IMG/VR virus record: IMGVR_UViG_3300017768_000055
Location: 1 to 28,673 of that record
From: a virus
Length of the DNA: 28,673 bases
Direction: 5' to 3' (one strand)
Below the pieces are notes generated by a model. That model had not been told where the DNA came from, made no database searches, and saw nothing but the letters and a program-made list of their open reading frames with translations. The position numbers and the translations under genes were made by a program. Positions 1 to 28,673 of the stretch are shown in pieces. Position 1 is the stretch's first letter, and each line of letters starts with the position of its first letter.

Positions 1-2406
1 GAACTGTGTTGTCTCTTTAGTGATAGAGAGTTTTGTGTTCTCATTAGGTGTAGGTGTGGCACCATCAGTGGTAGTAACAACGCCAAGAATGTCATTGTCA
101 GCAACTGAGATAGCGGGACCTGGGTCTGCTACTGGGTTGTCTCTGTCAAATGCGGGGTATAGATCAACTGTCTGCTGTGAGAATGCGAAGTCATCAAAGT
201 TAGATGTAGATGGAGCAACTGATGCATTCAGGAATGTCAGATAGTAAATACCATCCTTGAGACCTCTTTCAAATACTTGATAGACTTCTACTTCATAGAT
301 GTAGTATGTCTTGTCATATGCAGGTGAGTTAGTCTCTGAAGATCTAGGTTGTACCACGAAACCAGTAATGGGTTGTCTAGGAATCGGGAACGCATCCTTG
401 TCCAGTACATATCTAAATCTGTAGATTCTATCTTTAAGGTCTCTTGCGTCGGGTACTCTTCTAATGAATGATGTCGGTGTGAATCCAAGATTTTGATACT
501 GACTGTTAGCAATTAGAGTTGTATAGATGTCGTTCTGGTTTGAATCGACTTGTAGATACCAGTTAGACTGGTTAGCATCCCACTTGATAGGTGAGTTGTC
601 ATCACCTGGGGATGTACCTGTAACATCACCACCTGAAGGATCAATCTTCGCTGTGTGTGTTGTTGGTGAGTTTGCACCTGAAGCAATCAACAGAACGTTA
701 ATCTTGTCAGGTAGTGTAGGTGAATCTCTTCTAGCACCAATGGTATAACCCTGAATCTTAGAGGGTGGTTTACCTGTTTCGTTTGTATATCCGTAGAGGT
801 ATAATTTTGTAGGGTCTGCTGCAGCACGGATCTTATTAATATCAAATGTCACCCAGTTGATAGAGATCTCTGCTACGTCTGAAATATCTTTTGGTGGAAT
901 TACGTGTGTAATTTGACCTGCTTTATCTTTCGTAAATGATGCTGACTTAAATCCTTTACTTCGAAGAGACGTGTTACCGAAGTTACTGTTAGAGTTAGTA
1001 ATCGAAAGGTCACCACCACTATCTGAGAAGAAGTGATCACCAAATCCAACAGCGAACACAGAAACGACCTGAATGAAAGCATCATTACTTGCTTTAATGT
1101 GGACGTGTCTCCATCCTTTTCTGTACTTACATAGTCCGTTAATATGTGCGCCAGATCCGCTTGCTTGTGCTTCATAGTTTCCTGTTGATGGATTATATAA
1201 TACGAATGCTCTGTCGTCCTTCTGTAGTGAAATACCAGTGAACTGAGCAACAACCATTGATTTGAAACCAGTGGCGAGTGAACCATCTGCGTGCATACCA
1301 CAAATACCCCACACAGAACGTAGGGAGCAGTTGAACACATATGGTGACGCTGAGTCAACCGTGTCAATCTCAACTTTAACCAGTACGTTAGAACCAATCG
1401 CGTTACCTGACGGCTCTGCTGACATCTGGTAGGTAAACTGGTTACCCTGTGCTGACGTTACGAGGAAGGATCCGTTGTATAGATTAGAATCTGTCTCTGT
1501 CGGTCCAGTAACACCAGAGATGTTAACTGCAACACCCACAGAGAAACCGTGATTACTAGGGTTATCTTGAATATCAACCGTAAAAGCAGTTGCAGTTTGA
1601 CCATTTCGGATAATCTGAGATACTCGGAATTCGTCTGAAATCGGACCAACGATCCTGTTTTCTTCGACTCTTGCCTGTAACTGGTCTTGTGCGATAGTTC
1701 CAGAGGTATCTGGAATTGTTGCGTATGCCTTTGAGATCTTCTGATAGTAAAGATCTAGGTCAAGGATCGTAGCATACTCAAAACAAGTAATCTTATGGTG
1801 TGAGAAGTTAGGTGCAATGGTATCTGCAACGTCTCCTCTATAATATACCCCGTTATTGTCCCCGTCAAAGAAGGACATCTGCCAGAAGTAAGTACCACCA
1901 GTCAATCTGAAGATTGCTGATGCCCCTGGTTCGTTTGCACCTGTAATACCAAGTGATGCGTTAATAGTAGGATATGGAACATACTTAGGAATGATCTTAG
2001 TTCTTCTAAGGTCAGATCCAACAACAGAACAACCTCTGGGTACGATGATTCCACCGTTCACAGAGTTAAATTTGTATAGGATATTGTTAGGAGAAGTTAA
2101 ATCAAAGTTTGTATTTTCGTCAAACGGCGTAATCTCGTTAAAATTACTGGTCCCTGGTCTATTATCTAGAACGTATTCTGAAGGATATAGGTATATACTG
2201 AATGCGTCAAATTCGTCATTACTAAGTCCAACTCTATATGAAAATCTCGATACCTCAAGGAAGGCACGTTGCAACGTCTTAAACGGGCGCAGTGCCGAGT
2301 TACCTCGGTTGTCGTAAGCATCCGATGCATCGAAGTCGTCGGGGTTGACGTATATAATACGACCAGTCCTCGACGTGATGATATTTTTAAGACGTGTTAG
2401 TGCCAT
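1..2406 (-). CDS. Large virion structural protein, C-terminus cut by the window edge
   Basis: The minus-strand frame stays open for 802 codons from the ATG at 2406 to the first base of the window, so the C-terminus is missing. The N-terminus (MALTRLKNIITSRTGRIIYV, then NPDDFDASD and RPFKTLQRAFLEVSRFSYRVG) resembles a large structural protein I know from T4-like cyanophages. The PFKTLQRAF segment is reminiscent of the start of pectate-lyase or tailspike-type beta-helix proteins. The rest is rich in Gly, Ser, Thr and Asn, with few Cys and no catalytic motif that I can recognise, as expected for a tail or fibre component. It follows a late promoter motif at 2434-2440 and is the last of three consecutive structural genes. 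The exact place in the virion is inferred, not shown. It could also be a long baseplate-attached fibre protein. Confidence 0.8.
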   Translation of the reverse strand, partial: MALTRLKNIITSRTGRIIYVNPDDFDASDAYDNRGNSALRPFKTLQRAFLEVSRFSYRVGLSNDEFDAFSIYLYPSEYVLDNRPGTSNFNEITPFDENTNFDLTSPNNILYKFNSVNGGIIVPRGCSVVGSDLRRTKIIPKYVPYPTINASLGITGANEPGASAIFRLTGGTYFWQMSFFDGDNNGVYYRGDVADTIAPNFSHHKITCFEYATILDLDLYYQKISKAYATIPDTSGTIAQDQLQARVEENRIVGPISDEFRVSQIIRNGQTATAFTVDIQDNPSNHGFSVGVAVNISGVTGPTETDSNLYNGSFLVTSAQGNQFTYQMSAEPSGNAIGSNVLVKVEIDTVDSASPYVFNCSLRSVWGICGMHADGSLATGFKSMVVAQFTGISLQKDDRAFVLYNPSTGNYEAQASGSGAHINGLCKYRKGWRHVHIKASNDAFIQVVSVFAVGFGDHFFSDSGGDLSITNSNSNFGNTSLRSKGFKSASFTKDKAGQITHVIPPKDISDVAEISINWVTFDINKIRAAADPTKLYLYGYTNETGKPPSKIQGYTIGARRDSPTLPDKINVLLIASGANSPTTHTAKIDPSGGDVTGTSPGDDNSPIKWDANQSNWYLQVDSNQNDIYTTLIANSQYQNLGFTPTSFIRRVPDARDLKDRIYRFRYVLDKDAFPIPRQPITGFVVQPRSSETNSPAYDKTYYIYEVEVYQVFERGLKDGIYYLTFLNASVAPSTSNFDDFAFSQQTVDLYPAFDRDNPVADPGPAISVADNDILGVVTTTDGATPTPNENTKLSITKETTQF

Positions 2407-2433
2407 CTTCTATAGGAATCCTGTCTATATGGT

Positions 2434-2440
2434 TATTTAT
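2434..2440 (-). promoter_or_regulatory. T4-type late promoter motif ATAAATA
   Basis: The minus strand reads CATAAATAACC in the 51-base gap between two structural genes, about 28 bases before the ATG at 2406. T4-like phages use TATAAATA-type late promoters read by gp55 with the gp33 co-activator, and a gp33 candidate is encoded in this window. The call rests on motif and position only. Confidence 0.6.
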
Positions 2441-2457
2441 GAAGGGTCAAGATTAGG

Positions 2458-4371
2458 TTATGGAGCAGCACCGCCGCCTCCACCAGCACCACCGCCACCT
2501 GCAGCAGCTTGGTTGTACTGATCGGGTAAGAAATCGTTCGCCTCATTCTCGAATCCATTCACTTGGAATGACAAATCTGCACTTGATGCATAAACCACAA
2601 TGTGTGAATTAGGTCCTACCACAATTCCACTATGTTTGTTAGCACCATTAGCACTGATAGCATAGTCATAATAAATGTAATCTTCAGTTGCAAGGTCACT
2701 AGGGGCAGTAACCGAACTGGCAGTGACTGTACTTCTGTCAGCACCCTGTTCAGGGGGTGTGTCAACGAATGTGTCTGCCCCTGCAAATGCTGCAGATCCA
2801 ACTCCAAGAGCAACAGAAAGAACTGGAGCAGTCCAGTCTGTGACCCAACCATACTTACCACCAGTTACAGTACCAACAGTAATTGTTGAAGTACCAACCA
2901 AGAATGTATCACCAGTGACCCAAGTTCCATCCACATCATAGAGAAGTATCTCTGTGTATTGTGGGTTTTGTACAACAGTTAAACTAGCAGAATAAACTGT
3001 AGTACCTGCAGTTGAAACAGTTCCCTCAGCATAGTAATACAGTGGGTTAGGTGATTGTGATGTGGGAATAAGATCAATGATCCCGTCCGTTCCAGCAGTA
3101 CCAGATTTCGTTACACCAGTTGTGTATTCTGTACCTGCAACTGGAGTCGCTCCTGTACCCTCTTGTGTATCAGAGAATCTAAGAGGAAGTGAAGCGTTTG
3201 TTGAATCTGACTGATCAAATCTGTATGTTCTTTCCACATCCATAGAGAACGTAGAAGGAACAACTTCCTGACCTGAAACAGTACCCCAAACAAATCCTGT
3301 TGTGTAGATAGCACTTGAAGTTGCAGTGAACTGAGTGTCAACAGTAGCAGCAGAAGTACCACCTGTAACAGTCTCAGCACTGTCAAACCAGTTGACCATT
3401 GCTTGAGCACCCTGTGACATAGGTGTGACAGTTGCACCATCAGCGTGTGCAGCATCTACAGTACCCCACTGACCTCTGGTAACTGAAAGATCGTTACCAA
3501 CTACACCAGTACAAAGCATAATCTCGTTGCCAACACGTAAGTATTGACCAGAGACGATTACAGTACCATCAGTAACAGTCAACGTAGTGTCTGCTACAGC
3601 GAACTGTGCACCTTCGTTAATAGTTGTAGTGGTTCCTGAATCTTGGAAGAATGAAACCATCTGTCCTGACGGGTGTGCAGCAGCAGAGGTACCGAATTGT
3701 GCTCGTGTGACAGTTGCGTTAGCACCGCCAGTTGTGCCACTGTAGAAGGTAGGAGTACCCACTTGGATGACCTCAGGAGTATATCCATTGACTCCATCAG
3801 ATAGTACGAAATATGAACTACCAGCAGATGCAGTACCATCACTCATCTTGAGTGTTGTTGCACCTGAAGCAATGTCTGCAATCTCAATATTCATTGTGGT
3901 CCCGATACCACGGAATGTTGCAGATACACCTGAAGTACCACCAGTTACAGTTTCACCGCCCTGAAATGTTCCTGAAATACCAGTTGCATCAATACCAATA
4001 GAAGTATATGTCTTAACCTTCACATAGTTCGTGATAACACTGGTATCAACAACCACGTCCAAGACTGATGCTTGTTTAGCAAAGTCAGAAGAAGAGATCT
4101 GTAAACCAGGGGTTGCATCGGATCTTGAAATCCCAGGTGCAATTTCCAGTTTATATGTTGAAACTGGGTTACCTCTATTAAACTTGTAATTACTCGCGTC
4201 TAAAGTGAGTTTCTGAGTGTAGTCTTTAAGACCAACTCGATAAGTCGCAGCGGATCCACCTCTTTCCGATGCTAGTAATACGGTGGATGCTGTATTCAAC
4301 TGACTAGTCGAGTACAGCACAGTATTTGTTGTTGCTGCAGGGGCGGATGCAGCGAGTCTACCTGCGCTCAT
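2458..4371 (-). CDS. Virion structural protein with repeated tail-type beta motifs and a Gly-rich C-terminus
   Basis: The protein has 637 residues, mostly Thr, Ser, Gly, Ala and Val, and no catalytic motif. Two copies of a short motif are clear: VTRAQFGTSAAAHPSGQMV at about residues 221-239 and VTRGQWGTVDAAHADGATV at about 297-315. This type of motif (TRGQ.GT..AAH..G..V) recurs in phage tail proteins. A second short repeat, ETVTGGTS, occurs near residues 140 and 340. The C-terminus ends in a run of Gly and Ala (AAAGGGGAGGGGGAAP), which looks like a flexible or disordered tail. It lies 3 bases after the stop of the 441-residue structural gene and is probably co-transcribed with it. I infer a tail-fibre or baseplate-decoration role. 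I cannot assign a T4 gene number. Confidence 0.75.
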   Translation of the reverse strand: MSAGRLAASAPAATTNTVLYSTSQLNTASTVLLASERGGSAATYRVGLKDYTQKLTLDASNYKFNRGNPVSTYKLEIAPGISRSDATPGLQISSSDFAKQASVLDVVVDTSVITNYVKVKTYTSIGIDATGISGTFQGGETVTGGTSGVSATFRGIGTTMNIEIADIASGATTLKMSDGTASAGSSYFVLSDGVNGYTPEVIQVGTPTFYSGTTGGANATVTRAQFGTSAAAHPSGQMVSFFQDSGTTTTINEGAQFAVADTTLTVTDGTVIVSGQYLRVGNEIMLCTGVVGNDLSVTRGQWGTVDAAHADGATVTPMSQGAQAMVNWFDSAETVTGGTSAATVDTQFTATSSAIYTTGFVWGTVSGQEVVPSTFSMDVERTYRFDQSDSTNASLPLRFSDTQEGTGATPVAGTEYTTGVTKSGTAGTDGIIDLIPTSQSPNPLYYYAEGTVSTAGTTVYSASLTVVQNPQYTEILLYDVDGTWVTGDTFLVGTSTITVGTVTGGKYGWVTDWTAPVLSVALGVGSAAFAGADTFVDTPPEQGADRSTVTASSVTAPSDLATEDYIYYDYAISANGANKHSGIVVGPNSHIVVYASSADLSFQVNGFENEANDFLPDQYNQAAAGGGGAGGGGGAAP

Positions 4372-4374
4372 TTT

Positions 4375-5700
4375 TTAGAAACCTGAGAAAAAGTGTTGTT
4401 GTAATCTTAGTCTGCCACCAAGATCAGGAGCAGAAATTGAACCACCGAAACTAACACCAAGTGTCGTAACGTTTTCGGTTGAAAGTAACGTTGCATCAGC
4501 ATTCGGGAATCTGATAGAACGTGTTCCTTCTACATTATCTAGCACAAAATTGATCTTGTTCTGATCGTTGTCTCCACTGATTAGTTGAAGACCTACCACA
4601 GATTTGTTCTCGATAACCTGTTGTGCTTTCTCAGTAACAACTACGTTATTAGATGAGATAGGAACATTCAGATTATTATGTGGGAACGCATAACGTAAAA
4701 GAGTTGTTCCAGAAATAGCAGATAGATCGAACTGGATACGTTTGGTAACGTCAGTTGCGTCTGCAAATCTAGGATCAGCGTATTCTTTGTTTTTGAATAC
4801 CTGAGTTGATTCAGTACCTGCAACTGTAAGTGACTGGTCAGGGAAAGTAACAATACGATTAGAAGTTACATCACCAGATTGGAATGTGACTTGTGGTGTC
4901 GGATTATTAGCATCACCAGACTCAATATTACTAATTGAGGGGTTAATGAAGTTTTTGTTACTAACATTCTGTTCGGTAACAGTATCAAGAAGTGTTGATT
5001 GTGCAACACCTGCACCATAATCAGGAAGTCTATAGAGGTGAGTTCCAGGGGATTCCCAAGAGTCACACTCAAATAGAGCAATCTTACTAGTGTCAGATGA
5101 ACCAGTAATTCTCAAGTCGCCATCTTTGATGATGATCGTCTTGTTACTGATAGTCTGTGCAGTATCGTTACCTAAAAGAGTTGTTGATGTAAAACTACCT
5201 GTGCTTGGAAGTGCGAAGGTACGAATACCTGCACCAGTTGAAACACCAGAGATTTCAAATTTTGCTTTCTTATCTGGGTTCTGGTCATCTGCAATAAGCA
5301 GGTTGACATCTTGGAACTCAGCAGGTCCATTCACTAGGAATCTACCAGATCCCTGTGGACGCATATCGATATTAACGTTGGAAGATGTAGTATCTCCAGC
5401 GATCATTCGAATCGTAGCAGAACCGTCAGCGTTTGGTTGCTTTCTATAGTACATACTTGATGTACCAAAAGCAATACCAATCTCATTATATGAATTCTGG
5501 TATAGTCCTGTGTCCCTATCCAAATCGAACGAAAGTCCAGGTTGGGACTGACTTCCTGCGGATACACCTTTGAAAAGTTGATTTATTTTTGCTTTTCTAT
5601 TCGGTATCAGCGGGTCAGAAATCACAACGGGAAGAATCGCTTCTCCCGTCAAAACGGCATCTGCCAGAGTTTCTAATTGTGAAATTCTTTTTGTTCCCAC
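4375..5700 (-). CDS. Tail-fibre-like structural protein with about four 60-residue repeats
   Basis: The protein has 441 residues and starts with GTG (position 5700); no ATG fits the conserved-looking start GTKRISQLETL. Residues 55-85 (GLSFDLDRDTGLYQNSYNEI) match the DTGLY type of motif seen in T4-like fibre proteins. From residue 125 onward a repeat recurs every 56-62 residues: a TxQxxxNK-like element (NK at 186-187, 248-249, 304-305 and 365-366), then a D..K..F strand, then a G.R...P strand. It is preceded by an exact TATAAATA late promoter at 5729-5736, about 30 bases upstream, and followed closely by the 637-residue structural gene. The repeat architecture suggests an elongated beta-structured fibre or decoration protein. 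Function is inferred from composition, repeats and context. Confidence 0.75.
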   Translation of the reverse strand: MGTKRISQLETLADAVLTGEAILPVVISDPLIPNRKAKINQLFKGVSAGSQSQPGLSFDLDRDTGLYQNSYNEIGIAFGTSSMYYRKQPNADGSATIRMIAGDTTSSNVNIDMRPQGSGRFLVNGPAEFQDVNLLIADDQNPDKKAKFEISGVSTGAGIRTFALPSTGSFTSTTLLGNDTAQTISNKTIIIKDGDLRITGSSDTSKIALFECDSWESPGTHLYRLPDYGAGVAQSTLLDTVTEQNVSNKNFINPSISNIESGDANNPTPQVTFQSGDVTSNRIVTFPDQSLTVAGTESTQVFKNKEYADPRFADATDVTKRIQFDLSAISGTTLLRYAFPHNNLNVPISSNNVVVTEKAQQVIENKSVVGLQLISGDNDQNKINFVLDNVEGTRSIRFPNADATLLSTENVTTLGVSFGGSISAPDLGGRLRLQQHFFSGF

Positions 5701-5728
5701 TTGACTCAGGCGCTTTTTTATACAATCT

Positions 5729-5736
5729 TATTTATA
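5729..5736 (-). promoter_or_regulatory. T4 late promoter, exact TATAAATA
   Basis: The minus strand reads GTGTATAAATAAGAT. The motif lies about 30 bases before the GTG start at 5700 and contains the TAA stop (5734-5732) of the upstream glutaredoxin-like gene. It is an exact match to the T4 late consensus and sits directly before a structural gene. Confidence 0.75.
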
Positions 5737-5971
5737 CACGTTGCAGGTAGAGGTCTTGAAGCGTCTCTTTCAGACTACCAATATGCTTGGATCCGATAGA
5801 AATTTGAGGGTACGATGCACCCTCTCCAAATTCATTCTCAAATGCTCGTTGTGTAAAGTGATGATTTAGTTGATATGTTTGAAAGTCGAAATCTTGAGAT
5901 TGAAGGAACTGTTCTGCTCTCTCGCACTCTTGTGAACCATTGCTGTACAAAACTGCATTCGGATGACTCAT
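5732..5971 (-). CDS. Glutaredoxin-like protein with SQEC in place of CPYC
   Basis: The protein has 79 residues, the normal glutaredoxin length. The fold signature is visible: a first strand AVLYSNG, the active-site loop SQEC at residues 13-16 followed by a helix (ERAEQFLQSQ), the cis-proline strand YPQISIG near residue 54, and the HIGS segment near residue 63. A standard glutaredoxin has CPYC or CGFS; here the first, nucleophilic Cys is Ser and only the second Cys remains. Classical dithiol chemistry should therefore not work, so the protein may bind glutathione or a partner, or act as a structural adaptor. It is separated from the upstream membrane-protein gene by 31 bases, which contain a weaker TAAATA element (5994-5999). 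Family call is fairly secure; activity is uncertain. Confidence 0.7.
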   Translation of the reverse strand: MSHPNAVLYSNGSQECERAEQFLQSQDFDFQTYQLNHHFTQRAFENEFGEGASYPQISIGSKHIGSLKETLQDLYLQRV

Positions 5972-6002
5972 CTGTCGCCTTTTAAGATACTACTATTTAC
6001 CC

Positions 6003-6290
6003 TTACAAACCATTCCAGAATGTATCTGATGGTGATTGCATATTTCTTGAAACAATATACAAAACTACATTACAAGTGAACCACATTAGATTGGTTACCC
6101 ACGCTTGTCTCCAGCAATATTTCCTATTCGTCTGGACTATAAAATTATTCCTCTCGTTTACCTCTTTAAAAGCAGAGAAAGGTCTGTATTTCAACCACTG
6201 TTCTAACAGTAGTGATATTACGAATCCAACTGCGAAGATGTAGAAGAACAAGTTCAACACACCTGCTGCTGTGAATAGAAGTGATAGCAT
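6003..6290 (-). CDS. Small membrane protein, two predicted transmembrane segments
   Basis: The protein has 95 residues. A hydrophobic segment at about residues 5-29 (LLFTAAGVLNLFFYIFAVGF and beyond) and a second at about 68-82 (LMWFTCNVVLYIVS) flank a basic, hydrophilic loop (KYRPFSAFKEVNERNN). I do not recognise a family. Its ATG abuts the stop of the upstream coiled-coil gene with no gap, so it is probably translated from the same message. It would sit in the host inner membrane. Possible roles such as lysis, exclusion or membrane remodelling are open; nothing in the sequence decides between them. Confidence 0.6.
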   Translation of the reverse strand: MLSLLFTAAGVLNLFFYIFAVGFVISLLLEQWLKYRPFSAFKEVNERNNFIVQTNRKYCWRQAWVTNLMWFTCNVVLYIVSRNMQSPSDTFWNGL

Positions 6291-6524
6291 TTAGTTCTGT
6301 GGTTTGTGGTCTTTGAATTTATCGTGGTTACCGTCCCCAGGCATTTTGCCAAAGGCAACGTATTCGATTGCTTGTAGAGAACCTTCCAATCTTGTCAGAG
6401 CGTTCTCATTCTTTATATACTCTTCATACCAACCTTGTAGGTCATCTTGTCTAGCAGACAGTTGTTCTTTACGTTTAGTAAAGCGAGCAATAAGTTGCTC
6501 GTAATTTTCAACAGGTTTTGTCAT
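6291..6524 (-). CDS. Conserved-looking hypothetical protein, coiled coil
   Basis: The protein has 77 residues and is highly charged, with a helical pattern typical of a short coiled coil over about residues 5-55 (YEQLIARFTKRKEQLSARQD and onward). The C-terminus (GKMPGDGNHDKFKDHKPQN) looks disordered. The start overlaps the upstream stop as ATGA (6524-6521), which indicates translational coupling. No catalytic motif and no family recognised. It sits in a run of small genes whose products are probably made together. Confidence 0.6.
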   Translation of the reverse strand: MTKPVENYEQLIARFTKRKEQLSARQDDLQGWYEEYIKNENALTRLEGSLQAIEYVAFGKMPGDGNHDKFKDHKPQN

Positions 6525-6808
6525 AATGTTCTCTCTAATCTGGTTGTTGCTTGGTCTGGGAAATCCCTTGGTCTACTATCAGTAGCATTGTCAGTTCTAG
6601 GAGAACCTTCGTTTGCCTTCATAGTATGTTGATAGTTTGGTCTTTTATACCTCATATAGAACGGGTCAGGCATCCAGTAGGTAACTTGCCATTCTTGATC
6701 AGGACATAGTTCGAGATGTTTCTCTACAGTATGAGAGAAACTACCGAGTTGGATGTAACCATCGTGACTGACACACCTACCATCACCAGTGTCAACCAAG
6801 AACATCAT
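6521..6808 (-). CDS. Hypothetical protein, MMFLVDTGDGRCV start
   Basis: I chose the ATG at 6808 (MMFLVDTGDGRCVSHDG), giving 95 residues. It has a GAG seven bases upstream and lies 8 bases after the previous stop. A start 27 bases further upstream (6835) is possible and would overlap the preceding gene by 19 bases. The N-terminal half is a compact, mixed-composition region with aromatic residues (WQVTYWMPDPFYMRYKRPNY); the C-terminal third is polar and probably disordered. I do not recognise a family. It is coupled to the next gene by an ATGA overlap. Confidence 0.55.
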   Translation of the reverse strand: MMFLVDTGDGRCVSHDGYIQLGSFSHTVEKHLELCPDQEWQVTYWMPDPFYMRYKRPNYQHTMKANEGSPRTDNATDSRPRDFPDQATTRLERTL

Positions 6809-6816
6809 CTTACTAC

Positions 6817-7128
6817 TCAATCTCTCTGTCTCCAATCATCTGGTTTATCGTGATGAAACCAATCATTGATGTCATCAGCGTCGGTGAACCCTGTTCTTGT
6901 ATCGGATGGGTCTGGTTCACCTAACCCCATCCTATTCAGAAAATCATCGGTACTGCCTTCATCGATCCCTTTGGATGCTCGTCGTGCCTGACGCATCCAC
7001 TCTCGGGCAGTTGTATGACTCTTTGATAATTTCTCTGCCCAGATCATATCTGAGATTGATACTTCTTCTCCTTTGGAGATTTTCTTACAGATCCCTTCGA
7101 GTCGAAGTCGGTAAGCAGTTGAGAGCAT
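6817..7128 (-). CDS. Conserved-looking cyanophage hypothetical protein, possible small helical DNA-binding domain
   Basis: The protein has 103 residues. Residues 1-50 (MLSTAYRLRLEGICKKISKG, then EEVSISDMIWAEKLSKSHTT and AREWMRQARR) form a basic, helix-rich region resembling a small helix-turn-helix. The remaining half is acidic and low in complexity (PDPSDTRTGFTDADDINDWF). I recall similar short proteins in T4-like cyanophages, all without assigned function. A CTAAATA element lies 20 bases upstream of the start. DNA binding is only an inference from the helical, basic N-terminus. Confidence 0.55.
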   Translation of the reverse strand: MLSTAYRLRLEGICKKISKGEEVSISDMIWAEKLSKSHTTAREWMRQARRASKGIDEGSTDDFLNRMGLGEPDPSDTRTGFTDADDINDWFHHDKPDDWRQRD

Positions 7129-7146
7129 TGTCTACGAGCGTTTTGA

Positions 7147-7347
7147 TTATTTAGAACCGAGTATCTCTTTCAAGGCATCAACCTTCTGGAATTCAGCGTA
7201 CGCTGACTCTGATCGATCTGAAAGGATACCAAGAATGTCTGACAAAATGTCATCGTTATCAACGTCATCGTTGATGTAGGAGTCTAACGCTTCCTGTAAG
7301 TAGCGTCTCCTGTTCCATTCTGGTGAATAAGGTTTGTAGTGTGGCAT
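7147..7347 (-). CDS. Conserved-looking cyanophage hypothetical protein (66 aa)
   Basis: The sequence begins MPHYKPYSPEWNRRRYLQEA and continues with an acidic helical stretch (INDDVDNDDILSDILGILSD) and a closing helix. Short proteins with this PHYxPYSPEWNRRRYL start are familiar from T4-like cyanophages but have no known function. It lies 2 bases downstream of the 85-residue gene. The conserved-looking aromatic and arginine-rich N-terminus suggests a binding peptide, which is only inference. Confidence 0.6.
   Translation of the reverse strand: MPHYKPYSPEWNRRRYLQEALDSYINDDVDNDDILSDILGILSDRSESAYAEFQKVDALKEILGSK
7148..7154 (-). promoter_or_regulatory. Late-promoter-like CTAAATA
   Basis: The minus strand reads TCTAAATAATC; the element contains the stop codon (AAA TAA) of the 66-residue gene and lies about 20 bases before the ATG at 7128. 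Same form as the elements before gp5, gp26 and gp32 in this window. The spacing to the start codon is short, so confidence is modest. Confidence 0.4.
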
Positions 7348-7349
7348 TA

Positions 7350-7607
7350 TTAAAATGGCAATTCCTCTTCACATCTTACCACGTCTGTCAACTCAAAGAC
7401 GATAGGGTGGCAAGATTCCATAATGAGGTATTGGGAGTGCCTATAAAGTTCCTCCATAGTATAGCACATTTTTTCAGTACATTCATCTATTAACTCAGGA
7501 GTTGGTCGATCAACTTCATCAAACGTAAAGGGGATGCCATTGATGTACCACATCTTGACGACACCTTGTCCGTGAATAAGTCTAAAATCTGAATTTACCG
7601 TGTACAT
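7350..7607 (-). CDS. Hypothetical protein rich in acidic residues (85 aa)
   Basis: The long form has 85 residues and starts at the ATG at 7607, overlapping the CpeT-like gene upstream by 13 bases. An internal ATG at 7553 gives a 67-residue form starting MWYINGIPFTFDEVDRPTPE; it has a better ribosome site (AAGGTG, 8 bases upstream) and may be the real start. The body contains three Cys (DECTEKMCY and VVRCEEELPF regions, plus ESCHPI) but no clear metal-binding spacing. I do not recognise a family. Confidence 0.5.
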   Translation of the reverse strand: MYTVNSDFRLIHGQGVVKMWYINGIPFTFDEVDRPTPELIDECTEKMCYTMEELYRHSQYLIMESCHPIVFELTDVVRCEEELPF

Positions 7608-8029
7608 TTTACAAACTCAAAAGGTCCTTTTTCTGATCCCCATAGAAGAGTTCCTGATTTGTCCCACCCTTTGTCAGACGTTTCCCAAGAGTCTTTAGTA
7701 AGTCTTGCCTTGGTTTCAACTCTCCTACCTTGTTCGTCAATCCTTTCAGATTTACCGACCCAAACACGATCTTGGACTTCTGTGAACGTCATATCACTGA
7801 CGTTGATTCCATCTTTGAAAGTTTGTAGGATTAGTTGATCATTATCAATAACAATTTTATGTTCTCTCTGGCGATATACATCACCATTCCAGTCATACCA
7901 CTGTTTAGTTTTCAATACGTCATCTTCGTAGTACCACTCATAATGTACATAAGCAAATGAAGTCGGGTTGAGTTGACATTGCTTGATGTTATGCCAGTGG
8001 TGGACTAAGTGATCAAGAAACTTTTTCAT
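7595..8029 (-). CDS. cpeT: CpeT/CpcT-like phycobiliprotein lyase family protein, copy 1
   Basis: The protein has 144 residues. The CpeT/CpcT pattern is visible: a W-x-N-x-x-Q core near the N-terminus (HHWHNIKQCQLNPTSFAYVH), a lipocalin-like strand (VHYEWYYEDDV), QWYDWNGDVYRQREHKI at about residues 41-57, and a final barrel strand GPFEFVKCTR. CpeT/CpcT proteins in cyanobacteria attach or chaperone bilin chromophores on phycobiliproteins. The phage form is shorter than host CpeT (about 200 residues) and lacks much of the C-terminal part. It lies 4 bases after a paralogue of nearly the same size. Family assignment is good; whether it has lyase activity or only binds a bilin is unknown. Confidence 0.65.
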   Translation of the reverse strand: MKKFLDHLVHHWHNIKQCQLNPTSFAYVHYEWYYEDDVLKTKQWYDWNGDVYRQREHKIVIDNDQLILQTFKDGINVSDMTFTEVQDRVWVGKSERIDEQGRRVETKARLTKDSWETSDKGWDKSGTLLWGSEKGPFEFVKCTR

Positions 8030-8033
8030 AGAT

Positions 8034-8471
8034 CTAATCTATATATTTTCTTTTGAAAATGAATGGTCCTGGAGTTTTACCCCACGTCGTACCTTTATCA
8101 ATAGATGTAAATTCTTCAGCAGTCACAGTGACGTAAGAATATACGTCTTCACCTCTGCTATTCTTAGCATCCTGTTCAGTTCTACCACAGAAACCACCCT
8201 TCCCTACCTTAGTGAAGAGCATACTAGGTTCTTGAGTATTATCCTTGCGAAAGGTTTGCAACTCAATGTGATTACCTTTGTCCAAGAGTTTGTGATTACG
8301 CTCTCGGTACATTTCTCCATTCCAGTCATACCATTGAGCAGAATGAATCTCTCCATCTTCTTCCCAGAACTGATAGTGAACGTGGGAGAAATGAGATGGA
8401 GAGTTCTGTGCTTGTTGTTTGTTTTCCCAAGGATGAAACAACAGTGACTTTAATTCTTCAATCTCGGTCAC
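8034..8471 (-). CDS. cpeT: CpeT/CpcT-like protein, copy 2 (tandem paralogue)
   Basis: The protein has 145 residues and starts with GTG at 8471, overlapping the TGA of the upstream Phd-like gene (GTGA). It aligns along its length with the next gene: HPWENKQQAQNSPSHFSHVH against HHWHNIKQCQLNPTSFAYVH, QWYDWNGEMYRERNHK against QWYDWNGDVYRQREHK, and GPFIFKRKYID against GPFEFVKCTR. The shared W, N, Q, the HVHY strand and QWYDWNG..YR mark both as the CpeT/CpcT barrel family. Identity outside these blocks is low, so the duplication is not recent. The copies may bind different bilins or form a heterodimer; that is inference. Confidence 0.65.
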   Translation of the reverse strand: MTEIEELKSLLFHPWENKQQAQNSPSHFSHVHYQFWEEDGEIHSAQWYDWNGEMYRERNHKLLDKGNHIELQTFRKDNTQEPSMLFTKVGKGGFCGRTEQDAKNSRGEDVYSYVTVTAEEFTSIDKGTTWGKTPGPFIFKRKYID

Positions 8472-8731
8472 AGCATCTTATGAGCGGCAGCAGTCTCTTG
8501 TGCAACGTGTGCACCAAGTGCTCCTTCGCTAGGTAAGTTGTCCATATTGGGTAGTTGTTCTTCTTCATTAAGAAGTGAATCTACTTCAGAACCAATAGTG
8601 CGCCCTGGGGCAACTTGTGTCATAACAACATTACCTTTAGGTGCTTCGATGAGAACATTCTCACCGCGTTCAACAAGTTTGAACAAGAAATCAAAATTTT
8701 CTTGTGCTTCGTCGATAGTAACTCTAATCAT
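8468..8731 (-). CDS. Phd/YefM-like antitoxin without an adjacent toxin
   Basis: The protein has 87 residues. Residues 1-40 (MIRVTIDEAQENFDFLFKLV, then ERGENVLIEAPKGNVVMTQV) follow the Phd/YefM pattern: an initial strand, an alanine/asparagine helix (EAQENFDFLFKLVERGE), and a strand pair carrying the repressor-like N-terminal dimer fold. The remainder, normally the toxin-binding tail, is acidic and polar and ends in an Ala/His-rich stretch (GAHVAQETAAAHKML). No RelE-, Doc- or PIN-like toxin lies on either side; the neighbours are a CpeT-like gene and a small membrane protein. It may therefore be a transcription regulator or an antidote to a host toxin. Fold assignment is by pattern only. Confidence 0.6.
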   Translation of the reverse strand: MIRVTIDEAQENFDFLFKLVERGENVLIEAPKGNVVMTQVAPGRTIGSEVDSLLNEEEQLPNMDNLPSEGALGAHVAQETAAAHKML

Positions 8732-8736
8732 AGGTT

Positions 8737-8883
8737 TTAATCATCGTGGTCATCAAATGGATCGTCAAGTCCCTCGTTATCAAAGAATCCTTTGTAGACG
8801 CCATAGAAAACAAAGATCACAACGATAACCATAATGGAGATCGGAAATGTGATATTTGGATCAGCGTTGTAGTGATGGATCAT
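8737..8883 (-). CDS. Single-pass membrane microprotein (48 aa)
   Basis: A 48-residue reading frame starts at the ATG at 8883 and ends with TAA at 8737. It has a short N-terminus (MIHHYNADPN), one strongly hydrophobic span (ITFPISIMVIVVIFVFYGVY), a basic KGFF boundary and an acidic tail (DNEGLDDPFDDHDD). The start overlaps the upstream TGA as ATGA, which supports real translation. Topology would place the acidic tail on the cytoplasmic side by the positive-inside rule. No family recognised. Confidence 0.6.
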   Translation of the reverse strand: MIHHYNADPNITFPISIMVIVVIFVFYGVYKGFFDNEGLDDPFDDHDD

Positions 8884-9083
8884 AGTAAATAACAAATAGA
8901 TTCGTTGTCAACTGCCCCTTGGACATTAGTTACGGATTCTCGGAATCCTTCTGCTCCTTCTTCGGTGAACTTATACCGAATCTTTTCAATATTTCCATCA
9001 CTAACTTGTATGGACAGGGTGCGTTTCGGAAAATTGATCCAAACATAATCAACGTACAATTGGTCTAGGTACTCGTCAGTCAT
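8880..9083 (-). CDS. Hypothetical protein, small beta-rich (67 aa)
   Basis: I chose the ATG at 9083 (MTDEYLDQLYVDYVWINFPK) because it overlaps the preceding stop as ATGA; a start 18 bases upstream would run further into the previous gene. Strand-rich sequence follows (RTLSIQVSDGNIEKIRYKFT), with an alternating hydrophobic pattern typical of a small beta-sheet domain. No catalytic motif; family not recognised. It is coupled on both sides by ATGA overlaps. Confidence 0.55.
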   Translation of the reverse strand: MTDEYLDQLYVDYVWINFPKRTLSIQVSDGNIEKIRYKFTEEGAEGFRESVTNVQGAVDNESICYLL

Positions 9084-9235
9084 TTGTATGTAGGATAGCA
9101 ATCGATAACTTGCAGACCATACATAGATGCTGCGGTTTGACGTGCCTCTTGTGCAGAGAACACTTCGTCAATTATAACACGTTTGATTGGACCGTTTGGT
9201 CTACGAAGGAGAACTTCGTACTTCCTTGCAGGCAT
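9080..9235 (-). CDS. Small conserved-type cyanophage protein (51 aa)
   Basis: The frame from the ATG at 9235 to the TGA at 9080 encodes a 51-residue basic protein (MPARKYEVLLRRPNGPIKRV, then a helix SAQEARQTAASMYG and a closing strand LQVIDCYP). The strand-strand-helix-strand order, with an A-E-A-R type helix, recalls short proteins common in T4-like cyanophages. Function unknown. It is the first of three genes joined by ATGA overlaps and lies 30 bases after the gp5 stop. Confidence 0.6.
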   Translation of the reverse strand: MPARKYEVLLRRPNGPIKRVIIDEVFSAQEARQTAASMYGLQVIDCYPTYK

Positions 9236-9265
9236 TGAATTCTTGTGACTGACCTTAGTATAGCA

Positions 9266-11722
9266 CTAATTCAGCATAATGGGTAGTCCAACGAACTGTG
9301 CTAGACCACCTGTACAACCTGCTGTGTAGACTCCAGTTCCAACTGTATATGCCATAGCACCGTTGTTGACAGTGTTTAGGATAGCACCACCTGCTCCTGT
9401 AACGAATTCTCCGATACCACCTTTAGGTGTTTTAACCAGAGTCAAGTGACCACCACCTGTACCTGTAACTAGATCCACCATACCCCCAGGTTGTCCTGTA
9501 CACTCGGCAATACGAACGTGTGCAGCAGGGAGAGGTGATGTACCTGCTCCTGATCCACAGATAGTAAGGTCAAGACCTTTCATCAAAGTACATCTACCTG
9601 TCAATCCAGGGATCACATTAGTCATTCCAATGTTCTGGAAAATAACATTGTTGATAAACTCAGACTTCCACGCTGCCTCGTTGATAATCTCACCAGAAAC
9701 AGTGTTCATTAATGTTGTACACTTATTATTAATTGCTGAAGCGTTTAAACTCAACTCACTGTGAGCATTCAATTTAATATTTGCTGCTTGAATCTGATAG
9801 TCACCCTCATAAGCAACGTTATAATCTGATGAATATGTTTGTGCTGCTTTAGATTGCTTTGCACCTGATGCAGGTTCACCAGTCTTTTCATCTGTCTCAA
9901 CATTTTGTGAGAGGTGAGTATTGAATGCACCACCAACCTCAAGGTTGAAATCACCCATAACTTTGAGGTTAAGATCACCCTCAACAGTCAGAGTTTTATT
10001 TTTCTTGACAGTCTTGCAATCATCTCTACCAATGATCTTTGTATCATTTCCAGGGACGTTTGTATGTTGGTCACCCATCACAGTGGCGATCACAGTCTGA
10101 CCACCTGCGTGCTGAACAATAGTTTTCTCTTTTCCTGGGGTGTTATCTTGAATAGTTTTTGCACCATTCAAGAATGATTCTGCTTGTGTAGCATATACAT
10201 CAATATCCGAGAAAAGATTACTGAGGTAACTTCCCTTCTTCTTATTGTTTTTTCCACCACCAGTATAAACAGTAACTTCTTCTTCTAAGAAGTCTGGAAC
10301 ACTAGCACACGTCGTTGTACCCAACAAGGGCATCCAGAATTTAATTTTCGGTCGTTTAATCTTCCTCCCGCAATCCTTGTTTCCAAACAGTGCTGCAAGG
10401 ATACCAAGAATGATTGAAACGAGTGATTGGAAGTTTAACTTAGAGAAATCAAATTCAAAAAGAGTATCTAGTTTATCTTTGATATTACGAGCAACACCAG
10501 TTGCCTTCTTTGCCATAGCAAGTGCTGATGTGATCTTATTAGCAACTCCAGAAACTTTACCAATAGCACCTTGAACCTTACCAATAACTGCGTTGACTGT
10601 ATCAGTAACTTTATCAGCAAAACCACCGACAACTTTAGTAACTACCTTACCTGCAATATCACTGGCGAATCCACTAATATCTCCAAGTGCACCCTGAAGT
10701 CCTTTGATAATATAATTTGCTTCGAAGTTACAGAACAAGTTGGTAATGAAGTCTGCAAGTGTTAGGATTGAAGAGATAACTCCTGTAGGGACAACATTAC
10801 TAATAGCAGACATAATCTTATCCATAATTGCCTCGATGCCTTTTGCAAGCATCTGTTTCAAGGAACTTAGGATACCAGTCATAGCAGAAGAAACATAGTT
10901 CTTGATACCTGCCATCGATTCATTCATCACATCGTTAAAAACCTTCTTACCAGTAATCAATGAAGTGAGATTACCATTTAAGTCAGTCGCGAGTGTGCCG
11001 CTAAGATTGCCGAACTCTGTCAGCATTCTTTCAAGGTCTTTTTCAAAACCGTCCCCACTTGGACCGACCGCTCCATCAGCAACACCTTGTGCTTCTGCTG
11101 GAACCTTAGTAGGGTTTGTATATGGATTTCCAGGTGTTTGTTGCTCTAGGATTGACAACAATCCTCTAGACTTTTCTTCACCACCACCCTCGTCACCAAC
11201 CTGTTGACTTGGATCTACGTTAAATGAAGTACCTTGGTGTGCAACTTGTCCTTTTACATCTTTTGATGCAGGAGGCATTTCATCATCAGATAATGCCTCA
11301 TCATTAGATGCAATAGTAGTTGCACTGATCTTCTCATCTGACGTAGGTGTAGTATCTCCACTTTTAGGATTACTCATACCACGGAATCCACGGAGGGATC
11401 CCATCACAACAGGAAGTTGTGCTTCTTCACCATCTAAAAAGAAACCTAGAACCTGTGCACCAACCTGCAGTTCAGTCTTAGTACCAGTATTCTTGATACC
11501 TGCCTGATCTGTAGGAAGCATAACAACTGCCCACGGTAAATCTTCAGTAGGGACTTTATCAAGATACGATTCACCGCCAGCACCAGTGTACCAACCGACA
11601 ATACGCACCTTGACCCTACCGATCATCTGAGGATCTTTAATAGACTCGACTTCTCCGATCCACCAAGTGAACCCGTCGCGTCCCATTACATCAGATTTTC
11701 CGACAGCAGCAGTTAAACTCAC
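9266..11722 (-). CDS. 5: Baseplate hub spike protein gp5-like, without a visible lysozyme domain
   Basis: The protein has 818 residues and starts with GTG at 11722. Residues 17-112 (WWIGEVESIKDPQMIGRVKV and following, to PVVMGSLRGFRG) match the gp5/VgrG N-terminal OB-fold. Residues 113-225 are an acidic linker. Residues 225-450 are a long amphipathic, Ala/Gly/Val-rich helical region with hydrophobic patches. Residues about 535-610 (GQTVIATVMGDQHTN, KTLTVEGDLNLKVMGDFNLE) form the short-repeat strand pattern of the gp5 beta-helix needle. T4 gp5 carries a T4-lysozyme domain between OB-fold and needle; I see no lysozyme motif here, and the helical region stands in its place. A CTAAATA late element lies about 20 bases upstream. 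Assignment as spike/hub is firm; function of the helical insert is unknown. Confidence 0.85.
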   Translation of the reverse strand: MSLTAAVGKSDVMGRDGFTWWIGEVESIKDPQMIGRVKVRIVGWYTGAGGESYLDKVPTEDLPWAVVMLPTDQAGIKNTGTKTELQVGAQVLGFFLDGEEAQLPVVMGSLRGFRGMSNPKSGDTTPTSDEKISATTIASNDEALSDDEMPPASKDVKGQVAHQGTSFNVDPSQQVGDEGGGEEKSRGLLSILEQQTPGNPYTNPTKVPAEAQGVADGAVGPSGDGFEKDLERMLTEFGNLSGTLATDLNGNLTSLITGKKVFNDVMNESMAGIKNYVSSAMTGILSSLKQMLAKGIEAIMDKIMSAISNVVPTGVISSILTLADFITNLFCNFEANYIIKGLQGALGDISGFASDIAGKVVTKVVGGFADKVTDTVNAVIGKVQGAIGKVSGVANKITSALAMAKKATGVARNIKDKLDTLFEFDFSKLNFQSLVSIILGILAALFGNKDCGRKIKRPKIKFWMPLLGTTTCASVPDFLEEEVTVYTGGGKNNKKKGSYLSNLFSDIDVYATQAESFLNGAKTIQDNTPGKEKTIVQHAGGQTVIATVMGDQHTNVPGNDTKIIGRDDCKTVKKNKTLTVEGDLNLKVMGDFNLEVGGAFNTHLSQNVETDEKTGEPASGAKQSKAAQTYSSDYNVAYEGDYQIQAANIKLNAHSELSLNASAINNKCTTLMNTVSGEIINEAAWKSEFINNVIFQNIGMTNVIPGLTGRCTLMKGLDLTICGSGAGTSPLPAAHVRIAECTGQPGGMVDLVTGTGGGHLTLVKTPKGGIGEFVTGAGGAILNTVNNGAMAYTVGTGVYTAGCTGGLAQFVGLPIMLN

Positions 11723-11740
11723 AGCGATATATAGTTTTTA

Positions 11741-11899
11741 TTATTTAGCAAGTGACTCAACATAGTTATTAAAACTCTCTGACATACGGTGATAACCGCT
11801 GCCAATATAAATTTGTCCTGCTACAACAGCAACAGTACAAATACCCCAGAAAACGTAGTAAGGTGATGCTTTCACTTGATGAAAATGCTTTTTCTTCAT
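11741..11899 (-). CDS. Single-pass membrane microprotein (52 aa)
   Basis: The 52-residue frame runs from the ATG at 11899 to the TAA at 11741. It begins MKKKHFHQVKASPYYVFWGI; a transmembrane span covers about residues 13-32 (YYVFWGICTVAVVAGQIYIG), followed by a polar tail (YHRMSESFNNYVESLAK). The strongly basic N-terminus predicts N-in topology. The start overlaps the stop of the zinc-ribbon gene as ATGA. Similar MKK..FHQVKASPYYVFWG proteins are familiar from cyanophages, but no function is known. It is the last gene of the overlapping unit that begins with CP12. Confidence 0.65.
   Translation of the reverse strand: MKKKHFHQVKASPYYVFWGICTVAVVAGQIYIGSGYHRMSESFNNYVESLAK
11742..11748 (-). promoter_or_regulatory. 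Late promoter motif CTAAATA before gp5
   Basis: The minus strand reads GCTAAATAATAAAAAC. It contains the double stop (TAA TAA) of the small membrane-protein gene and lies about 20 bases before the GTG of gp5. It has the same form as the elements before gp26 and gp32. Confidence 0.55.
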
Positions 11900-12054
11900 T
11901 GATGTGGATAATAAACTTCAACAAATGAGTTGCACTTAGGACAACTCAGATTAGTGACCATAGAATACTCCGACGAGGTGACTGGATAGTCTTCTTCATC
12001 GAGACTATGGTCACCTCCCCAGATTAACTCAGTTTGGCAATGCCAACAATTCAT
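11896..12054 (-). CDS. Zinc-ribbon microprotein (52 aa)
   Basis: The 52-residue frame starts at the ATG at 12054, overlapping the upstream stop as ATGA, and ends with TGA at 11896. Two CxxC knuckles are present: CWHC at residues 3-6 and CPKC at residues 38-41, a typical four-Cys zinc ribbon. The loop between them is acidic and polar (GGDHSLDEEDYPVTSSEYS). It may bind nucleic acid or a protein partner. The coding sequence also contains a strong set of inverted repeats (11954-12017). Confidence 0.65.
   Translation of the reverse strand: MNCWHCQTELIWGGDHSLDEEDYPVTSSEYSMVTNLSCPKCNSFVEVYYPHQ
11954..12017. repeat. Overlapping inverted repeats that form two exclusive hairpins
   Basis: GTGACCATAG at 11954-11963 is the exact reverse complement of CTATGGTCAC at 12005-12014. 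The same right arm, extended to 12003-12017, also pairs with GAGGTGACTGGATAGTC at 11975-11991 (14 paired bases plus a small bulge, 11-base loop). The two structures share the right arm and cannot form together. They lie inside the zinc-ribbon gene, upstream of the membrane microprotein and gp5. Confidence 0.6.
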
Positions 12055-12740
12055 TTAATGTATTTGTTTTTGAGTAACCACTTCCTTGTGAGAGGAGTGG
12101 GTGAGTAATGTTCCCACATAGGAGTAGATGATGCACAGACTTTAAGTGCTTGTGCAGTCATACCCTCTGTGTGCCCTGCCCAAAACGCTTCCTTTTCCCA
12201 AGGGATTGCCGAGGGTTGTTGGAAATACGTTTTCTCTGCCATATTCTGCCACATTTTAGGAACTTGGTCCTCTGGGTGAATAATAGCGATCAATGAATTG
12301 TTAAGGGTACCTGCCATACAATCCTGAGCAGCGTGCCAACCTTCGTGCCTGACTACTGCCATAAACACATTAGGACGACTGACGTGTGCCTCATTTAGAT
12401 AGAAATGATTACTCACAGTATGGTAAACACCTCTATGTCCAACAGGAAAATACTTTGGACTTGCAATATAAACGTTAATTCCTAATTTGTCAAATGATCT
12501 TGATAGACTATTAAACTCTTCTCTAACTGTATTGAAGTTTTGGTTAGAAAAAATCTTTTGTACATCGTCCGTATTACGGACTCTCTTTACATCTTCAGTA
12601 CACTCCTGTAGGAGCATACATCCCATAGCATCATTTGTAAACCACCCTTTAGTAATTTTACCTTCAATAGGTTTTGGTAAAGGGTTTGCTGCTACAGGTA
12701 AACTCAAACTCAACAATGTCGCCAATAGGACATTACGCAT
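12051..12740 (-). CDS. Secreted HExxH metallopeptidase-like protein
   Basis: The protein has 229 residues. Residues 1-18 (MRNVLLATLLSLSLPVAA) form a Sec signal peptide with a likely cut after Ala-Ala or Ala-Ala-Asn. The zincin motif HEGWH is at 132-136 in the helix AVVRHEGWHAAQD; a downstream WEKEAFWAG at 181-189 offers a Glu for the third zinc ligand, as in gluzincins. Four Cys (41, 47, 141, 202) could form disulfides in the periplasm. The start overlaps the 2OG gene by 8 bases and the stop overlaps the next start as ATGA. A phage-made periplasmic protease could act on the envelope or on a host surface protein. No family name is assigned; metal binding and activity are inferred from the motif. 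Confidence 0.65.
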   Translation of the reverse strand: MRNVLLATLLSLSLPVAANPLPKPIEGKITKGWFTNDAMGCMLLQECTEDVKRVRNTDDVQKIFSNQNFNTVREEFNSLSRSFDKLGINVYIASPKYFPVGHRGVYHTVSNHFYLNEAHVSRPNVFMAVVRHEGWHAAQDCMAGTLNNSLIAIIHPEDQVPKMWQNMAEKTYFQQPSAIPWEKEAFWAGHTEGMTAQALKVCASSTPMWEHYSPTPLTRKWLLKNKYIK

Positions 12741-13326
12741 ACGAAATCCATCCAGTTACAATTAATTTTTCTTCGTTTGGTGCAGGGTTACCGTGATGAA
12801 TATGAGTCCAATCTACAGGCCACAGCAGGGTTAAACCCTTTTCTGGTTGAATCTGTAGGTCTTGATGAACCCATTGTGTATCACCGCCTTCCTCTACGGT
12901 GTTTAGGTATGTCATCCATACCAGATGTCTGAAAGAGGTGGTCTTATTGGAACCTACTCTTTCACAGTGTGGTTGTGTGAATGCTTGCCCTGGTTCATAC
13001 TTCTGGATATTGAATGGTTCGATAACCTCCAAATCCGCCATTTTTGCCCAGGGATATTGATCGACGTACAATTGAATGCACGCTTGTACCTCATCCAAAT
13101 AATTTGTAATTCTCGGATCTTTGATCCAAGATGGAACAGACATATCCGTGGAGTTCTTGATCAATGGATCAGTTCCACCACTATATTCACCAGGGACTTT
13201 GGCAAGATAATCACAGGTGTTGTAAAAATCTACTACACCGTCAATGATTTCTTCTTTTATTTTGCCACCTGCAATAAACGATTGTACTGCTGCCATAATA
13301 ATAGATGATAGGTTATTAGTCTTCAT
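12733..13326 (-). CDS. 2OG-Fe(II) oxygenase (prolyl-4-hydroxylase-like fold)
   Basis: With the ATG at 13326 the protein has 197 residues. The double-stranded beta-helix ligands are visible: HxE at His120 and Glu122 (QPHCERVG), a distal His at 177 or 178 (WTHIHHGNP) and a 2-oxoglutarate-binding Lys187 (EEKLIVTGW). Family members hydroxylate proteins or small molecules with Fe(II), O2 and 2-oxoglutarate; 2OG oxygenases are common in cyanophages, with mostly unknown substrates. An in-frame ATG at 13296 (MAAVQSFIAGGK) is an alternative start, because the 13326 ATG lies in a strong hairpin and neither start has a good Shine-Dalgarno site. The gene overlaps CP12 by 11 bases and the metallopeptidase-like gene by 8. 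Confidence 0.8.
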   Translation of the reverse strand: MKTNNLSSIIMAAVQSFIAGGKIKEEIIDGVVDFYNTCDYLAKVPGEYSGGTDPLIKNSTDMSVPSWIKDPRITNYLDEVQACIQLYVDQYPWAKMADLEVIEPFNIQKYEPGQAFTQPHCERVGSNKTTSFRHLVWMTYLNTVEEGGDTQWVHQDLQIQPEKGLTLLWPVDWTHIHHGNPAPNEEKLIVTGWISYA

Positions 13327-13543
13327 AAACCAGACATTCTGGTTCTGAAGGGTTTTGATCACAATATAGTTCGAGAGCAGTAGGATCGTGATGATCTCCT
13401 TCCTCAATTTCTTTTTTGTGATGATCGACGTAATCTTCCAACTCGTGAAGTTCGCCTTCGATGTGCCTACGAGTCTGAGGACTTGTTGTAGGATTATCCA
13501 AGATTTCTTTATCGTGTTGGATGTGGTCTTCTAGTGATTTCAT
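13316..13543 (-). CDS. cp12: CP12-like Calvin-cycle inhibitor
   Basis: The protein has 75 residues, the usual CP12 size. The C-terminal CP12 signature is clear: YCDQNPSEPECLVYED, with Cys61 and Cys70 spaced by eight residues and the acidic YED end that binds GAPDH. The central acidic helix ELHELEDYVDHHKKE matches the CP12 core region. The N-terminal Cys pair found in many plant CP12s, which helps bind phosphoribulokinase, is absent. Host CP12 holds GAPDH and phosphoribulokinase in an inactive complex when oxidised, so the phage copy should slow carbon fixation and favour the pentose phosphate pathway during infection. The ribosome site is strong (AAAGGAG five bases before the ATG). It lies 10 bases after the hub gene and overlaps the 2OG oxygenase. 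Confidence 0.8.
   Translation of the reverse strand: MKSLEDHIQHDKEILDNPTTSPQTRRHIEGELHELEDYVDHHKKEIEEGDHHDPTALELYCDQNPSEPECLVYED
13321..13350 (-). promoter_or_regulatory. Hairpin covering the start codon of the 2OG oxygenase
   Basis: Outer arms CTTCA (13321-13325) and TGAAG (13346-13350) flank perfect inner arms AACCAGA (13328-13334) and TCTGGTT (13338-13344) around a 3-base loop. The ATG at 13326-13324 lies in the outer arm, so the structure would hide the start and the space for a ribosome site. It also covers the last codons of CP12. A role in translation control or RNA processing is inferred. Confidence 0.5.
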
Positions 13544-13553
13544 TAGGTCTCCT

Positions 13554-14921
13554 TTATGAGGTTACACTATCTTTAGATAGTTGTAAATGGGTAGTTAATC
13601 CAGTAGGACTATAGTCGTGTTTTAGTCCTACGACAAGATAACGTCCCGAATATACAGGATCCAATACAGTTCTTTCCTCTACGTTAGAAGATGCAGGAAT
13701 TTTACATTGAATTACCATACCGACAGCCAATGATACATTACCTGGGATGGTTATGTCAAGTCTTATGGAGTTAAGTAACTGCCATCGAGAATACGAGTAT
13801 GAACTCGCTGCAATGGTGTCATTATCCATATTTCCTGCAGTATCGGTTCCATCTTGAGACGTTTTCGCATTCTTCATTCCAGGTAGAGCACGGATTTTAA
13901 CTCTGGTAGGTTTTTTCTCATCAAAGTATGCTTCCTTGATCTTTGGAAAAGGAAAAGCATCATTAAGTGTTTCTGCCTGTCCAAATACCTCAATTAATGA
14001 TTGAGTCCTTGGCGGTGAGATTGAACCAGAGGGTCCACTCTTTCCACTCCCTGCTGTAGGGAGATTACCTGAAGTGAGTGCAGGTGCTTTAACACCGATA
14101 ACGGTATTTACATATGCACCAGTTCGCATTTTTTCCAGATGGTTGCCCTGATCTGGATAATTCATACTTTCGATACTGTAAGCATTATACTCGGCATTGC
14201 CGACATTTGCTTGTTCATATGTGAACGTCGGGACACTTCCCTTGTTCATCAATTCTCCCTTGGTAAGGGTATCTATAGTATTAAAATAGAACCCATTCTT
14301 GTTTTCAAAGAACAAATATCCTGCCTTGTTGTTTTCAGATGAAACAATTTTATCAGAGATATATGCAATAACATCAAATGGTCTCCAAGAGGGAGATATA
14401 AAATTGAAGTTACCTTTAGAACCTTCGTATGAATACTTCCGTCCAGATGACTTCAAAAACTTGTTGACAATTTCTTTTACGTGACTTGATCCAGTCTTAT
14501 ATCTAAATGCTTTAAATACTCTATTTGTTTCATTGTTATATGCTTCTGGTGAAACTGTATATATCACATATGATTGTGCTCTTTCAGATTTAGTTACCGC
14601 ACCAATCTTAAAAATACGTTGTCTGACGATTAGAGGTTGATCTGGAGCACTATCTGACTCCATTTCTAGTTGAATAAATTCATTACCAGTTAGATCCGAA
14701 ATCAAGTCAACAGTATCCATTACTGCAATCTCCATTCTGACTGAAGGAGAATCGATAGACTCAATATAATTAAATCCAGGGCAGATACCTCTAATATCTA
14801 CTGCCTTTCCCCCTTCAGGTGACAGTTCCTGAATCTTTTCTGATGGAACATAGTCATCTGCCAAATACAGATTAAACTGTTTAATTTTATACCCTTTTGC
14901 TTGGTACGTTGATTCAGACAT
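13554..14921 (-). CDS. 27: Baseplate hub protein, gp27/gpD-like
   Basis: The protein has 455 residues with the strand-rich composition of gp27/late-control-D hub proteins. The C-terminal segment (DPVYSGRYLVVGLKHDYSPT, then LTTHLQLSKDS) is typical of this family, where it forms the barrel that contacts gp5/VgrG. The N-terminal half (ICPGFNYIESIDSPSVRMEI, then SERAQSYVIYTVSPE) fits the first hub barrel. A Gly/Ser/Pro-rich linker (TSGNLPTAGSGKSGPSGSIS) lies near residue 290. Three copies should form the ring that carries the spike. The start overlaps the stop of the tape-measure-like gene as TGATG. Order and sequence both support the call; the T4 number is by analogy. Confidence 0.75.
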   Translation of the reverse strand: MSESTYQAKGYKIKQFNLYLADDYVPSEKIQELSPEGGKAVDIRGICPGFNYIESIDSPSVRMEIAVMDTVDLISDLTGNEFIQLEMESDSAPDQPLIVRQRIFKIGAVTKSERAQSYVIYTVSPEAYNNETNRVFKAFRYKTGSSHVKEIVNKFLKSSGRKYSYEGSKGNFNFISPSWRPFDVIAYISDKIVSSENNKAGYLFFENKNGFYFNTIDTLTKGELMNKGSVPTFTYEQANVGNAEYNAYSIESMNYPDQGNHLEKMRTGAYVNTVIGVKAPALTSGNLPTAGSGKSGPSGSISPPRTQSLIEVFGQAETLNDAFPFPKIKEAYFDEKKPTRVKIRALPGMKNAKTSQDGTDTAGNMDNDTIAASSYSYSRWQLLNSIRLDITIPGNVSLAVGMVIQCKIPASSNVEERTVLDPVYSGRYLVVGLKHDYSPTGLTTHLQLSKDSVTS

Positions 14922-16945
14922 CAGAACAGATTACTCAATACACTAGCGGATTCAGCAACTCTACCAAACCTGCTAGACAAGAAGTCATTCGCTGGATTGG
15001 GATTACCTTTTTGTACAACAGGGGTACCGCCACCACCACCTGAACTAGTTTTAGCAGTAGGTAGTACGATTGCTTCAGCAACCATAGTCTCTATACTAGA
15101 ATTTAGGTCACTAGTCTTGACCTTAGTAGCAATACTCTTGATATTTGCAACTGTTTTATTAATAATATTACCAGTTCTTGCTTTAAGTGCAGGTGGCATA
15201 ATATCAACAACATTATTCACAACACCACCAATATTCTGTGCAGCAGTATTGATATGTGGTTGCATAAAGTTCATTGCTGCCTGTGCACCTGGGGGTAGAG
15301 TTGCCGATGCCACTGCTGAACCTATACCTTTCAACATACCACCAAATGAATATCCTTTATATTGTCCGTAGTTTGATGGGGGTAGTGATGAAACTGCTGT
15401 TGACTTTTTAGATCCGAAATCAAAAGGAACTGTACCACCCATAGAAAATCCAGGGACTTTATATCCTGCAGAAGTTGCTTGTTGAATTCTTCTACTAGTA
15501 AGTCCAGGGTCTTTCTTAGTATGGGGGGTATTAAAGGGAACAACAAAACCCCCACGAGATCTTTGTGCCACATATTCAGTTCCGTGTCCGATAAAGGATA
15601 CGGACTTACCACCATCGAGTGATACTGGGTAACCTGATTGTGGTCCAGAGATCCAACCACCATCCGACTTCTCAGGTAGAACTGCAGTCTGTGGAACGAT
15701 TCCACCTATGGACATTTCTGGCGTATCTTCGTTATTTGCGTTCTCTGCCGCGTCCATTCTCTCTTGCACCCCAGGAATCATCTTGAGGAAAAATGTCAAC
15801 CCTTCGATCATTTTGATCAGTGGGTAGAATGCCGCTTTACCCATAAATTCGGCAAACGACAGTAATTTAGGTAGATGTGGTTTGATCGCATCTACTATCA
15901 TCTGCAATGGAGGACCCACTGCTTTGAAAAGTTCTGTAATTGCCTCTCTTAAAGGTTTAAAGAACTCATCAAGTGTCTGCATCATAAAGTCAAATGCTTC
16001 CTTAATAGTATTAAAGAAATTACCAACTATAGGTCCAAGGAACTTGCCTGCCTCTTTTCCTAGTAATCCACCAACAGCGTTACCAATCAAACCACCGATA
16101 GGACCTGCAATCTGGTTGCCGATCATACCAAGTGCCATACCGCCACCTGCAGCACCAATACCAGCACCTCTCGCCGCTGCCATCCTGTCTTCTTCAACAC
16201 CGTCATAGTTCTGTGATACATCCTGATATGCTGCAGCACCCTGTGCACCTGCTAGTGCTAACTGACCTAGAGGGTTGCCACCAAGGAATTTACCCAGATT
16301 CAGGATACCTTTACCGATAGTACCAATAATACTACCAAATGCTTTGACAGTTCCGATAGGATTCTTCAGGAATGATAAACCTGCTAATACAGCAAGTCCT
16401 GCACCAAGCATTTTTGCTGCTGCTTTGAATCTGGTCCATCCATCACTATCTTCGCCAAATAACTCGCCATATTTCTGTTTCCACCAATTTATCGTGTTCC
16501 CAATCCACTTAAATAACCCACTAACCATCTCAAACGCTTTTACTATCTTCTCTCGGTTCTCTTTCTTAGATAACCAATTGAGTGCACCAAATATCAAGAG
16601 GTTTTTAAGGAATTTCATCAAATATTCCATAAATCCCAAACCAGCGCCCTTTGTGGCACTGATTGCACTATCTGCAGTATCTCCTTTTGCTTCTATCGCT
16701 GCTTCTCTTTGTCTATCTGCTTGAAGAGCAGCAAAGCGGCGCTGCTCATCCATAAGTCTTTGTTGTGCTAGTTGGTTCTTCTTCAGTGCAAGACCAATAC
16801 TATTTACAGTCGCTCCTAGGGAATTAATTGCTTTAACTGTCGGGACGAAACCTGTGGTGGTAAATGTTTTTTTACCGACAGTCATCTGTGCACCATCTGC
16901 CTCTTTAGGTGGTGTGACGTATTTGTATAGTCTTATCTTACTCAT
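14921..16945 (-). CDS. Tape-measure-like tail protein, paralogue 2 (gp29 position)
   Basis: The protein has 674 residues. Residues 35-90 (AINSLGATVNSIGLALKKNQ, then a charged coiled coil) are followed by a hydrophobic helix and LNWLSKKENREKI at about 123-135, then Ala/Gly-rich helices at 175-300 that look membrane-active. The C-terminal part contains DGGWISGPQSGYPVSLDGG and FIGHGTEYVAQRSRGGF, a type of segment I recall from cyanophage tape-measure proteins. The first 140 residues align with those of the upstream 832-residue protein, so the two genes arose by duplication. One of them should correspond to T4 gp29, the hub tape measure that sets tail length. The gene starts 1 base before the stop of the next and 3 bases after the previous stop. 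Confidence 0.7.
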   Translation of the reverse strand: MSKIRLYKYVTPPKEADGAQMTVGKKTFTTTGFVPTVKAINSLGATVNSIGLALKKNQLAQQRLMDEQRRFAALQADRQREAAIEAKGDTADSAISATKGAGLGFMEYLMKFLKNLLIFGALNWLSKKENREKIVKAFEMVSGLFKWIGNTINWWKQKYGELFGEDSDGWTRFKAAAKMLGAGLAVLAGLSFLKNPIGTVKAFGSIIGTIGKGILNLGKFLGGNPLGQLALAGAQGAAAYQDVSQNYDGVEEDRMAAARGAGIGAAGGGMALGMIGNQIAGPIGGLIGNAVGGLLGKEAGKFLGPIVGNFFNTIKEAFDFMMQTLDEFFKPLREAITELFKAVGPPLQMIVDAIKPHLPKLLSFAEFMGKAAFYPLIKMIEGLTFFLKMIPGVQERMDAAENANNEDTPEMSIGGIVPQTAVLPEKSDGGWISGPQSGYPVSLDGGKSVSFIGHGTEYVAQRSRGGFVVPFNTPHTKKDPGLTSRRIQQATSAGYKVPGFSMGGTVPFDFGSKKSTAVSSLPPSNYGQYKGYSFGGMLKGIGSAVASATLPPGAQAAMNFMQPHINTAAQNIGGVVNNVVDIMPPALKARTGNIINKTVANIKSIATKVKTSDLNSSIETMVAEAIVLPTAKTSSGGGGGTPVVQKGNPNPANDFLSSRFGRVAESASVLSNLF

Positions 16946-16948
16946 AGT

Positions 16949-19447
16949 TTATGAATTTAAACCTGTTAGAGAGAAATCACCAGACTTAGTGACCGTTTGT
17001 ACTCCTATCACACCAGTCTCTGAGACAACAGGTTTAATAATTGGTTGGAATACTACCATTGAAGATCCATCTCCAGAACTTAGTTCGGTATCTTGTTGTT
17101 GAGATGACCGTGTTAATTCACTAGTCTTCGTACTATTTAGATCTGTTGGTCTGATTTCTCTATTGTCAGGACTAGGTGAAGGTCCAGTGCTCAACTGTTT
17201 TGCACCTTTAGCGATAGAAACTCTTATAGTTTCTGGCATCACCTGTTTATATTTTTTCACAAAATCCTTATCTTTATTATTACCTGCAGTACCACCAAGA
17301 GTCACACCAACACAACCTGCAGTACCATTGTCATTAATATCATTATGAAGTTGAATTGCAGATCTCTTACCAATAACACCACCCATATTGTTAATAAAGG
17401 TAGACCAAGTTCCAATACCACTTACATTTGAGTGTTCTGCAAATCCAACAAGAGGATACTTACCATCTGGTAAAGGATAAAGAGCACCAGATACGTTTCT
17501 TCTTTGTGATTGTGATGTGCCTGCTGTACTATATTGACCACTAATCGCTTCCCACTGACCAATCTTTCTATTCTTACCATCAAACAGACGTAGCACACCA
17601 GTAGCACCATCACCGTGTCCTTGGAAATCTATACGTCCTCCTTTTGGTACAGGACTATCATCGGTACCGATACCTTTCTTCGATACAAATGGATCATCGA
17701 CCATAGAAGTTTGAGGTTGTGCCATCTCAAACTGTGCCAATGCTGCCTTCGCACTCGCTGCTTTTTCTTCAGCGAACGGTATTAAAACATTCTCCCAGTG
17801 CTTCGCTTTTTCTTCGTTGGTTGAACCTAAACCATTCCAGTGTCCATTCATAATGGTCATCCCTGGAGCACCATTTGATGTCTTGAACACGCCATCAACC
17901 CCAAACCAGGCAGATCTACTTCCACCTTCACCATTTGCAATTCTTTCTCTTATTACTTTAAGTTCTGCCTTCAATCTCTTCACATCATAGTCTTCATTCT
18001 CTACCTGTGCCATTGCCTTTTGACCATCACTACCAATGACTCTGGTTAAAGTATTCCCTGTACCTTTAATAAATCCTCCAACATTATTAATTGCCCATAT
18101 TGCTTTCTCAAATATCCAGACAATACTATCTAACGCTGCCTTAGCAGCAGGACCAATAACATAGTCCATCAAACCTTGGAAAGCAGCACCTGCAATAGGT
18201 GCAATAAACTCAAGCACCATATCAAGGACGTGCTTCAAAGGTTCAAACAAATCTTGTATTGCTGTTGCAACTGGTTTTACAAATGCATTAAACATTGGTA
18301 AAGCAATATTCTTAAAGTAATCTCCAAGAGGTTTCAGAACAGGTTCTATTGCCTCTCCAAGGAACGCTCCAATCTTATCTCCAAAGAACCCACCTAGAAC
18401 ACCACCCACAATAGGTGCGAATGGTCCTAGGACAGGTGTTAACAGTGCAGTGACCGCAACTGTACCAATAGTGGCACCGATACCTCCACCTGCTGCTACA
18501 TTCATTTTGTCACCAGCAGCGAGTCTGGATCCAAATGAGAGTGCACCTGCAAATATACCTCCACCAGCACCAGATCGCATAAAGCGACCCATACCTGTCA
18601 TACCTTTAAATCCTGCCCTTCCTGCAATACGACCACCGAATCTTGACTTGGATGCATTGCCACCAAATCTTCTAGCGTATCTCTTTCGTGCTGCCTTTGA
18701 TGCGTTACCAGACCTGATACCTTTTGCTACTCTTTTTGGTTTTTGCTTTAAGAAATTATTTTGATTTACTTTCTTTGCGTTTTTTGTTGCCTTGGTACGA
18801 TTAACTTTAAATAATTTTGATAGTTTACCAATATCTCCTGCCAACTTCCAGGGCATTAAAATCCTACTTGCTACCTTGAGCGCGGCGATGCCCCCTACAA
18901 CCTTCAACGCTCTCATTAAGTAACTGTCGTTCCCATCTGGATCGAACAGTCCATCATATATCATACCGAATCCCCACGATCCAACCTTCCAGACCGTGCC
19001 CAACCACTTACCGATCCATTCGAACCCAGTCCGAATTGACTCTTTGTTTTCCTTCTTAGACAACCAGTCTAATGCAAAGAATGTACCAAGAGTTGCCGCA
19101 AATTTAATCAGTGGTTCTATTAATGGTGATAGGAACCCAAAGATACCACTCCCACCCTTTGAATATCCTCTCGATTTCGACTCTCTTTCTATCTCTTCAG
19201 TTGCTTTCTTCTCAATCTTACTCTCTCTCGCCCTGTCCTGTGCTAGAGATCTTCTCCCTTGCACAGCGTACGCTGCATCAAGTCGTGCTTGGTGTCCACT
19301 TGTGAGAATCTTACCAACATCGGTGACAGTATGTCCCAATCGGTTGACCGCTAGGGTCATTGACATTGCAGGATCCTTCTTGTCCATACCAGAGGTAGTG
19401 ACAGGAATAAAGTTTCTTATTGATAACTTGGGTGCTGCTTTTGCCAT
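16949..19447 (-). CDS. Tape-measure-like tail protein, paralogue 1, with a C-terminal murein-enzyme-like module
   Basis: The protein has 832 residues. Residues 30-100 are a charged coiled coil; residues 103-140 carry a hydrophobic segment and LDWLSKKENKES, shared with the next gene's product; residues 210-285 are very basic (Lys/Arg/Gly-rich); residues 290-360 are Gly/Ala-rich and membrane-like; residues 370-470 are amphipathic helices. Residues about 604-746 form a separate domain: FQGHGDGATGVLRLFDGKN, then SGALYPLPDGKYPLVG, then IQLHNDINDNGTAGCVGV with His701 and Cys712. This order (substrate strands, a P-x-G-x-Y segment, H...[ST]xGC) resembles YkuD L,D-transpeptidases and the Tlde1/DUF2778 group that cut or edit peptidoglycan. 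The start overlaps the gp51 stop as TAATG. Tail role firm; enzyme domain probable but unproven. Confidence 0.7.
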   Translation of the reverse strand: MAKAAPKLSIRNFIPVTTSGMDKKDPAMSMTLAVNRLGHTVTDVGKILTSGHQARLDAAYAVQGRRSLAQDRARESKIEKKATEEIERESKSRGYSKGGSGIFGFLSPLIEPLIKFAATLGTFFALDWLSKKENKESIRTGFEWIGKWLGTVWKVGSWGFGMIYDGLFDPDGNDSYLMRALKVVGGIAALKVASRILMPWKLAGDIGKLSKLFKVNRTKATKNAKKVNQNNFLKQKPKRVAKGIRSGNASKAARKRYARRFGGNASKSRFGGRIAGRAGFKGMTGMGRFMRSGAGGGIFAGALSFGSRLAAGDKMNVAAGGGIGATIGTVAVTALLTPVLGPFAPIVGGVLGGFFGDKIGAFLGEAIEPVLKPLGDYFKNIALPMFNAFVKPVATAIQDLFEPLKHVLDMVLEFIAPIAGAAFQGLMDYVIGPAAKAALDSIVWIFEKAIWAINNVGGFIKGTGNTLTRVIGSDGQKAMAQVENEDYDVKRLKAELKVIRERIANGEGGSRSAWFGVDGVFKTSNGAPGMTIMNGHWNGLGSTNEEKAKHWENVLIPFAEEKAASAKAALAQFEMAQPQTSMVDDPFVSKKGIGTDDSPVPKGGRIDFQGHGDGATGVLRLFDGKNRKIGQWEAISGQYSTAGTSQSQRRNVSGALYPLPDGKYPLVGFAEHSNVSGIGTWSTFINNMGGVIGKRSAIQLHNDINDNGTAGCVGVTLGGTAGNNKDKDFVKKYKQVMPETIRVSIAKGAKQLSTGPSPSPDNREIRPTDLNSTKTSELTRSSQQQDTELSSGDGSSMVVFQPIIKPVVSETGVIGVQTVTKSGDFSLTGLNS

Positions 19448-19620
19448 TAAAGTGACTGGTGTTGTCCCGCCTGTTGGCGTTGTCTTGCCTCTTCCTCACG
19501 TAAGTAACGCATCAAGAGGTTCACATAAACATCCCTTTCCCACGGCATCATATTTTCAAGTTCTGTGAGACTGTACTTATGATGTTGCATCAAAGCAAAG
19601 TTGGTCTCATAGATGTTCAT
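19447..19620 (-). CDS. 51: gp51-like baseplate hub assembly protein (57 aa)
   Basis: A 57-residue frame starts at the ATG at 19620 and ends with TAA at 19447, sharing one base with the next ATG. Residues 1-42 (MNIYETNFALMQHHKYSLTE, then LENMMPWERDVYVNLLMRYL) carry the S-x-x-E-L-E-x-M-x-P-W-E-R-D pattern of the short gp51-type or chaperone-type proteins of T4-like phages. The tail is charged and Gln-rich. In T4, gp51 is needed for hub assembly but is not in the virion. Its place between gp26 and the tape-measure genes agrees. Confidence 0.65.
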   Translation of the reverse strand: MNIYETNFALMQHHKYSLTELENMMPWERDVYVNLLMRYLREEEARQRQQAGQHQSL

Positions 19621-19640
19621 CAACGAATCGTGCGCTAGGG

Positions 19641-20345
19641 CTACGCGAAAAAACTTGCTAGTCCTTCGAGTACAATTGGTGATGTAACTTCAGTCTTCGG
19701 ATTGAAAACCTCAATAGTATGGGAGAGTTTAGGCATAGTTTCAAAGAACTTCTGAACTAAACCGAACTGTTGTGAGTTCATATTTTCATAGAATTCAACT
19801 AGTTCTTTAGTTGTGTGATCTTTTCCTTCATATACATCCTCACCTTCAGCAATACTTTCAGTACAACTAGCAGCAAGTTTGAATAGATCGTCTACACCTG
19901 GGTTGTCAACGAGATTATTCTTCACAAACACATCCAAGGATGGATATTGCATAGTGATAGTGACATCATCGCTGACTTTAAGAATGGTGGTATGTTCCTT
20001 AGGAATTATTACCTTCACATCATCAAGGTTGACTTCAACATCAACTTGAGTCTTCTCATCATCAGGGCAAGTGATCTTAAATTCACTCACCTCACCAACA
20101 GATTTACCACGGATTCTAAGAAAGAGATATTCAATATCAAATGTAGCAAGGTCATCAAGTTTCTTGAGGTTGGTACAATTCTTGATAATCTCTTTCACCG
20201 CTTTGATCATCTCTTTATTATCCTGTGTTTCCATAGCAAGATAAAGAAGTTTCTCTTCTCTCACTAGGAATGGTCTATAGGTAACCTTTTGACCACGAGG
20301 AAGCACGCATTCATAATCTGGAATGCTCAGTTTGGGTAAAGGCAT
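19641..20345 (-). CDS. 26: Baseplate hub protein gp26-like (T4 baseplate family)
   Basis: The protein has 234 residues. The N-terminus LPKLSIPDYECVLPRGQKVT, then YRPFLVREEKLLYLAMETQD, is the characteristic start of T4-baseplate gp26 proteins. The internal TFDIEYLFLRIRGKSVGEVS segment and the C-terminal SQQFGLVQKFFETMPKLSH also fit. T4 gp26 is a hub subunit of 208 residues; the size here is close. A CTAAATA late element lies 27 bases before the ATG. It precedes gp51, as expected for linked hub-assembly factors. Confidence 0.85.
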   Translation of the reverse strand: MPLPKLSIPDYECVLPRGQKVTYRPFLVREEKLLYLAMETQDNKEMIKAVKEIIKNCTNLKKLDDLATFDIEYLFLRIRGKSVGEVSEFKITCPDDEKTQVDVEVNLDDVKVIIPKEHTTILKVSDDVTITMQYPSLDVFVKNNLVDNPGVDDLFKLAASCTESIAEGEDVYEGKDHTTKELVEFYENMNSQQFGLVQKFFETMPKLSHTIEVFNPKTEVTSPIVLEGLASFFA

Positions 20346-20371
20346 CGTGTAAAATTACAATTCAGTAAAAC

Positions 20372-20378
20372 TATTTAG
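20372..20378 (-). promoter_or_regulatory. Late promoter motif CTAAATA before gp26
   Basis: The minus strand reads GTCTAAATAGTTTTAC. The TAA (20377-20375) is the stop codon of gp54, and the ATG of gp26 follows about 27 bases later, a normal distance for a T4 late promoter. Confidence 0.6.
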
Positions 20379-21100
20379 ACCCCGACGTAGGTCCTGAAAT
20401 CATTATCGTCGAGAACACTATCTATATTGTTTATAACCTTTTCGTTGGTCCAACCACCTGCCTTCTCTTGTTTTGTAGTAAATCTATAACGCTCAAACTT
20501 AAACTGTACATCTAATCTCATCACTTCTGAATTACTGTTGCCGAAGGTCATTGTACCTAGGTTGAATGGATATGCTCCATTGAATCTCCATATACCAACT
20601 GCTTTATTTAAACGTGTTTGATATTTTTGTCCTTTCTTCACGGTCTGCACGATAAAGTTAGATCCTCTCTCCCATTTCCTTACAATAATGTCACAAATAT
20701 AATCATCATAGAAACTGACTCTGTTCTCACCATCAGGTGCAATAGAATTCATCCAAGTCTCAAAGAAATTTCTATGCCACTGGTTCTTTGTCACTAAGAA
20801 TGACACTGCTAGTTCATTAGGTGTCTGTCCTGTTACATATGATCTTTGAAGACCAAAGTTCTGAGTGTCTCCAGTCGTCAAGTTTCTTGAAGGGATAGTA
20901 ACTTGATCAGCAAAATAATTTACAGCGTCATAATATTCTCTACCATATGCAATCGTCCCACCACCATTAAGTGCTGCAGATCCCAAGACACCAGGGAATC
21001 CAATCTCTACAGAGTAAAGATTACCACGGGAGGGTTCCCACGCTCCCTTAGAAACGAGGTCTGTGAATGATCTAAATGAATTGGGTGCTGCGTATGACAT
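20375..21100 (-). CDS. 54: Baseplate tail-tube initiator gp54-like
   Basis: I chose the ATG at 21100 (MSYAAPNSFRSFTDLVSKGA), which shares one base with the upstream TGA (TGATG), giving 241 residues; a longer frame upstream runs inside the previous gene. The sequence has the gp19/gp54 tail-tube pattern: SRGNLYSVEIGFPG, VTIPSRNLTTGDTQNFGLQR, ELAVSFLVTKNQWHRNFFET and FNGAYPFNLGTMTFGNSNSE, with strands that form the tube barrel. T4 gp54 (320 residues) sits on gp48 and starts tube polymerisation. Position between gp4 and gp26, plus gp48 on the opposite strand, supports gp54 over the tube protein gp19. Confidence 0.8.
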   Translation of the reverse strand: MSYAAPNSFRSFTDLVSKGAWEPSRGNLYSVEIGFPGVLGSAALNGGGTIAYGREYYDAVNYFADQVTIPSRNLTTGDTQNFGLQRSYVTGQTPNELAVSFLVTKNQWHRNFFETWMNSIAPDGENRVSFYDDYICDIIVRKWERGSNFIVQTVKKGQKYQTRLNKAVGIWRFNGAYPFNLGTMTFGNSNSEVMRLDVQFKFERYRFTTKQEKAGGWTNEKVINNIDSVLDDNDFRTYVGV

Positions 21101-21555
21101 CAGAGTTTCTTTAATACTAACGACGTTGGTACGGATATGTTTCTTCCGTTGACAGTGGTTACAAATTCTTCGGAGGGAATCAAACCAATATCTGCCCACT
21201 CAGAGTTTTCAATGCTGTAATAGGGTGATAAAACATTACTTCGCAAGTATTTATGCAGAGTAACAGGAGGTGGTGACGGAGTGAACCCTGAGACCCGTGC
21301 TTGAGGTGGTAGATAGTGTACATTAGCACCCCAAAAGTGGTTCGTTGACTCACCTATGACATACACCAAAGGATATTTGTCCCAGAACTGATACTTCTCT
21401 GCATACTCTGCTGCATACTGGAAAGTACATACTCCTCCCACAGCAGGACCATCTATACCACGACCTGATAGGTAGAAGAACAATTGACTCCTCCACCAAG
21501 AAGGTGCCTGTGCTCTATTGTTTGCTAGATCTTTTAGATCTTGATAGACGCTCAT
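21100..21555 (-). CDS. Tail/head-region protein of unknown function with a YPLVY...HYLPP motif
   Basis: The protein has 151 residues. It contains SWWRSQLFFYLSGRG, then a GGVCTFQYAAEY segment, and then FWDKYPLVYVIGESTN and HFWGANVHYLPPQAR. The pattern D.YPLV......F.G.N.HYLPP..R also occurs in short proteins of other T4-like marine phages that have no settled function. It overlaps gp4 (ATGA) and gp54 (TGATG), so it is co-translated with virion assembly genes. A structural or assembly role is inferred from context. Confidence 0.6.
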   Translation of the reverse strand: MSVYQDLKDLANNRAQAPSWWRSQLFFYLSGRGIDGPAVGGVCTFQYAAEYAEKYQFWDKYPLVYVIGESTNHFWGANVHYLPPQARVSGFTPSPPPVTLHKYLRSNVLSPYYSIENSEWADIGLIPSEEFVTTVNGRNISVPTSLVLKKL

Positions 21556-21986
21556 ACTTTGAGTTCTTTTTCTGTGAGTATAATAAATTTCATCTTACGA
21601 TCTGCACAATACTCACGTGCTGCCTTCCACTTCGCCTGATTGACTCCGTACGTGGCAATCTCTGTCAATAATCTCTTAGTCTTCCTACCTTTTTTAGGTG
21701 GAAGAGTTTGTGCCTTGGGTTTTACCTCCACTATATATTTAGTAGTACCAGAGGAAGTTCTTCCTTTGATGTAGAAGTCTGGAAAATATCTGTGTATTCT
21801 ATTGTCAATAGGTGAGATATATGGAATGATTATCTCCTCTGAACCCCATTCCATTACGTTTGCATTCTTATCGCACCATACCATTAATTTACGTTCCCAC
21901 AAACTCCTATAAATAATATTCGTAGGGTCACCTTTGTATTTTCCTGGGTAACTAGGTCTGAACCTTCCAGAATAACTTCGCTGCAT
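21552..21986 (-). CDS. 4: Head completion protein gp4-like
   Basis: The protein has 144 residues, close to T4 gp4 (150). The start RSYSGRFRPSYPGKYKGDPT, then NIIYRSLWERKLMVWCDKN, and HRYFPDFYIKG followed by KYIVEVKPK are the typical gp4 blocks. These also form a TnsA-like nuclease pattern: E at LWE, D at FPDFY and E-x-K at VEVKPK. T4 gp4 (gp50/gp4) acts at the end of head packaging. Its ATG abuts the ATG of gp48 on the other strand, forming CATATG. Confidence 0.85.
   Translation of the reverse strand: MQRSYSGRFRPSYPGKYKGDPTNIIYRSLWERKLMVWCDKNANVMEWGSEEIIIPYISPIDNRIHRYFPDFYIKGRTSSGTTKYIVEVKPKAQTLPPKKGRKTKRLLTEIATYGVNQAKWKAAREYCADRKMKFIILTEKELKV
21908..21915 (+). promoter_or_regulatory. T4 late promoter TATAAATA for gp48-gp53
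   Basis: The plus strand reads CCTATAAATAATATT. This exact consensus lies inside the gp4 gene, about 70 bases before the gp48 ATG. It is the only good late element upstream of the plus-strand block. Confidence 0.7.
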
Positions 21987-23081
21987 ATGACTACCCCACT
22001 AGTTTACCCAAGAACATTGCCGACCGATATACTCGGGTCGAGACGTGAGATCTCTCGTGAAGATACTTTTGCGACTAAACTCGTAGATTATCTTAAAATT
22101 CAAGTGTACGATCCTCAACAGGGTGGTAATCCTTATACTTATGTAGGTAACAACGGTAAACCCGTAGCAGAACCTTTTAGAAATGCATCTGATGCAGGAT
22201 TAGTTGGTAATGTATTTTTATATTTACCTAATGGTTTACAAGAAAATTATACAGCGATGTATAATGAAACCACTTTAGGTGCAGCAGGTCTTGGTGCTAT
22301 GCAAGCAGCATCAAATCCGACTCAAGGAAATGCTGTTAATACTCTACAAGAAACAGCAGGATCTTTAAAACCAGAGTTTTTAATGAACTCAATATCATCT
22401 GCTATTGGTACAGTTAACTCTACTCTAGGTGCAGGTGGAGATATTGATGGCAATGCTTTGTCTGCCATTGCAACTAAGAAAATATTCAACCCATACCAAG
22501 AAGTTACATTCAAAGGTGTGGCATATAGAAACCACACATTTAACTTTAAGATTGCACCACGTAATGCTAAGGAAGCACAAGAAGCACTAGGTATATTCAA
22601 ACTCCTTCGTTTTGCTATGCATCCTACGATGTCTGGTAGTAATGCTGATGCGATCAAGAAGATGTTTAAGTTAGGTCTCACCAGCACTGATCAAGAAACT
22701 AGAGATAATGCAGAAAAAGCAACAAATGCTCTTTCAACAGGGAATGGTACTGATGTAGGAACTCTGAACAACGCTAGGTTCCTAAACATTCCAAACTATT
22801 TCAGACTCGGTATTGTTCGTGTCAAAGCACAAGAGACTGAGAGTGGTGATGATCTTAGGATTACAGGCAATGGTGGTATGCTCAAGAGTATTCACTCATT
22901 CCCTTCCAAGGTTGTACTTGAGAATCTACAGTTGAATACATCACCTGATAACTTTATGAATACTTTGAGAGACATTACTGATAACACTTGGGACTATGGT
23001 CCAGTTGCATATACAATGACTCTCACCTTCAAGGAAACTCAATTCCTTACTTCAGATATGTTTGCAAGAGGAGGTTCCTAA
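21987..23081 (+). CDS. 48: Baseplate tail-tube cap gp48-like
   Basis: The protein has 364 residues, the same length as T4 gp48. Residues 1-45 (MTTPLVYPRTLPTDILGSRR, then KLVDYLKIQVYDPQ) and the block FKGVAYRNHTFNFKIAPRNA, then KEAQEALGIFKLLRFAMHPT, are the expected gp48 segments; the latter also matches tail-tube-type folds. gp48 forms the platform on the hub from which gp54 and the tube grow. No Shine-Dalgarno site is visible before the ATG, which directly abuts the gp4 start on the other strand. The stop shares a base with the gp53 start. Confidence 0.85.
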   Translation: MTTPLVYPRTLPTDILGSRREISREDTFATKLVDYLKIQVYDPQQGGNPYTYVGNNGKPVAEPFRNASDAGLVGNVFLYLPNGLQENYTAMYNETTLGAAGLGAMQAASNPTQGNAVNTLQETAGSLKPEFLMNSISSAIGTVNSTLGAGGDIDGNALSAIATKKIFNPYQEVTFKGVAYRNHTFNFKIAPRNAKEAQEALGIFKLLRFAMHPTMSGSNADAIKKMFKLGLTSTDQETRDNAEKATNALSTGNGTDVGTLNNARFLNIPNYFRLGIVRVKAQETESGDDLRITGNGGMLKSIHSFPSKVVLENLQLNTSPDNFMNTLRDITDNTWDYGPVAYTMTLTFKETQFLTSDMFARGGS

Positions 23082-24028
23082 TGGCATATTTTAAATATTT
23101 ACCTAACGTATATGTAAGAAACAGAACGTTCCTTAATGGTACCCATCCATATGAACTGACTGTTAATATCTTCCGTCGTATTAAGATCCGAGATCTATAC
23201 AAAGGAGAACTTTTAGGGTTCACTAAGTATGCTATCAAAGATAACGAACGTCCTGATCAAATTGCAAAGAATGCATATGGTGATAGTGGATTAGACTGGA
23301 TTGTTTTACTTGTGAACAACATCATCAATGTAAACACTGAATGGCCAGTGACAAGAGAGGACCTTTATAAGATATGTGTAGACAGATTCGGTACTGTAGA
23401 TAGTGTACATCACTATGAAACTAAAGAGGTTAAAGGTCAGAATGGTGAAGTGATTCTACCTGAAGGTCTTCAAGTCAATGAGAATTTTCAGTACATCAAA
23501 CCAGATGGTACCCTGACTCCTAAGAATGATTCTCGTAGACCTGTCAGTAACTATGAAACGATGGATGAAGAGAATGAATTCAAACGTCAGATCTATTTGC
23601 TACGTGGTGCATACGTTGATGACTTTGTGAATGAGTTCAGAAGACTCAGCAAGTATCTACCTAATGATGAAGTAGATTCTGATGGCAATAAGAAAACCCC
23701 TACCACACTGGCAGAGGAGTTCATTGGTATTACTAACTATAGAAAACCAAGTCAGAGCACAGCGTCAACTGGTTCTGCACGTGGTGGTGGATCATCTACT
23801 GCTCTCATTGCATCTGGTGGTGGGTCAGGTACTGCAGGTGTTGCAGCAGCAGTAGCAACAGAAGTAACTACTGGGACTAGCAGTACAGGTACAACAAGTA
23901 ATAGCACTACATCATACAATACAGAGACAGCAAGCAGCAGTTCGTCATCATCCAGTTCCAGTTCTAGTTCTTCCTCATCTAGTTCTTCTTCATCCTCTGG
24001 ATCATCTGGATCCTCAGGAGGATATTAA
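23081..24028 (+). CDS. 53: Baseplate wedge gp53-like with a Ser-rich C-terminal extension
   Basis: I chose the ATG at 23081, preceded by AGAGGAGGT and overlapping the gp48 stop as TAATG; a longer frame exists upstream but lies inside gp48. The 315-residue protein begins MAYFKYLPNVYVRNRTFLNG, then NIFRRIKIRDLYKGELLGFT, and AYGDSGLDWIVLLVNNIINV, the gp53 wedge core. T4 gp53 has about 196 residues. Here residues beyond about 225 are Ser/Thr/Gly-rich, end in 22 consecutive serines, and close with GSSGSSGGY. The core should join the wedge to the hub; the tail is probably disordered and exposed. Confidence 0.85.
   Translation: MAYFKYLPNVYVRNRTFLNGTHPYELTVNIFRRIKIRDLYKGELLGFTKYAIKDNERPDQIAKNAYGDSGLDWIVLLVNNIINVNTEWPVTREDLYKICVDRFGTVDSVHHYETKEVKGQNGEVILPEGLQVNENFQYIKPDGTLTPKNDSRRPVSNYETMDEENEFKRQIYLLRGAYVDDFVNEFRRLSKYLPNDEVDSDGNKKTPTTLAEEFIGITNYRKPSQSTASTGSARGGGSSTALIASGGGSGTAGVAAAVATEVTTGTSSTGTTSNSTTSYNTETASSSSSSSSSSSSSSSSSSSSSSGSSGSSGGY
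23933..23998 (+). repeat. Run of 22 serine codons using all six codons
   Basis: The stretch codes 22 consecutive Ser and uses AGC, AGT, TCG, TCA, TCC and TCT in mixed order. Mixed codons show that the amino-acid run, not a simple DNA repeat, has been kept. It lies at the C-terminus of gp53. Confidence 0.9.
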
Positions 24029-24270
24029 TGCTTTGTATTGAAGGAGCACAATCTCTTAAATTAGAGTGTGCTCTTCGTGAATTAGGGTTTGTAGATATAG
24101 GTTGGAAAACTGTAGCACACGCAGGTATATTCTTTGTGCAACCAGTAGGAGTTCCTGATGTTCCAGACGGAGATCTCCTAGGATTTCTTGTGACTATTCC
24201 ATACGCAGAATGGCGGCGTCCTAAACTTAAGACGACCGCCAAACTTGCTTTAGATTATGCTCTAGGTTAG
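24028..24270 (+). CDS. Hypothetical protein (80 aa) following gp53
   Basis: The start overlaps the gp53 stop (TAATG) and has a strong ribosome site, AGGAGG, six bases upstream. The protein has 80 residues: a helix (EGAQSLKLECALRELG), a strand pair with IGWKTVAHAGIFFVQPVGV, a DVPDGDLLGFLVT segment, and a basic helix (RRPKLKTTAKLALDYALG). No motif or family recognised. It is the last plus-strand gene, and its stop overlaps the convergent gene's stop. Confidence 0.6.
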   Translation: MLCIEGAQSLKLECALRELGFVDIGWKTVAHAGIFFVQPVGVPDVPDGDLLGFLVTIPYAEWRRPKLKTTAKLALDYALG

Positions 24271-24551
24271 AAACACCAACCGTTTTTCTTGTAGATATAA
24301 CACGGTGTTCCGTGTTCGTTATGCTTATTAGGTGTGAAGTATTCACCGTGATTGTGATCACCGTGGTAGTGATGATGTCTTCGCTTGGGGACTGGTGTGT
24401 ACCAACAGTTCCAAGTCTCAAACAATTTATCGTAAGTGCAATGTGAGGGTTCAACCTCAAAATTACCACTTCTCAACCTCGGTGCACGGTGGTGTGCCAT
24501 CGCAGGTGTAGCGACAGACAGTAGCAGTAGTGCGATGGCAAACTTCTTCAT
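24267..24551 (-). CDS. Secreted His-rich small protein
   Basis: The protein has 94 residues. Residues 1-19 (MKKFAIALLLLSVATPAMA) form a Sec signal peptide, cut after AMA. The mature part is His-rich: KRRHHHYHGDHNHGEYF near residues 56-72 and HNEHG near 76-80. Four Cys (C38, C49 and two near the end, CYIYKKNGWCF) may form disulfides. Such a peptide could bind metal ions in the periplasm. AAGGAA lies before the ATG. It follows gp32 by 8 bases. Family not recognised. Confidence 0.6.
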   Translation of the reverse strand: MKKFAIALLLLSVATPAMAHHRAPRLRSGNFEVEPSHCTYDKLFETWNCWYTPVPKRRHHHYHGDHNHGEYFTPNKHNEHGTPCYIYKKNGWCF

Positions 24552-24559
24552 AGGTTCCT

Positions 24560-25477
24560 TTACTCTTCTTCTGCTAGTTTAGCAAAGTAAGACAGAGTAT
24601 CGTCCTCACCTGTGCCACTTGTTGAAGTGGATACTTGTTCAGTCCAAGATGGTCCTGCTGTAGCACTGATAGTGGGAGCAGGTCCACGTCCTTCAGACTC
24701 GTCTTCAAGAGACTCATCAACCTGCAGAGCAGCAGTCTTAGGACCAAGCACAGACTTCAAACGTGCCTCAAGTTCTTCATAAGACTTGAATTGATCTGGT
24801 GAAGTAAACGATGCAAGATCGTGTGCCTGACCATAAACCTCTTCAAGTTTATCATCATCAAAACTACCTAGAGTTTGTGGTGAAGTGAACGTTGAGTCAT
24901 CATAGTTCCAGTAACCTGCAACCTGCTTGATCTTCAACTTGAAGTCAGCACCCTTCCAAAGATCGAAAGGATTGAATGCGGGTTCTGGATCGTAATCATT
25001 CTCATTGGGTTGCATCTTTGCCATAATCTTGTCAAAGATACGCTTGCCATACTTATAGAGAAATACTTTCCCTTCGTTCTCAGGATTCAATGGATCCTTT
25101 ACAACGTAGATGTTACTGTAGTATGACAGTTTACGCTTTTGTTTACGTGCGATTTCTTTATCAGACTCGATACCAGAATTCCAGAGTGAAGAGTTCAGTG
25201 CAGAGACTGGATCCTTCTGTCCGAGAGTGGTAAGAGAATTCTCGATGAACCAACCGCCAGGTCCTTGGAATGCGTGACTCCAAACCTGTGCCCAAGGAAG
25301 TTCTGCTCCCTCAGATTCTGGAAGGAAACGGATCACTGCGAATCCATTACCTGCTTTATCTACCTGTGGTTTCCAGAAGCGTTCATCAACCTTCTTTCCT
25401 CCACTGCTCATCTTCTCAATTTCCTTAGTCAAGTTAGCGAACTTACCTGACTTCTTTTTAAGATCTGCGAATGCCAT
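24560..25477 (-). CDS. 32: Single-stranded DNA-binding protein gp32
   Basis: The protein has 305 residues (T4: 301). The N-terminus MAFADLKKKSGKFANLTKEI carries the basic LAST-like region for cooperative binding. The OB-fold core blocks match T4: FAVIRFLPESEGAELPWAQV, KRKLSYYSNIYVVKDPLNPE, NEGKVFLYKYGKRIFDKIMA, GADFKLKIKQVAGYWNYDDS. The acidic C-terminal tail (TGEDDTLSYFAKLAEEE) is the expected partner-binding end. The T4 zinc Cys residues are missing; the corresponding region (HAFQGPGGWFIENSLTTLGQ and onward) has only the His. It coats ssDNA in replication and recombination. No Shine-Dalgarno site is visible; see the leader at 25478-25535. Confidence 0.93.
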   Translation of the reverse strand: MAFADLKKKSGKFANLTKEIEKMSSGGKKVDERFWKPQVDKAGNGFAVIRFLPESEGAELPWAQVWSHAFQGPGGWFIENSLTTLGQKDPVSALNSSLWNSGIESDKEIARKQKRKLSYYSNIYVVKDPLNPENEGKVFLYKYGKRIFDKIMAKMQPNENDYDPEPAFNPFDLWKGADFKLKIKQVAGYWNYDDSTFTSPQTLGSFDDDKLEEVYGQAHDLASFTSPDQFKSYEELEARLKSVLGPKTAALQVDESLEDESEGRGPAPTISATAGPSWTEQVSTSTSGTGEDDTLSYFAKLAEEE

Positions 25478-25535
25478 TTGTATTAGTGTTAGTGTTTTTG
25501 TGTGATTGTACTACCCATATAGGGTAACGTACTAT
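25478..25535 (-). promoter_or_regulatory. gp32 leader with a palindrome and an unstructured A/C-rich tract
   Basis: Between the late element and the gp32 ATG, TACCC (25512-25516) and GGGTA (25522-25526) form a hairpin with a 5-base loop. The next 30 or so bases to the ATG are almost free of G and rich in A and C (ACACTAACACTAATACAA). T4 gp32 represses its own translation by binding an unstructured leader beside a folded element; this layout is similar. Confidence 0.5.
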
Positions 25536-25539
25536 TTAG
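25533..25539 (-). promoter_or_regulatory. Late-type promoter motif CTAAATA before gp32
   Basis: The minus strand reads AACTAAATAGTAC and contains the TAA stop (25538-25536) of the DUF1825 gene. It lies about 56 bases before the gp32 start, which leaves room for the leader. Confidence 0.5.
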
Positions 25540-25877
25540 TTGTTGTCAAGGTGCTCTCTACGCATATCCTTGAGTTTTGTCTCCATATCATCAAGAACTT
25601 CATTGATGTGCTTGCCTCCAGAATACATCTCTGAAAGCGTATCAATTTTGAACTTGATGTCTGCTGCCTCCTTGTCCTGATGTGCCATCAGAGCAAGTCT
25701 AGCATAGAAAACCTTTTGTTTGGCGATCAGTTCTAGAGTTCCCTCTAGGTGCTCTCGCCTGCCTTCATCATCTAGTTCAGTAAACTTTACTGATAGTTTT
25801 GCTAGTTCGAGATAGAGTTTCTCCATCTCTTTTACTTCACCACGTACGACTTCTGATTCGTAAAATGGATTGGTCAT
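25536..25877 (-). CDS. DUF1825 family protein
   Basis: The protein has 113 residues. The pattern NPFYESEVVRGEVKEMEKLY, then ELAKLSVKFTELDDEGRREH, then LIAKQKVFYARLALMAHQD, is the DUF1825 pattern: FF.SE.V..E......Y......G..F...G........L.....R....K. The family is found in cyanobacteria and their phages, with no known function; all residues suggest a long helical bundle. It lies between gp33 and gp32 and is coupled to gp33 by ATGA. The position suggests a link to replication or late transcription, which is inference. Confidence 0.7.
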   Translation of the reverse strand: MTNPFYESEVVRGEVKEMEKLYLELAKLSVKFTELDDEGRREHLEGTLELIAKQKVFYARLALMAHQDKEAADIKFKIDTLSEMYSGGKHINEVLDDMETKLKDMRREHLDNN

Positions 25878-26119
25878 ATTGGTAGGACTCCCCTTGATGT
25901 TCGTTTAACATAATTTAACTCTTGGGCATTAAACTTAATCTTATCCTTCAGCGGTTTGCTGATGAGTTTGTTGACAGTATCCACCTCAATGTCAAGATCA
26001 TCGCAGACAACAATGACTGCATCAATATAGTTGACAAGACCGTTGCTGTTTTTGACAACATCTTCAACCGCAGCAGAAAATTTTGCTTGTGTCATAAATT
26101 TGTCTTTGTATTCCTTCAT
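25874..26119 (-). CDS. 33: Late transcription co-activator gp33-like
   Basis: The protein has 81 residues. The core FSAAVEDVVKNSNGLVNYID, then AVIVVCDDLDIEVDTVNKLI and SKPLKDKIKFNAQELNYVKR, fits the gp33 pattern I know from cyanophages (SYIDAI..ICE...I....V.K.....K.KIE..A..LN). T4 gp33 (112 residues) links the sliding clamp to RNA polymerase carrying gp55 to start late transcription. It overlaps both neighbours by ATGA and sits beside gp32, as in T4-like genomes. Call is by short similarity plus position. Confidence 0.75.
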   Translation of the reverse strand: MKEYKDKFMTQAKFSAAVEDVVKNSNGLVNYIDAVIVVCDDLDIEVDTVNKLISKPLKDKIKFNAQELNYVKRTSRGVLPI

Positions 26120-26787
26120 TGTAGTTTATCCTGCATAAATTCGTTGATGTATTCGACAAGTAGTTGGTAATAATAATCAAGGTCTGTCTTCTGAATGATC
26201 TGCATAGATCCTTCTTCAGTAGAAATAATAGTTACAATACTATCAACCTTGACACCACACCGCTCGTAATACATCACAGCGTATGCAGTTTCTTGAACAA
26301 AGTAGTTCTCGATCCAGGATTCCTTCTTGGGTTTAGTAGAAGTTTTGAAATCAATGACTGATAACTTACCTTCATACTCAGCAATGCAGTCTACTCGACC
26401 TGCTATGCGAAGGTGATCACTGTAAAGAGGACTTTCAAGAAGATGAATGTTGTTAATGTTATTGAGAGTATCCTTAGCAGTCTTAAACATAAAAGATGCT
26501 AGTGGATTCTTCTCATCAAACTTGACAGTTTCATTCTTCAGGTAACATTCTACCATACTATGAAACTTATTGCCACGTGAGGAAGCACGACCTGAGATCT
26601 TGTTTGCTTCCTTCTCGCCAACCCTCTTCCTCCACTTCATAATTTTGTCCTTAGTCCTATGACCAGTGACTGTAGTGACGGATGGGTACCATTTGTTTTC
26701 ACCAACTTCATAGAGACGAAGACCATTACTCTTGGTAACAGCATTCATCTCAGTCAGTGGAACTGGAGGTCCCACTAAGTTAAACAT
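26116..26787 (-). CDS. PD-(D/E)XK exonuclease (Cas4/RecB/MGME1-like)
   Basis: The protein has 223 residues. Nuclease motifs are in order: RGNKFHSMVE with His76, LLESPLYS near Glu118, GRVDCI with Asp133, VIDFKTS with Asp146 and Lys148, and the QETAYA helix with Gln165. This is the Cas4/RecB pattern and looks most like the MGME1-type exonucleases of cyanophages. The N-terminal segment WYPSVTTVTGHRTKDKIMKW, then RKRVGEKEANKISGRAS, agrees with that group. It probably processes DNA ends in replication or recombination. It lies 2 bases after PhoH. Confidence 0.85.
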   Translation of the reverse strand: MFNLVGPPVPLTEMNAVTKSNGLRLYEVGENKWYPSVTTVTGHRTKDKIMKWRKRVGEKEANKISGRASSRGNKFHSMVECYLKNETVKFDEKNPLASFMFKTAKDTLNNINNIHLLESPLYSDHLRIAGRVDCIAEYEGKLSVIDFKTSTKPKKESWIENYFVQETAYAVMYYERCGVKVDSIVTIISTEEGSMQIIQKTDLDYYYQLLVEYINEFMQDKLQ

Positions 26788-26789
26788 AA

Positions 26790-27542
26790 TTAAAATCCTA
26801 GATTGATTTTACTGATCAGATACTCACGTACCAGACCAGAACGCACGATGTCTTCGATACCAAATTCTACGCAGTCAAACGAACTCATTGTTTGAATGAT
26901 CTTCATAAAATCTAGGACACCATTTTTTTCATTTGTTTTGATGAGGTCAGACTGTGTGTAGTCACCTGCAAAGATGATCTTACAGTTCTCTCCCACCCTA
27001 GTAATTATACTATCAAGTTCGTGAAAGTTCAAGTTACTGAACTCATCGACGATAACAATACAATTATCCATCGTGACACCACGGATGAATGATGTTGACC
27101 AGAATGAAATAGTTTCCTGTGCTCTAAGATTATCGTAAAGCATTTCGAATGCAGCATCATCTGGCATTTCGAACATATACTTTACCATATTCTTATAAGG
27201 AATCTGGTATAGGTTTGACTTGTCTTCGTGGTCACCTGGAAGGAAACCAATCTCTCTTGTAGGTACAAGAGAACGAACCATATAAACCTTTTCATAGGCA
27301 GTGGAAGGTTCTAGAACCTCCTTGAGTGCCATATAAAGACTGATAAATGTTTTACCAGTACCTGCTGCACCGTGTAGGCATAGGTTTTTACCTTCAGCAT
27401 AAGACTTGAATACCCGCTCCTGATTAGTGGTGATGGGTTCAATCGTCTTAAGATGTTCTTGATTGATTGGTTTCTTTCTTCGCATCTGTTTCGCTGAGCG
27501 TGAAAAGGATGAGACAGGTGTCTTTCTCTTGCGTTGTGGCAT
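26790..27542 (-). CDS. phoH: PhoH-like P-loop ATPase
   Basis: The protein has 250 residues. Walker A is GAAGTGKT at 58-65 and Walker B is CIVIVDEF at 161-168; the sensor region FAGDYTQSDL is at 191-200. The typical PhoH segments ERVFKSYAEG, YMVRSLVPTREIGFLPGD and EFSNLNFHELDSII are present. The first 30 residues are basic (PQRKRKTPVSSFSRSAKQMR). PhoH-like proteins are RNA helicase-like ATPases and are widespread in marine phages; role unsettled. It lies 3 bases after the FmdB-like gene. Confidence 0.93.
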   Translation of the reverse strand: MPQRKRKTPVSSFSRSAKQMRRKKPINQEHLKTIEPITTNQERVFKSYAEGKNLCLHGAAGTGKTFISLYMALKEVLEPSTAYEKVYMVRSLVPTREIGFLPGDHEDKSNLYQIPYKNMVKYMFEMPDDAAFEMLYDNLRAQETISFWSTSFIRGVTMDNCIVIVDEFSNLNFHELDSIITRVGENCKIIFAGDYTQSDLIKTNEKNGVLDFMKIIQTMSSFDCVEFGIEDIVRSGLVREYLISKINLGF

Positions 27543-27545
27543 AAT

Positions 27546-27776
27546 TTAGGTAAAGCGACTAAGGTTCGCTGCAGGGTGATCCTTTTGGATTTTTTGCATC
27601 ACGTTTTTGAATCCTTCAGACTGCCTAGGTTTACCATAGACAGTACCGTTGTGTTGATTACCCAAGTATCTTTCCAACTCAGGATGTTCTTCTTTGTATT
27701 TATCGAGGTCTTTGATCGACATAAAATTGGTTGTGATCTCACCTGATTCTTTGTTAATCCATTCGTAGGTTGGCAT
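27546..27776 (-). CDS. FmdB-like small protein without the zinc-binding Cys residues
   Basis: The protein has 76 residues and begins MPTYEWINKESGEITTNFMS, like the MPTYEYRC start of FmdB zinc-ribbon proteins, but without any Cys. It goes on with a helical, charged stretch (IKDLDKYKEEHPELERYLGN) and a basic C-terminus. Similar genes lie near phoH in cyanophages. The N-terminal fold is probable; function is unknown. Confidence 0.6.
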   Translation of the reverse strand: MPTYEWINKESGEITTNFMSIKDLDKYKEEHPELERYLGNQHNGTVYGKPRQSEGFKNVMQKIQKDHPAANLSRFT

Positions 27777-27819
27777 TTATCTTAGAATAATGTGGGTGTT
27801 GAGGGTAACTTTATATAGG

Positions 27820-28062
27820 TCATACCCAGTCGTATGAAGCATCGTCTGGGAACTCTTCTATCATATCATACGGACCATCTAATTTGTGTTTGTATTCTCT
27901 TTCATCCAAGACCTCATTGATAAGTTGTTTAAGTTCAACCTTCAATGCATCAGATAAAAGATTCATTTCCTTTTTTTCTAAATCGGGAATCCGATTTCTC
28001 TGTTCTTCTATGTCCGATAAATCAATAGCACCAAATTGTGCTGACATTGCTTGTGTGTTCAT
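27820..28062 (-). CDS. Hypothetical acidic helical protein (80 aa)
   Basis: The start shares one base with the ThyX stop (TAATG). The 80-residue protein has a helical, heptad-like middle (LEKKEMNLLSDALKVELKQL) and an acidic C-terminus (MIEEFPDDASYDWV). No catalytic motif; family not recognised. It lies in the same message as ThyX; 43 bases separate it from the next gene. Confidence 0.55.
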   Translation of the reverse strand: MNTQAMSAQFGAIDLSDIEEQRNRIPDLEKKEMNLLSDALKVELKQLINEVLDEREYKHKLDGPYDMIEEFPDDASYDWV

Positions 28063-28661
28063 TAATCAATACGGAGACAAGGTTGTAGATCATTCCAGTA
28101 ACTCTCGTCAACACAGTTGCAATCCTCATCAGGACACCAGTCAAGAGCAGCAGAAATAATAGGGAACTGACAGATGAAGTGATTCTTCACGGTGTCAGCA
28201 ATCTTTTTATGTTCTAGTTGCGTACCATTCTTCTCACGTAGTTCAATGTAATGAATCCAGTTGCGAAGATTGCCTGTCATATACAAACGAGTTGGTGTGG
28301 CAAGAGGTAGCACAAATCTTGCTGACTCTTTTGCAATACCATCTGTAACCATTTGCTTATACAGATCCATCGACTCATCAAAATGTTTACGGACTAGAAT
28401 CTCATACTTTTGCCTAGTGAAATCATCAATATCATCGATGGAATTTTGTCTGTTCTTTGTATCCTGTCTGCGTAATGCAAACAAAGGGATTTCATTTTCA
28501 ATCTGTGATGCGTCTGCATAGCGTTGAGAAAACTCTTGAAATGTAAACGACCTGTGCCTCAGAATTTGGGCAGCGATTGCTCTGGTCGTCGTAATCTCAA
28601 GAGTCATACTTGCTTGCTCAAATACAGACCAGTGTCCGTGCTTGATGCAGTAACTCAACAA
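28062..28661 (-). CDS. thyX: Flavin-dependent thymidylate synthase ThyX, N-terminus missing or broken
   Basis: The frame encodes the ThyX core: CIKHGHWSVFEQASMTLEI, then the ThyX signature RHRSFTFQEFSQRY (RHRx7S), RRQDTKNRQNSIDD, and SARFVLPLATPTRLYMTGNL, then NWIHYIELRE. ThyX makes dTMP from dUMP with FAD and methylene-tetrahydrofolate. About 40 N-terminal residues of a normal ThyX are not present: an in-frame TAA at 28673-28671 lies four codons before the first TTG (28661), and no ATG start exists ahead of the conserved KHGHW block. The gene may be interrupted, frameshifted upstream, or start at TTG. Confidence 0.8.
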   Translation of the reverse strand: MLSYCIKHGHWSVFEQASMTLEITTTRAIAAQILRHRSFTFQEFSQRYADASQIENEIPLFALRRQDTKNRQNSIDDIDDFTRQKYEILVRKHFDESMDLYKQMVTDGIAKESARFVLPLATPTRLYMTGNLRNWIHYIELREKNGTQLEHKKIADTVKNHFICQFPIISAALDWCPDEDCNCVDESYWNDLQPCLRID

Positions 28662-28673
28662 CCCAGAAATTTA

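Follow-up and report, generated by a model that had tools for sequence, protein, structure and literature searches.

A predicted YkuD-fold cysteine enzyme domain in a tape-measure-like tail protein of Kyanoviridae-related phages

Results

Tail gene organization and probable host

The window, which is the whole stretch of 28,673 nucleotides analysed here (IMG/VR record IMGVR_UViG_3300017768_000055), was searched against PHROG and Pfam, and its gene content was that of a T4-like tail module. Besides the genes listed in Table 1, a tail tube gene (phrog_45) and a gene for a tail-cap-like protein were detected, the latter with a PF11091 match just under the cut-off (19.8 bits against 20.2). The gp5-like protein falls into PHROG families named 'tail lysozyme'; by Pfam, no lysozyme domain was found in it, and no enzyme domain in the slot-2 partner, which contains no cysteine.

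One relative, L022, lies on a 182-kb contig; across 12,462 bases it shares 99.95% identity with the window, and the L022 copy of the 832-residue protein carries one changed residue, outside the domain described below. The gp51-like ORF of L022 matched the product of S-SZBM1 gp208 in phmmer (E 2e-26). The 182-kb contig also encodes a photosystem reaction-centre protein (PF00124, E 6e-90), and the PF00124 gene was found in five of six related contigs. The named relatives are Kyanoviridae phages infecting Synechococcus and Prochlorococcus. Judged by this kinship, the host is very probably a marine picocyanobacterium.

Table 1. Positions of the tail genes and of the domain and its predicted active-site codons in the window
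Feature	Position	Strand	Evidence
832-aa tail protein with the domain, slot 1 of the two-gene tape-measure-like interval	16949..19447	-	translation, PHROG, synteny
Predicted YkuD/L,D-transpeptidase-fold domain, residues 600-748	17204..17650	-	alignment, AF2 model, VIA-align, profile match 603-745
His701 codon, predicted catalytic base	17345..17347	-	invariant in 43/43 aligned sequences
Cys712 codon, predicted nucleophile, sole Cys of the protein	17312..17314	-	alignment
N-terminal 599 residues, tape-measure-like, hydrophobic/glycine-rich	17651..19447	-	BLASTP match to the N-terminal part of the slot-2 product
C-terminal tail past the domain, residues 749-832 including stop	16949..17203	-	translation
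674-aa slot-2 partner, PHROG 'endolysin' family phrog_1200	14921..16945	-	PHROG, Pfam
58-aa gp51-like protein (baseplate hub assembly catalyst), upstream anchor of the slot	19447..19623	-	phmmer with the L022 copy
gp26-like baseplate hub protein	19641..20345	-	PF12322, E 4.7e-69
phrog_350 tail protein, flanking the two-gene slot downstream	13554..14921	-	E 6e-93
gp5-like baseplate hub/spike	9266..11722	-	OB domain PF06714 above cut-off; trimer domain PF22178 under cut-off

A separate domain and its viral relatives

The preliminary description of this locus had claimed that the C-terminal region of the 832-residue protein forms a module unlike the rest, and this view was borne out by the homology searches. 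The ORF starts with ATG, and its translation places His701, Cys712 and the segments quoted in that description where they had been reported. When used alone in tblastn, the domain matched 12 phage records representing eight distinct phages (E 4e-36 to 2e-22), and a search with an eight-sequence alignment detected it in 74 IMG/VR viral contigs, with edges near residues 600 and 748. These 74 loci include near-identical copies, 72 of them holding 53 distinct domain sequences. When the viral scan was repeated with a larger alignment, 71 loci were obtained; each is on a contig that the first scan had already detected, and the first scan exceeded this number by three.

After a 97% redundancy cut, 71 loci (the partial L090, L091 and L092 being left out) yielded an alignment of 43 sequences with 25 invariant columns, including H701, D703, I704, G708, T709, G711 and C712, and a chance motif was rejected on this account. 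Broader tblastn at E <= 10 returned three records beyond the known phages, all with E 7 or worse. The scan of genome contigs gave 67 pattern matches and not a single relative, and thus no bacterial source of the domain was found.

Conservation of the predicted His-Cys dyad

In all, 72 of the 74 loci carry a His box together with a GT[A/L/Q]GC box, a count in which the conservation of His is partly selected for because one of the two scan patterns contains the His box, and neither includes the Cys. The other two loci (L091 and L092) end ahead of the motif. The third position of the second box is A in 37, L in 34 and Q in one of the 72 loci, and all 72 thereby carry the [S/T]-x-G-C nucleophile box of the YkuD superfamily. 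Both His and Cys were present in the five isolate-phage copies read, out of the 12 records from eight phages, by pattern-free tblastn; in each copy the single cysteine lies within the motif. Cys712 is the sole cysteine of the window protein; likewise, of the 64 homologous ORFs that are complete (53 distinct, ranging from about 500 to 1700 aa), 63 have a single cysteine, the exception being L085 with three.

The His-Cys spacing is H-x10-C, and the position of the second His is filled by A, L or Q. The domain thus departs from the canonical H-x(14-17)-[S/T]HGC arrangement with a second His, in the form printed in the available part of PMC9638812; E. coli LdtA, LdtC and LdtE likewise have no second His. 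According to that paper, Tlde1a deprived of the second His exchanged D-residues at wild-type level, while its carboxypeptidase activity was partly reduced and its cross-linking greatly reduced (PMC9638812). The absent second His would also suit a catalytically idle domain, which binds stem peptides and anchors the tail tip to the wall. We judge such a passive role highly improbable, because each of the 72 copies long enough to include the motif retains both His and Cys, and 63 of the 64 complete proteins have no cysteine besides that of the motif.

Comparison with curated families

The domain of the window had no match in NCBIfam (E <= 10) or in PHROG (E <= 1), and a chance match in Pfam. For the 43 members of the alignment, the Pfam families matched most often were DUF5675 (seven members, best E 0.014), Tlde1 (six, best E 0.0013) and YkuD (four, best E 0.0034), all of which belong to one superfamily. 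The matches stay below the curated cut-offs: the best bit score shown for YkuD (PF03734) is 17.4 against 23.4, the scores for Tlde1/DUF2778 (PF10908) are 16.6 to 17.9 against 30.1 in three of the ten members shown, and that for DUF5675 (PF18925) is 13.0 against 26.7 in one member shown; for the members with the best Pfam E-values, the status was judged from the E-values. When PF10908 and PF03734 were run over 41 records, neither gave a match, though single-member hmmscan had given weak ones. Searches of PDB sequences with the domain returned chance matches only. The hhalign comparison with E. coli LdtA, LdtB, LdtC and LdtE, which was of limited depth, did not reach significance (probability 0.1%), although it set the GC box in register with these four proteins. 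That no curated family was reached at its cut-off counts against the enzyme reading.

Predicted fold of the domain

The AlphaFold2 model of the domain, built from the 43 homologues, had a mean pLDDT of 90.0 and a pTM of 0.86. In this model the His lies in one strand and the Cys starts the next, an order of elements that fits the YkuD fold. A full-length model (pLDDT 32) was set aside as useless. The Foldseek result against PDB was modest, with no match at E <= 0.001, and its top three entries were Pgp2 (E 1.9e-3), an Acinetobacter L,D-transpeptidase and a 1,3 L,D-transpeptidase. Alignment by VIA-align of 997 Foldseek candidate chains gave 64 at Z >= 8, headed by Pgp2 (Z 12.3), Csd6 (12.1), B. 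subtilis YkuD (10.3) and Bd1075 (9.6). Among the 50 rows listed, 49 belong to the YkuD/L,D-transpeptidase class, the title of row 48 (4xxt) not naming that class; Pgp2, Bd1075 and DpaA are of the YkuD type. Against predicted viral structures, the first four Foldseek matches were S-N03, S-H38, an unnamed protein and P-TIM68, followed by a Nodularia phage 'endolysin' (E 7e-8), a 'tape measure domain protein' (E 2.7e-6), a Tlde1-domain protein (E 8e-5) and, more weakly, a DUF5675 protein (E 1.1e-2).

Residues from about 600 to 748 are thus predicted to adopt the YkuD/L,D-transpeptidase fold. The preliminary description had proposed a resemblance to both YkuD and Tlde1/DUF2778 enzymes, to be checked by the fold and by the conservation of His and Cys in homologues. 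The YkuD-like fold is upheld by the model (pLDDT 90) and its similarity to Pgp2, and the dyad by every locus that reaches the motif, but the Tlde1/DUF2778 part finds no backing from PF10908, of which the curated cut-off was not attained.

Since cross-linking enzymes such as LdtMt2 and YcbB share this fold and are among the matches, the domain might be a true L,D-transpeptidase, forming 3-3 cross-links or attaching or exchanging residues, so that the wall round the entry hole would be resealed or strengthened and not cut. The E. coli proteins LdtA, LdtC and LdtE, which have no second His either, are annotated as L,D-transpeptidases, and the fusions to glycan cutters described below could form a paired cut-and-mend set. 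This reading is nevertheless unlikely in our estimate, because the two proteins that match best in structure, Pgp2 and Csd6, act as L,D-carboxypeptidases and because loss of the second His in Tlde1a affected cross-linking far more than carboxypeptidase activity. Pgp2 and Bd1075 are carboxypeptidases. Csd6 is described as an L,D-carboxypeptidase in the available part of PMC9638812. With carboxypeptidases as the best structural neighbours of the model, we lean toward a hydrolytic or exchange role as somewhat more likely than not.

A conserved two-gene slot in the tail module

In 67 of the 74 loci at most 200 bases separate the domain-bearing ORF from a preceding gp51-like gene, from a following phrog_350 tail-protein gene, or from both; the remaining seven are truncated at one end or at both and are consistent as far as they reach. 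The first slot holds the domain in 47 loci, the second in 26 (for three of which the gp51-like gene is outside the retrieved stretch) and a single interval-filling ORF in one (L073). An anchor gene counted as missing is missing from the retrieved locus and not always from the contig.

The 832-residue ORF is placed among the tail tube and hub genes, and its PHROG matches are phrog_12696, phrog_790, phrog_1200 and, weakly, the tape measure family phrog_1535 (E 7.4e-4), the stronger ones being 'endolysin' or unknown. The families labelled endolysin are phrog_790 and phrog_1200, and the PHROG matches cover residues 26-567 and 27-169, ahead of the domain. By BLASTP, the N-terminus is related to the product of the slot-2 gene (E 3e-14, 33% over 166 aa). 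The N-terminal parts of domain-bearing ORFs vary widely, and that of the window matches proteins of P-TIM40, S-SZBM1 and S-WAM1 that are without the domain. For three phages, the sizes of the two slot proteins can be set beside the tail length: 1565 and 1456 aa with 418 nm in S-CREM2, 933 and 722 aa with 138 nm in S-N03, and 936 and 735 aa with 129 nm in S-H34. From the gene position, the N-terminal kinship with the neighbouring gene and the weak PHROG match, we infer that the 832-residue protein is tape-measure-like.

The products of both slot genes were detected in purified virions of S-CREM2, with 73 and 71 unique peptides, according to the available text of PMC10665884. These S-CREM2 proteins are without the domain, which counts against extending the virion location to the protein of the window. 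The authors list both as endolysins, non-structural and possibly packaged (PMC10665884, same text). The proteome of S-SZBM1 (PMC9146016) was set aside because its gene numbers were not matchable with certainty to the record.

Other wall enzymes in and near the slot

Pfam scans of whole domain-bearing proteins covered eight ORFs and that of the window. In the same polypeptide as the domain were found a GH19 domain in S-N03, a glucosaminidase in L044 and a phage tail lysozyme in L071 and L073; in S-H38, a phage tail lysozyme is likewise in the same ORF. Three of the eight ORFs gave nothing at E <= 0.01, and L086, also among the eight, had a sub-threshold hydrolase match alone. Ten slot proteins were scanned as well, five of them partners from phages with domain relatives and the others from phages without the domain. 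A wall enzyme was above the cut-off in three, namely the S-N03 protein (lysozyme), the S-H38 protein (M15 peptidase) and the L088 partner (lysozyme2, SLT and M15); the S-WAM1 protein had an amidase just under the cut-off, and the other six had no wall enzyme. In the window, Pfam found no wall enzyme in the slot-2 partner or gp5.

Whole-genome searches were made with PF18013 over nine records and with PF00959, PF01551, PF08291, PF01510 and PF13539 over five. A separate lysozyme gene, a frame of 187 codons, is located elsewhere in the 182-kb relative. In view of this gene and of the PHROG name of gp5, 'tail lysozyme', other wall enzymes may serve entry, a point against the reading of the domain as an entry enzyme.

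The domain itself could instead be an endolysin that serves lysis at the end of infection. The labels of phrog_790 and phrog_1200 point in this direction, as does an L,D-transpeptidase gene of cyanosiphophage Mic1, proposed in the available part of PMC11237433 to act in lysis, and the gp5 label and the reading of the S-CREM2 authors were weighed in. A role in lysis appears very unlikely to us, since the domain forms part of a long protein encoded in the tail module next to hub genes, the PHROG matches cover the part before it and the 182-kb relative has its separate lysozyme gene.

Exchange of the domain between phages

The numbers of synonymous differences per site between the window and L027 are 0.09 in the domain, 0.53 in the N-terminal part and 0.66 in the C-terminal tail. 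Between the window and L017 they are 0.18 in the domain and 0.54 and 0.53 outside, and between the window and L028, 0.50 in the domain and 0.53 and 0.72 outside. Codons for the same residue were then counted as identical or different, giving 123/7 in the domain and 269/151 in the flanks for window-L027 (Fisher p 1.2e-13), and 112/12 and 280/150 for window-L017 (p 6.8e-9). The contrast is reversed for L017-L028, with 81/31 in the domain and 601/20 in the flanks (p 6.9e-15), and in the same way for L027-L028 (p 1.3e-4), while no contrast was seen for window-L028 (p 0.49) and L027-L017 (p 0.30); these p-values describe the contrast and not independent events. The breaks between the window and L027 are near residues 599 and 748, coinciding with the domain edges at a resolution of 25 codons, and those between the window and L017 are less sharp. 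The dN/dS of the domain is 0.88 for L027, 0.52 for L017 and 0.29 for L028, as compared with about 0.26 in the N-terminal part; the values for L027 and L017, based on few synonymous changes, do not demonstrate recent constraint and are left uninterpreted.

Local constraint on synonymous sites was rejected as the cause of the low values in the domain, because window-L028 shows normal dS there. As judged from these codon comparisons, the pattern shows recent exchange of the domain segment between phages. Such cassette exchange suggests changing selection on the wall step. As a speculation with little chance of being correct, we put forward that the L,D enzyme injected with the tail would leave the wall unopened and re-link or cap stem peptides round the entry hole, guarding the infected cell against leakage or a second phage, and that the cassette would be traded because it must match the local peptidoglycan chemistry of the host.

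Discussion

The computations bear out the fold, the conserved dyad, the gene position, the fusions and the recombination; catalysis, hydrolysis as the direction of the L,D reaction, a place in the virion and delivery at entry go beyond them as proposals. Our main reading, to which we assign a probability of about 0.73, is that the tail of this T4-like cyanophage (Kyanoviridae) bears a cysteine enzyme of YkuD fold, with His701 and Cys712 as its dyad, which targets stem peptides during entry. The ORF would encode a virion tail protein, the first of two giant tape-measure-like genes after the gp26- and gp51-like hub genes. On arrival of the tail in the periplasm, the stem peptides of peptidoglycan would be the substrate of the domain, which would most likely act by hydrolysing L,D bonds as a carboxypeptidase or endopeptidase, or exchanging the terminal D-residue, and the wall would be loosened or edited where the tube passes. 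As a cassette, the domain is swapped among phages and combined with glycan-cutting domains.

To our knowledge, the passage of marine Synechococcus and Prochlorococcus phages through the cyanobacterial wall is poorly known. The present finding supplies a candidate enzyme class together with a target for mutation, Cys712 and the corresponding residues of S-N03, S-H38 and P-TIM68. It also supplies a genomic rule, that of an enzyme slot between the gp51-like and tail-protein genes, which predicts the sites of other wall enzymes in these phages. The family, with 53 distinct sequences in 72 loci, is nameless in Pfam, NCBIfam and PHROGs and could be annotated at once.

Among known systems, Pgp2 of Campylobacter and Csd6 of Helicobacter are the closest in structure, aligning over 124-126 residues and sharing the His/Cys dyad. 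Their identity to the domain is 16-18%, and they are the bacterium's own proteins with extra domains, in contrast to a part of a phage tail. Tlde1/DUF2778 resembles the domain in the short His-Cys spacing and in the weak HMM match of six of the 43 members, and its delivery by a contractile machine parallels the delivery proposed here. The domain differs in having a single Cys and no second His and in not being a type VI effector. The features given for Tlde1a in the available part of PMC9638812 are two conserved disulfides, H121, H129 and C131; with only one Cys, neither disulfide is possible in the domain. The likeness to DUF5675, a family of unknown function, consists of the weak match in seven of the 43 members, below the cut-off, and of the DUF5675 phage protein in the fold search.

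YkuD-type domains have been noted in phage lytic proteins, with 10 such entries in PhaLP (PMC8310338) and one gut phage endolysin (PMC13284279). In the available parts of these two sources the proteins are not placed in the tail slot described here, and they belong to a different sequence family. For tape-measure proteins, the available part of PMC3314691 mentions transglycosylase domains in mycobacteriophages, and no L,D-transpeptidase-type domain is described in the relevant passages of PMC6736417, PMC6116114 and PMC3314691, all from the open-licence literature. A precedent is TM4, in which a wall-hydrolase motif of the tape measure helps infection of stationary cells (PMC1796659, available part). 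In motif 3 of TM4, as predicted for the domain, a tape-measure protein incorporates an enzyme acting on peptidoglycan; it is a different motif, from a siphovirus of mycobacteria, and it was tested by experiment. Wall enzymes within tail proteins are already known, and what is new is a YkuD-type enzyme, as predicted here, in this position and exchanged as a cassette among cyanophages.

Database labels and predicted enzyme domains

The 'endolysin' labels that phrog_790 and phrog_1200 place on the 832-aa slot-1 tail protein stem from a region N-terminal to its predicted enzyme domain, and the record name 'chitinase' given to the protein in cyanophage S-N03 masks a second enzyme domain of that protein.

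Other genes of the window

Features of the window by position
Feature	Position	Strand	Basis
144-aa ORF	7595-8029	-	alike by eye to 145-aa ORF
145-aa ORF	8034-8471	-	alike by eye to 144-aa ORF
phrog_591 protein	12051-12740	-	PHROG match
Slot-2 protein	14921-16945	-	
Slot-1 protein	16949-19447	-	
ORF next after the tail-cap-like gene	22988-24028	+	long serine run at its end

The adjoining 144-aa and 145-aa ORFs are perhaps a tandem duplication. The phrog_591 protein has a signal-peptide-like N-terminus and also contains an HEGWH stretch, resembling the zinc-protease motif HExxH.

Comparison with related cyanophages

Residues about 405-507 of the slot-2 protein are 48-64% identical to its counterparts in S-SZBM1, P-TIM40, S-H38 and S-WAM1, and outside this region the protein is divergent from them. 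In three cluster C phages, tail length varies together with the size of the two slot genes, which lie between the gp51-like gene and the phrog_350 tail-protein gene, with products of 1565/1456 aa and a 418 nm tail in S-CREM2, 933/722 aa and 138 nm in S-N03, and 936/735 aa and 129 nm in S-H34.
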